Assembly: GCF_000743535.1 (NCBI RefSeq)
Contig: NZ_AVCJ01000001.1
Span: forward strand, 310,001 to 374,000
Reading direction: 5' to 3'
DNA from: Arenimonas donghaensis DSM 18148 = HO3-R19
GTDB taxonomy: Bacteria > Pseudomonadota > Gammaproteobacteria > Xanthomonadales > Xanthomonadaceae
Length of the DNA stretch: 64,000 bases
Below, piece by piece: positions 1-64,000 of the stretch. Positions within the stretch are counted from its first letter, which is position 1, and every line of letters starts with the position of its first letter. The position numbers and the translations under genes are program-made. The notes beneath the pieces were generated by a model. It was given only the letters and a program-made list of their open reading frames with translations. It was not told the DNA's origin and did not search any database.

Positions 1-169
1 ACACCACGCTGTCTGATAGGTTGTCCAAACCGTTGGCGATCAAAGCACTGGAATCGGCGGAAAGGCCGGTCACGGCGAACGCTGCAGCCAATCCGACGTT
101 CAGTGCCAGAACTATCCAGAGGATCCTACGTTGGCTGGATGTTCCAACGTCGATATTTTCCTGGCTCAT
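1..169 (-). CDS. CDF-family cation transporter, N-terminal part only (cut by window edge)
   Basis: Only the first 56 codons are in the window. They start with ATG at 169, preceded by a GAGAGG ribosome-binding site. After a short polar N-terminus comes a hydrophobic first membrane segment, then GLSADSSAL and an LDNLSDS motif. These match the start of cation diffusion facilitators, where the second helix carries the metal site, here as DxxxD. CDF proteins export Zn, Cd, Co or Fe ions from the cytoplasm in exchange for protons. The gene lies 82 bases downstream of the merR gene on the same strand and may be co-transcribed with it. The resemblance to the CDF protein at 767-1417 (same SADSSAL/ADSSAL stretch) suggests paralogues flanking one regulator. 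Total length cannot be judged. Confidence 0.8.
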   Translation of the reverse strand, partial: MSQENIDVGTSSQRRILWIVLALNVGLAAAFAVTGLSADSSALIANGLDNLSDSVV

Positions 170-251
170 GGGCCTCTCAAGAATTAGCTTCAGTTCACGG
201 CACTGTGACCCATACCCATTGAATGTTTCCTTATCGTGAGGAAAAGCTTCC

Positions 252-692
252 TCAGGGCAGACGATGCACGTTTTCGGTGCGCTTCCGATTAGAGGGTTGG
301 GATGCGGGTTGCTGCAATACCTTGAGTATCGCGCAGGTGCCCCGACGGCCACCGGCGCAGCCTGCAATGGTGCGCTCCAGTTCGCGGGCAATGCGCTGCA
401 GTTCCTTCTGCCTGGCCCGAATCTCGCTCAAATGATGCCGCGCCAAGGAATCCACCTCTTCGCAGGACAGCTCAGGATCCTCGGCCAGGCGTAACAGGCT
501 TCGGATCTCGTCCAGACTGAAGCCGAGATCCCGGCCGCGTGTGATGAACCGGATTCGCTCCACGTCCTGACCCGTATAGGCCCGATATCCGCCGGCAGTG
601 CGCGCTGGGCGCGGCAGTAACCCGATGCGTTCATAGTAGCGGATGGTCTCCTGATGGCAGCCACTTGCGGCCGCGACCTCCCCGATCTTCAA
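252..692 (-). CDS. MerR-family metal-responsive regulator (CadR/ZntR/PbrR-like)
   Basis: This 146-residue protein starts MKIGEVAAASG with the MerR winged-helix DNA-binding domain (residues 1-70; the ETIRYYERIGLL stretch is diagnostic). A dimerisation helix follows, then a metal-binding loop. Cys77, Cys112 and Cys120 (SCEEVD and GCAGGRRGTC) are the three positions used by CadR, PbrR and ZntR to bind Cd, Pb or Zn; a Cys at 77 rather than Ser points to divalent metals. The short C-terminal tail lacks the His-rich end of Pseudomonas CadR. The gene is divergent from the CDF transporter at 767, whose promoter contains a MerR-type dyad, so it most likely represses and metal-activates that gene. The exact metal cannot be told from sequence. 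Confidence 0.92.
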   Translation of the reverse strand: MKIGEVAAASGCHQETIRYYERIGLLPRPARTAGGYRAYTGQDVERIRFITRGRDLGFSLDEIRSLLRLAEDPELSCEEVDSLARHHLSEIRARQKELQRIARELERTIAGCAGGRRGTCAILKVLQQPASQPSNRKRTENVHRLP

Positions 693-711
693 GACGCACC
701 TCCCAAGGGGC

Positions 712-742
712 TTGACCCTGTAGCGACTACAGGCTTTAGGGT
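712..742 (+). promoter_or_regulatory. MerR-type promoter with 19-bp spacer and operator dyad
   Basis: A -35 element TTGACC (712-717) and a -10-like TAGGGT (737-742) are separated by 19 bases, the over-long spacing typical of MerR-activated promoters. Inside the spacer lies a perfect inverted repeat CCTGTAG-CGA-CTACAGG (717-733). It points right toward the CDF gene at 767 and lies 20 bases upstream of the merR start, so the regulator probably controls its own leftward transcription from the same site. Confidence 0.85.
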
Positions 743-766
743 AGCGCCTCCAATGGAGAAAGCGCC

Positions 767-1417
767 ATGTCCGGATGTCACTGCAACGACACCGCCAAAA
801 GCCTGAGCCAGTTCCAGGACGCCACCCGGCGCCGGGTCCTGTGGACCGTGCTGGTCATCAACGCGGCGCTGTTCATCGGAGAGTTCACCGCGGGCTGGTG
901 GGCCGACTCCAGCGCCCTGCAGGCCGATTCGCTCGACAGCCTGGGCGATGCCGGGGTGTATGCCCTGAGCCTGGCCGTCGTCGGCGGCAGCCTTCGCCGG
1001 CGGAATGGAGCGGCCGTGGCAAAGGGCTTGCTGCAGGGTCTGTTCGGGCTGGTGGTGCTGGCAGAAGTCGGGCGCCGGCTCCTGTTCGGGGCCGAACCGC
1101 TGGCGCCCCTGATGGCCGGGGCGGCGGCAATAGCTCTGCTGGCCAACCTGGCCTGTTTCAGACTGCTGATGCGCTTTCGGGGTGAAGACCTGAACATGCG
1201 CTCGGTCTGGCTGTGCTCGCGTAACGACCTGGCCAGCAATGCCGGGGTGATCGGCGCCGCGGGTATCGTGGCGCTGACGGGAAGTGCCTGGCCTGACATC
1301 GTGATCGGGACCCTCATCGCCATGTTGTTTTTGCATACGTCCTGGCAAGTGCTGCGCGAGGCCTGGCCGGGCTGGCGCCACCCGGCAGCAGCCTGCTCAA
1401 AGGAGACGACACCATGA
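767..1417 (+). CDS. Short CDF-family cation transporter without C-terminal domain
   Basis: This 216-residue inner-membrane protein has about six hydrophobic segments. Its second helix carries ADSLDSLGDAG, a DxxxD form of the CDF metal site. The fifth helix carries CSRNDLASNAGVI, where the usual His of HxxxD is a Cys. CDF proteins are normally near 300 residues with a cytoplasmic C-terminal domain; this one ends right after the sixth segment, like other short proteobacterial transporters. MSGCHC at the N-terminus offers further soft-metal ligands. It has a good GGAGA ribosome-binding site at 755-759 and a MerR-controlled promoter. Its stop overlaps the start of the next gene (ATGA). The likely role is Cd/Zn/Co-type efflux; the substrate is inferred from the regulator. 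Confidence 0.88.
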   Translation: MSGCHCNDTAKSLSQFQDATRRRVLWTVLVINAALFIGEFTAGWWADSSALQADSLDSLGDAGVYALSLAVVGGSLRRRNGAAVAKGLLQGLFGLVVLAEVGRRLLFGAEPLAPLMAGAAAIALLANLACFRLLMRFRGEDLNMRSVWLCSRNDLASNAGVIGAAGIVALTGSAWPDIVIGTLIAMLFLHTSWQVLREAWPGWRHPAAACSKETTP

Positions 1418-1758
1418 CGCGACTGGATCAAGCCTTCGCGCAGGAATGGGAGCTCGCCCAAGCCGCGCGACGCGGCGGTGACCTGAATCTCGCCTTCCAC
1501 CATCTCGAGCGCGCCCACATCCTCGGTCAACGGCGTACGTGGCTGCATATGAAGAGCCATCTCGCGATGCTGCAGATTGGCTGGCAACGGCGCGACGGAC
1601 GCGAGATCCGGGGGCAGGCGGCGCGTATCGTAGCGGCCGCGCTGTTCTCGCGCCTTTGGGTGCCGGTGGGCAACACCGGCGGCGCCAATGTGCCCGCGAC
1701 CCAGCCGATGCCCGTGCCGCCGGATCTGCAGGCCGTGCTTGATGAACATGGTGCCTGA
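1414..1758 (+). CDS. DUF3703 family protein
   Basis: This 114-residue soluble protein resembles the DUF3703 family: a helical N-terminus (DQAFAQEWELAQAARR), then a TPR-like AFHHLERAHILGQ segment and a His-containing W-x-x-HMKSHLAML stretch. The function of the family is unknown; members commonly sit next to CDF transporters in metal-resistance loci. It is translationally coupled to the CDF gene by a 4-base ATGA overlap, with an AGGAG site at 1401-1405, so both products should be made together from the metal-induced promoter. A handling or accessory role for the exported metal is inference. Confidence 0.8.
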   Translation: MTRLDQAFAQEWELAQAARRGGDLNLAFHHLERAHILGQRRTWLHMKSHLAMLQIGWQRRDGREIRGQAARIVAAALFSRLWVPVGNTGGANVPATQPMPVPPDLQAVLDEHGA

Positions 1759-1798
1759 AATTGTGTTGCCGCCACCAAACCCGCTACCCTGCCTCGCG

Positions 1799-2161
1799 AT
1801 GACTCTGTCTCTGCGCTCACTTTTGCACTCCGTGCGAAGCCTGTTCTGGGGCCTGACGGTGCTGTGCCTGCTGGCGCAGCCCGTGCTTTCGGCTGCGCAT
1901 GAAATGCACGAAACCGAGCATGCAATTGCCGATGCCGCCGCAGGTGTCCTGGATGACGCGGTAGCTGGGGAGTCGCTGGCCCCCGGCACCTTGGATGGCC
2001 TGCTGCATGCGCTTGACTGCTGCCTGCACGCCAGCGCCGTCCCGGTTCCGATGCTGACTTGGACGCCTCACCCGCTCCAGTCTCTAGCGCCACGGGTGAG
2101 CCTGCCCGTGCACACCCCCTCCACTTTCTCCCGATTCCTGCGCCCTCCGATCACGGCCTGA
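1799..2161 (+). CDS. Small exported protein ahead of czcCBA
   Basis: This 120-residue protein starts at the ATG at 1799. A start further upstream at 1742 is possible, but the signal peptide fits 1799. Basic residues and a hydrophobic core (WGLTVLCLLAQPVLSA) form the signal peptide. The mature part begins HEMHETEHA and has a central LDCCLHAS, so it is rich in potential metal ligands. No family was recognised with certainty; small CzcI-like exported proteins occupy the same place before czcCBA in other bacteria, and a similar small protein precedes the Cus-type operon at 8303. A periplasmic metal-binding or sensing role is inference. Confidence 0.65.
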   Translation: MTLSLRSLLHSVRSLFWGLTVLCLLAQPVLSAAHEMHETEHAIADAAAGVLDDAVAGESLAPGTLDGLLHALDCCLHASAVPVPMLTWTPHPLQSLAPRVSLPVHTPSTFSRFLRPPITA

Positions 2162-2176
2162 CGCCCTCACGTCCCC

Positions 2177-2191
2177 CGGGGCTTCGCCCCG
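2177..2191. other. Hairpin between the small exported gene and czcC
   Basis: CGGGGC-TTC-GCCCCG is a perfect 6-bp stem with a 3-base loop, 25 bases before the czcC start. No T-run follows, so it is not a standard intrinsic terminator; it might lower downstream expression or protect the mRNA. Confidence 0.35.
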
Positions 2192-2215
2192 CTTGCCCGA
2201 TTCCGGAGAAATCCC

Positions 2216-3489
2216 ATGTTGAACGCCAAGGCGGCGCTGGCCGCCCTGTGGTGCTGCGCTGTTCTCGCCCTTCCGGCGTGGGCCGCCGCACCGTCCACGA
2301 CACTGGACCTGCGCCAGGCTTTTTCATTCACCCTTGAACGTCATCCCGACCTTCGCCGCCTGCCGTTGGAGCAGGCCATCGTTTCCTCAGAAGTTGAAAT
2401 AGCAGCGCAGAAGCCCGCGTGGGTGGCCGGCGCCAGCCTGGAGAACGTGCTGGGCAGCGGCGACTACCGCGGCGCGGACGGCGCCGAGCTGACCCTGAGT
2501 TTGGGCTCCGTGCTGGAGTCCCCGGCCCGGCGCGAGGCCAGGATCGGGTTCGCCCAGTCGCGGATGGCCGGCCTGGACGTCGAAGCCGAGGCCCGCCGTC
2601 TGGATCTGTTGGCCGAAGTCGCCCGGCGCTATCTCGACGTCCTGGCGCTGCAGGAGGAAGCCACCGCGCTGGAAGCAACCCTGGCCCAGCGCGGCAAGGC
2701 GGCCGATGCCGCCCGTCGTCGAGTTGCCGCCGGCGCCTCGCCGTCCTCGGTGCAGTTGGGTGCCGAAGCAGCGCTTGCCCGCACCGAACTCGAACTCGCC
2801 CGCACGCAAGCGGCCGTCGACGCGGCGCGCCGTCGCCTGGCCCTGATGTGGGGCGGTGAGCCGACCGGCCCGGTGGCCGGGGAACTGCTCACCCTGCCAG
2901 CCACGCCCGATTTCGCGTCGTTTGCGTCGCTGCTTGAACGCACCCCTGAACTGCAGCGCTTCGCCAGCGAAGCCCGCGTGCGCGAGGCCCGCCTTCAGCT
3001 GGCCCAGGCACAGTCGCGCCCGGACCTGGAATGGCAGGTCGGCGTGCGCCGGCTGCAGGGCAGCGACGATTGGGCGCTGATGGGCGGGCTGTCGGTGCCG
3101 CTGGGCAATCGACGTCGGGCCGAGCCCGGGATACGGGCCGCCCGCGCCGAGCTCGACGCCTTGGCCCTCGAACGCGAGGCCGGTGAACTGGACCTGCGTG
3201 CCACCTTGGCCGAAGCCCACGGCCGCCTGCAGGTCGATGCCTTGGCCGTGCGCCAGACCACGGACAAGGTGCTGCCGGCGCTTGAGCGCGCCGAGTCCGC
3301 CGCCGGCCAGGCTTACCGCGCCGGCGCGCTGAGCTACCTGGAGTGGGCGCAGCTGCAGGCCGAGCTGTTGTCCGCCCGCCGCGACCGCATCGCCGCCGCC
3401 CGCGACTTCCATCGCGCCCTGATCGAAATCCAGCGCCTGACCGCCGAGCCGTTCGTGCTCGCGGACCGCGCCCCGAGCGAGACCACGCC

Positions 3490-3493
<4 letters not shown>
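2216..3493 (+). CDS. czcC: CzcC-like outer-membrane channel of the TolC family
   Basis: This 425-residue protein has a Sec signal peptide (about residues 1-24, ending WAAA). Two outer-membrane-efflux-protein repeats follow, with long Ala/Arg/Leu/Glu-rich helices typical of TolC tunnels (around residues 30-225 and 240-410). It would form the trimeric exit duct of a tripartite efflux pump, docking to CzcB and CzcA. It has a GGAGA site just upstream of its ATG, and its stop overlaps the czcB start (ATGA at 3490-3493), so the two are coupled. Assignment to Zn/Co/Cd efflux rests on the signature in the neighbouring CzcA, not on this protein. Confidence 0.9.
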
Positions 3494-7939
<4,446 letters not shown>

Positions 7940-7947
7940 GCCGACGT

Positions 7948-7968
7948 GTGCCGCCCGACGGGCGGCAC
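7948..7968 (+). terminator. Strong GC hairpin just after czcA
   Basis: GTGCCGCCC-GAC-GGGCGGCAC is a perfect 9-bp stem with a 3-base loop, starting 9 bases after the czcA stop. There is no T-run, so it may be a weak or Rho-assisted terminator or an mRNA 3' stabiliser. The remaining gap to 8302 holds no convincing gene. Confidence 0.5.
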
Positions 7969-8250
7969 CCACCCATTGCGCAGAGCTGGGCGCGAACCGC
8001 GTCTGGATCGACGGCCACGCAGAAGCAGTCGCGGTGCAAGGCTTCGGCGGTAACGGCTTCGACGCATGGCGCACCGCTCCGAGACGCGGCGAATGGTGAG
8101 CTGGGTGACAACGGTCACGGTGCGAGGCTCTCCTGTCTAGTGGACGGCAAACCGGCAGCGGCAGTCACGCATCAGAGGGTATCGCGTTGATCTACAGCCG
8201 GATTCTGAACCATGCGCCCTTCCGCTTGTCGTAGCGAAAGACCGAGTCAA

Positions 8251-8279
8251 TTGACGCAGCTCAAGCCTTTTGCTACCAA
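8251..8279 (+). promoter_or_regulatory. Possible promoter of the Cus-type operon
   Basis: A -35-like TTGACG (8251-8256) is followed after 17 bases by a poor -10 match TACCAA (8274-8279), 24 bases before the small exported gene. The surrounding DNA is more AT-rich than the genes. Support is weak, resting on the -35 and the spacing only. Confidence 0.3.
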
Positions 8280-8302
8280 ATACCGTACTCTGCACCCCAT
8301 CG

Positions 8303-8713
8303 ATGAAGCGATTCCGCCGCCAACGCCTGCGTACCCCGCTCTCGCTCCTGGCGATAGTTGCGCTTCTGTGGTCGCAGATGCTGCTGGCCAGCCACCCTGC
8401 CTGCACGTTGGCCAGCATGGCGATGGACAGCACGCATGTCGCGCAGGCTGATCATGCCGGGCCCCAGGCGGCCCCGTGCCATTCGTCTTCGATGGCCGAC
8501 AGCTCGCCGGTCTGCGATTCACATTGCAGCCGAGGGGACCTGAGCCCGGATGTCAGCCGCGTGCTGGCCGTACCCGCTTTGGGGCTCCTGCCGGCCATTC
8601 CGGTCGTGTGCGTCCAGCACCTGCCCCAAGCGCCGGATGCCGCCCAACCACCCGGACCCATGGGGTCCTGGCATCGACCTACTCCGCACCCCGCCAGCCT
8701 TCTGTTGATCTGA
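8303..8713 (+). CDS. Small Cys/His-rich exported protein ahead of the Cus-type operon
   Basis: This 136-residue protein starts at the ATG at 8303, where a basic N-terminus (MKRFRRQRLR) leads into a hydrophobic signal segment (LSLLAIVALLWSQMLLAS). The mature part contains several Cys and His residues (HPACTLA, APCHSSS, VCDSHCS) and many Met and Ser. No named family was recognised. It occupies the same position relative to the Cus-type genes as the 120-residue exported protein does to czcCBA. A periplasmic Cu/Ag-binding role is plausible from the Cys/His/Met content but unproven. Confidence 0.6.
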   Translation: MKRFRRQRLRTPLSLLAIVALLWSQMLLASHPACTLASMAMDSTHVAQADHAGPQAAPCHSSSMADSSPVCDSHCSRGDLSPDVSRVLAVPALGLLPAIPVVCVQHLPQAPDAAQPPGPMGSWHRPTPHPASLLLI

Positions 8714-8846
8714 TCCCTCGCCGATGACCGGCCGGCGCCGCTATGCGCCGACGCCGGAGACATCGGTTCGGCCGCGTCCCGCGGCCGGTGCCGTCCGACC
8801 CACCCCTGCGAGCCACTTGGTTTGCAGTCCGTGCAAGGCGAACACC

Positions 8847-10154
8847 ATGGGATCCACCTCCACTTGCTCCAGTTCGGGGCGCCGCCCCGTCCCGTCACGC
8901 GGTATCGCGCTGCGGGCCCTGGCTATGGCGACGTTGCTGGCGTTCGCGCCGGCGACTTTTGCCCGGACGCCGCTTCCCGGCGCTGATATAGCGTCCGTTC
9001 GCGACTGGCTCATGGCCAACAATCCGGACCTGCAAGCCATGCAGTCCGAAGCCGAGGCCGCGCAGGCCCGCATCTACCCGGCCGGGGCGCTGCCGGACCC
9101 GATGGGGGCGATCGAGTTGCGGGAAATCGACCCTGATCGCCCTACCCTGCTGCCTGGCAACGTTGGCTCGACTCTTTACCGGGTCAAGCAGTCCATTCCG
9201 CTCTGGGGCAAACGCGGCCTGGCCCGCGACATCGCCGGACAGCAAGCCAACGCCATGCGTCTGGAGCGCGACGCGACCGCGCTTGGCCTGCTGGCGCAGG
9301 CGGAACAGGCCTACGTTCGCTACTGGCATGCCCGCGAAAGTGTCGTGGTGGTCGACCGGCTGATTGAACTGTTGGGCCAGGTCGAAGAGGTCGCCCGCAT
9401 TCGCTACGGCCTGGGCGTGGCCGCGCAGCAGGATTCGATCCGCGCCCAAGTGGCGCGCACCAGCATGCAACGCGAACGGATCGAACGCCTGGCCGCCCGG
9501 CGCGAGGCGGCCGCAATGCTCAACGCGGTGTTGGGACGCCCCGCCGACGCGCCCTTGGCCGAGCCGGCTGGTGAGCCGGTACTGGGACTACCGGCCGGCT
9601 CGCTGGCCCAGGCCTTGGCCGGGCTGGAGAACGCACAGCACCCTGCCCTGCAGGCACGTCTGGCGGTAGCTGCGGCTGCCGACACCGCGGCGCAATTGCA
9701 GCGCCGCCAGCGGTTTCCGGATATCACGCTGGGCTTGGGCGCCATGCAGCGCGACGACCGAGTTGATGGCCTGGAGCTGATGCTTGAGGTCGAGATCCCG
9801 CTGCAGCAACGCGCCCGGCGCGAACGCGAGCGCGAGGCGGTGTTGATGGGCGATGCCGCGCGCTACCGCGTTCAGGCCCTTCGCAACGATCTGCAGGGCC
9901 AGTTGGGGCAGGCGTGGGCCCAGTCCGACAGCGCCCGCGATCAGCGCCAGTTGATCGAGCAAACCCTGCTGCCGCAATCGCAGGCCAACTTCGAATCGGC
10001 CTTGGCCAGCTACCGGGTCGGCGACGTGGACTTCGGGACGCTGCTGGAGGCGTTGGAGGCGTGGCAGGGCGCGGATCTGTCACGGATCGATGTCCGTCGC
10101 GATGAATTTTTGGGTGCTGCCGCTGTGCGCGCCATTGTTGGGAGTGTCGAATGA
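8847..10154 (+). CDS. CusC-like outer-membrane channel of the TolC family
   Basis: This 435-residue TolC-family protein begins at the ATG at 8847. From here a signal peptide runs to about residue 38 (LLAFAPATFA); in-frame codons further upstream give a Pro/Arg-rich extension without family likeness. Two outer-membrane-efflux repeats with long coiled-coil helices follow. The motif LMANNPDLQAMQSEAEAA opens the first helix, and ALPDPM is typical of heavy-metal TolC relatives. The product would be the outer-membrane duct for the adaptor and pump encoded next. Its stop overlaps the adaptor start (10151) by four bases. Confidence 0.87.
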   Translation: MGSTSTCSSSGRRPVPSRGIALRALAMATLLAFAPATFARTPLPGADIASVRDWLMANNPDLQAMQSEAEAAQARIYPAGALPDPMGAIELREIDPDRPTLLPGNVGSTLYRVKQSIPLWGKRGLARDIAGQQANAMRLERDATALGLLAQAEQAYVRYWHARESVVVVDRLIELLGQVEEVARIRYGLGVAAQQDSIRAQVARTSMQRERIERLAARREAAAMLNAVLGRPADAPLAEPAGEPVLGLPAGSLAQALAGLENAQHPALQARLAVAAAADTAAQLQRRQRFPDITLGLGAMQRDDRVDGLELMLEVEIPLQQRARREREREAVLMGDAARYRVQALRNDLQGQLGQAWAQSDSARDQRQLIEQTLLPQSQANFESALASYRVGDVDFGTLLEALEAWQGADLSRIDVRRDEFLGAAAVRAIVGSVE

Positions 10155-11479
10155 ACCGCATGACCTGGACTGTATTGGTGATCACCGTCGCCGCCGCCCT
10201 CGGTGCCGGGTGGTGGATGGGTCGGGCGACGGCCCCTGATGGGGAAATGGCACCCGGCGCATCGTCGGCTCCCGCCGAGCGCGAGGTCCTTTACTACCGC
10301 AACCCGATGGGGCTGCCGGATACCTCGCCAGTACCCAAGAAGGACTCCATGGGCATGGACTACATCCCGGTGTTCGCTGGCGGCGAACCGGCCGCCGAGC
10401 CGGGCACCGTGGTCTTGCCGCCGGACAAGGTCCAGAAACTCGGCGTCCGCACCGAGCTGGCCGTCCGGGAGTCATTGGCCAGTTCGGTGCGTGCGAGCGC
10501 AACCGTGCAGGTCGATGAGACCCGTCAGTTCGTGATCGCTCCCAAGTTCGAAGGCTGGATCGAGACGCTGTACGCCAACCAGACGGGTATAACTGTCAAG
10601 CGTGGCCAGCCGCTAATGACCCTGTACAGCCCCGAGCTGTTGGCCGCGCAGAGCGAATATCAGATCGCCGACGCGGCCGCTGAGCGCCTGGCCGAAGGTG
10701 ATCCAGCCAGCGCCGCGACCATGCGGCAGCTGCGCGATGCGGCGCGGACCCGGCTGCGCAACTGGGATATCAGCGGCGCGCAGGTAACGCGGTCTGGCAG
10801 CGATGCACGCCTGGTGCTCACGGCCCCGGCTGACGCCGTGGTCGTCGAGAAACTGGTCGTTCAAGGCGACCGTTTCGAGCCCGGCCAGACCATCCTGCGC
10901 CTGGCGGATCTTTCCACGGTCTGGGTCGTGGCCGACGTGCCGACCTCAGCCTCGACCAACCTGGCGGTCGGGGGCGCGGCGACTTTCCAGACACCGAGCC
11001 TGCCGGGGCAAACCTTCGAAGGCCTGGTCAGCTTCATCCAGCCAGTAGTGGACCTGGCCAGCCGCACAGTGGGCGTACGCATTGAATTGGCCAATACCGA
11101 CGGCGTGCTGCGTCCCGGTCTGTTCGGAGATGTGGACCTGGTCGGAACCGCCAGCGAAGCCACCGTCGTGATCCCTCGCTCGGCGGTGATTGATTCCGGC
11201 ACCCGGCAGGTCGTGCTGGTACAGACGGAACCCGGCCGGTTCGCGCCCCGCACCGTGCAATTGGGAGCGCGTGCAGGCGATCGCGTTGCCGTGCTGTCAG
11301 GCGTCGAGGCCGGAGAGTCGGTGGTGGTGTCGGCGAACTTCCTGATCGATGCCGAGAGCAACCTGCGCGCGGCATTGCAAGGCATGGACGCAGGCACCAC
11401 ACCGCCGGCAGCGGCCGAGGATGCTCCCGCCGAGCCAGACCCGCATTCGGGTCATTCAAATCATGCGGGAGGCCAGTGA
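10151..11479 (+). CDS. cusB: CusB-like periplasmic adaptor with heavy-metal-binding domain
   Basis: This 442-residue adaptor has an N-terminal membrane anchor (residues 3-20). Next comes the heavy-metal-binding segment YYRNPMGLPDTSPVPKKDS and MGMDYIP (about residues 48-76), the Met-rich domain that CusB proteins use to take Cu(I) or Ag(I). The barrel-sandwich, helical hairpin and beta-barrel regions follow, and the protein ends with a His-rich tail (PHSGHSNHAGG). In the family, CusB receives metal in the periplasm and switches on the CusA pump. It is coupled by overlap to the channel gene and followed after one base by the pump gene. Confidence 0.92.
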   Translation: MNRMTWTVLVITVAAALGAGWWMGRATAPDGEMAPGASSAPAEREVLYYRNPMGLPDTSPVPKKDSMGMDYIPVFAGGEPAAEPGTVVLPPDKVQKLGVRTELAVRESLASSVRASATVQVDETRQFVIAPKFEGWIETLYANQTGITVKRGQPLMTLYSPELLAAQSEYQIADAAAERLAEGDPASAATMRQLRDAARTRLRNWDISGAQVTRSGSDARLVLTAPADAVVVEKLVVQGDRFEPGQTILRLADLSTVWVVADVPTSASTNLAVGGAATFQTPSLPGQTFEGLVSFIQPVVDLASRTVGVRIELANTDGVLRPGLFGDVDLVGTASEATVVIPRSAVIDSGTRQVVLVQTEPGRFAPRTVQLGARAGDRVAVLSGVEAGESVVVSANFLIDAESNLRAALQGMDAGTTPPAAAEDAPAEPDPHSGHSNHAGGQ

Positions 11480-11480
11480 A

Positions 11481-14400
11481 ATGCTGGCCCGCCTGATTGA
11501 ATGGTCGGTCCGCAACGTCTTTCTGGTGCTGGTGATGGCGATCGCGGTCACCGCTGCCGGCATTTATGCCGTGGCCAAGACCCCGCTCGATGCCCTGCCC
11601 GACCTGTCCGACGTGCAGGTGATCGTGTTCACCGAGGTGCCCGGCCAGGCGCCGCAAGTGGTCGAGGACCAGGTCACCTACCCGCTCACCACGGCGATGC
11701 TGGCGGTGCCAAAGTCCAAGGTGGTGCGAGGCTTCTCGTTCTTTGGCGCGTCGTTTGTCTATGTGATCTTCGAAGACGGCACGGACATTTACTGGGCGCG
11801 TTCCCGGGTGCTCGAGTACCTCAATTTCGCCTCCAAACAACTGCCCGAGGGCGTGACCCCCACCTTGGGGCCCGACGCCACGGGCGTGGGCTGGGTCTAC
11901 CAGTACGTGCTCGAAGGCGAGCAGTGGTCGCTCGACCAACTGCGCGCCATCCAGGACTGGTATGTGCGCTACCAGCTCGCCACGGCGCCGGGCGTGTCCG
12001 AAATCGCCAGCGTCGGTGGCTTCGTGCGCCAGTACTCGGTCACGGTGGATCCTGGACGCCTGCGCCAATACGGCGTACCCCTGTCGCGCATCTCCGAGGT
12101 GATTGCCAGCAGCAACCGCGACGTCGGCGGCCGGGTACTGGAGATGGCCGAGACCGAGTACATGATCCGCGGCCGCGGCTACCTGCGTGGCATTGAAGAC
12201 ATCGAGCAGTTGGTGGTCAAAGCCGAGGACGGCACCCCCGTGCTGATCGGCGACTTGGCCCGGGTCGAACTGGTGCCTGACGAACGGCGCGGCATCACCG
12301 AGCTCAATGGTGAGGGTGAGGCGGTCGGCGGCATCGCGGTGGCGCGCTACGGCGAGAACGCCCTGACGGTGATCGAGGGCCTCAAAAGGAAGATTGCCGA
12401 GATCAGCCCCGGCATGCCCGAAGGCGTGTCAATCCGCACCGTGTATGACCGCTCGGATCTTATCCACCGCGCCATCAGCACCCTGCGCTGGACCCTGATC
12501 GAAGAGAGCCTGATCGTTGCCCTGGTGTGCATCATCTTCCTGTTCCATGTCCGCAGCGCCCTGGTGGCCATCATCATGCTGCCGGTCGGCGTGCTCATTG
12601 CTTTCCTGGCGATGCGCCTGCTGGGCATGAACTCCAACATCATGAGCCTGGGCGGCATCGCCATCGCCATCGGGGCGATGGTGGACGCCGCTATCGTGAT
12701 GATCGAGAACGCGCACAAGCACATCGAGCGCGACGACGGCAGCAAACCCCGCATCCAATTGATTATCGATGCCTGCCGGGAAGTCGGCCCGGCGCTGTTC
12801 TTCAGTTTGTTGATCATTACCGTGTCCTTCCTGCCCGTGTTCGCGCTGGAGGCACAGGAAGGCCGCCTGTTCCACCCGCTGGCCTTCACCAAGACGTTTG
12901 CGATGGCCGGAGCTGCGCTTCTGTCGGTCACATTGGTGCCGGTAATGATGCTGCTGTTCGTACGCGGCAAGATCCTGCCCGAAGCGAAGAACCCCATTAA
13001 TCGTTTCCTCATCGCGGTCTATCGGCCTGTGATCGCCGTTGTCTTGCGGCACAAGGCAGCCACCCTGGTGCTGGCACTGGTTGCCTTGTTGGGGACCCTC
13101 TGGCCGGCGACCCGACTGGGCAGCGAGTTCATGCCATCGCTCAACGAGGGCACCCTGCTGTACATGCCCTCGTCCCTGCCGGGCATGTCGGTGACCAAGG
13201 CCGCCGAGCTGCTCCAGCAGCAGGACCGGATCATCAAGACTTTTCCGGAGGTCGAGTCGGTCTTCGGCAAGGCCGGTCGCGCGCTGACCGCCACCGACCC
13301 GGCACCGCTGGAGATGTTCGAAACGGTCATCAACCTCAAGCCCGAGGACCAGTGGCGCGAGGGCATGGACATCGACACGCTCATCGCCGAAATGGACCAG
13401 GCGCTGCAGTTCCCGGGCGTGGCCAACTCCTGGACCATGCCCATCAAGGCCCGCACCGACATGCTGGCCACCGGCATCCGTACCCCGATCGGCATCAAGG
13501 TGTTCGGGACCGACCTGGTCGAGATGGAACGCCTGGCCAAGGAGATCGAGGCCGCCGTGCGCACGGTGCCCGCCACTACCAGTGTCTACGCCGAGCGGCT
13601 GACTGGCGGCTTCTACCTGGACATTGTGCCTGACTGGCGCCAGTTGGCGCGCTACAACATCACGGTGGGCGAGTTCCAGGATGTCATTGCGGCCGCGCTG
13701 GGCGGTGAGCGGGTCACCACCACCGTCGAAGGGCGCGAGCGCTTTGGCGTGATCGTGCGCTACCCGCGCGAGCTGCGTGAAAGTCCCGAGGCGATAGCGC
13801 AACAGGTGCTGGTACCGACCATGGACGGTGCCCAGATCCCCCTGGGCGAACTGGCCCGGATCACGGTCAGCAAGGGCGCGCCTTCGATCCGCACCGAGAA
13901 TGCCCTGCTCTCGGCCTACATCTATGTCGACACGCGCGACGCGGACATGGGCGCCTACGTGCGCTCGGCGCAGGAGGCCGTAGCCAAGGCGGTCACCTTC
14001 CCGCCGGGCTACTACGCGACCTGGAGCGGTCAATACGAGTATATGCAGCGGGCGATCGCCAAGATGAAGATCGTGGTGCCGGTGACGCTGTCGCTGATCT
14101 TTTTGCTGCTGTACCTGAACTTCCGGCGCGTCACCGAATCGCTGATCGTGATGCTGTCGGTGCCCTTTGCACTGGTCGGTGGCGTCTGGCTGATGTGGGC
14201 ACTGGACTACAACCTCAGCGTCGCGGTGGCCGTGGGCTTCATCGCTTTGGCCGGCGTCGCCGCCGAGACCGGCGTGGTCATGTTGCTCTACCTCGACCAC
14301 GCCCTGGACGCCCGCGCCAAGGCCCGGCAGGCGAAAGGCGAGGCACTGACGCTGGCCGATATCACCGACGCCATCGTCGAGGGCGCGGTCGAGCGCGTAC

Positions 14401-14642
14401 GCCCGAAGATGATGACGGTGGTCGCGATCATGGCCGGCCTGCTGCCGATCATGTGGAGCACGGGCACCGGCTCGGAAGTGATGCGGCGCATCGCCGCTCC
14501 GATGGTCGGCGGCATGGTGTCTTCGACGATCCTTACCTTGGTGGTGATCCCCGTCATCTATGCATTGGTCAAGCGTCGAGAGCTGTTGGGACCCCGCGGC
14601 CGGCCCGCGCCCGACCTGAGCTTGCCGGAGGGGACCTCATGA
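11481..14642 (+). CDS. cusA: CusA-like heavy-metal RND efflux pump (HME4 type)
   Basis: The ATG at 11481 has a GGGAGG ribosome-binding site at 11468-11473 and directly follows the adaptor stop; longer in-frame starts fall inside the adaptor gene. The 1053-residue pump has twelve expected membrane helices and two periplasmic loops. The fourth-helix motif AIGAMVDAAIVMIENAHK, with Asp402 and Glu409, is the HME4 signature for Cu(I)/Ag(I) exporters. Met-rich stretches such as EFMPSLNEGTLLYMPSS match the periplasmic metal path of CusA. It acts with the two preceding products to expel monovalent copper or silver across both membranes. Confidence 0.94.
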   Translation: MLARLIEWSVRNVFLVLVMAIAVTAAGIYAVAKTPLDALPDLSDVQVIVFTEVPGQAPQVVEDQVTYPLTTAMLAVPKSKVVRGFSFFGASFVYVIFEDGTDIYWARSRVLEYLNFASKQLPEGVTPTLGPDATGVGWVYQYVLEGEQWSLDQLRAIQDWYVRYQLATAPGVSEIASVGGFVRQYSVTVDPGRLRQYGVPLSRISEVIASSNRDVGGRVLEMAETEYMIRGRGYLRGIEDIEQLVVKAEDGTPVLIGDLARVELVPDERRGITELNGEGEAVGGIAVARYGENALTVIEGLKRKIAEISPGMPEGVSIRTVYDRSDLIHRAISTLRWTLIEESLIVALVCIIFLFHVRSALVAIIMLPVGVLIAFLAMRLLGMNSNIMSLGGIAIAIGAMVDAAIVMIENAHKHIERDDGSKPRIQLIIDACREVGPALFFSLLIITVSFLPVFALEAQEGRLFHPLAFTKTFAMAGAALLSVTLVPVMMLLFVRGKILPEAKNPINRFLIAVYRPVIAVVLRHKAATLVLALVALLGTLWPATRLGSEFMPSLNEGTLLYMPSSLPGMSVTKAAELLQQQDRIIKTFPEVESVFGKAGRALTATDPAPLEMFETVINLKPEDQWREGMDIDTLIAEMDQALQFPGVANSWTMPIKARTDMLATGIRTPIGIKVFGTDLVEMERLAKEIEAAVRTVPATTSVYAERLTGGFYLDIVPDWRQLARYNITVGEFQDVIAAALGGERVTTTVEGRERFGVIVRYPRELRESPEAIAQQVLVPTMDGAQIPLGELARITVSKGAPSIRTENALLSAYIYVDTRDADMGAYVRSAQEAVAKAVTFPPGYYATWSGQYEYMQRAIAKMKIVVPVTLSLIFLLLYLNFRRVTESLIVMLSVPFALVGGVWLMWALDYNLSVAVAVGFIALAGVAAETGVVMLLYLDHALDARAKARQAKGEALTLADITDAIVEGAVERVRPKMMTVVAIMAGLLPIMWSTGTGSEVMRRIAAPMVGGMVSSTILTLVVIPVIYALVKRRELLGPRGRPAPDLSLPEGTS

Positions 14643-14827
14643 ACGCCGGACTACTCCATTGGCCTGTGAGAGCCTTCTACTCGTCTGGTATGGCGCGCCG
14701 CCACTGGCTGGGCGCGTTCCCCGCACCAGGCCAGGACAGGCATGCACCGGCACGGTCGCCAGCCGCCTCAGTGGCGATCCTTCGTTTGGCAGCCCGCTGC
14801 GGCGCCCCACTTAACCAGGAGTCCTAG
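14639..14827 (+). CDS. Possible small ORF coupled to cusA
   Basis: A 62-codon frame starts with an ATG overlapping the cusA stop (ATGA) and ends just before the cytochrome gene. The product (MNAGLLHWPVRAFYSSGMAR and on) has no recognised domain, no clear signal or membrane segment, and many Arg, Ala and Pro residues, as expected for non-coding GC-rich DNA. The overlap is the only positive evidence. Confidence 0.25.
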   Translation: MNAGLLHWPVRAFYSSGMARRHWLGAFPAPGQDRHAPARSPAASVAILRLAARCGAPLNQES

Positions 14828-14829
14828 TC

Positions 14830-15579
14830 ATGTCACTTATCAAGAGCGGTCTGATCATCATTGTGTTCGGTGTCGCGGCGGTGGCTGGCGGCGTCTACTT
14901 CGGCGCGATTCACCCGGGCGCCGATCAACCGCATTCATCGGCCGTCTTCAAGCTGATTGAAACGGCCCGGGATCGCGCCATCGCCGTCCGTTCGCACGAC
15001 GTTGTGGTGCCGACGCTGGGCGACGAAGCGCAGGTACTAAGCGGCGCCGGCAACTACGCCGCCATGTGCACCACCTGCCACCTCGCCCCGGGAATGGCGG
15101 CGACTGAGCTCAGCCAAGGGCTGTACCCCGCGCCGCCCGCCCTGGCCGAGCTTGGCGCGCCCGATCCGGCGCGTGCGTTCTGGGTCATCAAGCACGGCAT
15201 CAAGGCGTCGGGCATGCCTGCCTGGGGCAAGAGCATGTCCGACGAATACATTTGGAACATGGTCGCGTTCCTGCAGAAAATGCCTGCGTTGAGCCCCGAG
15301 CAATATCAGGCCCTGGTGGCCAGCAGCGGCGGGCATGACCACGGCGGCGGCGAGAGCATGCTGCACGACAACGGCATGGACGGCATGGCGAGCATGGACG
15401 GCGGCAGCGGCGACCACCATGGCGGCGCGGCTCCCGCCGCCCACGACGACACGGGTTCGCCGCCACACGGCCACGACATTCCCGCCCCGGCGCCTCATGA
15501 CGATGCCGGAACCACGCCCCATGACCACGACAAGCCGCCAGCGCATGACGATGCCGGTGCGCCGCCGCATGACCACTGA
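14830..15579 (+). CDS. Membrane-anchored c-type cytochrome with His/Asp-rich tail
   Basis: This 249-residue protein has an N-terminal membrane anchor (residues 5-26). A periplasmic class I cytochrome c domain follows, with heme-binding Cys80-x-x-Cys83-His84 (CTTCH) and probable axial Met129 in KASGMPAWG. After residue 165 the protein becomes rich in His, Asp, Gly and Met. It ends with three repeats of an HDDxGxxPHxHD unit (residues 203-249), which look like metal-binding sites. An AGGAG site precedes the start. Its place between the cus genes and a Cu ATPase suggests periplasmic copper binding or copper-linked electron transfer; the exact role is unknown. Confidence 0.88.
   Translation: MSLIKSGLIIIVFGVAAVAGGVYFGAIHPGADQPHSSAVFKLIETARDRAIAVRSHDVVVPTLGDEAQVLSGAGNYAAMCTTCHLAPGMAATELSQGLYPAPPALAELGAPDPARAFWVIKHGIKASGMPAWGKSMSDEYIWNMVAFLQKMPALSPEQYQALVASSGGHDHGGGESMLHDNGMDGMASMDGGSGDHHGGAAPAAHDDTGSPPHGHDIPAPAPHDDAGTTPHDHDKPPAHDDAGAPPHDH
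15436..15576 (+). repeat. Three-unit repeat encoding a His/Asp tail
   Basis: Residues 203-216, 221-234 and 236-249 of the cytochrome are imperfect copies of an HDD-(A/T)-G-x-x-P-H-(D/G)-H motif. The copies are spaced 15-18 codons apart, consistent with expansion by internal duplication. Confidence 0.75.
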
Positions 15580-15604
15580 TCACCTTTTGACAGGAGCTCC
15601 TTTG

Positions 15605-16141
15605 ATGAAGCGTATTGCCACTCTTGCTGTGCTCTCCCTTGCCGCTGTCGGCAGCCCCGCCTTTGGCAATGAGCTCGCCACCGCGCCTCACGCCCACGGC
15701 GCGACGGCGAAACATGTGCCCGCCGGCCCAGTGCTGAATATTCCGGCGAAGGCGCAGCCGGCGGTCGCGGCCGTCGAGCGCTTCTCCACTGCACTGGTGG
15801 CAGGCCAGCTCGACGCCGCCGGCGCCGAACTCGATCCCAACGTGCTGATCCTGGAAAGCGGCGGCGCTGAACGCTCCGCCGCCGAGTACCTGGGTGGCCA
15901 CGCCAAAGGCGACGCGGCCTTCCTGAAGACCGCCCACATCCAACTGGTGCGACGCACCGCCCAAGTCAGCGGCGAACTGGCCTGGGTGGCCAGCGAGAGC
16001 GAACTGCACCTGAGCAAGGACGGCAAGCCGGTCACCGTGCTCAGCACCGAGACGATGCTGGTCCAGCGCTCGGACGCCGGCTGGAAGATCGTCCATATCC
16101 ACTGGTCCTCGCGCACGAAAGCGCCAGGCGATCATCACTAA
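15605..16141 (+). CDS. Exported NTF2-like (SnoaL/DUF4440-type) protein
   Basis: This 178-residue protein starts at the ATG at 15605 behind an AGGAGCTCC ribosome-binding site. It has a signal peptide (MKRIATLAVLSLAAVG...AFG), a His-bearing linker (HAHGATAKHVPAG), then an NTF2-like domain. That domain includes VAAVERFSTALVAGQLD, the central strand region, and a C-terminal W-K-I-V-H-I-H-W-S strand typical of DUF4440/SnoaL-like folds. The fold binds small molecules in a cone-shaped cavity, and family functions vary. It ends GDHH. It sits between a copper-type cytochrome and a copper ATPase, so a periplasmic metal role is plausible but unproven. Confidence 0.78.
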   Translation: MKRIATLAVLSLAAVGSPAFGNELATAPHAHGATAKHVPAGPVLNIPAKAQPAVAAVERFSTALVAGQLDAAGAELDPNVLILESGGAERSAAEYLGGHAKGDAAFLKTAHIQLVRRTAQVSGELAWVASESELHLSKDGKPVTVLSTETMLVQRSDAGWKIVHIHWSSRTKAPGDHH

Positions 16142-16210
16142 ATTGCAACACTACGAGACGCTATCGCGCCGAGACGCATCCGTCATCAACCTACGACCGG
16201 AGCCGCGAAC

Positions 16211-18541
16211 ATGACCCAGCACCCCAGCCATTCGCCGGGCAATTCACCGCCCCCAGAAGACCTGCCGAAGGATCCCGTATGTGGCATGGCTGTGACTGGC
16301 CCGTTGTTCGTGCTGCACGAGGGCAGCCGATACCACTTTTGCTCGGAGCGATGCCGCCAGAAGTTCCTGGCTGAGCCTGGACGTTACACGGGTGCCGATG
16401 CGCCCCAGGCCGAAGCAATGCCGTCGGCGCCCGCTCTTCCCGGCACGCAGTACACCTGCCCGATGCATCCGCAAATCGTCCGGGACGGCCCGGGGACCTG
16501 TCCTATCTGCGGCATGGCGCTTGAGCCCATGCAGCCGTCCCTCGAGGACGACGACAACCCCGAACTCGCGGACTTCACGCGCCGCTTCTGGTTCACCTTG
16601 CCCCTGACGGCGATCGTGCTCGTGCTGGCCATGGTCGGGCACCGTTTCACCGGCCTGGATCCCCTGGTACGGACCTGGGTCGAACTGGTCCTGACCACCC
16701 CGGTGGTGCTGTGGGCCGGCTGGCCGTTCTTCGTGCGCGGCGTGGCCTCGCTGCGCACCGGCAATCTGAACATGTGGACACTCATCGGGACCGGCGTCGC
16801 CGCTGCGTTCGGCTACAGCGTGGCGGCTACCCTGGCGCCGGGTTGGTTCCCGGCCTCGTTCCAGGAACACGGCCGGGTTGGCGTGTATTTCGAAGCGGCA
16901 GCGGTGATCGTGTCGCTTACCCTGCTCGGCCAATTACTGGAACTCAAAGCCCGTTCGAAAACCTCGGCCGCCATCAAGGCACTGCTGCGGCTGGCGCCCA
17001 AGACCGCCCGGCGCATCAATGCCGACGGCAGCGAAGAGGATATTCCGCTCACCCACGTGCACGTCGGCGATCGCCTGCGCGTGCGTCCCGGCGAAAGCGT
17101 GCCCACCGACGGCGACGTCGTGGAGGGCCAGTCCAGCGTGGACGAGTCCATGCTCACCGGGGAACCGATGCCGGTGAGCAAGAAGCCGGGCGACCACGTG
17201 ATCGGCGCCACCCAAAATGCGACCGGTAGCCTGGTCATCGTGGCGGGCAAGGTCGGCGCCGATACCGTGCTCAGCAAGATCGTGCAGCTGGTGGCCAATG
17301 CCCAGCGTTCACGGGCGCCCATGCAGCGCATGGCCGACACCGTGTCGTTCTGGTTTGTGCTGGCGGTGCTGGCCATTTCGCTGACAACGTTGCTGGTCTG
17401 GGGCCTATTCGGGCCAGAACCGTCCTGGGTCTTCGGCGTGCTCAATGCCGTGGCGGTACTGATTATTGCCTGCCCCTGCGCGCTGGGACTGGCGACCCCC
17501 ATGTCGATCATGGTCGCCACCGGGCGGGCTGCCAGTGCGGGCGTCCTGTTCCGGGACGCGGAAGCGATCGAGAACCTGCGCAAGATCGACACACTCATCG
17601 TCGACAAGACGGGCACCTTGACCGAAGGCCGCCCCAGCTACCGCGACACGGTGGTCTTGGCGAGATTCACTGCAGAAGAGGTCCTGCGAATGGCCGCAAG
17701 CCTGGACCAAGGCAGCGAGCACCCCCTCGCAGCGGCCATCGTGGCCGAGGCCCGAGAACGCGGTATGAGCTTGTCGACCCCGGAGGCCTTTGAATCGGCC
17801 AGCGGCATTGGCGTGCGCGGGCGGGTCGACGGCCAGGCCCTGGCCCTGGGCAATGGCGCCCTGATGACCGAGGAAGGCGTCGACGTAACGCCCCTAAAGA
17901 CGGACGCCGAACGGCTGCGGGCAGATGGCGCCAGCGTGATGTTCCTCGCCATTGATGGCCAGGCCGCCGGCCTGATTGCCGTGGCCGACATGATCAAGGA
18001 ATCCACGCCCGAAGCACTCGACCAACTCCGGGCTGCGGGCCTGCGAATTATCATGGCCACCGGCGACGGCGAGACCACGGCGCAGGCCGTGGCCAAGGCC
18101 TTGGGCATCACCGAGGTGCACGGCGAGGTGCGGCCGCAGGACAAGGTGGACCTGGTGGCCGAGCTCAAGGCCGAAGGGCGCCGCGTCGCGATGGCCGGCG
18201 ACGGCATCAACGATGCACCGGCGCTGGCGCTGGCCGATGTCGGCATTGCCATGGGCACCGGCACGGACGTCGCGATGTCCAGCGGCCAGGTGACCTTGGT
18301 CAAGGGCGACCTGCGCGGCATCGTCCAGGCCCGCAAGATTTCCGAGGCCACGGTCGCCAACATGAAGCAGAACCTGGGCTTTGCGTTCCTTTACAACGGG
18401 CTCGGCGTACCGCTCGCCGCTGGCGTGCTGTACCCCGTGTTTGGCCTGTTGCTCAGCCCGATGATCGCGGCACTGGCGATGAGCCTGAGCTCGGTCTCGG
18501 TGGTCATCAACGCTCTGCGCTTGCGCGGAACCGATGCCTGA
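16211..18541 (+). CDS. copA: Cu(I)/Ag(I)-translocating P1B-type ATPase with YHS and heavy-metal-binding N-terminal domains
   Basis: This 776-residue inner-membrane pump carries an N-terminal YHS domain (residues 20-60; [18 protein letters not shown]) and a heavy-metal-binding domain (81-107; [20 protein letters not shown]) instead of classical HMA domains. The membrane motif [10 protein letters not shown] (Cys421, Cys423), the phosphorylation site DKTGTLTEG (Asp465) and the GDGIND hinge are intact. The last helices carry [11 protein letters not shown] and MSLSSVSVV, the P1B-1 pattern for Cu(I)/Ag(I). It uses ATP to move monovalent metal from cytoplasm to periplasm, where the Cus pump could take over. 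SilP or copA is the best name by type. Confidence 0.94.
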
Positions 18542-18650
18542 CGACTCCTCCGCAAGTCTGGCTGCCGCACGGGCCCCCAGCGCCCGGAGGCAGCGTGCAT
18601 TTACTCGCTGGGAACTTCATCCCGTCATCGCAACATCAAGGAGAAAGCCC

Positions 18651-19097
18651 ATGAAGTACTCACGATTCGGCTTGATGATCCTGGCGTCAACCACGCTGAT
18701 GTTTGGCTTGATGTACCTAAACAACTACGCGCTCGACCACATTTACTTCAGCGAGACGCGCTTCTACATGTCGCTGGTTATGGGCGCCAGCATGGCGGTG
18801 GTGATGTTGCTGTTCATGCTCAATATGTATTCGAACAAAACGGCAAACGTTGCCATCCTGGCCGCGGCCGTACTAACGTTTTCGGGCGCCTTGTGGCTGG
18901 TCCGAAGCCAGTCCACCGTCGAGGACGTGTCCTGGATGAAGGCCATGATCCCGCATCACTCCATCGCCATCCTGACCAGCTCACGGGCCGAGATTTCCGA
19001 CCCCCGTGTACGTGATCTTGCCGACCGCATCATCAAAGCCCAGGAAAGCGAGATCGCCGAGATGAAGAAATTGATCGCAGAACTTGAGGCCGAGTGA
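18651..19097 (+). CDS. DUF305 membrane protein (copy 1)
   Basis: The ATG at 18651 follows an AAGGAG site; the upstream in-frame extension is unlike the family. The 148-residue product has about three N-terminal hydrophobic segments, then a DUF305 helical bundle with MIPHHSIAIL, the conserved His pair of the family, and RIIKAQESEIAEMK. DUF305 proteins frequently occur in copper and silver resistance islands. They are thought to be membrane or periplasmic metal-associated proteins, but their function is not established. It is the last gene of the metal island and has a clear paralogue at 49413-49874. Confidence 0.88.
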   Translation: MKYSRFGLMILASTTLMFGLMYLNNYALDHIYFSETRFYMSLVMGASMAVVMLLFMLNMYSNKTANVAILAAAVLTFSGALWLVRSQSTVEDVSWMKAMIPHHSIAILTSSRAEISDPRVRDLADRIIKAQESEIAEMKKLIAELEAE

Positions 19098-19116
19098 CGC
19101 GACCCGACCTGACGTG

Positions 19117-19317
19117 ATGCTATTCTGCAGGGCCGTCATGCGGTTTCGGCATTCGAGACGGTGCTTGGGGACAGCCACCTGCTCAACTCTTGTGTTCGGC
19201 AGGCTCGATGCCGACAAGGACGGCGAGCTCGGTCGCGGGGAGATGCCGGCCTGTTGCGGCCAGACCATTGATCAGCACTCCGCAAAAGACTCAATGAGCC
19301 AGCCCTACCCCCGATAA
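19117..19317 (+). pseudogene. Remnant of an EF-hand protein gene
   Basis: An open frame in the gap after the DUF305 gene encodes VFGRLDADKDGELGRGEM. Its twelve residues DADKDGELGRGE (19207-19242) are a perfect canonical EF-hand calcium loop, with Asp at 1, 3 and 5, Gly at 6 and Glu at 12. No second hand, signal peptide or plausible ribosome-binding site is present, and the frame loses resemblance on both sides. It is best read as a broken fragment of an EF-hand protein at the edge of the mobile region; a functional small protein is less likely. Confidence 0.45.
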
Positions 19318-19354
19318 GCTGCCCTAATCGCCCCACCCTTTGGCGCCAACAGGC

Positions 19355-19615
19355 TCAACGGCCGCGTCCCTTCGGACGAAGGGTGAGGATCAACTCGAGT
19401 GCCTTTTCGGGAGACAAGCCAAGCTTGTCAGTGAGGACGAAGTACTCCATGACGTCCAAGCGCCGGGAGCCGCTCTCCACAGCAGACAGGCGCTGCTGAG
19501 GCCAGCCCAGAGCCTCGGCAAGGGCGACCTGAGTCAGGCCACGGTCCTTACGGATATTCCGAAGGCCATCGACCAGGTCCCGGTATTCCTTGGCGTAGAT
19601 GGTCTTCTTGCGCAT
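19355..19615 (-). CDS. XRE-family helix-turn-helix regulator
   Basis: This 86-residue protein is almost entirely a Cro/CI-type HTH domain: LVDGLRNIRKDRGLTQVALA, then EALGWPQQRLSAVESGSRRL, then a short helical end. It would bind DNA as a dimer, as transposon, phage and toxin-antitoxin regulators do. It is divergent from the orphan gene at 19706, and the space between them holds an AT-rich inverted repeat, so it probably represses both. No hipA-like or toxin gene follows it on the same strand. Lower GC than the metal genes suggests transfer. Confidence 0.88.
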   Translation of the reverse strand: MRKKTIYAKEYRDLVDGLRNIRKDRGLTQVALAEALGWPQQRLSAVESGSRRLDVMEYFVLTDKLGLSPEKALELILTLRPKGRGR

Positions 19616-19659
19616 CGCGGTCCGGCCCTCTCTGGACGGACACGCTAGGCGGCGTGGTC

Positions 19660-19682
19660 AAATACATGAAAAATGTGTATTT
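19660..19682. promoter_or_regulatory. AT-rich inverted repeat between divergent genes, probable XRE operator
   Basis: AAATACA (19660-19666) and TGTATTT (19676-19682) form a perfect 7-bp inverted repeat with a 9-base spacer, lying in the 90-base gap between the XRE gene and the orphan gene. It stands out against the GC-rich surroundings. It is a likely binding site for the XRE protein and may overlap both promoters. Confidence 0.5.
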
Positions 19683-19705
19683 TGGGTTTACCATCTGGTG
19701 GCGGA

Positions 19706-20173
19706 ATGCGCCTAACCGGGTCCCGGCCTATGCCCCTGTTGCTGGTCCATCCGAGCGTGGACCTGACGCTCGAGCTCTACGTCTCCCCGGCTTTGGAGGA
19801 GGCCATTGCACTGCAATGGGAGCGGATCCGCCAACGCACGGTTCGGGATACTTATGTCAGGTCGCTGGAGTATCGACTGGAAGGCCTCCTCCAGGATTGC
19901 CTGGACTGGGACCTCAAGCCCCCTACGGACGCGCAAACCTCATACGCAACCCTCCTCGCTGCCCGCCATAGGGTCCCTGTGCCGTCGGAGGCTATGGCTT
20001 ACCGGTTTCACATGGCCATGTTCATCGAAGCCTGGTCGCGCAAGCCTTTTCCTAATGACCAGCGCAACCTTAGACCGGGGGCGACTCCCAGCGCCTCCCC
20101 CCAACCGGACCCCGGGAAGCCGGTCGAGCCCTCCGACGCGAAACCAGACCCTGACGCCCAAGATGCTCCGTAG
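19706..20173 (+). CDS. Hypothetical protein divergent from the XRE regulator
   Basis: This frame encodes about 155 residues from the ATG at 19706, with a GGTGGCGGA site. An ATG at 19673 would lie inside the inverted repeat and is less likely. No family was recognised. The N-terminal two thirds look globular and helical (LEEAIALQWERIRQR, LEYRLEGLLQDCLDWDL, FHMAMFIEAWSRKPF). The last 40 residues are Pro/Asp/Ala-rich and probably disordered. There is no signal peptide or membrane segment. Its position suggests cargo of the neighbouring mobile region, controlled by the XRE protein. Confidence 0.6.
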   Translation: MRLTGSRPMPLLLVHPSVDLTLELYVSPALEEAIALQWERIRQRTVRDTYVRSLEYRLEGLLQDCLDWDLKPPTDAQTSYATLLAARHRVPVPSEAMAYRFHMAMFIEAWSRKPFPNDQRNLRPGATPSASPQPDPGKPVEPSDAKPDPDAQDAP

Positions 20174-20269
20174 CGAACCCCGTCAATGCTGGGCCGTAGC
20201 ATGCGTCAGCTGTGCCGACGGAAATCACTCTTGCGGCTCGGCTCAAAGAAAAACCGTGGCGCTCGCCCC

Positions 20270-21031
20270 ATGAGCGACGCACAATCTCTGTCCCTAGATC
20301 AGCTAATCGCCCTAGCGGTGGACGACCCGTCACTCGAAGACGTGCTGTTTGCTCGATTGCTCGGAAGAACACTCTACGTTCACTCGCCAGAAGCACGAAG
20401 GGGCCCGACGCTGTCGCTCGTCCAGTTCACAACCCCGCAAGGGGTCTTGGCTATCCCCGTATTCACCGACCGCAGAAAATCCGAATTCGCCAGCGGCGGA
20501 AACGTCCAAACGGTACCGATCCAAGGCCGCCAGCTCCTCCACGCGACACAAGGGGCCACTATCGTCGTCAACCCAAACGACAACTGGTGCATCCTCTATC
20601 CGGAGGAAATACAGCTCCTTCTGCAGGGCAAGCCACTCGGCAGGACTCCAGAAAGCATGGAGCTTTCAAATCCTCCTGATCTACGTCCGCCACAGAGCGA
20701 ACCCTCCTTCGTGCACGCGGTCGTCGCCTCACTCTCCTCTAGCGACCTGGCCCTGAATGCTTGGCTGACAGAGACGGACGCCACGGAGCTGGGCGCGCCG
20801 GTACGATATGTCATCGTAGTGGCTGCCGCGAAGCCACACCACGAAAGGATCGCCCGAATGTTGACTCTTGGGCTATCCGACACTTTCAGATCGTTGGATA
20901 ACATCGTCGACATCACCTTTATCGAGCCCGGAAAGAACCACGCAACGTGGCTGAAGATCAAAGCTGATTGCCTGATTTTTAGTCGCCCCCGAAGCCTCGA
21001 CTCGCCCTATGTCCCACATGGAAATACGTGA
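20270..21031 (+). CDS. SseB-like protein
   Basis: This 253-residue soluble protein matches the two-part layout of SseB (enhanced serine sensitivity) proteins. The N-terminal domain contains DQLIALAVDDPSLEDVLFARL and the strand TPQGVLAIPVFTD, followed by NPNDNWCILYPEEIQLLL. The C-terminal part is the SseB C-domain. The biochemical role of the family is unclear; in some elements SseB-like proteins ride with type III/VI or mobile genes. The start at 20270 gives the usual length. The gene runs convergently into the tnsC gene and is probably transposon cargo. Confidence 0.72.
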   Translation: MSDAQSLSLDQLIALAVDDPSLEDVLFARLLGRTLYVHSPEARRGPTLSLVQFTTPQGVLAIPVFTDRRKSEFASGGNVQTVPIQGRQLLHATQGATIVVNPNDNWCILYPEEIQLLLQGKPLGRTPESMELSNPPDLRPPQSEPSFVHAVVASLSSSDLALNAWLTETDATELGAPVRYVIVVAAAKPHHERIARMLTLGLSDTFRSLDNIVDITFIEPGKNHATWLKIKADCLIFSRPRSLDSPYVPHGNT

Positions 21032-21087
21032 CAGAACAGCGATCAGCGTAGCCCGGAGCGCGCAATCCGAGACTTTCTCTCCTTAAA

Positions 21088-22080
21088 CTAGGACGCGTCC
21101 GTCTGCTCGGCTCCTTCCTCTTCGCCCCCGCCAGGGTTCTCGTCCTGACCCAACGCTTCCAGCTGCAACATACCCGCGCTGTCGACCACATCAGTCGTCT
21201 GCTCCGGTGTCAGTCCGGTAAACTCGGGCCGGTTCGCATAGTTCTGAAATATGTAGCTGGCCATTTTCGTCAGCGCCTCCATAGAGATTTCCTCAATCGG
21301 ATTTAGCCTCATTTCCTCCCGTCGACTCGTATAGGCCGTCCACACGGGTTCAGCCTCATTGCCTAGCCGCCAGTCGGCCGCCCAAGCCTCCGGCGCCAAC
21401 CCCTGTGTGAAGGTGGTGCCGCTACGCGCCGGGTAAAAGCAATGCTGATCAATGCGATTAAAGGAAAATTTGACTTCCTCAAGCGATCTCTGACCGACAA
21501 ACTCAATCTCGTCAGCCATCATTCGGGCAGTTATCTGCTTCTCACCACTCGCGATAAGCAGATCCCGCTTGGTCTTTAGCTGAGGCTGACCGACCATCAG
21601 CGTGAACAACATCACCTTGTACTGCATGTAGAGTTCGTTCTGCAGAGTCATCAATATTTCGAAGTGCATGTTCTGCAAACGCTGCGCATCGTCCAGCACC
21701 AAGATGACCTTCTTGTATGGACACCGGCGCGCCAGAACCAAGAACCGGTTGACAATTACCTTCTGCCGCATCACTTTCCCGGCCCGCGAGGGGGTGGATT
21801 CTCCCAGCGCCTCCATAATCTCGTCTAGGAAATCATTCTCGCGATACGAATCGTGGAATCGCACGCACATCAGTACCACTGCGATCTTGTACCCCAACAA
21901 GTCCGAAAGGTACTTCTTGATGAACTCGGCGCAATGAGACTTACCCAGGCGACGCTGGCCGTAAACGATGGTTCCCGGCACGTTTAGCTGAAGCCAGCGC
22001 ACCAGGCTCTTGATGACCCGGTCAATTGGCCGAGTCAGAATGAGATAATCGTTCCTAAGAAATGGGTGGGGAGCAGACAC
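21088..22080 (-). CDS. tnsC: TnsC/TniB-like AAA+ ATPase
   Basis: A GTG at 22080 is preferred: it lies 4 bases after the tnsB stop and has an AAGGGC site at the right distance. An upstream start at 22146 would overlap tnsB by 62 bases. The 330-residue product has a Walker A GQRRLGKS (41-48), a Walker B VILVLDDAQ (Asp130-Asp131), and the sensor region of AAA+ ATPases that link target selection to the transposase. Its C-terminal tail is acidic and rich in Gln and Gly. It is shorter than Tn7 TnsC (about 555) and close to TniB. Its usual partner TniQ/TnsD is not encoded nearby. Confidence 0.86.
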   Translation of the reverse strand: MSAPHPFLRNDYLILTRPIDRVIKSLVRWLQLNVPGTIVYGQRRLGKSHCAEFIKKYLSDLLGYKIAVVLMCVRFHDSYRENDFLDEIMEALGESTPSRAGKVMRQKVIVNRFLVLARRCPYKKVILVLDDAQRLQNMHFEILMTLQNELYMQYKVMLFTLMVGQPQLKTKRDLLIASGEKQITARMMADEIEFVGQRSLEEVKFSFNRIDQHCFYPARSGTTFTQGLAPEAWAADWRLGNEAEPVWTAYTSRREEMRLNPIEEISMEALTKMASYIFQNYANRPEFTGLTPEQTTDVVDSAGMLQLEALGQDENPGGGEEEGAEQTDAS

Positions 22081-22084
22081 GTCG

Positions 22085-23956
22085 TCAGCCCTTGAGCTTG
22101 GCGCCCAAAATCGCTTCAATGTCGAAGTCCATAGACTTCGCAACATCTGCGATCAGCCGCGGCGCCCTGCTTGGTTTGGCCTCGGTGCGCTTTGGCGGCG
22201 GCGACTTGGGCCGGTCCGGCTCTGCGGCAGCTGAGTGTTTTGCACGGCGCAGCAACTGGTTTACGATCTGCTCCGGGTCTTTACCCTCTTCCCAGTGGAA
22301 GTTGCCGTCTTCGATTTCGCGGTTAAGGCGCTTGCGTAAGCGCTCGTCGTGAACGAAGGTCGCCCACGGCCCCCGCGCGAACAGCGTACCCAGCGGGATG
22401 CCACCGAAGGCTTGGGCCTCGACCGTCCGCAGATCTGTCAGGTCCACCGTAATAACAATGTCCTTTCCCACCAACATGTCGGCAGCGCGCAGCAGGTCAT
22501 TGGTGTATTCGACCTTCAGATAATGAATGTGCGGCGGATGTCCGTCCCGAGCCCTCACCGGGACCGATAGTTCGATCTTGAGCAGATTCCGCCAGCTGGC
22601 GGATACGGAGGCGTCGATTCGCCTCAGCGCAAACTCGGACTCCTCTCGCAGGAACTGCAGTGGTGACTTTCCGTAATGCGCAGAGGTCGGGTGAGCGTTG
22701 TAGTTACACATCACGACCTCGAGGTACTCCTCCATCTGCTCAATGGTCATGCCACCTTTCTCGGCCGTTGTCATAGCGGCTGCTCGTTCCTGGTTGGACA
22801 TTTCGGGTCGCACGCCGACTATCAAATGCTGGATGTTTCGGTGCGTGAGCGTATTGAAGAGCTGTTCAATTTCCGTGCGCGTGCGCGGCTCACCCGGAAA
22901 TCCTAGGACCAGCACTGCGTTCAACTTCTTGAGAACTACCTCACGGATACGATCGGCATGGTGTGCCAGGGCGTTATCCAAGCTGACGGTAGACGGGTAA
23001 CGGCAGGCACAATTTGCGAACATAGAAGGCATACCCGCGCCAGTCTTGTACGCATCAACCAAGCTAGGAACCAGGAATTCCGTGCGTCTCTTCCACGGCA
23101 TCATGCATGCGTACAGGCATCGCAAGACATCCAGGTGACTGATCTCCTTTCCGACCGACAACGCAAAGCCTAAGGATGCGCCACTCTCAACTTCAACTGC
23201 GGCAATCAACCATGGCCGCAGGCTTCGCGTCTTGAACCGCCCCTTGCGTCCAACGAACCGCACCGGGATGAAGCTGTCCAATCGATGGGCGTCAATCTGG
23301 ATCCGCCGATAGCGGGTGTCGATCTGCGGGCGAAAGGCGCGTTCAATTGAGCCGCGCAATGAACCATGCACCTTCCCGCGAATCTTCCCTATCAGCGCGT
23401 GCAGCGCTTGACGGAAACCTTCGCGGCCTCGGTTCTGTAAGTTGAATGGGTAACCCACCTCGCCTTTAACCTTAACCAACTCGTTAAGAAAACGAGTGTG
23501 CAGCTTCGCGATTGGTAGGCGACGATCCGGGCCCAATTTCGCGTACTCTTCGGCCTGCTCATTGAGCAGCTTTTGCAGCGGCTTGTGCTTGGCAACTAGT
23601 TGAACAAATAGACCGCTGGCGCCCTTTCCGGCGGCTAGCGCTTTGTCGCTCGGCGCACTTGAGCGCACGTAACCCTTTCGACGGGCATAGGGCACCAAGG
23701 TGCGGAAGCCGGCAATTTGCCCATCGATGTCTAGCGATGCGCATGCTTCCAACATCTCGTACAACTCTTTGCCTTTGATCCCTTCGGCCTCCTTAATGTC
23801 CTTAAGGGAATCACCGCGCATGTATTGTTCAATGGCTCGCTTACGGCTTTCATAAGCTGCCAGGAACTGCTTCTTGACAGCCTTCTCGGCCGGCACGGGC
23901 CAGCCGGCGGTGTCGCGCCATTGCGGAGCGAATAGCTGTTCAACTTTGCGGTGCAT
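22085..23956 (-). CDS. tnsB: TnsB/TniA-like DDE transposase
   Basis: This 623-residue protein has N-terminal helical DNA-binding domains and an integrase (rve) catalytic core. The DDE triad fits Asp222 (QIDAHRLDSF), Asp327 (VSLDNALAHHA) and Glu364 (EIEQLFNTL). A Mu-type beta-barrel domain follows (about 470-550), then a basic Pro-rich C-terminal tail that in Tn7 contacts TnsC. It would bind the element ends and join the 3' ends to target DNA. It overlaps tnsA by 17 bases. All catalytic residues appear intact, so this subunit is probably active. Confidence 0.9.
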   Translation of the reverse strand: MHRKVEQLFAPQWRDTAGWPVPAEKAVKKQFLAAYESRKRAIEQYMRGDSLKDIKEAEGIKGKELYEMLEACASLDIDGQIAGFRTLVPYARRKGYVRSSAPSDKALAAGKGASGLFVQLVAKHKPLQKLLNEQAEEYAKLGPDRRLPIAKLHTRFLNELVKVKGEVGYPFNLQNRGREGFRQALHALIGKIRGKVHGSLRGSIERAFRPQIDTRYRRIQIDAHRLDSFIPVRFVGRKGRFKTRSLRPWLIAAVEVESGASLGFALSVGKEISHLDVLRCLYACMMPWKRRTEFLVPSLVDAYKTGAGMPSMFANCACRYPSTVSLDNALAHHADRIREVVLKKLNAVLVLGFPGEPRTRTEIEQLFNTLTHRNIQHLIVGVRPEMSNQERAAAMTTAEKGGMTIEQMEEYLEVVMCNYNAHPTSAHYGKSPLQFLREESEFALRRIDASVSASWRNLLKIELSVPVRARDGHPPHIHYLKVEYTNDLLRAADMLVGKDIVITVDLTDLRTVEAQAFGGIPLGTLFARGPWATFVHDERLRKRLNREIEDGNFHWEEGKDPEQIVNQLLRRAKHSAAAEPDRPKSPPPKRTEAKPSRAPRLIADVAKSMDFDIEAILGAKLKG

Positions 23957-24599
23957 GGCTCACCTTCTCAAAGCGAGTTTGCATCGAAATGGCCTGCCCC
24001 CACTCCACCGTGACCTTGCCAGTTCGTAATAAGTGCATAACGGCGCACTGAGTGACGTAAGGCGAGGCATCCACCCGGCGACAGATGGCGTCTAAGCTCT
24101 CGCTCTCTTTCGAGAACCCAGATAGCAAGCGGGAGCACTGAGCCTTCAATCCGCCCTGCAATCGCGCGGCCACCGCGAAGGGATGCAGTCCCTCAAGCTC
24201 ATGCAGCAGCGAGCGTCGCGCCCAAAGCCAGCGCGGAGTGATCCGGGCATTGCCTTCGTCTGACGCCGGCTGGAAGCCGTCCTGTCTTAGCGCCCAGGGA
24301 TCTGAAGCCGCCCGGATGTCCTTCGGCCGCTCGCCAAATTCCACGTCGAGTAGGAACTCGTCATCTGCCGTCTTCACCCAAAAATCGGCGAGCTTGACTT
24401 CGGGATCATCTGGATTCGCAGGGAGCTCCACGTAATCGCGGACGCTCTGAGACCACTCCAGCCAGAACGCGAACCAATAGGCTTGTCCGGGGACAATCGC
24501 TTCGCGGCCCATTCTGGCGCTGTAGTACTCACAAATAGAGAGCGCGCGACGCTGCTTGAGCGTCAGCCGGATTGGATTCGGTTTCGGGCGCGCATTCAC
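23940..24599 (-). CDS. tnsA: TnsA-like endonuclease subunit with altered active site
   Basis: This 219-residue protein starts with GTG at 24599. The middle of the N-terminal domain matches the restriction-enzyme fold of TnsA: WLEWSQSV (Glu48), then ADFWV (Asp72), then FLLDVEFGE. In Tn7 TnsA the last strand ends Gln-Val-Lys; here it reads Asp85-Val-Glu87, so the catalytic Lys seems replaced. The C-terminal part (AVMHLLRTGKVTVEWGQAI) resembles the winged-helix domain that contacts TnsC. TnsA normally cuts the 5' ends to allow cut-and-paste transposition. If inactive, co-integrate transposition would result. Identity is inferred from weak motifs plus gene order. Confidence 0.65.
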   Translation of the reverse strand: MNARPKPNPIRLTLKQRRALSICEYYSARMGREAIVPGQAYWFAFWLEWSQSVRDYVELPANPDDPEVKLADFWVKTADDEFLLDVEFGERPKDIRAASDPWALRQDGFQPASDEGNARITPRWLWARRSLLHELEGLHPFAVAARLQGGLKAQCSRLLSGFSKESESLDAICRRVDASPYVTQCAVMHLLRTGKVTVEWGQAISMQTRFEKVSHAPQS

Positions 24600-24632
24600 C
24601 CCACGGCTAGACCCCCCGGGTGACTCGCCCCC

Positions 24633-24663
24633 TTTATAGGACTTTTAGGTGTTGTGCACAACA
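24633..24663 (-). promoter_or_regulatory. Promoter of the tnsABC operon with palindromic operator, possible right element end
   Basis: On the leftward strand, -10 TATAAA (24633-24638) and -35-like TTGTGC (24656-24661) are 17 bases apart. A perfect 14-bp palindrome TGTTGTGCACAACA (24650-24663) covers the -35. Read inward it starts TGT, as Tn7 and Mu-type ends do, so it may be both a TnsB- or repressor-binding site and the right end. The rest of the gap to 24858 holds only a small inverted repeat (24788-24806). Confidence 0.5.
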
Positions 24664-24787
24664 GCTGATTTCCCCTAGGCCCGTACACCGACCCCGCAGC
24701 CTTCAATGGGTTACGTCAGGTGCCGCTGGGTGGAATTAGGCGCGCAGCCAGATTGCCCCCTGCTCCAGCCAGCCCCACGACATGGAG

Positions 24788-24806
24788 CTCTAGGAGATCT
24801 CTAGAG
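24788..24806. other. Inverted repeat downstream of the HExxH gene
   Basis: CTCTAG-GAGATCT-CTAGAG is a 6-bp inverted repeat with a 7-base spacer, 53 bases past the end of the leftward exporter operon. It could form a hairpin that helps end that transcript, but no T-run is present. Confidence 0.3.
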
Positions 24807-24858
24807 TAGCCGGGTCGGCTCAGGGCATTTGAGGATCGACTAATCGTCTATTCTTGGA

Positions 24859-25983
24859 TTACTGAGTTCGCGCACTCTCCAGTTCCGGTGTAGGCCAGGG
24901 ACGATAGCTAAGCCAGTCGCGAATTCGGGCCTCTCGAGCCGGCTCCAGACGCTTGAAGAACTGCATGCGTGCTTCTAAATCCGCCTTCTCATCGAGACGG
25001 GCACAAAGCCCGAGGTCCACCAGCACTTGGCGGATCTGCTCAACATGACTCAAAACCAGTGGAGCCAATTCCTTGGGCGGGAATCCTTTATGGGAGAACA
25101 TCCCGAAGAGCACCCATTCCGCGCGTAGGAAACCTGGGGGATACCGCCCAGGGGACGCCTCGAACTGACAGAACGTCATGGCCACTGCTGTCATTACTTC
25201 CTGAACCAGATTCTTGCCGACCGGATCCGCCATCAATGCCGCTGGTGTCGGCCACGGCCGCAAATAAATATCTGAAAGGAATCGGCCGGTGAAGTCATCG
25301 GCGTCGATCTCCAGGAGGATTCGCTCACTCACGCCGTGTGCCGGCAACCCGGAGGGATCCTTTTCGTCGAACACCTCCAGCCCATGGATCATCGACAGGT
25401 AGTGGGTATGCCCGCGCAGAACGTGTGCCATCTCGTGCAGAAACGTGGCAAACAGTGCGCGCTGGGCAAGCCGGGCCGCCAGTTCACGGCGCGGCCTATC
25501 CGAGGGCATCGGAAGCGTCTTTCCAGTGGCAATGATGACTCCATCGGTCACGCCCTCAAAAGGCAATGTGCTCCAGACACTCCGCTCTGACAGAAGGCGG
25601 TAGGCAGTAAAGAGCGAGTCGAGAAAGGACCCGAATGTCACGCTGATGGCATGAACGTGCTCCTCGGGCCGTAGGGCGAACGCACAACCGTTGACGTCCT
25701 GTGAGTCGGTCATGAATCCCACAAGCTGGACTGGCTTGAAACGTTCGGCTACTGCCTTGCTCTGGAAGAGGGCCTGGATGGTGGAAAAGGCCGCACGAGC
25801 CACCTTGCTTCCGACAATTTCCTGCGGTCCCACCCTTAGGATGGGACGCGCAGCCGAAGTGTCGGTCAACAAGTTCCCCTGCCCCGCTCGCGCCAAGATG
25901 GCGTTGGCCAAGATGCGGTCACGGCTTTCGACGCCACCGAATTCAAAGGGTTTGGCCGGGAATACCCAATCAAGAAAACTCAT
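24859..25983 (-). CDS. Predicted zinc metalloprotease (HExxH) at end of exporter operon
   Basis: This 374-residue protein has no signal peptide, so it is probably cytoplasmic. It carries the zincin motif HEMAHVLRGH (His183, Glu184, His187), followed 38 residues later by LLEIDADDF, where Glu225 can be the third zinc ligand. That spacing and ExDAD pattern resemble M48-like or ImmA-like peptidases, but no family is certain. Its ATG overlaps the stop of the NodT-type channel gene (ATGA), so it is translated as part of the exporter operon. It might process or turn over the exported substrate or a regulator; this is inference. Confidence 0.75.
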   Translation of the reverse strand: MSFLDWVFPAKPFEFGGVESRDRILANAILARAGQGNLLTDTSAARPILRVGPQEIVGSKVARAAFSTIQALFQSKAVAERFKPVQLVGFMTDSQDVNGCAFALRPEEHVHAISVTFGSFLDSLFTAYRLLSERSVWSTLPFEGVTDGVIIATGKTLPMPSDRPRRELAARLAQRALFATFLHEMAHVLRGHTHYLSMIHGLEVFDEKDPSGLPAHGVSERILLEIDADDFTGRFLSDIYLRPWPTPAALMADPVGKNLVQEVMTAVAMTFCQFEASPGRYPPGFLRAEWVLFGMFSHKGFPPKELAPLVLSHVEQIRQVLVDLGLCARLDEKADLEARMQFFKRLEPAREARIRDWLSYRPWPTPELESARTQ

Positions 25984-27569
25984 GGTGCCGCTCCTACCCG
26001 CAAACCACCGCCACCGGCACTATTTTCCTCAGACGCCGGCTCTACATAGGCCTGGCCGGCATCTTCGCGTCCGTCCAAGTGATCAATTTCGTCGGGAAGG
26101 AACTCGCCGTCCGTCATGACGCGCAGGATCTCTGCCGTTGCCAGGAGGCGGTCCGACATGGCGTTGATGACACGGGTCTCGATCGCAACAAAGGCGATGT
26201 ACTCAGGCAGCAAGTCGGCACGACTGAGGGCGCCATGCGCCTGTTTAGTCCGGAGGCTTTCAACTACGATCACCGAATCCTTGTAAGCGTCATTGGCCAG
26301 GGTCAGATTGATGGCCGTGATATCGGCCTGCTTGAGGCTCTCTGCGACCTCGCCCAAGGCCGATAGCAGCGTTCCCCGGTAATGGGCGGCTGCCGCGTCG
26401 ACGGCCGCGAGCCGGACGCGCTTCATGCCATGCAACTCTCCATCCAGCAGGGGGGCCGTGAGCTGGGCCAACAGATTCCACCCTTGGGTGGTGCCGCTGA
26501 ACAGGCCGCCCTCGCCCAACTGGTAGGCGCCGGTGCTGGCACTGAGTGTGATGTCCGGGTACAGGGAGGCCACGGCAACGCCGTAGTCCGCGGTCGCCGC
26601 TTCGAGCAGCCCCTCGGCCGCAAGGATGTCTGGTCGGGTTCGGACCAAGGCGGAAGGCACGACCAGGGGAATCGTTTCGGGCAACTGGAAGTCCTGCAGC
26701 GTAAAGGGCTCGCCCTGGTAGCTCGACGGCTCCTGACCTGCCAGTACTGCCAAGCGCTGGCCGAGCACCTCGATATCCGTCTCCAGGGTGGCCACGGTCT
26801 GTTCGGACAGGCGAAGGTCACGCTGAACCGCATGAACGTCCGCCTGGGTCGCGTGCCCAAGACGAAGCCCTTCCATGGTCAGGTAGAGCAGTTCGTCGTG
26901 GGCGCCGCGCCGCGCATTTTCTGCCCGCAACTGATCTACGAGGCGTGCCTGCTCGATGGCGGTGACCACAATGCCATGAGCCACGTCGCGACGGGCGGCG
27001 AGCGCCGCGTAGTACCGTGCATCCGCGCGGGCGGCAAGCGCCTCCAACTCCCGGCGAGTCCGGCCCGCCAGATCGAGCCGGAAGCTACCGAGCAGGCTGG
27101 CACTTTCCTGATTCACGACGGGACCGGAACCGCCTGCAACCGTCCCGGGCAGCCCATTGGTGCGTTCCCCCGTTAGCTGTCCGACCAGCCGAGGCAAGGT
27201 CGCACCTCGATGCTTGGCGTCGTAGAGTGCATTCGCCTCTCGCACACGGGAAAAGGCTTCATCGATCGTGGGGCTGTCGGCCAGGGCATGCTCGATCAGC
27301 TGGGCCAGACGGGGAGACTGAAACGCGTTCCACCACGCTCCGTCGACAGACTCCGCGGGCTGAAGGCGCTGGGCTTGTCCATGCAAGTTGTCGGTGCGCG
27401 CCGTTTCGACCACCAGCGAGCCTGCGTAGTAGGCATCGGAGGCCGGAGGATCCGGGCGCACAAAATCCGGGCCAGCGGTGCAGGCCGCCAGCGAGAAGCT
27501 GGCCAGCACCGCCAGCCCCACGGCGGCGCCACGTCTTCCGCACCCGTGTAAAAGGCTGTGGAGTCGCAT
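25980..27569 (-). CDS. NodT/TolC-family outer-membrane efflux lipoprotein
   Basis: This 529-residue protein has a lipoprotein signal (FSLAAC lipobox, Cys30) and two outer-membrane-efflux repeats, with motifs of the NodT/OprM lipoprotein branch. Those motifs include DGAWWNAFQSPRLAQLIEHA near the start and RTRPDILAAEGLLEAATADY, a near-invariant region of the family. It would form the outer-membrane duct for the ABC exporter encoded upstream in the same operon. It starts on the stop of the cytochrome gene (TGATG) and overlaps the metalloprotease start, showing tight coupling. The C-terminal 40 residues are acidic and Gly-rich. Confidence 0.9.
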   Translation of the reverse strand: MRLHSLLHGCGRRGAAVGLAVLASFSLAACTAGPDFVRPDPPASDAYYAGSLVVETARTDNLHGQAQRLQPAESVDGAWWNAFQSPRLAQLIEHALADSPTIDEAFSRVREANALYDAKHRGATLPRLVGQLTGERTNGLPGTVAGGSGPVVNQESASLLGSFRLDLAGRTRRELEALAARADARYYAALAARRDVAHGIVVTAIEQARLVDQLRAENARRGAHDELLYLTMEGLRLGHATQADVHAVQRDLRLSEQTVATLETDIEVLGQRLAVLAGQEPSSYQGEPFTLQDFQLPETIPLVVPSALVRTRPDILAAEGLLEAATADYGVAVASLYPDITLSASTGAYQLGEGGLFSGTTQGWNLLAQLTAPLLDGELHGMKRVRLAAVDAAAAHYRGTLLSALGEVAESLKQADITAINLTLANDAYKDSVIVVESLRTKQAHGALSRADLLPEYIAFVAIETRVINAMSDRLLATAEILRVMTDGEFLPDEIDHLDGREDAGQAYVEPASEENSAGGGGLRVGAAP

Positions 27570-28039
27570 CAGGGCGCGCCTCCATAGAAGTGGGTCCGGA
27601 ATTCCTTCCGATGCGCCTGGTGGCAGGCAAGACAGGCCTGTTGCACCTCGGCATAGGCCTGGATCACGCCCTCGCCATCACGGCGCTGGGCGGCCCCACC
27701 CATCTTCATCGCTGCATCGTGGGTAAGCCGGTCGGCGGCGCGGAACTCCGCGGCATGGCCACCCAGGAACGCCATGATGCGGGCCTTCTCGGTGAACGAA
27801 GGCGCGCGGTGCTTGGCGATCTTGGGCGCAACGTCGGCCACCGCCTCCCAGTCCTCTCGGGAGATGGCACCGGCGACGAGCTGCATCTGCTCGCCGAGCT
27901 CTTGCATGATCTTTTGCAGCTCCAGCGGATTTCGATCCGCAGCACCCACGGATGGGGCGAAGAAAAGCGAGAGCGCCAGAAGGACGGCAGCAGCTCCCGT
28001 GCCCGAGGGGGTTGGCGGGCTAAAAGGCTCAGTAGTCAT
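27569..28039 (-). CDS. Exported c'-type (class II) cytochrome
   Basis: This 156-residue protein has a signal peptide (hydrophobic AAAVLLALSLFFAPSVGAA, cleavage near residue 34). A four-helix-bundle domain follows, ending with the heme motif Cys136-LA-Cys139-His140 (CLACHQAHRKEF). Heme near the C-terminus is the hallmark of class II cytochromes c' and c-556. Met46 or Met52 in the first helix could be the sixth ligand. It would sit in the periplasm and carry electrons or bind small ligands. A cytochrome inside an ABC-exporter operon is unusual. It lies 35 bases after the ATPase gene and touches the channel gene. Confidence 0.85.
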   Translation of the reverse strand: MTTEPFSPPTPSGTGAAAVLLALSLFFAPSVGAADRNPLELQKIMQELGEQMQLVAGAISREDWEAVADVAPKIAKHRAPSFTEKARIMAFLGGHAAEFRAADRLTHDAAMKMGGAAQRRDGEGVIQAYAEVQQACLACHQAHRKEFRTHFYGGAP

Positions 28040-28074
28040 GGATCAGGATCTCCTGATGGTTGGAGGAATGAGCC

Positions 28075-28800
28075 TCAGGGGCCGTCGACCGGCCTGCCCT
28101 CTCCCGCTTCTTCATGGGTCACGCCGTCGCGGATGTGGTAGATGCGACGGAACGTCGGGATGATTTTTTCGTCATGAGTGACCACGATGATCGCGGTCTC
28201 GAATTTCTTTGCCATGGCATTGAGGATGCGAATCACCGCCATGGCGCGATCACTGTCGAGCGGTGCCGTTGGCTCGTCGGCCAGGATCACCGGCGGACGG
28301 TTCACCAGGCCGCGGGCGATGGCCACGCGCTGCTGCTCACCTCCCGAAAGCTGGGATGGCATGGCCATCGCCCGGTGGTGAACATCCAGGGCCGTTAGCA
28401 GTTCAAGGGCCCGCTCGCGGGCTGCGCCATTGGCCATCCCGGCGAGCATGGGCAGCAGTGCCACGTTGTCGGTCACGTCCAGGAACGGGATGAGGTAAGG
28501 CGCCTGGAACACGAAGCCGATCTTGTCGCGCCGCAAAGCCCGCAGGTCGCGGGTGACCCAGCCGTTGTCGTAGATCACTTCGCCACCAAGGGTCATCTTG
28601 CCGGCCGTGGGATCGATTACTGCGCCAAGGCACTTGAGCAAGGTGCTCTTGCCCGAACCCGATGGACCGATGAGTCCGACCACCTCGCCCGGGGCGACAT
28701 GCATGTCCACGCCTTTGAGCGCGTCCACGGCCGAATCGCCGGACCCATAGCGCTTGCGCAGGCCCTCGATCTTGATTCCTAGTCCACGCGTGTCAGCCAC
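28075..28800 (-). CDS. ABC transporter ATPase (MacB/LolD/DevA-like)
   Basis: This 241-residue nucleotide-binding protein carries Walker [10 protein letters not shown] (about residues 40-48), the Q-loop FQAPYLIPF, signature [14 protein letters not shown], Walker [13 protein letters not shown] and switch VTHDEK. Its length and sequence style match the MacB/LolD/DevA group, which power type VII ABC exporters that work mechanically on periplasmic substrates. It overlaps the permease gene by 8 bases, so the two form one transporter. The Pro in the D-loop region (TAPLD instead of TAALD) is a small oddity. Confidence 0.93.
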
Positions 28801-29998
28801 CGATCGCCTCCGCAGGGTCCACCTTGAGGGCCATCCGGATGGCGATCAGGCTCGCCAGGGCGCAGATGACCAGAACCGAACCGAATCCCATCGCAGCGTC
28901 CACCGGCAAGAGCAGCACGTACTTCGGAAACAGCGGCGCAGCGAACGTGGCGGTGATCTTGCCGACCACGAAGCCAATCACGCCCAGCACCAGCGACTGC
29001 TGCATGATCATCCAGGCAATGGTGCTGTTCTTCGTTCCGATCAGTTTGAGCACGGCAATCTCGCGGATCTTGTCCATCGTCAGCGTGTAAATGATGAACG
29101 CCACGATCGCGGCACTGACGATGGCCAGGATCACGAGAAACATGCCGATCTGCTTAGCTGAGGTGGCAATGAGCTTGCCAATCAGGATCTTCTCCATGTC
29201 GAGACGGGTATAGGCTGTCAATCGCTTCCATTTCTCGATATCGCCTGCCACCTGGTCCGGGTCGACACCCGGGTCAAGCCGCACCAGGACGGCGTTGACG
29301 AAGTTGTTGGTTGCCTGCGAGGCGTTCACCGACTCGAGCAGATCAGGCACGCCGGGACGGTTGAAGGCAGGGTTCTCGGCGGTACGCCTACGGCTCTGGT
29401 GGATGGCGTCGTTGTCGCGCAGGAATTGCGACTCCTGGGCATCCTTGAGCGGGATGAACACCATCGGGTCGCCACTTGAGGACACCATGCGCCGGGTCAG
29501 GCCGACAACGGTGTATTGGTTACGCCGGATGGTGAGGCGGTCACCTAGGGCGAATCCGGTGGCCACGTCGGCCACGGCCTCGTAATGGCTCCTTGTGATC
29601 TGGCGACCGGCGATCAGGTACGGAGGCCAGCCGGCGCTCGTGCCGTTCCCCCCGGGGGCAATACCGACCACCATGGCGCGTACATCGGACTCGCCCTTGC
29701 GTACCTGCATTGTCAGGTAGGTGACGTTGGAGGCTTCCTCTACGCCTGGCATGGCCGACAGGGCCCGGTACATGTCGTCGTTAACGCTCGACGATTCCGC
29801 ATAAGGACCGAGTGTGCCCTGCTGGACCACCCACAGGTCGGCGCCGCTGTTGTCCAGGAGCGCCTTTCCGTCATCCACCATGCCCCGGTAAACGCCGGCC
29901 ATGACCAAGGTGACGCCGATCAGCAAGCCAAGGCCGATGCCGGTGAAGACGAACTTTCCCCACGAATGCAGGATGTCGCGGCCGGCCAGGCTGATCAC
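28793..29998 (-). CDS. ABC transporter permease (MacB/DevC-like, FtsX family)
   Basis: This 401-residue inner-membrane protein has an N-terminal helix (about residues 16-36), a large periplasmic MacB-type core domain (about 45-270), and three C-terminal helices with the FtsX motif (IREIAVLKLIGTKNSTIAWM). The four-helix layout is that of MacB, LolC/E and DevC, which do not pull substrates through the membrane but drive a periplasmic adaptor and TolC-type channel. It overlaps the adaptor gene by 4 bases and the ATPase gene by 8. The substrate is unknown; antibiotics, lipids, peptides or siderophores are handled by relatives. Confidence 0.92.
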   Translation of the reverse strand: MISLAGRDILHSWGKFVFTGIGLGLLIGVTLVMAGVYRGMVDDGKALLDNSGADLWVVQQGTLGPYAESSSVNDDMYRALSAMPGVEEASNVTYLTMQVRKGESDVRAMVVGIAPGGNGTSAGWPPYLIAGRQITRSHYEAVADVATGFALGDRLTIRRNQYTVVGLTRRMVSSSGDPMVFIPLKDAQESQFLRDNDAIHQSRRRTAENPAFNRPGVPDLLESVNASQATNNFVNAVLVRLDPGVDPDQVAGDIEKWKRLTAYTRLDMEKILIGKLIATSAKQIGMFLVILAIVSAAIVAFIIYTLTMDKIREIAVLKLIGTKNSTIAWMIMQQSLVLGVIGFVVGKITATFAAPLFPKYVLLLPVDAAMGFGSVLVICALASLIAIRMALKVDPAEAIGG

Positions 29999-31146
29999 GG
30001 AGCGGCTCCCGGCAGCGCCTCGACCTCGCGGATCCGGGTGCGGGCCGCCAGAGTGGTTTCGCTGTAAAGAACGACAACATCACCCACCTGCAGCCCGTCG
30101 TGGACCTGAACGTAGCCATGCAGGTCCGTCGGACCAGTGCGTACGGGGGTGAACTCGATATCGCCGTCGACCACCTTCCAGACGCCAATCGCGTGATCGA
30201 CCCGACGCAGCGCGGCCGAGGGGATGGCCAAGGCGGCCTTTCGCACCGGCAGGTGCACGGTCAGGTGGACGATCTCGCCCAGCGGCGGCAGCGGCTCGAC
30301 CTTTTCTGCGAAGGCGAGCTTCGCGACGGTTTCCTCGGTGACCGGGTCAGCCTTGGGCTCCACGCGGACCACCTCGCCGTTGAACAACTCGCCCTCGCGG
30401 GAGCGCAACTCGATGACGGCCGGCAGGCCTGCAGCCAGCCCGTGGGCGCTGACCTGGTCGAAGCGCGCATTGAGCCAGACCTCGCCCGGCTCGATAACCT
30501 CGATCACCGGCTGGCCGGCGACGACCGTCGTTCCGGGGTCGGCCGTGCGGGCGGCGACGATGCCATTGACCGGGGCTCGCAGGACCAGGCTGTCGCGCTG
30601 GCTCTCGGCCGCCCGGACGTCGGCGCGGGTGCGGGCGATCTCCTTGTGCCCGGCGTTTAGCGCCGACTCTGCAATCCGCAGCTCCTGCCGCTTGGTGATG
30701 ATCTGCTCCTCGCTGACCACCTGCGCGGTGAAGAGCTTTTCGTAGCGTTCGGCCTGCGACGCCGCGAACGCATGCCGCGCCTCGAGCTCGGAGAGGGTCG
30801 CCTCGGCCCTCTCGGCGGCAGCGCGCAGCGCGTCCAGGCGCTGCTCAAGATCCACCGGGTCCAGCTCAGCCAGCACCTGCCCAGCTTCCACCGTATCGCC
30901 CGGTTGCACATCGACCAGCAGCAAGCGGCCGGGGGTGATTGGGCCCACGCGGTGGGTGTACCGTGCGTCGACCGTACCGACGCCGGCGATCTGCGGTTTG
31001 AGCTCGCGCATGGTCACCGAGGCCGTCGTCACCGAAACTGGAGCCATGGGGCCGGATCGGACCACGACGTAAATGAACAGGACGACGATGGGAATCGCCA
31101 CCGCGATCAGGCCCAAGGTGCGTCGGGACACAGCGGTGAGTTTCAT
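29995..31146 (-). CDS. Periplasmic adaptor of the HlyD/MacA/DevB type
   Basis: This 383-residue adaptor has an N-terminal membrane anchor (about residues 10-30; LGLIAVAIPIVVLFIYVVV). It then has a biotinyl-lipoyl-like half (GRLLLVDVQPGDTVEAGQVL), a long helical hairpin (about 95-185), a second lipoyl half (LRAPVNGIVAARTADPGTTV) and beta-barrel domains. It would join the ABC permease to the NodT-type channel. The start overlaps the TetR gene end (ATGA), so regulator and pump are transcribed together and the regulator probably autoregulates the operon. Confidence 0.92.
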   Translation of the reverse strand: MKLTAVSRRTLGLIAVAIPIVVLFIYVVVRSGPMAPVSVTTASVTMRELKPQIAGVGTVDARYTHRVGPITPGRLLLVDVQPGDTVEAGQVLAELDPVDLEQRLDALRAAAERAEATLSELEARHAFAASQAERYEKLFTAQVVSEEQIITKRQELRIAESALNAGHKEIARTRADVRAAESQRDSLVLRAPVNGIVAARTADPGTTVVAGQPVIEVIEPGEVWLNARFDQVSAHGLAAGLPAVIELRSREGELFNGEVVRVEPKADPVTEETVAKLAFAEKVEPLPPLGEIVHLTVHLPVRKAALAIPSAALRRVDHAIGVWKVVDGDIEFTPVRTGPTDLHGYVQVHDGLQVGDVVVLYSETTLAARTRIREVEALPGAAP

Positions 31147-31751
31147 CGCTTTGCCTCCAGGCCGCGGCGGTATATCGCAAAGACCTTGGGCGCCTCGGCT
31201 TTGAGCACCTTCGGGTCACCTGCCAGCATCGATTGCATGACGATCCCCTGGATCAGGCCGATGAACAGGATCGACGCCGTGTCCGGGTCCGTTTCCGGGG
31301 CGATCTCGCCCAGGGCGATGCCGTGCTGGACCTGCACCCGCAGGCGATCGGCATAGCGCGCCATCAAGGTCCGCGCCATTTCCTTGGCCGGGCTGGACTC
31401 CTTGCGCTGTAGCTCGCTGAACATCATCCGGGGAATGCCGGGGTGCTCGGACACGAACTCAATGTGGCTCAGGAACATGGCCTCCATGGCCGCCAGTGGC
31501 GACTCGACGCCAGCTGCGGCGCGCTCGATTCGATGCAGGAGCCGGGTTGTCACCCACTCCATGACGGCCTGCCAAATGGCGTCCTTGGTTGGGAAATGGC
31601 GGAACAGGGCACCCTGGGTCAGCTTCATGTGCTTGGCGATGGCTGAGGTGGTGATTTCGGCAGGGTTGCTCTCGCCCGCCAGCGCCACGACGGCTTCAAC
31701 CGTGACAGCGCGGCGCTCGTCGGCGGGCAGATGCTTGGGATGCGTGCTCAC
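31143..31751 (-). CDS. TetR-family regulator of the exporter operon
   Basis: A GTG at 31751 is preferred because a GGAG site lies 7 bases upstream. Longer starts are possible but add a sequence outside the TetR fold and would cover the operator. The 202-residue product has the TetR HTH (residues 13-60; ITTSAIAKHMKLTQGALFRHF) and a helical ligand-binding C-domain. It is first in the leftward operon, and an inverted repeat (31774-31787) just upstream could be its operator. It probably represses the exporter until a substrate-like ligand binds. Confidence 0.87.
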   Translation of the reverse strand: MSTHPKHLPADERRAVTVEAVVALAGESNPAEITTSAIAKHMKLTQGALFRHFPTKDAIWQAVMEWVTTRLLHRIERAAAGVESPLAAMEAMFLSHIEFVSEHPGIPRMMFSELQRKESSPAKEMARTLMARYADRLRVQVQHGIALGEIAPETDPDTASILFIGLIQGIVMQSMLAGDPKVLKAEAPKVFAIYRRGLEAKR

Positions 31752-31773
31752 AGGTCGCTCCGTGATATGTGCG

Positions 31774-31787
31774 AGTGAGTGCTTACT
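31774..31787. promoter_or_regulatory. Putative TetR operator before the exporter operon
   Basis: AGTGAG-TG-CTTACT is an inverted repeat with one mismatch in six, centred about 30 bases upstream of the tetR GTG start. Related sequences recur on the other side of this gap (31993-32026). Confidence 0.45.
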
Positions 31788-31992
31788 ATCTTTATTCAGA
31801 TGGCAGCCGTCAAGCCCCCTCACACATCCCAGTCATGACAGTCGGCTTCGGTTCAGGCATCTCGTCTGCTGCACTGAGTCCTCGACCCCCTTAACCCTTT
31901 ATTTATAGGCATCTAAACAGGGAGATGGGTCCCGCAGTTCGGCGACAGATCCAGGCACCGGACCATCGGACCTACTGCTCAACTTGCCATCG

Positions 31993-32026
31993 GTGCACTT
32001 ACGAAATAAGGTAGTGCCCACTTACT
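31993..32026. promoter_or_regulatory. Second cluster of TetR-like half sites
   Basis: GTGCACTTAC (31993-32002) and AGTGCCCACTTACT (32013-32026) share the CTTAC half-site with the operator at 31774-31787; AGTG-CC-CACT is itself a perfect short palindrome. They sit between the divergent operons and might let the same TetR protein act on the rightward MBL-fold gene. The rest of the 430-base gap (31752-32181) shows no gene; part of it is Arg/Pro-coding-like GC-rich DNA without family likeness. Confidence 0.3.
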
Positions 32027-32181
32027 TTGCTCGACGGGACGCCCCCGCCGCCGCGGCCCACCACCGGCGCGCACGCAGGCCCCTCCCCTCCCGGCCTAGC
32101 CGCGGGCGGAGGCGAGCCACCCCACCAGACGCTGCGATCTCCCGTGATCCCAGGCAGCGCTCGCCGAAGAAGGTCCCCCAC

Positions 32182-33594
32182 GTGAAGATTCATTTTGTCG
32201 GCGCCGCCCGCGAAGTCACGGGCTCCTGCTACCTCATCGAAACCGGGCAGGTTCGCTTCCTGGTCGATTGCGGCATGGTTCAGGGCGGGCGCGAGGCAGC
32301 GGCGCGAAACCACGCCCCCTTCCCCTTCGATCCCGCCTCCATCGATTTCGTCCTGCTCACCCATGCCCACATCGACCACAGCGGCCTGCTGCCCAAGCTC
32401 ACGCGTCACGGATTCCAGGGGCCGGTCCATACGGTATCGGCCACGCGCGACCTGTTGGAGGTGATGCTGCGCGACAGCGCCCACATACAGGAGTTCGATG
32501 CCGAGCGCGCAGCCCGCCGGCGTGCCAAGCAGCGCAAGCCGTCTCGATCGGAAGAAGCTGTCATCTACGGGATGGCGGATGCCGAACAGGCGCTCCGGCA
32601 GGTGCGACCCACGCCCTACGACCAGCGCGTGGAACCGCATCCGCAGGTGATGTGCATTTTCCGCGACGCTGGCCACATCCTCGGCTCGGCCATCATCGAA
32701 GTCTGGGTCTCAGAGGGCGGGCGCACCACCAAGATCGTCTTCAGCGGCGACCTTGGCCAGCCGGGGCGTCCGATCCTGCGTGATCCGACGCCGATCGAGG
32801 ACGCCGACCTCCTGTTCATCGAATCGACCTACGGCGACCGGTCTCACAAAGACCAGGAGGCCACGCGCGGTGAGCTTGCCGGCATCGTCGAACAGACCCT
32901 TGCCGGCGGCAACGTCATCATCCCGGCATTCGCCGTGGGTCGCACCCAGGAAGTCATCTACCACCTGCACCGATTGACCCGCGAGGGACGCATCGCCCCC
33001 CAAAACATCGTCGTGGACTCGCCCATGGCAACGCAGGCAACCCGCATCACGCAGAAGCACGCGGCGCTCTTCGATGAAGCTGCCCGGGAGCTCGTGCAGT
33101 GGAAGGAGGCCGGCACCGGGCTGCCGCGCCTGCGATTTGCGGAGACCGCCCAGGAGTCGATGGCCCTGAACAACGTCCGTTCGGGCCTGATCATCATTTC
33201 GGCCAGCGGCATGTGCGACGCCGGGCGAATCCGCCATCACCTCTTCCATAACCTCAGCCGGCGTTCGTGTGCGGTTCTCATCACCGGTTACCAGGCTCGC
33301 GGCACGCTTGGGCGCCGCCTCGTCGAGGGCCAGCAAACGGTTCGCTTGCTCGGCCAGGATGTCCGCGTGCGCGCCAAAATCCACACCGTGGGTGGACTGT
33401 CCGCCCACGCGGACCGCGAAGCCTTGCTCGGCTGGGCAGAGGGCTTCCGCAAGCCACCCCGACAGGTGTTCGTCATCCACGGCGAAGACACGTCGGCTCA
33501 GGCGCTAGCCAACGCGCTGGCCAACCGGCCCGGCTGGACGGTATCCGTTCCCCGCGTGGGTGATGTCTATGAACTGCCGGAGGCCATCGCATGA
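32182..33594 (+). CDS. MBL-fold beta-CASP RNA-processing exonuclease-like protein
   Basis: A GTG at 32182, 8 bases after AAGAAGG, gives the family start VKIHFVGAAREVTGSCYLIE; longer frames add an Arg/Pro-rich extension. The 470-residue product has the metallo-beta-lactamase motif HAHIDH (His61-His66), GHILGSA, FSGDLG, the beta-CASP region with SASGMCDAGRI, and the C-terminal RMMBL part with HTVGGLSAHAD and VIHGE. These are features of CPSF73-like bacterial ribonucleases that use two zinc ions to cleave RNA. It overlaps the LOG gene by 4 bases and probably shares its transcript. Confidence 0.92.
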   Translation: MKIHFVGAAREVTGSCYLIETGQVRFLVDCGMVQGGREAAARNHAPFPFDPASIDFVLLTHAHIDHSGLLPKLTRHGFQGPVHTVSATRDLLEVMLRDSAHIQEFDAERAARRRAKQRKPSRSEEAVIYGMADAEQALRQVRPTPYDQRVEPHPQVMCIFRDAGHILGSAIIEVWVSEGGRTTKIVFSGDLGQPGRPILRDPTPIEDADLLFIESTYGDRSHKDQEATRGELAGIVEQTLAGGNVIIPAFAVGRTQEVIYHLHRLTREGRIAPQNIVVDSPMATQATRITQKHAALFDEAARELVQWKEAGTGLPRLRFAETAQESMALNNVRSGLIIISASGMCDAGRIRHHLFHNLSRRSCAVLITGYQARGTLGRRLVEGQQTVRLLGQDVRVRAKIHTVGGLSAHADREALLGWAEGFRKPPRQVFVIHGEDTSAQALANALANRPGWTVSVPRVGDVYELPEAIA

Positions 33595-34484
33595 GCGCCG
33601 CAAACGACGAAGCCCTACTCCCGACAGAGGGGACGGCCGAGCAGATTGCCAGCGCCAGCGCCTATCGCCTGGCCCACGAGGACGCGGAGCTGTTGTCGTC
33701 GGATGACTTGCGCCCCCTCCGCCTGCAGCTCGAGTTCCTCAAGCCGGAGCGCGCCTTGCGGGCAGCCGGCATCCAATCGACGATCGTGGTCTTCGGAGGC
33801 GCCCGGATCTTGTCGCTCGAGGTCGCCGCTGCCCAGCTTGACGCGGTTCATGCCCGGGATCGGGAAGAACCAGGGCGTCCGAACTCGCACAAGGAGATGA
33901 TAGCTGCCCGCCGAGCAGTGAAGTACTCGCGCTACTACCTCGAGGCGCAGCGATTTGCCTCACTCGTCTCGGGCCGCTTCCAGCATGAAGGCCGCAGAGA
34001 GTTCGTGGTGGTCACCGGGGGTGGACCGGGCATCATGGAGGCGGCCAACCGCGGGGCATACCAGGTCGGTGCGCGCTCGGTGGGGCTCAACGTCACCTTG
34101 CCACATGAGCAGCAGCCAAATCCGTATATCACCCCGGAACTGGCCTTTCGATTCCACTATTTCTCGCTGCGAAAGATGCACTTCCTGCTGCGGGCCAAGG
34201 CGCTGGTAGCGTTCCCCGGAGGCTTCGGCACACTCGATGAACTCTTCGAGGTACTGACCCTCGTGCAGACTGGAAAGGTACCCAGGGTGCCCGTCATCCT
34301 GGTCGGCTCGGCATTCTGGAAGTGCCTGATCGACTTCGACTTTCTGTGCGAGGAAGGGCTGGTCTCCCCTGGGGACCTGAAACTGTTTTCATACGCAGAA
34401 TCTGCAGAGGACATCGTCCGGCAGCTCGAGGCCTTTTATGGTGGGCGCGTGCCTGATGCCAGCTTCCCGGAGTGGACGCCATGA
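33591..34484 (+). CDS. LOG-family (Rossmann-fold, PGGxGT) protein
   Basis: This 297-residue cytoplasmic protein contains GGGPGIMEAANRGAY and PGGFGTLDELFE, the two diagnostic motifs of LOG proteins. Known members release cytokinin free bases from nucleoside 5'-monophosphates or cleave other nucleoside monophosphates. The N-terminal 70 residues are an extension beyond the short plant-type LOG core, as in the longer TIGR00730-type bacterial proteins. It overlaps the RNase-like gene upstream and the lpxR-like gene downstream. Coupling to an RNase makes a nucleotide-salvage role plausible, but that is inference. Confidence 0.9.
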   Translation: MSAANDEALLPTEGTAEQIASASAYRLAHEDAELLSSDDLRPLRLQLEFLKPERALRAAGIQSTIVVFGGARILSLEVAAAQLDAVHARDREEPGRPNSHKEMIAARRAVKYSRYYLEAQRFASLVSGRFQHEGRREFVVVTGGGPGIMEAANRGAYQVGARSVGLNVTLPHEQQPNPYITPELAFRFHYFSLRKMHFLLRAKALVAFPGGFGTLDELFEVLTLVQTGKVPRVPVILVGSAFWKCLIDFDFLCEEGLVSPGDLKLFSYAESAEDIVRQLEAFYGGRVPDASFPEWTP

Positions 34485-35644
34485 GCGGCCGAACCCCGAG
34501 CCCGCTGGGGCTGCGCTTATCCCTGGGATCAGTGCGAATGGCGGTGGGCGCAGTCGCGCTGGTTGGAGCTACCATCAGCGCGTCCACCGCCCAGGCCACA
34601 GGTTCGTGTGAGTCGGGCACCGGCTTTGAGCTTCGGGGCGGAACGTTACGCCTGGAGAACGATCTGTTTTCCGGGACAGATCAAAACTACACGAACGGCG
34701 TATCGGCCACCCTGGTCTCGAAGGACCGCAGGCCGGGCATGTCCCGAGATTGCTTGCCCGGGTTGTTGCGAGCCCAGGCCCGGCTCATAGATGCTTTCAA
34801 CCCCGAGTTTTGGGCAGGCGATCCAACGACAACGCGCGAGAATGTCGTGGTGAAGTTCGGACAGTCGATGTACACCCCTGAAGATTACGCGCGGACCGAC
34901 CTGATCGAGAACGACCGCCCCTATGCGGGACTGCTTTATGTAGGCTCGTCGTGGAACCGACGTCGCCCGCTACCAACGCCGGGACGCGAAGTCCTCGACA
35001 CGCGTGAGGTTACCTTCGGCGTGATTGGACCGCTTTCGCTCGCAGAACGGTCGCAGAACCTCGTACACGACCTCATTGGCGAGGACACCTTCCAAGGCTG
35101 GGAACATCAACTGGGGAACGAGCCGGCCTTCCAGGTCGCTGCGGACCGCCAGGCGCGGTACCGAAGCAATCATTTTGGTCAGGCTGGCGCATGGACCGTG
35201 GACCAGATCACTACCCGAGGGTTACGCCTCGGCAACATTGAGACGTCGGCAACCCTGAGTTGGGAGGGTCGCTTCGGCTGGAACCTGCCAGACGATTTCG
35301 GCACCTACCCGATCCGTCCGGGCGCCGAGAACCGCTCGCCCATGGCGGCCGGGCATGCCCAGCGTCCAAATCTCGCCACCTTTCTGGGCGGCCACTTCTT
35401 CGTCATGCTGGAGGCCAAGGCAGTTGGGTATGACTTCTCCTTGGATGGGAACCTGTTCGAAGACAGTCACTCGGTGAGCCGCCGCCTCTTGGTCGGACAG
35501 GCCGCAATTGGCTTCGCGCTGCACGGCTCACTCCTCGGGCGGCGAACGAAATTTGCGGTCATGCGCGTTTTCAAGACCCGAGAGTTTGATGAGCAGGAAT
35601 CACGCCATGCCTACGGCTCGATTGCACTGAGCGTGGACCTCTAG
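34481..35644 (+). CDS. lpxR: LpxR-like outer-membrane lipid A deacylase
   Basis: The ATG at 34481 overlaps the LOG stop (ATGA). An alternative ATG lies three codons upstream. The 387-residue product has a signal peptide to about residue 40 (ISASTAQAT). The LpxR family pattern follows: LRLENDLFSGTDQNYTNGV with the Asn-Asp active-site pair, IENDRPYAGLLYVG, and GWEHQLGNEPAFQ with a conserved His. A set of amphipathic strands ends in a C-terminal Leu. LpxR is a 12-stranded outer-membrane barrel that removes the 3'-acyloxyacyl group of lipid A. This member is typical in length. Nothing else for lipid A is in this operon. Confidence 0.9.
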   Translation: MSGRTPSPLGLRLSLGSVRMAVGAVALVGATISASTAQATGSCESGTGFELRGGTLRLENDLFSGTDQNYTNGVSATLVSKDRRPGMSRDCLPGLLRAQARLIDAFNPEFWAGDPTTTRENVVVKFGQSMYTPEDYARTDLIENDRPYAGLLYVGSSWNRRRPLPTPGREVLDTREVTFGVIGPLSLAERSQNLVHDLIGEDTFQGWEHQLGNEPAFQVAADRQARYRSNHFGQAGAWTVDQITTRGLRLGNIETSATLSWEGRFGWNLPDDFGTYPIRPGAENRSPMAAGHAQRPNLATFLGGHFFVMLEAKAVGYDFSLDGNLFEDSHSVSRRLLVGQAAIGFALHGSLLGRRTKFAVMRVFKTREFDEQESRHAYGSIALSVDL

Positions 35645-35841
35645 TGCCGGCTCGGCGCCACACCTACCTGAATCGCCCCTGGTCTTCTAGACATCTCCAA
35701 GCCCGACTTTACGGCAATCAGGGAGGTGGGCATAAGCTCGAAGCGGCCCACCGGACCCGCCGGTCAAGTGTCCAGTAAAGGCTGGGAACTCCAGAACTTC
35801 ACTTCGCAACATCCGCCGGATCTCGTCCACATTGTGTCGCG

Positions 35842-36339
35842 TCACCAAGATCCATCCTGGAGCTCAATCGCCAGTTTTCGGAGCCCGTCACTGACGGCAC
35901 GCGCCTGTGCTGGGTCGAGGAGCTCCAGGACCTGTCTCGCGTCCTCGAACCGATCGCGAATGATCGGATCGACCCGTTTAGCTCCGGCCGGCGTCAGTCG
36001 GACGATTGTTCCCCGCCGGTCGGTTGGCTCGGGCCGCCGCTCGACCAGACCGGCCTCCTCCAGGCGGTCGATGCGATGGGTCATCGCACCGGACGAAAGG
36101 AGCATCTCGCGTTGCAGCTGCTTCGGTGACAGCCCGTCGGGGCCGTTGCGCCGCAGCGTGGCGAGCATGTCGAATTCCCAAACGGACAGTCCGTGCGCGG
36201 CCAGGACCTTGGCCAGCCGCTCTGATAAAAGTGCGTTCACGCGCATGATGCGAACGACCAGCGCCATCGGGGCGGCGTCGAGCTCCGGGCGGGCTTCACT
36301 CCACTGCGTAACCAGGTGCTCGGCAAAGTCGCGACTCAT
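35842..36339 (-). CDS. MarR-family transcriptional regulator
   Basis: This 165-residue protein has the MarR winged-helix layout: a dimerisation helix, then VWEFDMLATLRRNGP, LSPKQLQREMLLSSGAMTHR as the recognition region, the wing ERRPEPTDRRGTIVRLTPAG, and closing helices. Such proteins repress genes and are released by phenolic or oxidising ligands. It is the second gene of a leftward pair; its ATG overlaps the NTF2-like gene's stop. The 197 bases between this gene and lpxR on the other side contain no recognisable gene. Confidence 0.9.
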   Translation of the reverse strand: MSRDFAEHLVTQWSEARPELDAAPMALVVRIMRVNALLSERLAKVLAAHGLSVWEFDMLATLRRNGPDGLSPKQLQREMLLSSGAMTHRIDRLEEAGLVERRPEPTDRRGTIVRLTPAGAKRVDPIIRDRFEDARQVLELLDPAQARAVSDGLRKLAIELQDGSW

Positions 36340-36797
36340 GAAGCAATAGTTCCTAGGTGGGCGCGGTAGGCCTCTAGACCGCTGCGCTCAACCCAACATT
36401 CGGCCAGCCTGCCGTCCCGCACCCGCCATATCGCGATGCCGGTGAATTCGATGTTCCGCTGGTCATCGGGGAGTCCGAAGATCCCGCGGTTCCTGCCTCG
36501 GCAGATCCAGCGCGACACGACGCGTTCACCGCTCGCGTCGGAGAAAACCTCGAGCACTTCGTTATTCGCAGCTTCCAACAGGCCATGGAAGCGACGCACC
36601 CACGCCTTGAAATTCTCGCGACCGCGAACGACGGTCCCTGCCGAAGTGATCACGTAGTCCTCTGCCATGAGCTGGTCGATGGCATCGAGATCGGCCGGGG
36701 CCCGCCAAACGCGCTCCAGGAATTCCCGGGCCAGTCGCACCGCTTCGCCCGGGGATCCTTGCCCGGACCCGGCCAGGGTCGCTGGGGTACTGGTCAT
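36336..36797 (-). CDS. NTF2-like (SnoaL/ester-cyclase type) protein
   Basis: The ATG at 36797 gives a 153-residue cytoplasmic protein that fits the family; upstream in-frame codons run through the promoter region of the divergent tetR gene. Motifs include AREFLERVWRAPADLDAIDQ, LMAEDYVITSAGTVVRGREN, FKAWVRRFHG and IAIWRVRDGRLAECWVERS, which together define a polyketide-cyclase/ester-cyclase-like NTF2 fold. These proteins bind or rearrange small molecules; the substrate is unknown. It is coupled to the MarR gene by ATGA overlap and divergent from a TetR/hydrolase pair. Confidence 0.85.
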   Translation of the reverse strand: MTSTPATLAGSGQGSPGEAVRLAREFLERVWRAPADLDAIDQLMAEDYVITSAGTVVRGRENFKAWVRRFHGLLEAANNEVLEVFSDASGERVVSRWICRGRNRGIFGLPDDQRNIEFTGIAIWRVRDGRLAECWVERSGLEAYRAHLGTIAS

Positions 36798-36902
36798 GTG
36801 AATCGGCCTCCTTACTGCGCCGGCGACCTGGTCTTCATCAGTCTCTTCATAAAGTGTCTCGATATCAAGATAAAAAGGCGAGGCCTGGGAGCACTTGCAT
36901 AG

Positions 36903-36916
36903 CACGACCGTTCGTG
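36903..36916. promoter_or_regulatory. Palindromic operator between divergent NTF2/marR and tetR/hydrolase genes
   Basis: CACGA-CCGT-TCGTG is a perfect 5-bp inverted repeat with a 4-base spacer, 14 bases upstream of the tetR start. Size and placement suit a TetR dimer, so it is probably the autoregulatory site and may affect the leftward genes too. Confidence 0.5.
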
Positions 36917-36930
36917 TTTTGATTGGCCAC

Positions 36931-37533
36931 ATGAGCCCCTCCCCCAGCAAAGGCGACCACACCCGCAACCGCCTCGTCGAGGCCGGTGCAGCGATTGCCC
37001 GCATCGAAGGCCTCGACGGCCTGACCATCGGCAACCTCGCGGCCGCTGCCGGCATGTCGAAAAGCGGGGTCTTCGCGCATTTCGGCTCACGCGAAGACTT
37101 GCAGCTGGACATCCTTGAACGGGCCTCGGAGGCGTTTGCCGATCAGGTATTCCGCCCGGCCTTTCGCGAGCGCCGTGGCCTGCCCCGCTTCCGGGCTGTC
37201 TTTCGCCAGTGGCTCGCCTTCCTCGGCGGCATGGGTGACGCCGGCGGCTGCATCCTGATGGCCGCCGCCAGCGAGTTCGACGACAAGCCGGGGCCCGTCC
37301 GCGAGCGGGTCCAGGCCAACCAGCGGCAGATGCGCGGGGAGATCGAACGTTGCGTGCAGATGGCCGTGGATGCCGGCGAATTGCGCGCCGACAGCGACGT
37401 CGCCCAGATCGCCTTTGAAACCTTTGCCCTGGTTCTGGGCAGTCACCATGACCTGCGCCTGTTCGGGGCCGATGAGGTCATTCCCCGCGCCGAGCGGGCC
37501 TTCGACGCGCTCCTGCAGCGCCACTATCCCTAG
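36931..37533 (+). CDS. TetR-family regulator upstream of an alpha/beta hydrolase
   Basis: The ATG at 36931 gives a 200-residue protein; an earlier start would cover the palindromic operator. The TetR HTH spans about residues 11-55 (LTIGNLAAAAGMSKSGVFAHFGSREDL). The helical C-domain resembles the group with MGDAGGCILMAAASEFDD. It probably represses its own gene and the hydrolase 22 bases downstream. The ligand is unknown. Confidence 0.9.
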   Translation: MSPSPSKGDHTRNRLVEAGAAIARIEGLDGLTIGNLAAAAGMSKSGVFAHFGSREDLQLDILERASEAFADQVFRPAFRERRGLPRFRAVFRQWLAFLGGMGDAGGCILMAAASEFDDKPGPVRERVQANQRQMRGEIERCVQMAVDAGELRADSDVAQIAFETFALVLGSHHDLRLFGADEVIPRAERAFDALLQRHYP

Positions 37534-37555
37534 CTGATTTCCCTGGAAGCACACC

Positions 37556-38485
37556 ATGGCCATCACTTCGCAGATTTCCCGCACGTCCGTTCGTTCTATT
37601 CGTCGCACCTCACCCCTGTTGCGACTGGCCATGGGCCTGGGCGGCTGGATCGCCCCGGAAAGCACCGGCCGCCGCGCTGAAGTGCTTTTTACGCAACCAT
37701 TCGCCAGCAGCCGGCAGCGGGCCCTCGACGCGTCCCTCGAGGGCGCCGAGATGTCCACCCTGCAAGTGGCGGGGGAATCGGTGGTGCTCTACCGCTGGGG
37801 TGATCCGACCCGGCAGCCGCTGGTGCTGTTTTCGCATGGCTGGTCCAGCTTCGGACTGCGCGTACTGCCTTGGCTGGCGCCACTGCGTGCGGCCGGCTAC
37901 GCGGTCGCCAGCTTCGACCAGGTCGCCCATGGCCGCAGCACCGGGCGCCACGCCACCCTGCCCGGCTTCGGTAGTGTGTTGACCGAGGTCGCCAGGCAGA
38001 TCGGTCCCGTCGACAGCTTCGTTGGCCATTCGCTCGGTGCCGCCGCCATCGCCCTGGCGCTGGCCAACGGCATAACGGCCCGGCGCGCCGTGCTGATCGC
38101 GCCGCCTGCCGATGCCAGCGAAGCAGCGGGTCGCTTCGCGCGGCTGATCGGTCTTGGCGACGCCGCGCTACCGGCATTGCGGCAATCGGCTGAAAACCGC
38201 GCCGGCATTGAATTCGACGCCATCAGCGCCCAGCAGGTCGCCCCGCGAATTTCAGTCCCTGCCCTGGTCGTGCACGACCTGGATGACCGTGAAGTCCCAT
38301 GGTCCGAAGGCGAGCGCTACGCCCGCTACTGGCCGCAGGCACGCCTGCTTACCGAGCACGGCTTGGGGCATCATCGGATCGTCAGTGACCCTGGCGTCAT
38401 CGCGGCCGGGATGCGCTTTCTCGCTGGCGAGACCGTGGGCGTTCGCGTTGTTTCAACGCCCAACCTGCCCTACGGGCTTGCGTGA
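37556..38485 (+). CDS. Alpha/beta-hydrolase fold protein
   Basis: This 309-residue protein has the oxyanion motif FSHGW (about 92-96), the nucleophile elbow GHSLG with Ser159, a likely acid Asp in VVHDLDDREVP and catalytic His in GLGHHRIV, so the triad is complete. The N-terminal 60 residues hold an amphipathic, Arg-rich stretch rather than a clear signal peptide. Such enzymes cleave esters, lactones or amides. The gene follows a TetR gene by 22 bases and is probably repressed by it. The substrate cannot be inferred. Confidence 0.88.
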   Translation: MAITSQISRTSVRSIRRTSPLLRLAMGLGGWIAPESTGRRAEVLFTQPFASSRQRALDASLEGAEMSTLQVAGESVVLYRWGDPTRQPLVLFSHGWSSFGLRVLPWLAPLRAAGYAVASFDQVAHGRSTGRHATLPGFGSVLTEVARQIGPVDSFVGHSLGAAAIALALANGITARRAVLIAPPADASEAAGRFARLIGLGDAALPALRQSAENRAGIEFDAISAQQVAPRISVPALVVHDLDDREVPWSEGERYARYWPQARLLTEHGLGHHRIVSDPGVIAAGMRFLAGETVGVRVVSTPNLPYGLA

Positions 38486-38506
38486 TCCAACGACATCGGC
38501 ACCGAC

Positions 38507-39007
38507 ATGAACTACCCACAGGTTCTGACGCGCTACAAGGCCTGGGCGGACGACCTGATCCTGTCCGTACTTTCTCCCCTCCCCGAGGCGGTGCTCTCCG
38601 CACCGCGTTCGATCGTCTTTGGCAGCCTGATTCGCACGATCAACCACTCACGTGCCATGGACCATGTCTGGAAGTGCCACCTGCTTGGAGTGCCCCATGG
38701 ACTGAGCTCACGCAATCCGGAGGATTTTCCCACGATCAGGGAACTGGCTGAGGATCAACGCCGGATGGATGCGTGGTACGTGGACTACGCTGACTCGATC
38801 TCGGATACCGAACTGGTGGAGCCGGTCGAATTTGAATTCATTGGCGGCGGCGCCGGGCGCATGTCCCGTCGCGACATACTTCTTCACGTTGTAAACCACA
38901 CGACCTACCATCGCGGACACGTGGCAGCCATGCTCTACGACCTCAACATCACTCCGCCAACCACCGACCTGCCGGTATTCCTTCGGCAACACCCGCTGGA
39001 CAGTTAG
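38507..39007 (+). CDS. DinB-family protein
   Basis: This 166-residue four-helix-bundle protein has the DinB features: YKAWADDLILSVLSPLP at the N-terminus, INHSRAMDHVWKCHL with the first metal-ligand His, and a C-terminal VNHTTYHRGHVAAML carrying two further His, which complete the usual three-His metal site. DinB/YfiT-like proteins bind Ni, Zn or Mn; some are thiol-S-transferases, most are uncharacterised. It lies 21 bases after the hydrolase gene and is likely in the same transcript. Confidence 0.9.
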   Translation: MNYPQVLTRYKAWADDLILSVLSPLPEAVLSAPRSIVFGSLIRTINHSRAMDHVWKCHLLGVPHGLSSRNPEDFPTIRELAEDQRRMDAWYVDYADSISDTELVEPVEFEFIGGGAGRMSRRDILLHVVNHTTYHRGHVAAMLYDLNITPPTTDLPVFLRQHPLDS

Positions 39008-39218
39008 CCTTGCCCGGGTTGCCGGCTGGCTGCGACACCCGTTGTTCGACATGTGCCACAGGTTGGCCGGGCCGAAACCTGGCCTTCGCGGCACACGGAA
39101 AAGACTCGCCGAGGATACGTCTCCGCAGACCAGGGACGCCCTGCCCCCGTGCCTGCCGCCCAGAATGATGAGCCGGCCCCGGTGATCCCCGTCCGGGCCC
39201 CTGAAGGACTCCCTCACC

Positions 39219-39638
39219 ATGAACATCGGAGCAGCCTCGAAGCTGAGCGGACTCAGTGCGCGCATGATCCGCCATTACGAACACGTCGGCATCCTGCCGG
39301 CACCGTCGCGCACTGCCTCGGGCTATCGCCGCTATACGCCGGCAGACATCGAGCGCCTGCGTTTCATCAGCTGGGCCCGCGCTCTGGACTTCAACCTGCG
39401 GGAAATCGCCGAACTGCTGCGCCTGCGGGTCCAGGGCGAAGGCGGCTCGGAGCAGGTGCGCCACCTGGTTGAATCCAGGCTGCGCGCCATCGCCGGCCAG
39501 GTCTCCCGGCTGGAAGCCGCCAAGGCATCGCTGCATCGGTTTTGCGACTACGACGCGTCAGGCGACACCGAACCCCTGTCCATGGGCGGTGATTCGGGTG
39601 CGATGCACAATCAGCGCGAAAGCGGCGGATCCCGGTAG
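39219..39638 (+). CDS. CueR-like MerR regulator lacking the second metal Cys
   Basis: This 139-residue protein has the MerR HTH (MNIGAASKLSGLSARMIRHY, ILPAPSRTASGYRRYTPADI) and a long dimerisation helix. Ser77 matches the Ser that marks Cu(I)/Ag(I)/Au(I) sensors. CueR binds metal with two Cys seven residues apart; here Cys109 is present but the partner position 117 is Thr. The C-terminal tail has Met, His and Gly but no other Cys. Its last 28 bases overlap the end of the convergent HMA-like gene. It may sense a different ligand; its probable target is the 19-bp-spacer promoter at 40432-40462. Confidence 0.87.
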   Translation: MNIGAASKLSGLSARMIRHYEHVGILPAPSRTASGYRRYTPADIERLRFISWARALDFNLREIAELLRLRVQGEGGSEQVRHLVESRLRAIAGQVSRLEAAKASLHRFCDYDASGDTEPLSMGGDSGAMHNQRESGGSR

Positions 39639-39871
39639 GCCGGATAACCCAGGCTGGACAAGGCCGTCTCGACGTCGCGCGCCGTCAGCGTGCTCGCCAC
39701 GCTGACCCGGCCCGCGACCAGGTCGACATATACCTCCAGGCCCGGCGCCAGCTCCTGCAAGGCCGTCACGATCCGCTGGAGGCACTGCGCCCCGCGCAGG
39801 TTCAGCACCTCGAAGTGCAAGGCGTCGGGGTCGCGGCACCGGCCCGGCAAGGGCCGGGCCGGCGGGTTCAT
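39611..39871 (-). CDS. HMA-like small protein with incomplete CxxC
   Basis: The ATG at 39871 lies just past the stop of the barrel gene; a TTG five codons earlier is possible. The 86-residue product keeps the heavy-metal-associated fold pattern: LHFEVLNLRG, then QCLQRIVTALQELAPGLEVY, VDLVAGRVSVAST, and ETALSSLGYPA. The metal loop that should read CxxC reads GAQC, so only the second Cys remains. It would be a cytoplasmic chaperone-like protein with weak or changed metal binding. Coupled to the outer-membrane gene and overlapping the regulator's 3' end. Confidence 0.72.
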   Translation of the reverse strand: MNPPARPLPGRCRDPDALHFEVLNLRGAQCLQRIVTALQELAPGLEVYVDLVAGRVSVASTLTARDVETALSSLGYPAYRDPPLSR

Positions 39872-39872
39872 T

Positions 39873-40391
39873 TCATCGCAGTTCAAAGGTGACCATCACG
39901 ACATCGAGATCATGTGCGTCGGTCTTGTATCGCGCGGCTTCCAGGCTGACGCTGAAGAGCTCCGTCAGGTCGTAGCCCAGGCCGACGCCAACATAGGGAT
40001 CGACGCCGGTTTCCGAGCTGGACGTGCTGACGTTCGACCGGGTGATGTCCCAGCGGTGCGCGCCCAGGCGCGCCTGGGCAAACAGGCCCGACCGGCCCAG
40101 CGGGAACTTGCCGGCGAGGCCGAGCTCGAAGGAGCTGATCTCGGGGTCGAGCGGGCCGCCCGCGCCGGGCGTCGTGCCGAAATAGCTGCCGAGACCGTTG
40201 TAGCCGAGCTCGGCTGAAAAATGGTCGCTGAAGCGCCAACCAACGCCCAGGGTCCAGGCCAGGTTCTCGTCGCCCTCCAGGCCGGAAGCGTCGACGTGGC
40301 CGGCACCGCCGCGCAGGTAGAAGTCGTCCGCCTGGACCAGCCCCGGGACGGTGGCCAGCGCAAGTACCGCACACACACGTGCAAGTCTCAT
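39873..40391 (-). CDS. Small outer-membrane beta-barrel protein
   Basis: This 172-residue protein has a signal peptide (VCAVLALATVPGLVQA, cleavage before DDFYLRGGAG). About eight alternating amphipathic strands follow (AWTLGVGWRFSDHFSAELGY, SSFELGLAGKFPLG, DPYVGVGLGYDLTELF), ending VVMVTFELR, a usual C-terminal barrel signature. It resembles OmpA/OmpX-like eight-stranded barrels, which act as adhesion, stability or small-pore proteins. It is the first gene of a leftward pair with the HMA-like gene, behind a MerR-type promoter, which suggests metal or stress control. Confidence 0.82.
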   Translation of the reverse strand: MRLARVCAVLALATVPGLVQADDFYLRGGAGHVDASGLEGDENLAWTLGVGWRFSDHFSAELGYNGLGSYFGTTPGAGGPLDPEISSFELGLAGKFPLGRSGLFAQARLGAHRWDITRSNVSTSSSETGVDPYVGVGLGYDLTELFSVSLEAARYKTDAHDLDVVMVTFELR

Positions 40392-40431
40392 GGGATTCCT
40401 CAGGTTTTACGGTGGGGGTTGGAACCGGGGG

Positions 40432-40462
40432 AGGTTGCACGGTGACATCGTGTCAAGGTCAA
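40432..40462 (-). promoter_or_regulatory. MerR-type promoter with 19-bp spacer before the barrel/HMA genes
   Basis: On the leftward strand a -35 TTGACC (40457-40462) and a -10-like CAACCT (40432-40437) are 19 bases apart. The dyad TGACA-CGA-TGTCA (40443-40455) fills the spacer. The spacing and central dyad are characteristic of MerR-family control, and a CueR-like gene lies 0.8 kb away. The rest of the gap to 40742 contains no supportable gene. Confidence 0.7.
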
Positions 40463-40742
40463 TCAGGCCCTCGAACCGGCGTTGTCCCACCGTTCACTCG
40501 CGGGCGACGAGGCGCCCCGGCGAAACGTCGGTGTCTGTGAAACCGGCAGCGGCCCACGAACCTTCCTGCGCAGTCGCGTCGAGACCGGCGATCCGCCGGG
40601 ATGCGGCTCCCAGTCAATTCCTGGGGCCCGCGGGAACGCAGCGGCAACTCGCGACATCCAATGGGCAGGACGCGGACTTCCGCCGCGGCCCGTGGGTCCG
40701 TGACACCGGGCCTGCGCCTTCCGCCTGCCAGGAGTCGCCGCC

Positions 40743-41081
40743 ATGCTCACCTATGCCCTGTTCGCTTTCGCCGTTGCCGCCTTGGGCGGCCTGGTCCTGG
40801 CCGCGCACGTGTTGCGCGGCAAGTTCGCGCCCTGGGCGCTGTCGCTGCTGCATGCCGCGCTGGGCGCCACTGGCCTGGTCCTGTTGATCATGCTGCTGCT
40901 ACAGGGCCCCGTTGCCAAGCCAGTCCTGATCGGCTTCGGGCTGCTGGTGCTGGCGGCGCTCGGTGGCTTTTTCCTGGCCGCCTACCACCAGCGCAAGAAG
41001 CTGCCGCCCAAGCCCGTCGTTCTGATTCATGCCGGCGTGGCCGTGGCCGGCTTCCTGCTCTTGTTGGCGCAGGTGGTCTGA
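40743..41081 (+). CDS. Four-helix membrane protein, function unknown
   Basis: This 112-residue protein is nearly all hydrophobic, with four probable membrane helices (about residues 2-20, 30-53, 60-82 and 91-111) separated by short loops; a basic loop QRKKLPPK precedes the last helix. A CAGGAG site precedes the ATG. No family was recognised. It is followed after one base by the DUF2231 gene, so the two are likely co-expressed and may act together in the membrane. Confidence 0.75.
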   Translation: MLTYALFAFAVAALGGLVLAAHVLRGKFAPWALSLLHAALGATGLVLLIMLLLQGPVAKPVLIGFGLLVLAALGGFFLAAYHQRKKLPPKPVVLIHAGVAVAGFLLLLAQVV

Positions 41082-41082
41082 A

Positions 41083-41526
41083 ATGCGTCATCCCCTGCAT
41101 CCGGCCGTCGTTCACTTCCCCGTGGCCTGCTGGTCGCTGGCAACCGGCAGCGACTTCGCCAGCCTCTGGTTCGGGGAAGCCGCGTGGCAATGGTCCGCCG
41201 GCCTGCTGACCGTCGGTTGCGGGATGGCGGTAGTGGCCATGACCACCGGACTGATCGAACTGGCCCGCGTGCCCGAGGGTGCCGCCTTGCGTGATGCCTA
41301 CCTGCACATGACTGCCATGCTGGTGGCGTTCGCCCTGTTCACCGCCAGGCTGTTGCTGCGGCAGGAAGCCCTGCAGCCGCTGCCGCCGGATGGCCTGGCG
41401 CTGGTTCTGGACGCTGCCGGCTTCATCGCGCTTGCCGCCGGCGGCTGGCTCGGCGGCCGGCTCGCCTACGGGCACGGCGTCGGCCGCGACCTGCAGCCAA
41501 AACCGGATTCCGCTCCGCACCCATGA
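41083..41526 (+). CDS. DUF2231 membrane protein
   Basis: This 147-residue protein begins MRHPLHPAVVHFPVACWSL; the HPxxVHFP motif is diagnostic for DUF2231. Four membrane helices follow. Family members bind heme or work with c-type cytochromes in some bacteria, but the function is not established. The start lies 1 base after the upstream gene's stop. Next downstream, after 82 bases, is an ECF sigma factor. Confidence 0.85.
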   Translation: MRHPLHPAVVHFPVACWSLATGSDFASLWFGEAAWQWSAGLLTVGCGMAVVAMTTGLIELARVPEGAALRDAYLHMTAMLVAFALFTARLLLRQEALQPLPPDGLALVLDAAGFIALAAGGWLGGRLAYGHGVGRDLQPKPDSAPHP

Positions 41527-41608
41527 GCCAGACCGCCGGTGAAGCTGGCTCCTCCCAGCCATGTATTCTCCGCTACGTCCACGCCTGAATCCCGTGCGAG
41601 GTCCAATC

Positions 41609-42322
41609 ATGTCCAAGGCCAGCGGCCTACTCCACGCCGTCCCCGTCGAGGCGCTCGCCGACGCCGCGCTGGCCGCCCGGGCGGCCGCAGGCGATGCCAC
41701 CGCCTTCGAAGTGATCATGCGCCGGCACAACCGGCAGCTGTTCCGTACCGCCCGCGCCATCGTCAAGGACGACAGCGAGGCCGAAGACGTGCTGCAGGAG
41801 GCCTACCTGCGCGCCTTCCGGGCTTTGGACACGTTCCGTGCAGAAAGCCGGCTGTCCACCTGGCTGGTGCGCATCACCGCCAACGAGGCATTGGGCCGGC
41901 TGCGCCGCAACGCCGCCGAAATCATTCCGCTGGAGGCTGCCATGGCCACACACGACACCGAGGTCATGGCGTCCCTGGTCGAGGCCAGCGAGCGCGGGCC
42001 CGAGCCATTGGCGGCGGGCAGCCAGTTGCGCCGGATCGTCGAACAGCAGATCGACCGGCTCCCGGATGCCTTCCGGGTGGTGTTCGTCCTGCGCGCGGTC
42101 GAGGAACTCAGCGTCGAGGAAGTGGCCCAGGCCCTGGACATCCCGGAGGCGACCGTGCGCACCCGCTTTTTCCGCGCCCGCAGCCTGCTGCGCGAGGGCC
42201 TGGCGCAGCGCACGGATGCCGCGCTGTCCGATGCGTTTGGCTTCGACGGCGAGCGTTGCGACCGGATCGTCGAAGGGGTGCTGGCGGGCATGGCGGCCGC
42301 CTCCGGCGGGTTGAGCCGTTGA
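41609..42322 (+). CDS. ECF-type RNA polymerase sigma factor
   Basis: The ATG at 41609 lies behind GCGAGG; a longer in-frame start at 41561 has no good site. The 237-residue product has sigma region 2 (AFEVIMRRHNRQLFRTARAI, SEAEDVLQEAYLRAFRALDT, ESRLSTWLVRITANEALGRL) and region 4 (LPDAFRVVFVLRAVEELSVE, EVAQALDIPEATVRTRFFRA). It would direct RNA polymerase to a stress regulon. No anti-sigma factor gene is adjacent, unless the upstream membrane proteins serve that role. The C-terminal 35 residues are an extra helical tail beyond region 4. Confidence 0.92.
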   Translation: MSKASGLLHAVPVEALADAALAARAAAGDATAFEVIMRRHNRQLFRTARAIVKDDSEAEDVLQEAYLRAFRALDTFRAESRLSTWLVRITANEALGRLRRNAAEIIPLEAAMATHDTEVMASLVEASERGPEPLAAGSQLRRIVEQQIDRLPDAFRVVFVLRAVEELSVEEVAQALDIPEATVRTRFFRARSLLREGLAQRTDAALSDAFGFDGERCDRIVEGVLAGMAAASGGLSR

Positions 42323-42357
42323 ATAGGGGCAAATGCCGGCAATCCGAGGGTCCTGCC

Positions 42358-44265
42358 ATGCCACAGCGCAATCCCCCAGTCACCGCCTGGCGGAGCGTGC
42401 TTGCCGCGGTCGCCGTGGCTTTCGCGCCGATGGCGCAGGCCGCCGGCTGGGACATCCAGACCTTCCGGGTCGTCGACGCCGACCCGCGGTCGGGCCTGCC
42501 GTTGGACATGAATCCCACGATTGATTTCAGCGGCGACGAAGCCTTCCTGGTCGCGTTGATGGAAACGTATTTCAACGACGTCGGGCGCGAGTACCAGGCG
42601 CTGGGGCTGGCGGCGCCCAGCCTGCCGGTCTTCGATGACGGCCAGGGCGGGAAGGCCTATGCGGTCCACCTCAATGACTACCCCGACCAACGCCGGGATG
42701 GTTCGCAACAAACACGCGCCCGCTACGCGACGGACAACCTTTACATCGAAATCGACGCCTCGCGGGCGCTCTCGGGCAGTGAACTTTCCGAGCAACTGCT
42801 CGAGGACATCGCGCACGAACTGTTCCACGCGGTCCAGCGCAGCTACCGCGGCAACCCGGGTGCCACGCACGGCGACTGGATCATCGAGGGCCAGGCGCAG
42901 GCCCTGGGCATGGATACCGCGCGCAAGCTCCGCGGAGCGGACGTGCACGCGGGAACCCAGGACGACTATCGCCTGGGTGGCCGGGAGTATTTCCTTTCCT
43001 TGCCCACGCAGGTCCACGACGAGACCTACCGCACGGCCTCGTTCTGGCGCTACCTGGCCGAGGCGCTCCCGTCCGGCTATGGCTATCTTGCCGCGCTGTT
43101 CGCCGTGCCCTTCGAGACCGCCGGTGAAAACGCCGACCTGCTCTGGCTGGACGAGGGCCTGCGATCGTCGACCGGCGAGGGACTGGCGCTCCACTATGCG
43201 AACTTCGTCGTGAGCGTCGCTGGCTATGTCCCTGGTCGCCTGACCCGGGCACCCAGCGGCACCCCGGAGGCAGCGCGGGAGAAGTGGCTTGAACGGCTCT
43301 TTGGCAGCTGCCCCACCGGCAACCTCACCGAACGCTCGCCCGTGGGTGTGGTGCGCTCGCGTTTGCAGAAGAACGCGGCACGCTGCTTCAATGCGTATAT
43401 CGAGCCTTCCGTGACGGCGTCGGCGTCCGCGCAAGGTGGTTCCGCCCTGCTCCGCCGGGTCCGGTCGCGGCGAAACAACAATCAGGTGGATCTGCTGGTG
43501 CGGGCACAGGCCCCCACCGTCGCCGCTCTTGAAGCCCTGTCGATCGGGCACGCCGGCAGCAAGGCGTCCCAGCCTGCGAACGTCGCGCCGGCTGCCGATG
43601 GCGATGGCTACACGGCGACCTGGGGATTTGGCGTCGAGGCCGGCAAGCCGCAAACCTTCATCGTCAGCAACATCGCCGGACTGCCCACCACCAGCCAGGA
43701 ACAGGAGGTCTATTTCGACCTGCTCACCAGCTCGGCGCACATGACCGGCGCCGGAAGCGGCCTCAGCGGCACGATCGGGGGACCGGTAAACCTGCGATTC
43801 GACCGTTTTCCCAGCCGCGATATCCTGGCCACCGATGTCGAAAGCACCCTGAAGGCCGGCATCGACCGGCCGTGCATGCTGCGGCTGCTTATGACACAGA
43901 CCGATGGCGAGGCCAGGTTCGCGCTGCAAGTCGACCATGCCGGCCCCATCCGGCCCGGCAGCTTCAGCGTGACCCGCGGGCAGGCCCCGGAAAAAACACC
44001 GGGCAACTTCATTGGCTACTTCAGCTTCGGCACGGGCCGGGACACGGCCGCCTATGGGATGGAAGGCGGCACCGTGGAGCTGACGGCCTTCGGTCCCCAC
44101 CTCGTGCAGGGCAAGGCCAGCGTTCTGGGGCGGCTGCCGGCGCGGGGTTACGGAGATGCCCCGCCGGCGTGGCCGGAAACACTGTCAGTGCGGACCGAGT
44201 TCACCATCATCCCGCGGGTGAACCTCGACAGCCCCCTGTTCAAGCATAATTACTGCTTCGAATAG
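42358..44265 (+). CDS. Secreted HExxH (zincin-like) protein of unknown family
   Basis: The ATG at 42358 begins a signal peptide (VLAAVAVAFAPMAQA, cleavage near residue 28). The 636-residue protein has a zincin motif HELFH (His153, Glu154, His157) in EDIAHELFHAVQRSY, and Glu177 in WIIEGQAQALG fits a third zinc ligand 20 residues later. Only three Cys pairs or so are present. The region after about residue 340 looks like beta-sandwich domains (NLRFDRFPSRD, FALQVDHAGPI). It follows the ECF sigma gene by 35 bases. It may be an extracellular or periplasmic protease; no named family was recognised. Confidence 0.75.
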   Translation: MPQRNPPVTAWRSVLAAVAVAFAPMAQAAGWDIQTFRVVDADPRSGLPLDMNPTIDFSGDEAFLVALMETYFNDVGREYQALGLAAPSLPVFDDGQGGKAYAVHLNDYPDQRRDGSQQTRARYATDNLYIEIDASRALSGSELSEQLLEDIAHELFHAVQRSYRGNPGATHGDWIIEGQAQALGMDTARKLRGADVHAGTQDDYRLGGREYFLSLPTQVHDETYRTASFWRYLAEALPSGYGYLAALFAVPFETAGENADLLWLDEGLRSSTGEGLALHYANFVVSVAGYVPGRLTRAPSGTPEAAREKWLERLFGSCPTGNLTERSPVGVVRSRLQKNAARCFNAYIEPSVTASASAQGGSALLRRVRSRRNNNQVDLLVRAQAPTVAALEALSIGHAGSKASQPANVAPAADGDGYTATWGFGVEAGKPQTFIVSNIAGLPTTSQEQEVYFDLLTSSAHMTGAGSGLSGTIGGPVNLRFDRFPSRDILATDVESTLKAGIDRPCMLRLLMTQTDGEARFALQVDHAGPIRPGSFSVTRGQAPEKTPGNFIGYFSFGTGRDTAAYGMEGGTVELTAFGPHLVQGKASVLGRLPARGYGDAPPAWPETLSVRTEFTIIPRVNLDSPLFKHNYCFE

Positions 44266-44274
44266 AGGCGCGAC

Positions 44275-44829
44275 ATGGCGAAGCTAAGCCCACTCCAGGA
44301 GCAGCTGCTGAAGGCCGGCCTGGCCAAGAAGTCCAAGGTCGCCGAAGTGGCGCGTGCCCAAGGCAAGTCCCGGCATTCCAAGGGGCCGTCCGAAAGCGAC
44401 GAAATCAAACGCGAGACCGAGCGCCAGCGCGCGGAAAAAGCCGAAAGCGACCGGGCCCTGGAGGCCGCGCGCAAGGCCGAAGCCCGGGTCACCGAACTGC
44501 GCGCCCAGGCCCGCCAGATCATCCAGGACAAGAAGGTGCCGCGTACCGGCGACAGCGAGTATCGCTTCACCGCCGACGGCGCCATCCGGTCGCTGCTGGT
44601 CAACGACGAATTGCGCAGGAAGCTGTCGACCGGCGCCCTGGTGATCGCCCAGCTGGGTGATCGCTACGAACTGCTGCCACGCGCCGCCGGCGACAAGGTG
44701 CGCGAACGCGACGACAGCCTGATCGTGCTCGACAACGGCCAGGCATCAGACCACGACACCGCCGAAACGAGCTCGGAAGACGACGCCTACTACGCCCAGT
44801 TCAAGGTGCCCGACCACCTGGTCTGGTAA
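44275..44829 (+). CDS. DUF2058 (YaiL-like) protein
   Basis: This 184-residue protein has the DUF2058 layout: MAKLSPLQEQLLKAGLAKKS, a charged coiled-coil stretch rich in Lys, Glu, Arg and Ala (about 25-85), then a compact C-domain (SEYRFTADGAIRSLLVNDEL, LSTGALVIAQLGDRYELLP) and an acidic end. The family is described as nucleoprotein- or polynucleotide-associated, with unknown function. It begins 9 bases after the secreted protein's stop. Common in Gammaproteobacteria. Confidence 0.88.
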   Translation: MAKLSPLQEQLLKAGLAKKSKVAEVARAQGKSRHSKGPSESDEIKRETERQRAEKAESDRALEAARKAEARVTELRAQARQIIQDKKVPRTGDSEYRFTADGAIRSLLVNDELRRKLSTGALVIAQLGDRYELLPRAAGDKVRERDDSLIVLDNGQASDHDTAETSSEDDAYYAQFKVPDHLVW

Positions 44830-44862
44830 CACCCCGTCCGGCTGCCCCGCCCTGCCCGTCCG

Positions 44863-46527
44863 TCACGTCGGCCGGCAGGGCCGGAACAGGTCCAGGCCAG
44901 GCTCGTAATCCTGCGTACTGACGTCCATCAGCCCCAGCACGGAACTGAACAGGTTGTCGTGGCTCAGCGGCTGGTTCCGGCGGCCGAGCAAGCAGGCCTG
45001 CGACAGACCCTCGGCCTCGCGCAGGCCCGGCGACAGCCAGACCAGCATCGGCACCTTGGTCTGCACGTCGGGGGCAATCGGGTAAGGCACGCCATGCAGG
45101 TACAGGTTCGCCTCGCCCAGCGACTCGCCGTGGTCGGAGACATAGATCAGCGCCGTGTCCCGACCCTCCTGGGCCTCCAGGAAATCGATGGTCGTCGCCA
45201 GGAAGTAGTCGGTGTAGAGAATGGCGTTGTCGTAGGCGTTCACCACCTCCTGGGACGTGCAGTCACCCAACTGGGCGTCGTGGCAGGCCGGCGTGAAACG
45301 TTCGAAGGCCGGCGGGTAGCGGCGGTAGTAGCTGGGCCCATGGTTGCCCAGCTGGTGCAGCACGATGACCTGGGCAGCTTCGGCCTCGGCCAACCGGGCC
45401 TGCAGGTCGTGCAGGAGCACTTCGTCCAGGCAGCGTTCGCCGTCGCACAGGCCGGCGATGTCGGCATGCAGGAAGGACTCGAACGGCAGGCCGTTGCAGA
45501 CGCCCTTGCAGCCGGTCTGGTTGTCCCGCCAGGCCACCGCCACGCCGGCGTGGTCCAGCACCTGCAGCAGGGAGTCGGAACGCGCGATGGCGCCCTTGTC
45601 GTAATCCCGCCGTCCACGCTGGGCGAACATGCACGGCAACGAAACCTCCGTGCTGGTGCCGCAGGCGGTGACGTCGGTGAAATTCACGACATCACGCCGG
45701 GCCAGCATCGGCGTCGTATTCCTGGCGTAACCCGACAGGCCCCAGTTGCGGGCGCGCACGGTTTCCCCGACCACGATCACCAGGAGCCGGGGCCGGCCAC
45801 CTGCCGGGGTCGCCAGGACCGCATCCGTGCCTACCGGGATGTGTGGCTTGTTCGCGCTGGAAACCGCATCGCCGGCGACGCGCGCCAGCGACGCGATCCA
45901 GTTGCCGGGCGTGACCAGGTAGCGCATCGGCTTGTGGTTGCGCATCAGCGACGCCATGTCCTGGAAGGTCGCCAGCGACGCGCCCAGCAGCAGGCACGAC
46001 ACCACGGTCATGACGACCGCACGTCGGCCCAGCGCCACCAGCCACGGTCGTTCCACCCATCGCACGCGGGCTAGCAGGGCCAGGGGCACGGCCGCGTACA
46101 GCGCCAGCGTCCACGCCAGGCCCGGCGTGACCAATTCGGCGGCTTCCTTGGGCTCGCTGTGCAGGACGTTGCGCAGCATGTCCACGTCCAGGAACACCGC
46201 GTACTCGCCCATGTAGTAAACGGCGATCGCGCTGACCACGATCATCAGCCCGACGATGAGCTTGGCGTTCCACCGCGCCAGCAGCACCAGCAGGAGCAAG
46301 GCATGCAGGCCCCAAACGACGATCGCGAACGCCGCCGCAACGGCCCATCCCCTGCCCTGGTGCAAGTCGACCCGGGCCGCGAGGAAGCGCCAGAAGGCAT
46401 TGTTGTAGAACAGCGTGAACAGCGCGGCCGCCACCAGGGCGAAGGTCTCGAGGCTGATTGACGGACGCCAGCGGAAGAAACGCCAGACGCCAGGCGTTGT
46501 CGGGAAAGCGGAGCCAATCGTGTCCAT
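44863..46527 (-). CDS. eptA: Lipid A phosphoethanolamine transferase (EptA/MCR-like)
   Basis: This 554-residue inner-membrane enzyme has five N-terminal helices (to about residue 190) and a periplasmic alkaline-phosphatase-fold domain. Key residues are present: Glu255 in VVGETVRARN, catalytic Thr293 within CGTSTEVSLPCMF, the disulfide pair Cys289/Cys299, TGCKGVCNG, HQLGNHGPSYYRRYP, and YVSDHGESLGE with the metal-binding Asp-His. EptA transfers phosphoethanolamine from phosphatidylethanolamine to lipid A, lowering negative charge and giving polymyxin resistance. It lies 119 bases downstream of a histidine kinase gene on the same strand, a PmrAB-EptA-like arrangement. Confidence 0.95.
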   Translation of the reverse strand: MDTIGSAFPTTPGVWRFFRWRPSISLETFALVAAALFTLFYNNAFWRFLAARVDLHQGRGWAVAAAFAIVVWGLHALLLLVLLARWNAKLIVGLMIVVSAIAVYYMGEYAVFLDVDMLRNVLHSEPKEAAELVTPGLAWTLALYAAVPLALLARVRWVERPWLVALGRRAVVMTVVSCLLLGASLATFQDMASLMRNHKPMRYLVTPGNWIASLARVAGDAVSSANKPHIPVGTDAVLATPAGGRPRLLVIVVGETVRARNWGLSGYARNTTPMLARRDVVNFTDVTACGTSTEVSLPCMFAQRGRRDYDKGAIARSDSLLQVLDHAGVAVAWRDNQTGCKGVCNGLPFESFLHADIAGLCDGERCLDEVLLHDLQARLAEAEAAQVIVLHQLGNHGPSYYRRYPPAFERFTPACHDAQLGDCTSQEVVNAYDNAILYTDYFLATTIDFLEAQEGRDTALIYVSDHGESLGEANLYLHGVPYPIAPDVQTKVPMLVWLSPGLREAEGLSQACLLGRRNQPLSHDNLFSSVLGLMDVSTQDYEPGLDLFRPCRPT

Positions 46528-46646
46528 CGGGCGGTGACCAGGAAGATCGCGAGCAGGCGTGTCGCGCAGGCAGGCAGCTTGCCGACGTGGCCCGTGGTTT
46601 CTTCTTGGCCGGTCCTGAGTGCGCTGTTAAGCGAACCGGATCGGGC

Positions 46647-47861
46647 TCAGCGCACCATTTCCAGCGCCACGCGCAGTCGGCCCTGCGCGTCCTGCCCCTG
46701 GACCAGCCGCCAGTCCAGCTCGCGGCACAGCCGCTCGACGAACATCAGGCCCAGGCCCCGGTCGCTGCGTTCGACCTTGCCATCACCGTCGGGCCCATGA
46801 CCCTGCTCGGCCAGGACCAGGCCGCCGGGCGTGATGTCCAGGTCCCAGGCCACGCCGGGCATGCGGCTCAAGGCCCGTTGCAGCAATACGTTGACCACGC
46901 ACTCGACCCAACGTTTGGGGGCGTGGACCTGCAAGGGGTGCAGGCCGCGCACGTGCACCAGCGCCTGGCCATCGGGATTGAGCCGGGCCAGGCGGGACAG
47001 TGCTTCGCTGACCACGGTCGGCAGCAGCACGGCGTCGGTTTCCACCGGCATGGCGCGCCCGCCCAGCAGCAGGGCTTCGACCAGCAGGGACAGTTCGTCG
47101 ATGGCGCGGTCGATCCGGTCCAGTCGACGCCCCTGCGGGGCCGGCAGGCCGGGGTCGTCGCGCATCACTTCGACCGCGCCACGCACCACCGTGATGGGGG
47201 TGCGCAGCTCGTGGCTGGCGTTGGCATGGAAGGCCTGTTCAGCCGATTCGGCTTCGCTGAGCCGGGCCTGGTAGCCGTCGATCGCCGCCGCCAGGCGCCC
47301 GACCTCGTCGCGGCTGAATTCGCTGGCCAGGCGGGTGGCGACCGGGCGCACCGGCAGGGTTTCCACCACGTGGGCCAGGCGGCGCACCGGACTGACGGCG
47401 CGTCCGGCCATCAGCCAGCCCAGCCAGCCCGAGGCCAGGCTGCCCAACAGCACCACGGCCAGCATGATCTGCACCAGGTAGCGCTCCAGCGCCTCGATGG
47501 CGCCCAGGTCCACGACGAAGACCAGCCGATGCCCGGGTTGGCCGAACACGCCCACGTGCACGCCGTCCCGGCCTGAGACCCGGGGCTCGTGGATGCCAGG
47601 CGCGAGCGCGCGGAACGCTTCGGGCGCATCCGCCTCGCGGTAGGCGGAAAACCCCTGCGATACCGGCAGCGAAAGCCCAGGATGGGTCTGAAGACGTTCC
47701 TGGTAGTGCTCGCCCTGCGATTGCAGGATGGCGCCGATGAGGATGTGCTCGTAGTCCTCGGCGATGAAAAGCGTCGCTACCGCGAAGCCCAGGCTCATCA
47801 GGAAGCCCATCGCGGCGTAGGCGAGCGCGACCCGCCAGCGGAGGCTGGCCCGGGCGTTCAC
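46647..47861 (-). CDS. Sensor histidine kinase with unusual ATP-binding region
   Basis: This 404-residue inner-membrane kinase has two helices (about 12-34 and 132-152) flanking a periplasmic sensor of about 95 residues, then HAMP (155-205) and a dimerisation domain with phospho-acceptor His217 (NASHELRTPITVV). The catalytic domain is short and odd: the N-box reads VVNVLLQRALSR instead of NLLxNA, the G1 box DxGxG reads EQGHG, while a GLGLMFV G2 box remains. Activity may be reduced, or the domain simply diverged. It overlaps the response regulator gene by 4 bases and precedes eptA, so it probably controls lipid A modification. Confidence 0.9.
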   Translation of the reverse strand: MNARASLRWRVALAYAAMGFLMSLGFAVATLFIAEDYEHILIGAILQSQGEHYQERLQTHPGLSLPVSQGFSAYREADAPEAFRALAPGIHEPRVSGRDGVHVGVFGQPGHRLVFVVDLGAIEALERYLVQIMLAVVLLGSLASGWLGWLMAGRAVSPVRRLAHVVETLPVRPVATRLASEFSRDEVGRLAAAIDGYQARLSEAESAEQAFHANASHELRTPITVVRGAVEVMRDDPGLPAPQGRRLDRIDRAIDELSLLVEALLLGGRAMPVETDAVLLPTVVSEALSRLARLNPDGQALVHVRGLHPLQVHAPKRWVECVVNVLLQRALSRMPGVAWDLDITPGGLVLAEQGHGPDGDGKVERSDRGLGLMFVERLCRELDWRLVQGQDAQGRLRVALEMVR

Positions 47862-48541
47862 CAGGCCTCCCCCAGGCGATAGCCGATGCCATGCACCGTA
47901 TGGATGAGCGCATTCCCGAAGGGCTTGTCCATCGCATTGCGCAGCGCGTGGATATGCGTGTGCAGCGCCGCCTGGTCACCGCCTTCCGCGCCCCAGACCA
48001 CGCGGGCCAGGCGTTCGTGCGCCACCACCCGGGGCGACTCATGGATCAGGCACTCGAGGATCCGGGTTTGTGTGCGCGTCAGCGCGATGCTCTGGCCCTC
48101 GCGGCGCACCACGTGCGACTGCGGGTCGAGCTCGAGTCCGGCCGCCGACAGGATCGAACCCGGCGCGGGCTTGCCCATGCGGGCCAGCACGCCGATGCGC
48201 GCTTCGAGTTCCTTGAGCGCGAAGGGCTTGACCAGGTAGTCGTCGGCACCGTGGGCGAAGCCGCTGAGCTTGTCCTCGAGCTGGTCGCGGGCGGTGAGCA
48301 TGATCACCGGCACGCCCTGCCCCGCTTCGCGCAGTCGCTGGCACAGCAGCAGCCCATCGAGCCGGGGCAGCCCCAGGTCGAGCACGATCACGTCGTAGCG
48401 CCCCTTGAGCGCCATGCGAAGACCCGTGGCACCGTCGGCCGCGTGGTCGACTTCGTGGCCACGGGCCGAGAAGTAGTCCCAGATGTTGGCGGCGACGTCC
48501 GACTGGTCTTCGACCACCAGGAGTTGCAGGGATTGGCTCAC
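47858..48541 (-). CDS. OmpR/PmrA-type response regulator
   Basis: The GTG at 48541 overlaps the stop of the upstream gene (GTGA), favouring it over an ATG 14 codons earlier. The 228-residue product has a receiver domain with acidic pair Glu11-Asp12, phospho-acceptor Asp55 (VLDLGLP) and Lys in KPFAL. The winged-helix DNA-binding domain follows (SIALTRTQTRILECLIHESP, LHTHIHALRNAMDKP, IHTVHGIGYRL). It is likely phosphorylated by the adjacent kinase and binds promoters in this operon. By order it resembles PmrA or QseB; which one cannot be told. Confidence 0.92.
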   Translation of the reverse strand: MSQSLQLLVVEDQSDVAANIWDYFSARGHEVDHAADGATGLRMALKGRYDVIVLDLGLPRLDGLLLCQRLREAGQGVPVIMLTARDQLEDKLSGFAHGADDYLVKPFALKELEARIGVLARMGKPAPGSILSAAGLELDPQSHVVRREGQSIALTRTQTRILECLIHESPRVVAHERLARVVWGAEGGDQAALHTHIHALRNAMDKPFGNALIHTVHGIGYRLGEAW

Positions 48542-49155
48542 ACGGTTTTTCCGGTAGCCCTTCGGCCGCCCAGTGCGGCCCATGTGCACAATGATGAGAC
48601 CACCAGTCGCCGGAGTAAACGCCTGCACGCGCTCCATAGTGGCAGCGGCTCGCCTGCAACCCTGGGTTGCGTGCACCGCTGCCCGTCCAGGGCCAGGAGC
48701 TCGGGCAACCAGGCCGCCATGGCGGGGATGCGCGGCAAGGCGGAGAAAGCACCGGTCCGGAACAGCACGGGGCGTCCCCTGCCCGCCGCCACGCACGGGG
48801 AACCTTCGGGTTCCCGCCGCAGCTGTGCCAGCATCGCCTGCACGCAGGCCGCTTCGTCATCCGGACCGGCAAGCTCTGGAAACAGGACAACCCAGTCGGC
48901 CCTGGCCTGGTCGACGCCGTAGCCCAAGGCATCGGAAACCGGGCATCGCCGGGTATGCAGGACCGGCCGGCTCCTCGGGAAAGTTCGCGCCACGTCCCTG
49001 AACGCCAGGCTGGTGTCGTCTGGATGGCCATAGCCGACAAGCAGGAACTCGAAATCGACGTGACCGTCGAGGCGTTCTTCCAGTCGCGCCAGTCGCTCGA
49101 CAAGAACCGCCGGGGTGGCGTGTTTCAGGCAAAAAAGCAGGCTCAGTTCGGGCAT
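48538..49155 (-). CDS. Glycosyltransferase-2-like protein, short
   Basis: The ATG at 49155 begins MPELSLLFCLKHATPAVLVE. The 205-residue protein resembles the nucleotide-sugar-binding half of family-2 glycosyltransferases (FEFLLVGYGHPDDTSLAF, then RARADWVVLFPEL-like strand around QARADWVVLFPELAGP). No DxD metal motif or acceptor domain is evident, and it is much shorter than typical GT2 enzymes. A Cys/Arg-rich C-terminus follows. It leads the leftward operon with the two-component system and eptA, so an envelope-sugar role is plausible but unproven. Confidence 0.55.
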   Translation of the reverse strand: MPELSLLFCLKHATPAVLVERLARLEERLDGHVDFEFLLVGYGHPDDTSLAFRDVARTFPRSRPVLHTRRCPVSDALGYGVDQARADWVVLFPELAGPDDEAACVQAMLAQLRREPEGSPCVAAGRGRPVLFRTGAFSALPRIPAMAAWLPELLALDGQRCTQPRVAGEPLPLWSACRRLLRRLVVSSLCTWAALGGRRATGKTV

Positions 49156-49277
49156 GGCAACGACCAGGTGAGGTCCGATGCCCCACGATGCGCCCGGCGG
49201 GCGTCGCTGGGCCTTGGGCAATCCTTGGTGGTTCGTTAAGCGGGCCCGGGCGGGTCGGCCTGCGATCTGCATGCATG

Positions 49278-49294
49278 CCTTGCAGCCTGCAAGG
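49278..49294. promoter_or_regulatory. Perfect inverted repeat between divergent operons
   Basis: CCTTGCA-GCC-TGCAAGG is a perfect 7-bp inverted repeat with a 3-base spacer in the 257-base gap between the glycosyltransferase/two-component/eptA operon and the DUF305 gene. It has the size of a MerR or other dimer operator, but no fitting -35/-10 pair is seen around it. The rest of this gap holds no gene. Confidence 0.4.
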
Positions 49295-49412
49295 AGAAAG
49301 CGTCGCCCCGGTCCGGTGCGCGACCGGTGCCTTCGCCCGCCCTTGCGTCGCTGCCATGGCCTGGCACGAAACATGTATCGCAAAGAGCTGAGCCCCAAAA
49401 CAAGGCAACGTG

Positions 49413-49874
49413 ATGACCCCCCTGAATCCCTATCTCCGATTCGCGCTGATGCTGCTCACGTCCGGCCTCGTGATGTACGGCCTGATGTACCTGCATACCT
49501 ACGAGCTCGCGCACGTGTTCTACAGCCAGACAAGGCTTTGGATGACCCTGATCATGGTGGCGGGCATGGCCGTGGTGATGCTGGCCTTCATGCAGGGCAT
49601 GTACCGGAACCCGCGTGCCAACGTGGTGGTCGTGCTCCTGGCGGCACTCGGTTTCGCCGGCAGCCTGTGGCTGGTGCGCAGCCAGCAGACCGTCGACGAC
49701 GTTTCCTACATGAAGGCGATGATCCCCCACCACTCCATCGCCATTCTCACCAGCAAGCGTGCCCAGATACGGGACCCGCGCGTGCGCCAGCTTGCCGACG
49801 ACATCATCGCCGCGCAGGAGCGCGAGATCACCGAGATGAAGGCGCTGATCGAGGCGCTCGAATCACGCGAATGA
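49413..49874 (+). CDS. DUF305 membrane protein (copy 2)
   Basis: This 153-residue protein starts at the ATG at 49413 (a GTG lies one codon upstream). It has about three hydrophobic segments and the C-terminal motif MIPHHSIAILTSKRAQIRDP. It is clearly a paralogue of the protein at 18651-19097: both share SLWLVRSQ or ALWLVRSQ, then VDDVSYMKAMIPHHSIAILT or the near-identical EDVSWMKAMIPHHSIAILT. The family is common in metal-resistance regions; its function is unknown. Here it stands outside the metal island, next to a stress-type membrane protein gene. Confidence 0.88.
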   Translation: MTPLNPYLRFALMLLTSGLVMYGLMYLHTYELAHVFYSQTRLWMTLIMVAGMAVVMLAFMQGMYRNPRANVVVVLLAALGFAGSLWLVRSQQTVDDVSYMKAMIPHHSIAILTSKRAQIRDPRVRQLADDIIAAQEREITEMKALIEALESRE

Positions 49875-49964
49875 TGGCGACGTCGGCCACGCATCGTTCA
49901 CCCTCGGGCAACGCAGCCCTGTGTATAGCTGTGGACGTCCCTTTCGTGCAGGAGTTAACGCGAA

Positions 49965-50462
49965 ATGAAAACCAAACATGTTTTCCAGGCGCAGGACGTC
50001 GACATCGCGGCGAGCGCCGTGGGCAGCCTGCGCAGGCTCGGCATCGAGGATGAGGATATCTCCCTGATCGCGCGCTCCGACCTGGAAATGCAGGTCATCC
50101 CGGAGAAATTCCGCGAGTCCCGCTCGGACTTCATGCCGGCCGCCGTGAAAGGCGCGGTCGGTGGCGGTGCCACCGGCCTGGTCGCGGGTCTCGTGGCGGT
50201 CGCCATTCCCCCGCTTGGCGTCACCCTTGCGGGCGCGGCCGCCATTGCCGCGGTCGGCGCCGCCGCCGGCACCTGGTCGGCAGCGCTGATGGGGTCGGCC
50301 CTGCCCGACCCGGTGCGGCAGAAATTCGAAGACGAAGTGAAGGCCGGCCGCGTCCTGATCGTCGTTGACGCCACCGACGAAGACCACGCCAGGCTGGAGC
50401 CGGCCATGCGCGAAGCGGGCGTGCGACGCCTCGACTTCGAAGAGAGTTCCCAGATGACCTGA
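49965..50462 (+). CDS. Glycine-rich membrane protein of DUF1269-like type
   Basis: This 165-residue protein has an N-terminal alpha/beta domain (KHVFQAQDVDIAASAVGSLR, GIEDEDISLIARSD), then a Gly/Ala-rich hydrophobic segment (about residues 62-105, AVGGGATGLVAGLVAVAIPP and on) able to form two membrane helices. A second small domain follows (VLIVVDATDEDHARLEPAMR). It resembles general-stress membrane proteins of the DUF1269/YsnF-N type, without certain assignment. An AGGAG site precedes the ATG. No partner is obvious. Confidence 0.75.
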   Translation: MKTKHVFQAQDVDIAASAVGSLRRLGIEDEDISLIARSDLEMQVIPEKFRESRSDFMPAAVKGAVGGGATGLVAGLVAVAIPPLGVTLAGAAAIAAVGAAAGTWSAALMGSALPDPVRQKFEDEVKAGRVLIVVDATDEDHARLEPAMREAGVRRLDFEESSQMT

Positions 50463-50551
50463 GCCCGGAAACGCAAACCGCGCGTTTTCACGGGCTCAAT
50501 GCGGACGCTGCGACATCCTGCTGGCCAGCTTCGCCTTCTCCGGTCCGCCCT

Positions 50552-51112
50552 ATGTCCCGCTACATCCGCCTCGTTTATGCCAGCCGCGCCACCTTTCCGC
50601 CCATCCGGGAGGGCGCCGGGATCCATCCCGAGGTGGCGCGCATCCTGGTGCAGTCGCGCCGCAACAACGTCCAGCAGCGCCTGGTCGGCGGCCTGCATTT
50701 CGCCGACGGCAGTTTCTTCCAGTGCCTGGAAGGCCGGGAGGATGACGTCGATGCGCTGTACACGCGCCTGGCCGGGGACCCGCGCCACTGCGACCTGCGC
50801 CTGCTGGACCGCCGGATCATCGATGAGCCCGCTTTCGGCGACTGGGCCATGAAGCACGTGCCCAACGCACCGGAGGTCCAGCAACTGCTGGCCCGCCACG
50901 GCCGTAGCGGCTTCGAGCCCCACTCGTTCCCGCCGCCGCTGGTGGACGCCATGGTGAACCTGCTGCTGCAGCGCCCCGACCTGCCGCCGCCGGGCGCGCA
51001 CGACGTCGCGGAGCTGCAGGCGTCGGCGCGACGCATGCTGGTCGCCCGCATCGCGGTGGCCACCGGTTTGGCCGCCACCGTGGGCGCGGCGGCGGCGAGC
51101 TGGATGCGCTGA
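50552..51112 (+). CDS. BLUF-domain blue-light sensor with C-terminal membrane segment
   Basis: This 186-residue protein has a BLUF domain in residues 1-100: LVYASRAT with the flavin-site Tyr9, RRNNVQQRLVGGLHF with Asn38/Asn39, and GSFFQCLEG with Gln57, then DPRHCDLRLL and FGDWAMK, all as expected for FAD-based blue-light photoreceptors. The Tyr-Gln pair needed for photochemistry is present. After residue 160 comes a hydrophobic segment (VARIAVATGLAATVGAAAAS) that could anchor it to the membrane. No effector domain (EAL, cyclase) is attached, so it must signal through a partner. Confidence 0.9.
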   Translation: MSRYIRLVYASRATFPPIREGAGIHPEVARILVQSRRNNVQQRLVGGLHFADGSFFQCLEGREDDVDALYTRLAGDPRHCDLRLLDRRIIDEPAFGDWAMKHVPNAPEVQQLLARHGRSGFEPHSFPPPLVDAMVNLLLQRPDLPPPGAHDVAELQASARRMLVARIAVATGLAATVGAAAASWMR

Positions 51113-51185
51113 ACCTTCCCGGCCTCGGGCCGGCCAGCGAATCCCGGGCAGCGATCCGAACGCGGCCCCTAGCTTGCCGGATGGC

Positions 51186-52277
51186 TCATGTGGCGCCCGG
51201 CCCGCAGCCCGGGCAGTCGGGATCGGCGCGCAGGCGGGTTTCCCGGAAGCGCATCGCCAGGGCATCGAAATGCAGCAGGCGGCCCGCGAGCGGTTCGCCA
51301 ATGCCCAGCAACAACTTGATGACTTCGGTCGCCTGCAGCAGGCCAATGACACCCGGCAGCACGCCGAGCACGCCGGCCTCGGCGCAGTTGGGCGCGTCCT
51401 CGGCCGCGGGCGGCTCGGGGAACAGGCAGCGGTAACACGGCGACCTGCCGCGATCGCGGCCGGCGTCGAAAACACTCACCTGGCCCTCGAAGCGGTGCAC
51501 CGCGCCGTACACCAGCGGCTTGCCGTGGCGCAGGCAGGCGCCGTTGAGCACGTAGCGGACCGGGAAATTGTCGGCGCCGTCGAGCACCACGTCGACCGCC
51601 TGCACCAGGGCGTCGACGGTCTGGGCGTTGACGCGCAGTTTTTCCGCCTGGACCTGCACGCGCGGATTCAAGGCCGCCAGGGTCTGCTGCGCGGAATCGA
51701 CCTTCGGCACGCCGATGCGCGCTTCGGTGTGCAATACCTGGCGCTGCAGGTTACTGCGGTCCACGACGTCGTCATCGGCGACCACCAGCTTGCCGACACC
51801 CGCCGCGGCCAGGTACAGCGCCGCCGGCGACCCCAGGCCTCCCGCCCCCACCAGCAGCACGCGGGCCTGCGCCAGCCGGCGCTGGCCGTCCAGACCCACC
51901 TGGGGCAGGCGCAGGTGGCGCGAATAACGCTCCAGGAAGTCGGCGTCCTCCGGTGCCCCGGCGACGGTGGGCAGGCCGTCCTTGCACCAGGCCTCGTAAC
52001 CGCCGGCCACCGAGCACAGGCGGCCGTAGCCGCGCGCCTGCAGCGCCTGCGCCGCGAGCAGCGAACGGCGGCCGCTGCCGCAGATCAGCAGCAGTTCGGC
52101 GCCGGTGTCGGGCGTCACCTGTCCGGGATTGGCTTCGAGCGCGGCGCGCGGCAGCGGCAGGGCACCTTCGGGCAGGCCCAGTGCATGTTCACCGGCCTCG
52201 CGCACGTCCAGCAGTCGACTGCCCTGCGCCATGCGGCGCCGCGCCTCGGCCGGGCTGATTTCCTCGATCTTCGGCAT
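51186..52277 (-). CDS. moeB: MoeB/ThiF-type sulfur-carrier adenylyltransferase with N-terminal rhodanese domain
   Basis: This 363-residue protein has a rhodanese domain in residues 1-105 with active-site Cys66 (LLICGSGRRS). A MoeB/ThiF/HesA domain follows, with ATP-binding VGAGGLGSPAALYLA (about 145-160), DDDVVDRSNLQRQ, and zinc-binding Cys pairs (CYRC and CPGC). MoeB activates the MoaD C-terminus by adenylation for molybdopterin synthesis; the rhodanese part could supply or move sulfur. In MoeZ-like fusions the rhodanese is usually C-terminal, so the order is reversed here. It is last in the leftward run, 9 bases after moeA. Confidence 0.93.
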   Translation of the reverse strand: MPKIEEISPAEARRRMAQGSRLLDVREAGEHALGLPEGALPLPRAALEANPGQVTPDTGAELLLICGSGRRSLLAAQALQARGYGRLCSVAGGYEAWCKDGLPTVAGAPEDADFLERYSRHLRLPQVGLDGQRRLAQARVLLVGAGGLGSPAALYLAAAGVGKLVVADDDVVDRSNLQRQVLHTEARIGVPKVDSAQQTLAALNPRVQVQAEKLRVNAQTVDALVQAVDVVLDGADNFPVRYVLNGACLRHGKPLVYGAVHRFEGQVSVFDAGRDRGRSPCYRCLFPEPPAAEDAPNCAEAGVLGVLPGVIGLLQATEVIKLLLGIGEPLAGRLLHFDALAMRFRETRLRADPDCPGCGPGAT

Positions 52278-52286
52278 GCCGCCAGT

Positions 52287-53513
52287 CTAGCCGCGACCCG
52301 AGGAGCTGGGCAGGCAGTCAACGACGCTGCCCGCCGGGAAGTGCCCGGCGCCCTCGGGCAGCACCAGCAGCACGTCGTTGCCGGCGGCGGCCGCCAGGCG
52401 ATGCGAGCCGGTGGCCGGGTCGGGCTGCACCTGCAGCTGGCCGGAGGCGTCGACCTGCAGCCGGCCACGCATGAACTCGAGCCGCTCGTGGCGCTTGTCC
52501 ACGGGCAACGCCAGCTTCGCCCGCCAGCGGCTGCGCGGTTCGACGCGCCCCTGCAGGCCGTCGACCAGGCGTCGGCCCAGGGTGAGGAAGGTGGCCAGCA
52601 CCGACACCGGATTGCCGGGCAGGCCAAGCAACAGCGCGTCGCCCAGGCGCCCGAACAGCAGCGGCATGCCGGGCTTCATCCGGACTTTCCAGAAATAGGT
52701 TTCGCCGCGCGCCTGCAGCAGGGCCGGCAAATGGTCTTTTTCCCCCGCGGACACCCCGCCGCAGGTGATGACCAGGTCGAAGGAGAACGCGGCGTCTTCG
52801 AGCATGGCCGCGATGCGCGCCGGGTCGTCGGGCAGGATGGGCCAGGCCACGGGTTCCAGGCCTTCGGCCACCAGCAGGGTCTGCAGCAAGGCCCGGTTGG
52901 AGTCGTGGATCTCGCCCGGGGCCAGCGCCTGGCCCGGTGGCCGCAGCTCGTCGCCGGTGGTGAACACCGCCACCGTGGGGCGGCGGGCGACCGAAAGCTC
53001 GGGCAGGCCCAGGGCCGCGGCGAGACCAATGCGCGCCGGCGTCAGCACGTCGCCGGCCGCCAGCAGCCGCGTGCCGGCCTCGACATCCTCGCCGGCCCGG
53101 CGGATGTGCTGGCGCATCGCGGGCGGGGTGTCGGTGAAGAGACGATCGCCCTCGACGCGGGCGTTTTCCTTGATCAGGATCGCGTCGGCGCCGGCCGGCA
53201 GCGGTGCGCCGGTGGTGATGCGGCTGCCCTGCCCCGTCTGCAGCACCAGCCCGCGGTCGGTGCCGGCGAACTGCTCGCCGACCAATTCCCAGCCCGCGTC
53301 CGGCATCGGCAGGCCCCGCACCGCGAAGCCGTCCATGGCGGCGTTGTCGAAATTGGGAAGACCGATCGGCGCGACCAGGTCGTCGGCCAGTACGCGGCCC
53401 AGGCCACGCTGGAGCGGAATGCGCTCAGGCGCGAGCCGGCGCTCGCGGGCCACGCGGTCGATGATGGCGGCGGCTTCGTCGAAGCCGATGCGGGTCGGGA
53501 AATCAACGTTCAT
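52287..53513 (-). CDS. moeA: Molybdopterin molybdenumtransferase MoeA
   Basis: This 408-residue cytoplasmic enzyme has the MoeA motifs: PNFDNAAMDGFAVRG, AGTDRGLVLQTGQGSRITTG, TGAPLPAGADAILIKENA, STTGDEL-like VAVFTTGDEL, CGGVSAGEKDHLP, and MKPGMPLLFGRLGDALLLGL with PGNPVSV. It inserts molybdate into adenylated molybdopterin to finish the molybdenum cofactor. It overlaps mobA by four bases and precedes moeB, a compact cofactor cluster. Length is normal. Confidence 0.95.
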   Translation of the reverse strand: MNVDFPTRIGFDEAAAIIDRVARERRLAPERIPLQRGLGRVLADDLVAPIGLPNFDNAAMDGFAVRGLPMPDAGWELVGEQFAGTDRGLVLQTGQGSRITTGAPLPAGADAILIKENARVEGDRLFTDTPPAMRQHIRRAGEDVEAGTRLLAAGDVLTPARIGLAAALGLPELSVARRPTVAVFTTGDELRPPGQALAPGEIHDSNRALLQTLLVAEGLEPVAWPILPDDPARIAAMLEDAAFSFDLVITCGGVSAGEKDHLPALLQARGETYFWKVRMKPGMPLLFGRLGDALLLGLPGNPVSVLATFLTLGRRLVDGLQGRVEPRSRWRAKLALPVDKRHERLEFMRGRLQVDASGQLQVQPDPATGSHRLAAAAGNDVLLVLPEGAGHFPAGSVVDCLPSSSGRG

Positions 53514-54082
53514 GGCGCACCATCATAAGCGTCGGGGGTATTGGCATTGCCCAGGCGGCGGGGCGTGACGTCCAGCGTCGCCGGCTGCAGGGTCACCAGC
53601 GCTCGGTGTACCGCCCCTTCGCCCGCGGCCAGGGCTGCGGACGCGGCCTGTCCCAGCGCGGCGCGCGGCCACAGGCCAACGAGGGGCTGCAGGCCGCCCG
53701 CGTCACGCAGGCAACAGCCGTTTGGCGAGGCGAGCGCCGCGAGCCGGTCGAACAAGCCCGGTGGCAGGTCGAATACGTCCACGGGCAACAGCAACAACCA
53801 CGGCGTGGTGCACGCGGCCGCCAGTGCTTCGATGCCTGCCAGCGGTCCCGGCTGGCCCGGGCGCAGGTCCGGGACGCAGCGAAAGCCACGTGCCGCCCAG
53901 CGGGCATCTTCATCGCGAACGCTCGCGAGTCGCTGGCCGAAGGCCTGGACCTTGAGCTCGGTAAGCAAACCATCGAGCGCCGGCAAACCGCCGCGCAGGA
54001 GCCAGGCCTTGTCCCGTCCACCGACCCGTTCGCCGCGCCCCCCGGCCAGGATGCCCAGGGCGACGTCGGCAGGTGCGATCAC
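53510..54082 (-). CDS. mobA: Molybdenum cofactor guanylyltransferase MobA
   Basis: A GTG at 54082 overlapping the der stop (GTGA) gives a 190-residue protein; longer frames run antisense-like through der. The N-terminal nucleotide-binding loop [17 protein letters not shown] fits the LAGGxxxRMGxDK pattern, [18 protein letters not shown] and [10 protein letters not shown] follow, as in MobA. It attaches GMP to molybdopterin to make the bis-MGD cofactor. Tightly coupled to der upstream and moeA downstream. Confidence 0.92.
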
Positions 54083-55479
54083 TTGCTGCGCTTGATGTGC
54101 CGGATCAGGCGGCGCTTGCGCTTGACCTGGCGTTCGGTCAGCACGTTCTTCTTGCCTTCGTACGGATTCTCGCCTTCCTTGAAGACGAACTTCACGGGCG
54201 TGCCGACCAGCTTGAACCGCTTGCGGAAGAAGTTCTCGAGGTAGCGCCGGTAGCTTTCGGTCAGCACCCGCAGGCGCGTGCCGTGCACGATGAAGGTCGG
54301 CGGATTGGCGCCACCGGGATGGCAATAACGCAGCTTCGAGACATGCCCGCGCACGGCCGGCGGCGGGAAGCTCTGGTAGGCGATTTCAAGCGCCTTGGTG
54401 ACTTCGGAGGTGCTGAATTCCTTGGTCGCCGAGGCGTGTGCGCGGTGGATGGCGCGGAACAATTCGCGCATGCCGGTGCCGTGCAGGGCCGAGATGGTGA
54501 TGCGTTCGGCCCACTCGCAGAACGACAGCTTGCGCACCAGCATGCCTTCAGTCTGTTCGCGCTGGTACTTGCTCTGGCCGTCCCACTTGTTGACCGCGAT
54601 CACCAGCGCCTTGCCGGCCTGCAGCACCAGGCCCAGCACGGTCGCGTCCTGTTCGGTCACGCCTTCGCCGGCATCGAGCAGCACCACGGCGACCTGGCAG
54701 GTTTCGATCGCCTGCAGGGTCTTGAAGACCGAGAACTTCTCCACCGCCTCTTCGACCTTGGATCGCCGGCGCAGGCCGGCGGTATCTATCAGGCGGTAGT
54801 CGCGGCCGTCGCGGGTCAGGTCCACCGCGATCGAGTCGCGGGTGGTACCGGGGACGTCGGAGGCGATCATGCGCTCCTCGCCGAGCAGGCGATTCACCAG
54901 CGTCGACTTGCCGACATTGGGCCGGCCCAGGAAGGCGATGCGGATGCGGTGCGGGTCGTCGGCAAGCACGGCGGCATCGCCGTCTTCGGGCAATTCCGGC
55001 ACCACTTCCTCGAGCAGCTCGGGAATACCGCGCTGGTGCGCCGCGGCCACCGGGATGACACGTTCGACGCCATAACGCGCGAACTCGCCCAGCACGGTCT
55101 GCAGGTCCAGGCCGTCGACCTTGTTGACCACCAGGAAGAAGCGCCGACCGGTCTTGCGCAGCCAGGCGAGGATGGCGTCGTCGATGGCCGAGGGACCTTC
55201 GCGCCCGTCAACGACGAACAGCACCAGGTCGGCCTCATCCACCGCCGCCCTCGCCTGCCGCGCCGTGGCGCCGGCCAGGCCTTCCTCGTCGCCGGACAGG
55301 CCGCCGGTGTCGCACAGGCCGAAGGGCCGGTCTTCGACCAGCCGGCAAAAGCCGTAATGACGGTCCCGGGTGACGCCGGGCTCGTCGTGGACGAGGGCGT
55401 CACGGCTGCGGGTCAACGCGTTGAACAGCGTCGACTTGCCGACGTTGGGACGGCCCACGAGAGCAACCAATGGCAACAA
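54079..55479 (-). CDS. der: Ribosome-assembly GTPase Der (EngA)
   Basis: A TTG at 55479, 6 bases after a GGGAGAG site, gives a 466-residue protein of normal Der length. No ATG fits; an upstream in-frame ATG would lie beyond the ribosome-binding site. Two tandem GTPase domains are present, each with GRPNVGKS (residues 9-16 and 185-192), DTGG/DTAG switch motifs and NKVD/NKWD. A C-terminal KH-like domain with a basic tail ([19 protein letters not shown]) completes it. Der is essential for 50S subunit assembly. It lies 31 bases after bamB and overlaps mobA. Confidence 0.95.
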
Positions 55480-55510
55480 AAGAAACTCTCCCGTGGAATG
55501 CGAAGCCGGC

Positions 55511-56734
55511 TTATTGCGCCGGCGACGGGTAAGCGGACAGGCGGCCTTCGGAATCAAGGACCACCAGGATGCCGGTCGGGGTCACCTGCGGGGTGCCGCG
55601 GATCGGGGCCTTGCCGGCGCGGTCGCGGCCGACGATGACGCCGTCGTTGCTGCGCACCCAGTGCACGTAGCCTTCGATGTCGCCCACCACCAGGTAGCTG
55701 CCGTGGATGGCCGGCGTGGTCAGCCAGCGGCGGGCCAGGACGTCCTGGCGCCAGAGGGCCGAACCGGAATTGCGGTCCAGCGCCCAGAGGGTGCCGGCCG
55801 GGTCGGAGAGCACCACGCGGTCGGCCAGCAGCGCCAGGCCGGAATAACCGCCGGTGTCGCGGTTCCACAGCGGGCGGCCGTTCTGGGTGGAGATGGCCAT
55901 GGTCTGGCCGACGAAGCTGGTGGCGTAGAGCTCGGAATAGCCCAGGGCGATTTCGCCATCGACGTCGGCCATGCGGTCGAGGTCGTTGCGGCCTTCGGCT
56001 TCGCCGACGAGCTGGGTCCAGGCGACCAGGCCGTCCTGCAGGCGCAGGGCGACGACGGTGCCGTCGTCATAGCCCAGGTACACCAGCTGGCCATCGCTGA
56101 CCGGCGCGCCGTTGCCGCGCACGCTCAGCGCCGGGATGCCACGGTCGAACACCCACTTGCGGGTGCCGTCGGCCGGGTCCAGGCCGAAGGTGCGGCCGTC
56201 GTTGCTGCGAACGATGATGCGGTCGGCCGTGACCAGGGGCGCGGCCAGCACCTCAGAGGTGACCTTGACGCGCCAGCGCTCGGCGCCGGTTTCGGCGTCC
56301 AGGGCCACGACTTCACCGTTGCGGCCGCCGGCGATGACCATGCCGTTGCCGACACCGGGTCCGCCGCTGAGGCCGCCGTCCACCGCCTTGCGGCGCCAGA
56401 AGAAGATGCGGCTGCCCTGCTTGCCGCCCGGCGCGACTTCCGAGTCCCAGATTTCCTTGCCGGTGTTGGCGTCGATCGCCAGCACGCGGCCTTCGTCGTT
56501 GGACACGTACAGGCGGTCGCCTTCGATGGCGGGACGCTGGCGCAGGCCAAGCCGGGCATTGTCGTCGCCCAGCTTGCGCGACCACGCCTTGGACACCGCG
56601 ATGGGGGTGGCGATTTCGGTGAGTTCAGCGGGCTCAAGGGCCTTGCTGGCCTTGTCGCCGAACCAGCCCTTGAGGGTCGAACAGCCGGTGGCGAACGCCA
56701 GCAGCGCGGCGATGATCAGGGTACGACGCAGCAT
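55511..56734 (-). CDS. bamB: Outer-membrane assembly lipoprotein BamB
   Basis: This 407-residue protein has a lipoprotein signal (LLAFATGCS, Cys18) and eight PQQ-like beta-propeller repeats ([38 protein letters not shown] and others). BamB supports BamA in inserting outer-membrane barrels. It is placed between yfgM and der, as in many Gammaproteobacteria, with 4-base and 31-base gaps. Nothing unusual. Confidence 0.95.
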
Positions 56735-56738
56735 GCGC

Positions 56739-57389
56739 TCAGGCCTCCGGGGTCTCGGGCAGGCGGCCGCCGGCCGCGGTGAATTTCATTTCGACGATGC
56801 CACGGGTCGGCGCGGCCAGGTCGAGCGCGGCCAGGGCCTGCTCGTAGGCCTGGCGGGCCTGTTCGCGGTTGCCCAGCGCGAGCTCGGCATCACCACGCAG
56901 TTCACCGGCGACGCCGGGATAGCTGGGCAGGGGCTGGGCGTCGAGCCGCTTGAGCACGTCTTCGTGGCGATCCAGGCCCGCCAGCAGGCGCATGGCGCGC
57001 AGCTGCAGCAGCTCGGCCAGGGCCGGGTCCAGGTGTTCGGTGGGAACGGCGTCGAGCTTGGCGATCGCCTCCTCGGCCTTGCCGTCGGCCTGCAGGCGCT
57101 GGGCTTCGTTGAGCGCGACCAGGGCGACGTAGGGCGTTTCCGGATGGTTCTGGCTGATCGCCGCGGCGTGGGCCAGGGCCTTGTCGGTCTGGTCGCCTTC
57201 CGAGGCGCGGGTGTAGGCCAGGAATTCGGACGCGGCCTCGACCTTGCGCAGCTCGCCCTGGTTCTGCCACCACTGCCAGCCACCCAGGGCGGCCAGGCCC
57301 AGGGCGACGCCGGTGATCAGGGAAGAGCCGTTGTTCTTGAGCCAGGCGCGAACGCGTTCGCCCTGTTCGTGTTCGTCAATGTCGGTCAT
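56739..57389 (-). CDS. yfgM: YfgM-like TPR membrane protein
   Basis: This 216-residue protein has an N-terminal cytoplasmic stretch (MTDIDEHEQGERVRAWLKNN), one membrane helix (about 22-42) and periplasmic tetratricopeptide-like helices (YVALVALNEAQRLQADGKAE, GELRGDAELALGNREQARQA). YfgM works with the Sec-PpiD chaperone network. Position immediately upstream of bamB is standard. Confidence 0.92.
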   Translation of the reverse strand: MTDIDEHEQGERVRAWLKNNGSSLITGVALGLAALGGWQWWQNQGELRKVEAASEFLAYTRASEGDQTDKALAHAAAISQNHPETPYVALVALNEAQRLQADGKAEEAIAKLDAVPTEHLDPALAELLQLRAMRLLAGLDRHEDVLKRLDAQPLPSYPGVAGELRGDAELALGNREQARQAYEQALAALDLAAPTRGIVEMKFTAAGGRLPETPEA

Positions 57390-57455
57390 GGATCACTTCT
57401 TCGGGCCCGCGCACGGTGGGCGCAGGCAGTGGGTCGGGTCGCCGGGCGCGGTGGT

Positions 57456-58334
57456 TCACCGGGCAGGCTGGGGTTCACCGCCAGAGGATACCGTAAAGCG
57501 GGCGACGTTCGCCGCGCGGAAGGGCGCCAGATCCAGCACCTTGCCGTCGTGCAGCACTTCCACCGCCCCGGCATTGCCCAGGGTGACGTAACCCACTTCA
57601 CCATCGGCGTAACGGCGCTCTTCACCGGCCTTGAGCAGGGCGCGCTCGAGCCGGCGACCCTGGGGGTCGTTCACTTCCAGCCAGCTCTCGCCGCTGAACC
57701 GCAGCACAAGGCCGTCGCCGGCATCGAGCGCCGCCGGCGGCTCGGGCGAAGGATTCTTCTTGGGCACCGGTGCCATGGACGCCATGATCGGTTCCGGGCC
57801 GGCGTCTGCCGGTTGCGTACCGGGCGTCGCCAGGGCAACCGCGGGCGCGGCGTCGGGACCCGGCTCAAAGCCGGGGTCGAGCGCCGGCAGTACCGAGGGG
57901 TCGGCCTCAAGCGTCAGCGGCAGCGGCTTTTCGGCATTCTGGTAGTGCCGGGCCACCAGCACCACCGGCACGACCAGCACCGCGGTCATCACCAGGTACA
58001 CGGCGTTGCGCAGGGAGGTGTCGAGCGTGCGGCGAAAGCGCGAGCGCGAGGCCATCGGCACCAGCACCGGCGCGGGCGCCGGCGCCAACACCGGCGCCGC
58101 CAGTTCCTGCGGCAGTCCCAACAGGCGCAGGTAGCTGCCCAGGTAGCTTCGCACGTAGATCGGCGCGCCCAGGCGGGCCCAGTCCTCGCGCTCCATGGCG
58201 TCGATGATCGCCACCGGCAGGCGCAGCTGCTGGCCGGCCTGTTCCTGGCTCATGCCCTGTTTGTCGCGGGCCGCGCGCAGGCGCAGGCCGATGGGTTCTT
58301 CGAACAAAGCTTCCTGCCGGCCTTCGCTGCTCAT
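57456..58334 (-). CDS. rodZ: RodZ-like HTH membrane protein
   Basis: This 292-residue protein has a cytoplasmic HTH domain (residues 16-80; IGLRLRAARDKQGMSQEQAG, YVRSYLGSYLRLLGLP), a membrane helix (about 112-130), a Pro/Ala-rich periplasmic linker and a C-terminal beta domain (DGLVLRFSGESWLEVNDPQG). RodZ links MreB to the cell-wall elongation machinery and so sets rod shape. It overlaps pilW by 4 bases. There is a 66-base gap to yfgM, where ispG and hisS lie in other gammaproteobacteria. Confidence 0.93.
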   Translation of the reverse strand: MSSEGRQEALFEEPIGLRLRAARDKQGMSQEQAGQQLRLPVAIIDAMEREDWARLGAPIYVRSYLGSYLRLLGLPQELAAPVLAPAPAPVLVPMASRSRFRRTLDTSLRNAVYLVMTAVLVVPVVLVARHYQNAEKPLPLTLEADPSVLPALDPGFEPGPDAAPAVALATPGTQPADAGPEPIMASMAPVPKKNPSPEPPAALDAGDGLVLRFSGESWLEVNDPQGRRLERALLKAGEERRYADGEVGYVTLGNAGAVEVLHDGKVLDLAPFRAANVARFTVSSGGEPQPAR

Positions 58335-59128
58335 GACTGCGGAGATTCCTTACTGGCGGTTGGCGTGTAGTCGGGGTAGTTGGTGCGCAAACGGTTGCGA
58401 TAGCGTTCGGCGGCGGCCCGGTCGCCGGCGCCCTCCTCGATGGCGATCGCCAGGTCGAGCAGTTCGGCGCCGACCTCGGCCACCGACTCGCGACGCTGGA
58501 AAAACGCCCGGGCACCGAGGAAGTCACCCTGCCGGAACTGCAGCCGGGCCATCTGTTCAAGCAACAGCGCGTTTTCGGGCTCGATGTCCAGGCCCTTGCG
58601 CAGGGCCGGCTCGGCGCGGCCGTACTGACCGCCGAGCATGGAACAGCGTCCGGCGTTGTAATACGCCTGCGCCTTGGCTTCGTAGAAGGGGTCGAGCACG
58701 GCGCGCGAGAAGACCTGGTCGGCCTCGTCGTAGCGCTGGCGCTCGCACAGCCAGGCGCCGTAGGCGTTGAGCACGTGGCCGGTGTCGGGGGCCAGCTTGG
58801 CCGCCTGGGCAAAATGTTCGCCGGCACGGGCGGAATCGTTCAGGGTCTGCCGGATCATGCCCATCACGACCTGCACGTCGGCCGAGCCGGGGTCGCTGCG
58901 CATCGCGCGCTGTGCCCGGTCCATGGCCACGTCGAGCTTGCCGGAGGCGAGGTAGTTCTGCGCCAGCTGCAGGTTGGCCAGGCCCTTGTTGCTCATCTCC
59001 GGCTGCACCTTGGTGGCGCGGGTCGCGCCGCTCCCCGTACCGGTGCCGGCGCAGGCCGCCAGGGTCAGCGCCAGGGCGCCGGCGAAGAGGAACTTGCCGG
59101 ACATCGGCCACACTGCGTCACGCCGCAT
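58331..59128 (-). CDS. pilW: Type IV pilus biogenesis lipoprotein PilW/PilF
   Basis: The ATG at 59128 is behind AGGGGG and overlaps rlmN by 11 bases; another ATG at 59104 also fits. The 265-residue product is a lipoprotein ([11 protein letters not shown]) followed by about six TPR repeats ([40 protein letters not shown]). PilF/PilW helps assemble and localise the PilQ secretin for type IV pili. Order between rlmN and rodZ is conserved in Xanthomonadales and Pseudomonas. Confidence 0.93.
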
Positions 59129-60269
59129 CGGAAACCCCCTGTTGTTCGAGCTTTCGCTTGAATTCGGACTGGCGACGCGTGCGATCCATGACCTGGCCCT
59201 TGAGCTGGCCGCAGGCCGCATCGATATCGTCGCCACGGGTGCGCCGGACCATGGCAAGCACGCCGGCGTCTTGCAGGATCTTCTGGAACGCGCGGATCTC
59301 GGTCTCGCCGCTGCGTTCGAAACGCGTGCCGGCGAACGGGTTGAAGGGGATCAGGTTGACCTTGCCCGCGTCGGCGTACTGCATCTTGTTGGAGAACGAC
59401 TTCATCAGCTTCGCCAGCTCGCGGGCGGTGGCCGGGGAATCGTTGACGCCCTTCATCAGGGTGTATTCGAAGGTGATCGAGTCGCCCTTCTTCTTGCGCT
59501 GCAGGTAGCGCACGCAGGCGTCCATCAGCTCGGCCACGGGATACTTCTTGTTGAGCGGGATCAGCTCGGTGCGAAGTTCATCGTTGGGCGCGTGCAGGGA
59601 AACGGCCAGGGCCACGTCCGACTCGACCGCGAGCCGGTCGATCATCGGCACCAGGCCCGAGGTGGACAGGGTGACGCGCTTGTTGGCCAGGCCGAAGCCC
59701 AGGTCGTCGCGCATCAGGCTCATGGCGCGCACGACGTTGTCGAAATTGAGCAGCGGCTCGCCCATGCCCATCATCACGACGTTGGTGAGCTTGCGATTGA
59801 GGTGGGTCTTGTTGCCCAGGTGTTTGGAGGCGACCCACACCTGACCGATGATCTCGGCGGTGCTGAGGTTGCGGTTGAACCCCTGGGTCGCGGTCGAGCA
59901 GAACTGGCAGTTCAGGCCGCAGCCGACCTGGCTGGACACGCACAGCGTGCCCCGGCCCTTGTCGGGGATGAACACGGCCTCGATGGCGTTGCCGGCATCC
60001 ATGCCCAACAGCCACTTGTGGGTACCGTCCGCCGACGGCTTGTCGAAAAGCACGTTCGGCGGAAGGATTTCGGCGACCGCCTCGAGCTTGGCACGCAGTG
60101 CCTTGCCGACGTCGGTCATTTCGGAGAATTCGGTGACGTGCTGGTGGTAGATCCACTTCATCACCTGGTGGGCGCGGAAGCGCTTCTCGCCGAGGGTATC
60201 GGCGAAGAAGTGCTCCATGCCCTCGCGATCGAGGTCGAGCAGGTTGGTCTTGGCGACGGCCTCGTTCAC
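59118..60269 (-). CDS. rlmN: Dual-specificity RNA methyltransferase RlmN
   Basis: This 383-residue radical-SAM enzyme has the cluster motif Cys117-GLN-Cys121-QF-Cys124, GMGEPLLN for SAM binding, and a late conserved Cys in [14 protein letters not shown] that forms the methylation intermediate. It methylates C2 of A2503 in 23S rRNA and A37 of some tRNAs. It starts 8 bases after ndk. Confidence 0.96.
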
Positions 60270-60277
60270 GGCATCAC

Positions 60278-60703
60278 TCAGCGCGGGCAGAGCTCGGTGG
60301 CGCTGAAGAAGTACGCGGTTTCGATCGCGGCGTTCTCCAGGCTGTCCGAGCCGTGCACGGCGTTGGCGTCGATGGTCTCGGCGAAGTCGGCGCGGATGGT
60401 GCCCGCCGCGGCTTCCTTCGGATTGGTGGCGCCCATCAGGTCGCGGTTCTTCGCGACGGCGTTCTCGCCCTCGAGCACCTGGATCATCACCGGACCCGAG
60501 GTCATGAACTCGACCAGGGCGTTGAAGAAGGGGCGTTCGCGGTGCACCGCGTAGAAGCCCTCGGCTTCCTTGCGGGAAAGGTGCTTCATCTTGGCCGCGA
60601 CGATCTTCAGGCCGGCCTTTTCGAAGCGGGCGTAGATTTCGCCGATGACGTTCTTGGCGACCGCGTCGGGCTTGATGATGGAAATGGTGCGCTCCAGCGC
60701 CAT
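60278..60703 (-). CDS. ndk: Nucleoside diphosphate kinase
   Basis: This 141-residue enzyme has [15 protein letters not shown] at the N-terminus, the active-site histidine in [12 protein letters not shown], and [20 protein letters not shown]. It moves phosphate between nucleoside di- and triphosphates. It heads the long leftward core operon. The 232-base gap to the divergent tetR gene should hold both promoters; no exact boxes were assigned. Confidence 0.97.
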
Positions 60704-60935
60704 GGTGTAACTCCGTAGGTTCTAGGGGTTTTGGGAGCCCATGAATTTATCACAAAACCCCGTCCTGGCGAGGGTTTAGCGCAAATCCCTGAATATTTCC
60801 AGCAGCATCGGCCACCCCACTCTCACGGGGCGTGCCCGAGCGTTCCTCCCAGCGCTGGTTTGAATTGGCCATTTGACCGCGGCGCCAGTCCGGGTACACT
60901 CGCCAACACCTGTTTGAATCGAACGCTGGCAAGCC

Positions 60936-61556
60936 ATGAGCACGAGTCATTTCAACACCAAGGAACGCATCCTGGGCGCCGCCGAAGAGCTGTTCGCCCA
61001 GCACGGCTTCGCGGGCACCTCGCTGCGCCAGGTCACCAGCCGTGCCGACGTCAACATCGCGGCGGTGAACTACCATTTCGGCAGCAAGGAGAACCTGGTC
61101 AACGAGGTCTTCCGGCGCCGCATGGACGAGATGAGCGAACGCCGCCTGGCCCTGCTCAAGCAGGCCCAGGACAAACACCCGGGCGATCTCGAGGCCATCC
61201 TGTCGGCCTTCATCGAACCCCCGCTGGCCCTGACCATCGACCGCCACGGCGGCTCGGCCTTCGTCCGGGTGCTGGCGCGTGCTTTCGCCGAGAAAAACGA
61301 CCGGCTGCGCAAGTTCCTGTCCGACAACTACGGCCACGTGCTGCGCGAGTTCGCCAAGGCCCTGGGACAGGCCCTGCCCCAGCTGGCCAAGGAAGACCTG
61401 TACTGGCGGCTGGACTTCACCGCCGGCGCGCTCACCTACGCCATGGCCGACTTCGGCCTGATCAAGCGGCCGGCGGGCGTGTCCGAAAAGGCCCACTGCG
61501 AGAAGGCCGCCCAGGCCCTGATCCGCTTCGCGGCCGCCGGCCTGCGCGCCGGCTGA
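60936..61556 (+). CDS. TetR-family regulator (PsrA-like) of fatty-acid degradation
   Basis: This 206-residue protein has an N-terminal HTH (KERILGAAEELFAQHGFAGT, VNIAAVNYHFGSKENLVNEV) and a helical ligand domain. The sequence and placement before a fatty-acid oxidation gene resemble PsrA of Pseudomonas, which represses beta-oxidation genes and is released by long-chain fatty acids. Ligand and targets are inferred. It lies 51 bases upstream of the oxidation gene, in the same direction. Confidence 0.88.
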   Translation: MSTSHFNTKERILGAAEELFAQHGFAGTSLRQVTSRADVNIAAVNYHFGSKENLVNEVFRRRMDEMSERRLALLKQAQDKHPGDLEAILSAFIEPPLALTIDRHGGSAFVRVLARAFAEKNDRLRKFLSDNYGHVLREFAKALGQALPQLAKEDLYWRLDFTAGALTYAMADFGLIKRPAGVSEKAHCEKAAQALIRFAAAGLRAG

Positions 61557-61607
61557 AATCCGGCCACTTCCCCCATCCTCCTCCCTCCTCCCCACGGAGC
61601 TGAACCC

Positions 61608-63977
61608 ATGCCCCAACTTCGAATCCGCAAGGTGGCCGTGCTTGGCGCCGGCGTGATGGGCGCGCAGATCGCCGCCCACCTCGCCAATGCCGACGTGGAA
61701 ACCATCCTGTTCGACCTTCCCGCCAAGGAAGGCAAGCCCAATGGCATCGTCGACAAGGCGCTGGCCAACCTGGCCAAGCTTTCGCCGGCGCCCTTCGCCA
61801 GCAAGGCCAAGGCCGCGGCGATCACCCCGGCCAATTACGACCAGCACCTGGACCTGCTCAAGGACTGCGACCTGATCATCGAGGCCATCGCCGAGCGCAT
61901 GGACTGGAAGAAGGCCCTGTACGACCGCATCGAGGACCACGTGGCCCCGCACGCCATCCTGGCCTCGAACACTTCCGGCTTGTCGATCAATGGTTTGGCC
62001 GAGGTTCTTCCGGAATCACTTCATACCCGGTTCTGCGGCGTGCATTTCTTCAACCCGCCGCGCTACATGCACTTGGCCGAGCTCATCCCCTGCGCGAAGA
62101 CTGACCGCGAAGTGCTTGAAGGGCTTGAGGAATTCCTGGTAACGACCCTGGGCAAAGGGGTGGTCTATGCCAAGGACACCCCGAACTTCATCGGCAACCG
62201 CATTGGCGTGTTCTCGATCCTCGCCACGATGCACCACACTGCCGAGTGCAAGCTGGGCTTCGACGAGGTCGACGCCCTGACCGGCCCGCTGCTGGGGCGC
62301 CCGAAGTCGGCGACCTACCGCACCTCCGACGTGGTCGGCCTCGACACCATGGCCCACGTCATCAAGACCATGGCCGACACCCTGCCCGACGACCCCTGGC
62401 ACAAGTACTTCAAGACCCCCGACTGGCTCAAGGCCCTGATCGACAAGGGTGCCCTGGGCCAGAAGACCGGCGCCGGCATCTTCATGAAGAAGGGCAAGGA
62501 GATCCAGGTCCTGGACCTCAAGGCCCAGGACTATCGCCCGGCCACCGGCACCGCTGATCCCGAGCTGGTGGCGATCCTCAAGCACAAGAACCCGGCCGAG
62601 AAGTTCGCCCAGCTGCGCGCCAGCGAGCATCCGCAGGCGAAGTTCCTGTGGGCGATGTTCCGCGACCTGTTCCACTACAGCGCCTACCACCTGTCCTCGA
62701 TCGCCGACACCGCCCGCGACGTCGACCTGGCCATCCGCTGGGGTTACGGCTGGAAGCTGGGCCCGTTCGAGACCTGGCAGGCCGCCGGCTGGAAGCAGGT
62801 GGCCGAGTGGATCGCCGAGGACATCGTGGCCGGCAAGGCCATGTCCAGCGCGCCCCTGCCCGACTGGGTCTTCGACGGCCGCGACGGCGTGCACGCCGCC
62901 GAGGGCAGCTTCAGCCCGGCCAAGGGCGAGAAGCTGCCGCGCTCGAACCTGGCCGTGTACAACCGCCAGCGCTTCCCGGACCCGGTGCTGGGCGAACGCG
63001 CCAGCCCGGGCGACACGGTGTTCGAGACCGACGCGGTGCGCATGTGGCACGACGGCGACGGCATCGCGGTGCTGAGCTTCAAGACCAAGATGCATACCGT
63101 CAACGACGGCGTGCTGGCCGGCGTCCAGGAGGCCATCGACCGGGCCGAGAAGGATTTCCGCGGCCTGGTGATCTGGCAGCCCAGCGAGCCTTTCTCCGCC
63201 GGCGCCGACCTCGCGGGGGCCCTGGGCTCGCTGCAGGCCGGCAAGCTCGACGAGTTCGACGCCATGGTGGCCAACTTCCAGGCCACCAGCCAGCGCATCA
63301 AGTATTCGCTGGTGCCGGTGGTGGCCGCCGTGCGCGGCCTGGCCCTGGGCGGCGGCTGCGAGTTCCAGATGCACGCGGCGCGCAGCGTCTTCGCGCTGGA
63401 AAGTTACGTCGGCCTGGTCGAGGCCGGTGTCGGCCTGCTGCCGGCCGGTGGTGGCCTCAAGGAAATCGCCGTGCGCGCCGCCCAGGCGGCCGGCCCGGGT
63501 GGCGACGTCTTCGCCCAGCTCAAGCCGATGTTCGAAGCCGTGGCCATGGGCAAGGTGGCGACCTCGGCCTTCGAGGCCAAGGAGCTCGGACTGGCCCGCG
63601 AGTCCGACCGGGTGGTCTTCAACGCCTATGAGCTGCTGCACGTGGCCAAGGCCCAGGCCCGCGGCCTGGCCGAGTCGGCCTACCGCCCGCCCCTGCCCGC
63701 CCGCGCCATCCCGGTGGCCGGCGACGTCGGCATCGCCACCTTCCGGATGATGCTCGAAAACATGATCGAGGGCCGCTTCATCTCCGAGCACGACTACGAG
63801 GTGAGCAAGCGCATCGCCACCGTGATGTGCGGCGGCGAAATCGACCGTGGCGCCCTGGTGGACGAGGCGTGGCTGCTCAGGCTCGAGCGCGAGCACTTCG
63901 TGGCCCTGGCCCAGATGCCCAAGACCCAGGAACGCATCGCCCACATGCTCAAGACCGGCAAGCCGCTGCGTAACTGA
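61608..63977 (+). CDS. 3-hydroxyacyl-CoA dehydrogenase/enoyl-CoA hydratase fusion (FadB/FadN-like)
   Basis: This 789-residue enzyme begins with the NAD-binding 3-hydroxyacyl-CoA dehydrogenase domain (VAVLGAGVMGAQIAAHLA, then HFFNPPRYMHLAELIP, about 1-400). It ends with a crotonase-fold enoyl-CoA hydratase part (GLALGGGCEFQMHAARSV as oxyanion region, about 470-700). Dehydrogenase-first order matches FadN-like proteins rather than E. coli FadB, where the hydratase comes first. It hydrates and oxidises acyl-CoA in beta-oxidation. A GAGG site and an ATG at 63998 follow, the start of a further gene, most likely the partner thiolase. Confidence 0.93.
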   Translation: MPQLRIRKVAVLGAGVMGAQIAAHLANADVETILFDLPAKEGKPNGIVDKALANLAKLSPAPFASKAKAAAITPANYDQHLDLLKDCDLIIEAIAERMDWKKALYDRIEDHVAPHAILASNTSGLSINGLAEVLPESLHTRFCGVHFFNPPRYMHLAELIPCAKTDREVLEGLEEFLVTTLGKGVVYAKDTPNFIGNRIGVFSILATMHHTAECKLGFDEVDALTGPLLGRPKSATYRTSDVVGLDTMAHVIKTMADTLPDDPWHKYFKTPDWLKALIDKGALGQKTGAGIFMKKGKEIQVLDLKAQDYRPATGTADPELVAILKHKNPAEKFAQLRASEHPQAKFLWAMFRDLFHYSAYHLSSIADTARDVDLAIRWGYGWKLGPFETWQAAGWKQVAEWIAEDIVAGKAMSSAPLPDWVFDGRDGVHAAEGSFSPAKGEKLPRSNLAVYNRQRFPDPVLGERASPGDTVFETDAVRMWHDGDGIAVLSFKTKMHTVNDGVLAGVQEAIDRAEKDFRGLVIWQPSEPFSAGADLAGALGSLQAGKLDEFDAMVANFQATSQRIKYSLVPVVAAVRGLALGGGCEFQMHAARSVFALESYVGLVEAGVGLLPAGGGLKEIAVRAAQAAGPGGDVFAQLKPMFEAVAMGKVATSAFEAKELGLARESDRVVFNAYELLHVAKAQARGLAESAYRPPLPARAIPVAGDVGIATFRMMLENMIEGRFISEHDYEVSKRIATVMCGGEIDRGALVDEAWLLRLEREHFVALAQMPKTQERIAHMLKTGKPLRN

Positions 63978-63997
63978 GCCGCGACGAGGACAAACAC

Positions 63998-64000
63998 ATG
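63998..64000 (+). CDS. Start codon of the next gene (cut by window edge)
   Basis: The last three bases are ATG, preceded 9 bases upstream by a GAGGAC-type ribosome-binding site and 20 bases downstream of the dehydrogenase/hydratase stop. A thiolase (FadA/FadI type) is usual here, but no coding sequence is visible. Confidence 0.35.

Follow-up and report, generated by a model that had tools for sequence, protein, structure and literature searches.

A CueR-like regulator without the metal-cysteine pair, possibly kept with an outer-membrane barrel operon in Arenimonas donghaensis

The MerR family of regulators, for whose action and DNA recognition a background source is available (PMC9909328), includes the copper sensor CueR, in which a pair of cysteines has been described as essential for function (PMC6899792). 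In published work, the CueR mutants C112S and C120S are reported still to bind DNA (PMC6679193), a protein truncated from I122 is described as a constitutive repressor (PMC6899792), and the quadruple mutant T84V/N125L/C112S/C120S as a copper-independent constitutive activator (PMC6899792). Members of the family that carry no recognisable sensor are also known, CvkR and HiNmlR being the examples named in one such account (PMC9938897).

The locus considered here lies in a 64,000-nucleotide stretch of DNA (‘the window’) from Arenimonas donghaensis, in a genome of 2.98 Mb (G000), and is compared below with a second locus from the same genus (G004). Its features are as follows.

39219 to 39638, forward strand: MerR-family regulator, putatively CueR-derived, open reading frame of 139 amino acids, lacking both the metal-cysteine pair and the C-terminal docking helix
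39611 to 39638, no strand assigned: 28 bases over which the regulator and HMA genes, which converge, overlap at their 3' ends
39611 to 39871, reverse strand: HMA-like (CopZ-like) protein, 86 amino acids from the ATG at 39871 (the more likely start) or 91 amino acids from the TTG at 39886
39873 to 40391, reverse strand: small outer-membrane beta-barrel protein, 172 amino acids, OMP_b-brl 67.3 bits (cut-off 28.7)
40432 to 40462, reverse strand: MerR-type promoter of the barrel gene, with a -35 element TTGACC (40462-40457), a 19-bp spacer and a -10 element CAACCT (40437-40432)
40439 to 40459, reverse strand: operator of CueR type (by sequence), ACCTTGAC-ACGAT-GTCACCGT, its core common to the G004 barrel promoter

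We take CueR to be the closest known system, on the strength of the curated model, the tree, Ser77 and the operator. Among NCBIfam models the CueR equivalog model TIGR02044 ranks first for the window regulator, at 93.3 bits and under its cut-off of 147.4, and the broader Pfam models (MerR_1 at 62.4 bits, MerR-DNA-bind at 43.4 bits, and MerR) all exceed their cut-offs. The DNA-binding domain is CueR-like, the serine of monovalent-metal sensors is present at aligned position 77, and the CueR-type structures 4wls and 1q05 are among its PDB relatives (Z 13.9 and 13.6). CadR provides the best PDB sequence match (59.0 bits, with CueR at 52.5) and ranks first by structure at Z 14.4, level with CueR (13.9) to within 1; however, the CadR/PbrR model TIGR02047 gives the protein 78.8 bits against a cut-off of 151.45, and position 77 is Ser. 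The NmlR model gives 56.2 bits against a cut-off of 175, and residue 54, which in NmlR we take to be the conserved thiol (Cys54), is Arg. MerD, a metal-blind co-regulator of mer operons that acts at the metal sensor's promoter, offers a likeness in a possible way of working, as a MerR-type paralogue without a metal pair; the window regulator differs from it in score (27.9 bits, cut-off 103.65) and in lying beside a barrel gene. With HiNmlR and CvkR, as described in PMC9938897, it shares the MerR fold and the lack of a recognisable metal site (5d90, Z 12.2), and it differs from CvkR, whose dimerisation mode and operator are described there as being of other kinds. The window also holds, at 369-689 on the reverse strand, a second MerR-family regulator (42% identical to the first) in which positions 77, 112 and 120 are all Cys, the pattern seen in sensors of divalent metals.

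The metal pair of CueR (residues 112 and 120) is broken in the window regulator under any alignment, as the whole protein contains a single cysteine. A preliminary description of this DNA had pointed to Ser77, Cys109 and Thr117, all of which are literally present in the reading frame, and had concluded that the regulator lacks one metal cysteine. The loss of the pair stands; the underlying equation of C109 and T117 with CueR C112 and C120 (the ‘first register’) is backed by some alignments and contradicted by others. In the alternative (‘second’) register, A113 and S121 occupy the metal positions, and C109 falls one helical turn earlier, opposite the Ala of the family's LAxxC. The first register is favoured by the match to E. 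coli CueR (residues 1-117 to 1-120) and by that to PRK10227 (1-114 to 1-117). Against it stand two multiple alignments that place C109 three residues early, two HMM alignments that run free of gaps to residue 110 (with posterior marks at C109 of just ~0.6-0.7), and the TIGR02044 match (1-117 to 1-116); a third alignment puts Asp112 and a gap at the metal positions. Structure alignments do not decide the register: where they end, model and chain numbers are offset by an amount that changes from row to row. When the two were compared against profiles without gap costs, the three-residue deletion of the first register beat the one-residue insertion of the second by 17.7 bits with 34 Ser77 relatives (-5.6 versus -23.3 bits), and by 11.4 bits with 61 relatives (2.4 versus -9.0). 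Because this comparison favours the first register, we do not claim firmly that C109 is displaced and that both metal cysteines are gone. The protein retains at most one metal cysteine, with the alignments in disagreement over C109; if the first register holds, it retains one.

The C-terminal end is altered in either register. The hydrophobic docking helix (I122, I123 and L126 in CueR) is missing, the corresponding places being filled by Pro, Leu and Gly in the first register or by Gly, Gly and Gly in the second, and HMM matches stop at residue 110 or 118. An AlphaFold2 model (built from a five-sequence alignment, mean pLDDT 82.2) places the dimerisation helix at residues 74-113, and residues 117-139, with pLDDT below 50, are predicted to be disordered. 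This tail contains Met, His and Asp residues, and third-position GC drops from 0.80 for the regulator to 0.74 within it. A recent frameshift in the tail was considered and is not supported: the gain of the shifted frame against an HMM of the relatives is 5.9 bits, rank 3 of 61 (2 of 60 controls score higher), and third-position GC is higher in the annotated frame.

The setting of these changes among relatives was examined in an alignment of 65 sequences: the window protein, E. coli CueR and 63 retrieved relatives. The relatives were picked by similarity to the window protein among matches with retrieved loci, and do not amount to a census; matches with E above 1e-8, shorter than 100 residues or identical to another row were dropped. 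Both metal cysteines are kept in 61 of the 63, the exceptions being the G004 regulator and L005 (G000:C10:7354-7698), a MerR-like match with an internal TGA that is apparently a broken copy.

The G004 regulator is 44% identical to that of the window over 113 residues, and is convergent with a barrel gene orthologous to that of the window (50-51% identical). It has Ala77, Ser at position 112 and its single cysteine at position 120, and so has lost the pair as well; orthologues with full pairs, which the preliminary description had named as the sign of a recent decay in the window, were not found, the sole linked orthologue retrieved being this one. The two proteins have no cysteine in common in either register, C109 belonging to the window protein alone and the 120-equivalent to G004 alone. 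The G004 protein keeps the docking helix (CDIVAIL) and has Leu84 and Ile125. Among the 61 relatives with a cysteine pair, position 84 is Ala or Thr in 58, and the Val found there in the window protein is shared by two; at position 125, Ile or Leu occurs in none and Val in two.

Reading frames are intact in both species, and the regulator and barrel genes are convergent neighbours in both within different flanks, with asparagine-synthase-like and glyoxalase-like frames (named by eye) in G004 and a DinB-family gene on the window side. A tblastn search of the 14-kb G004 stretch found no HMA relative, and no HMA gene lies between its regulator and barrel genes. In a tree of the relatives, the two regulators form one branch (support 90/95), nested in a clade of 36 rows together with E. 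coli CueR and most of the Ser77 relatives (the midpoint root being for drawing). They also share 11 residues that are rare in the 34 Ser77 relatives, against a maximum of 10 among 423 control pairs of Ser77 relatives below 62% identity. Their branches are long (0.95 and 2.43, on a stem of 1.38), and since long branches can attract one another, the grouping has support but falls short of proof; independent evidence for it comes from gene linkage and the operator.

Of 369 genomes of the class, 155 had a match to the regulator, at no more than 45% identity among the matches listed, the window aside; tblastn found no other pair of neighbouring regulator and barrel genes among matches with retrieved loci. 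A plasmid search returned at least 5000 records, all below 60% identity, the best 20 being annotated as CueR or MerR-family proteins; an exact peptide-pattern search of genome contigs gave one distant Microbacterium match, and viral contigs gave five distant regulators and no barrel. The barrel protein, whose N-terminus resembles a signal peptide by eye, matches above 35 bits in just two of the 27 genomes of the genus, G000 and G004 (the G004 orthologue scoring 67.4 bits against OMP_b-brl). Among 297 genomes of the family, 74 had a match to it, none above 62 bits except those two, and among 369 of the class, 23 had a match, none above 67 bits except G000.

Loose promoters of the same sort number 43 in the window, so the barrel promoter means little by itself. 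The promoter with a 19-bp spacer and a dyad that had been proposed upstream of the barrel gene is there (TTGACC-N19-CAACCT at 40462-40432, reverse strand), and the MerR type assigned to it can be narrowed to a CueR type with a core common to G004; the dyads of the barrel boxes agree at 6 of 8 positions (window) and 5 of 8, the right half being weak. ACCTTGAC-N5-GTCA is matched exactly once in the window, and five times when up to two mismatches are allowed, where 2.8 would be expected. G000 and G004 each contain a single copy of TTGACCTT-N9-T-N-A, upstream of the barrel gene in both (reversed control, 0), and TTGACCTTGAC-N5-GTCA likewise occurs once per genome in the two, both times before the barrel gene. 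Across 395 genomes of the family the latter box is found in four (G000, G004, G487 and G282, the G282 copy falling inside a coding frame); the reversed control is also found in four, so the box is not enriched as such, and the case rests on placement rather than on counts. The G487 copy (L209, 5431-5450) lies before a gene for a copper-type ATPase with YHS and HMBD domains. Exact matches to the box were also present in 80 viral stretches; in one of them (L204, 2090-2450), tblastn places a relative of the regulator within about 60 bases of the TTGACCTTGAC-N5-GTCA box.

The usual copper box of the family reads, by eye, TTGACCTT(C/G)CC-AYNNT-GG(C/G)AAG. CueR-type boxes of this architecture, which the barrel box shares, stand in G000 at copA, at a CopZ-like gene and at a cluster for a multicopper oxidase and outer-membrane efflux. 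The last of these boxes (G000:C1:288421-288440; L061, 12441, reverse strand) lies upstream of a 135-residue frame without a Pfam match, an outer-membrane efflux protein and a multicopper oxidase; its left half is GAC, as in the barrel box. The barrel promoter is thus best described, at the level of sequence, as a promoter of CueR type with a symmetric change of core from GCC/GGC to GAC/GTC. A shifted operator specificity unique to the barrel gene was considered and rejected, given the GAC half-site at the oxidase cluster and the GAC...GTC box before the G487 ATPase gene; since the change lies within natural variation, canonical CueR may also bind the barrel operator. Such a CueR is encoded by G000 (161.7 bits against TIGR02044, cut-off 147.4; cysteine pair kept), adjoining copA and a CxxC chaperone some 68 kb from the locus at 39219-40462. 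In G004, the regulator search gave two matches, one to the barrel-linked protein and the other to a ZntR/MerR-like protein that has both cysteines, stands beside a copper-type ATPase and scores under the cut-off of all curated models listed; neither match is a CueR above the model cut-off.

The HMA gene resembles those for CopZ-type chaperones in sequence pattern, and a model of its product, a beta-alpha-beta-beta-alpha-beta arrangement (mean pLDDT 65.8, modelled from one sequence), would be consistent with their ferredoxin-like fold. It differs from them in having Gly for the first cysteine of the CxxC motif (GAQC), and it scores 19.9 bits against Pfam HMA, under the cut-off of 24.8; its third-position GC of 0.92 is a strong coding signature. 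That the regulator and HMA genes end on each other, as first described, is borne out by their overlap, and the claim that the HMA protein keeps one cysteine holds for the motif (C35 counted from TTG, C30 from ATG), with two more upstream, C3 and C17, on the TTG reading. The barrel stop codon and the HMA start are one base apart (TGA-A-ATG), spacing that suggests translational coupling of the two genes. Fifteen of 16 HMA homologues examined (from 17 rows, L046 being dropped by eye as a chance match) keep CxxC; the exception is a protein with TWGRC in G002, of the same genus, encoded about 3 kb away from a CueR that retains both cysteines. This copy (L259, G002:C11:97116-97289) is about 2.6 kb from a normal TCGRC copy on the same contig, and single-cysteine HMA duplicates thus appear to arise elsewhere in the genus. 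A plasmid search for the HMA protein gave no match.

The parallel losses in sensor and chaperone had been proposed to reflect co-evolution of the two toward a single-thiol ligand. The comparison of orthologous loci points the other way: the two regulators share no cysteine in either register, the pair is missing from the G004 regulator although its locus holds no HMA gene, and the single-cysteine HMA protein of G002 is found near a CueR whose pair is intact. Because loss of the first HMA cysteine and loss of the regulator pair occur apart and are thus uncoupled, co-evolution is not supported.

The explanation that we prefer, tentatively and with somewhat less than even confidence, is that the locus holds a CueR-derived, metal-blind regulator kept together with a barrel operon, on a duplicated and fast-evolving branch of CueR. 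A CueR duplicate would have lost its Cu(I) input and kept its DNA-binding domain along with a dedicated target, the barrel promoter, from which the small outer-membrane barrel gene and, in the window species, the HMA gene downstream of it would be read. Like MerR proteins in general, the regulator most likely occupies the 19-bp spacer, where it would set the shape of the promoter without binding copper. The window protein would probably behave like apo-CueR, as a bound repressor, a reading suggested by the absence of both a cysteine pair and docking residues in either register; the G004 protein reads as activator-like, because CDIVAIL is kept and is accompanied by Leu84 and Ile125. As the docking helix persists in G004, the two regulators are unlikely to share one fixed state. 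In the window species, expression of the barrel operon would follow from a shortage of the regulator or from its displacement, which the intact, copper-loaded CueR of G000 might bring about at this CueR-type operator in a MerD-like competition; any role for the barrel and HMA proteins is putative. Several points speak against this explanation. It draws on just two loci with long branches, which also fits relaxed constraint; the right half of the barrel box is weak, and the box is as frequent in its reversed form across the family; in the first register the window protein would still have one metal cysteine; and ordinary CueR may suffice for control of the barrel gene, given the barrel-like box at the G487 copper-type ATPase gene and the GAC half-site at the G000 oxidase cluster.

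Decay is a serious rival, although we consider it unlikely: the regulator and HMA genes would be copies of cueR and copZ that drift as constraint on them relaxes, with the barrel gene controlled by intact CueR or by nothing. The long branches of both regulators are what such drift would leave, as are the HMA score under the Pfam cut-off and the regulator tail, disordered in the model and with reduced third-position GC, and an intact CueR exists elsewhere in G000. Set against this are the intact frames in both species, the high third-position GC of the HMA gene, the conservation of gene pair and operator between species at 44-51% protein identity, and the lack of a CueR above the model cut-off among the two G004 matches. 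With two loci, slow decay and repurposing of the regulator cannot be told apart.

A bolder form of the metal-blind reading would see in these proteins a natural class of ‘hard-wired’ CueR, having lost its metal input and serving one barrel promoter, near the repressor state in one species and near that of a copper-independent activator in another. This is rather improbable as a whole, and within it the two states would be set by changes at or near the positions of the engineered locked mutants. The likeness to those mutants is one of sequence, G004 being activator-like and the window protein repressor-like, and the substitutions themselves are not identical. Among the entries listed in searches of an open-licence library, no barrel-linked CueR paralogue without the cysteine pair was found described, which is a weak negative.

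Sensing of another ligand through one thiol (a single-thiol metal complex, an oxidant or an aldehyde), as suggested in the preliminary description, is improbable. The single cysteine of the window protein is near the end of the dimerisation helix and may be the equivalent of CueR Cys112, and HiNmlR, a MerR protein without a sensor region, is reportedly regulated through a thiol. However, G004 has no cysteine at that place and a different lone one elsewhere, which leaves the two proteins no common thiol, and Arg at residue 54 and the low NmlR score argue against kinship with that group.

Equally doubtful is a copper-independent activator, in which the regulator would be fixed in, or biased to, the active shape of CueR and would drive the barrel gene constitutively, its amount being the sole control. 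Ser112, Leu84, Ile125 and the retained CDIVAIL of G004 recall the T84V/N125L/C112S/C120S protein of PMC6899792, and the rarity of Ile or Leu at position 125, and of the window's V84, among relatives with the pair points in the same direction. The window protein, however, lacks the docking helix, the G004 protein retains one cysteine, and two residues form a thin basis. A non-canonical metal site restoring metal sensing (for example through C109, Asp110/112, M122, M129 and H130 of the window protein) is highly improbable: the tail does offer Met, His and Asp, but it is predicted to be disordered, and by eye none of these residues is kept at the aligned place in G004.

If decay is the right reading, the locus holds an ordinary duplicate that is being lost. 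If the preferred explanation is true, a one-component metal sensor has become a signal-free regulator with its operator and target retained, and the protein may be a regulator that outlived its signal. The locus would also be a candidate for connecting copper-type regulation with a small outer-membrane barrel, and the two proteins would offer a natural test of the model in which the C-terminal helix of CueR decides between repressor and activator.
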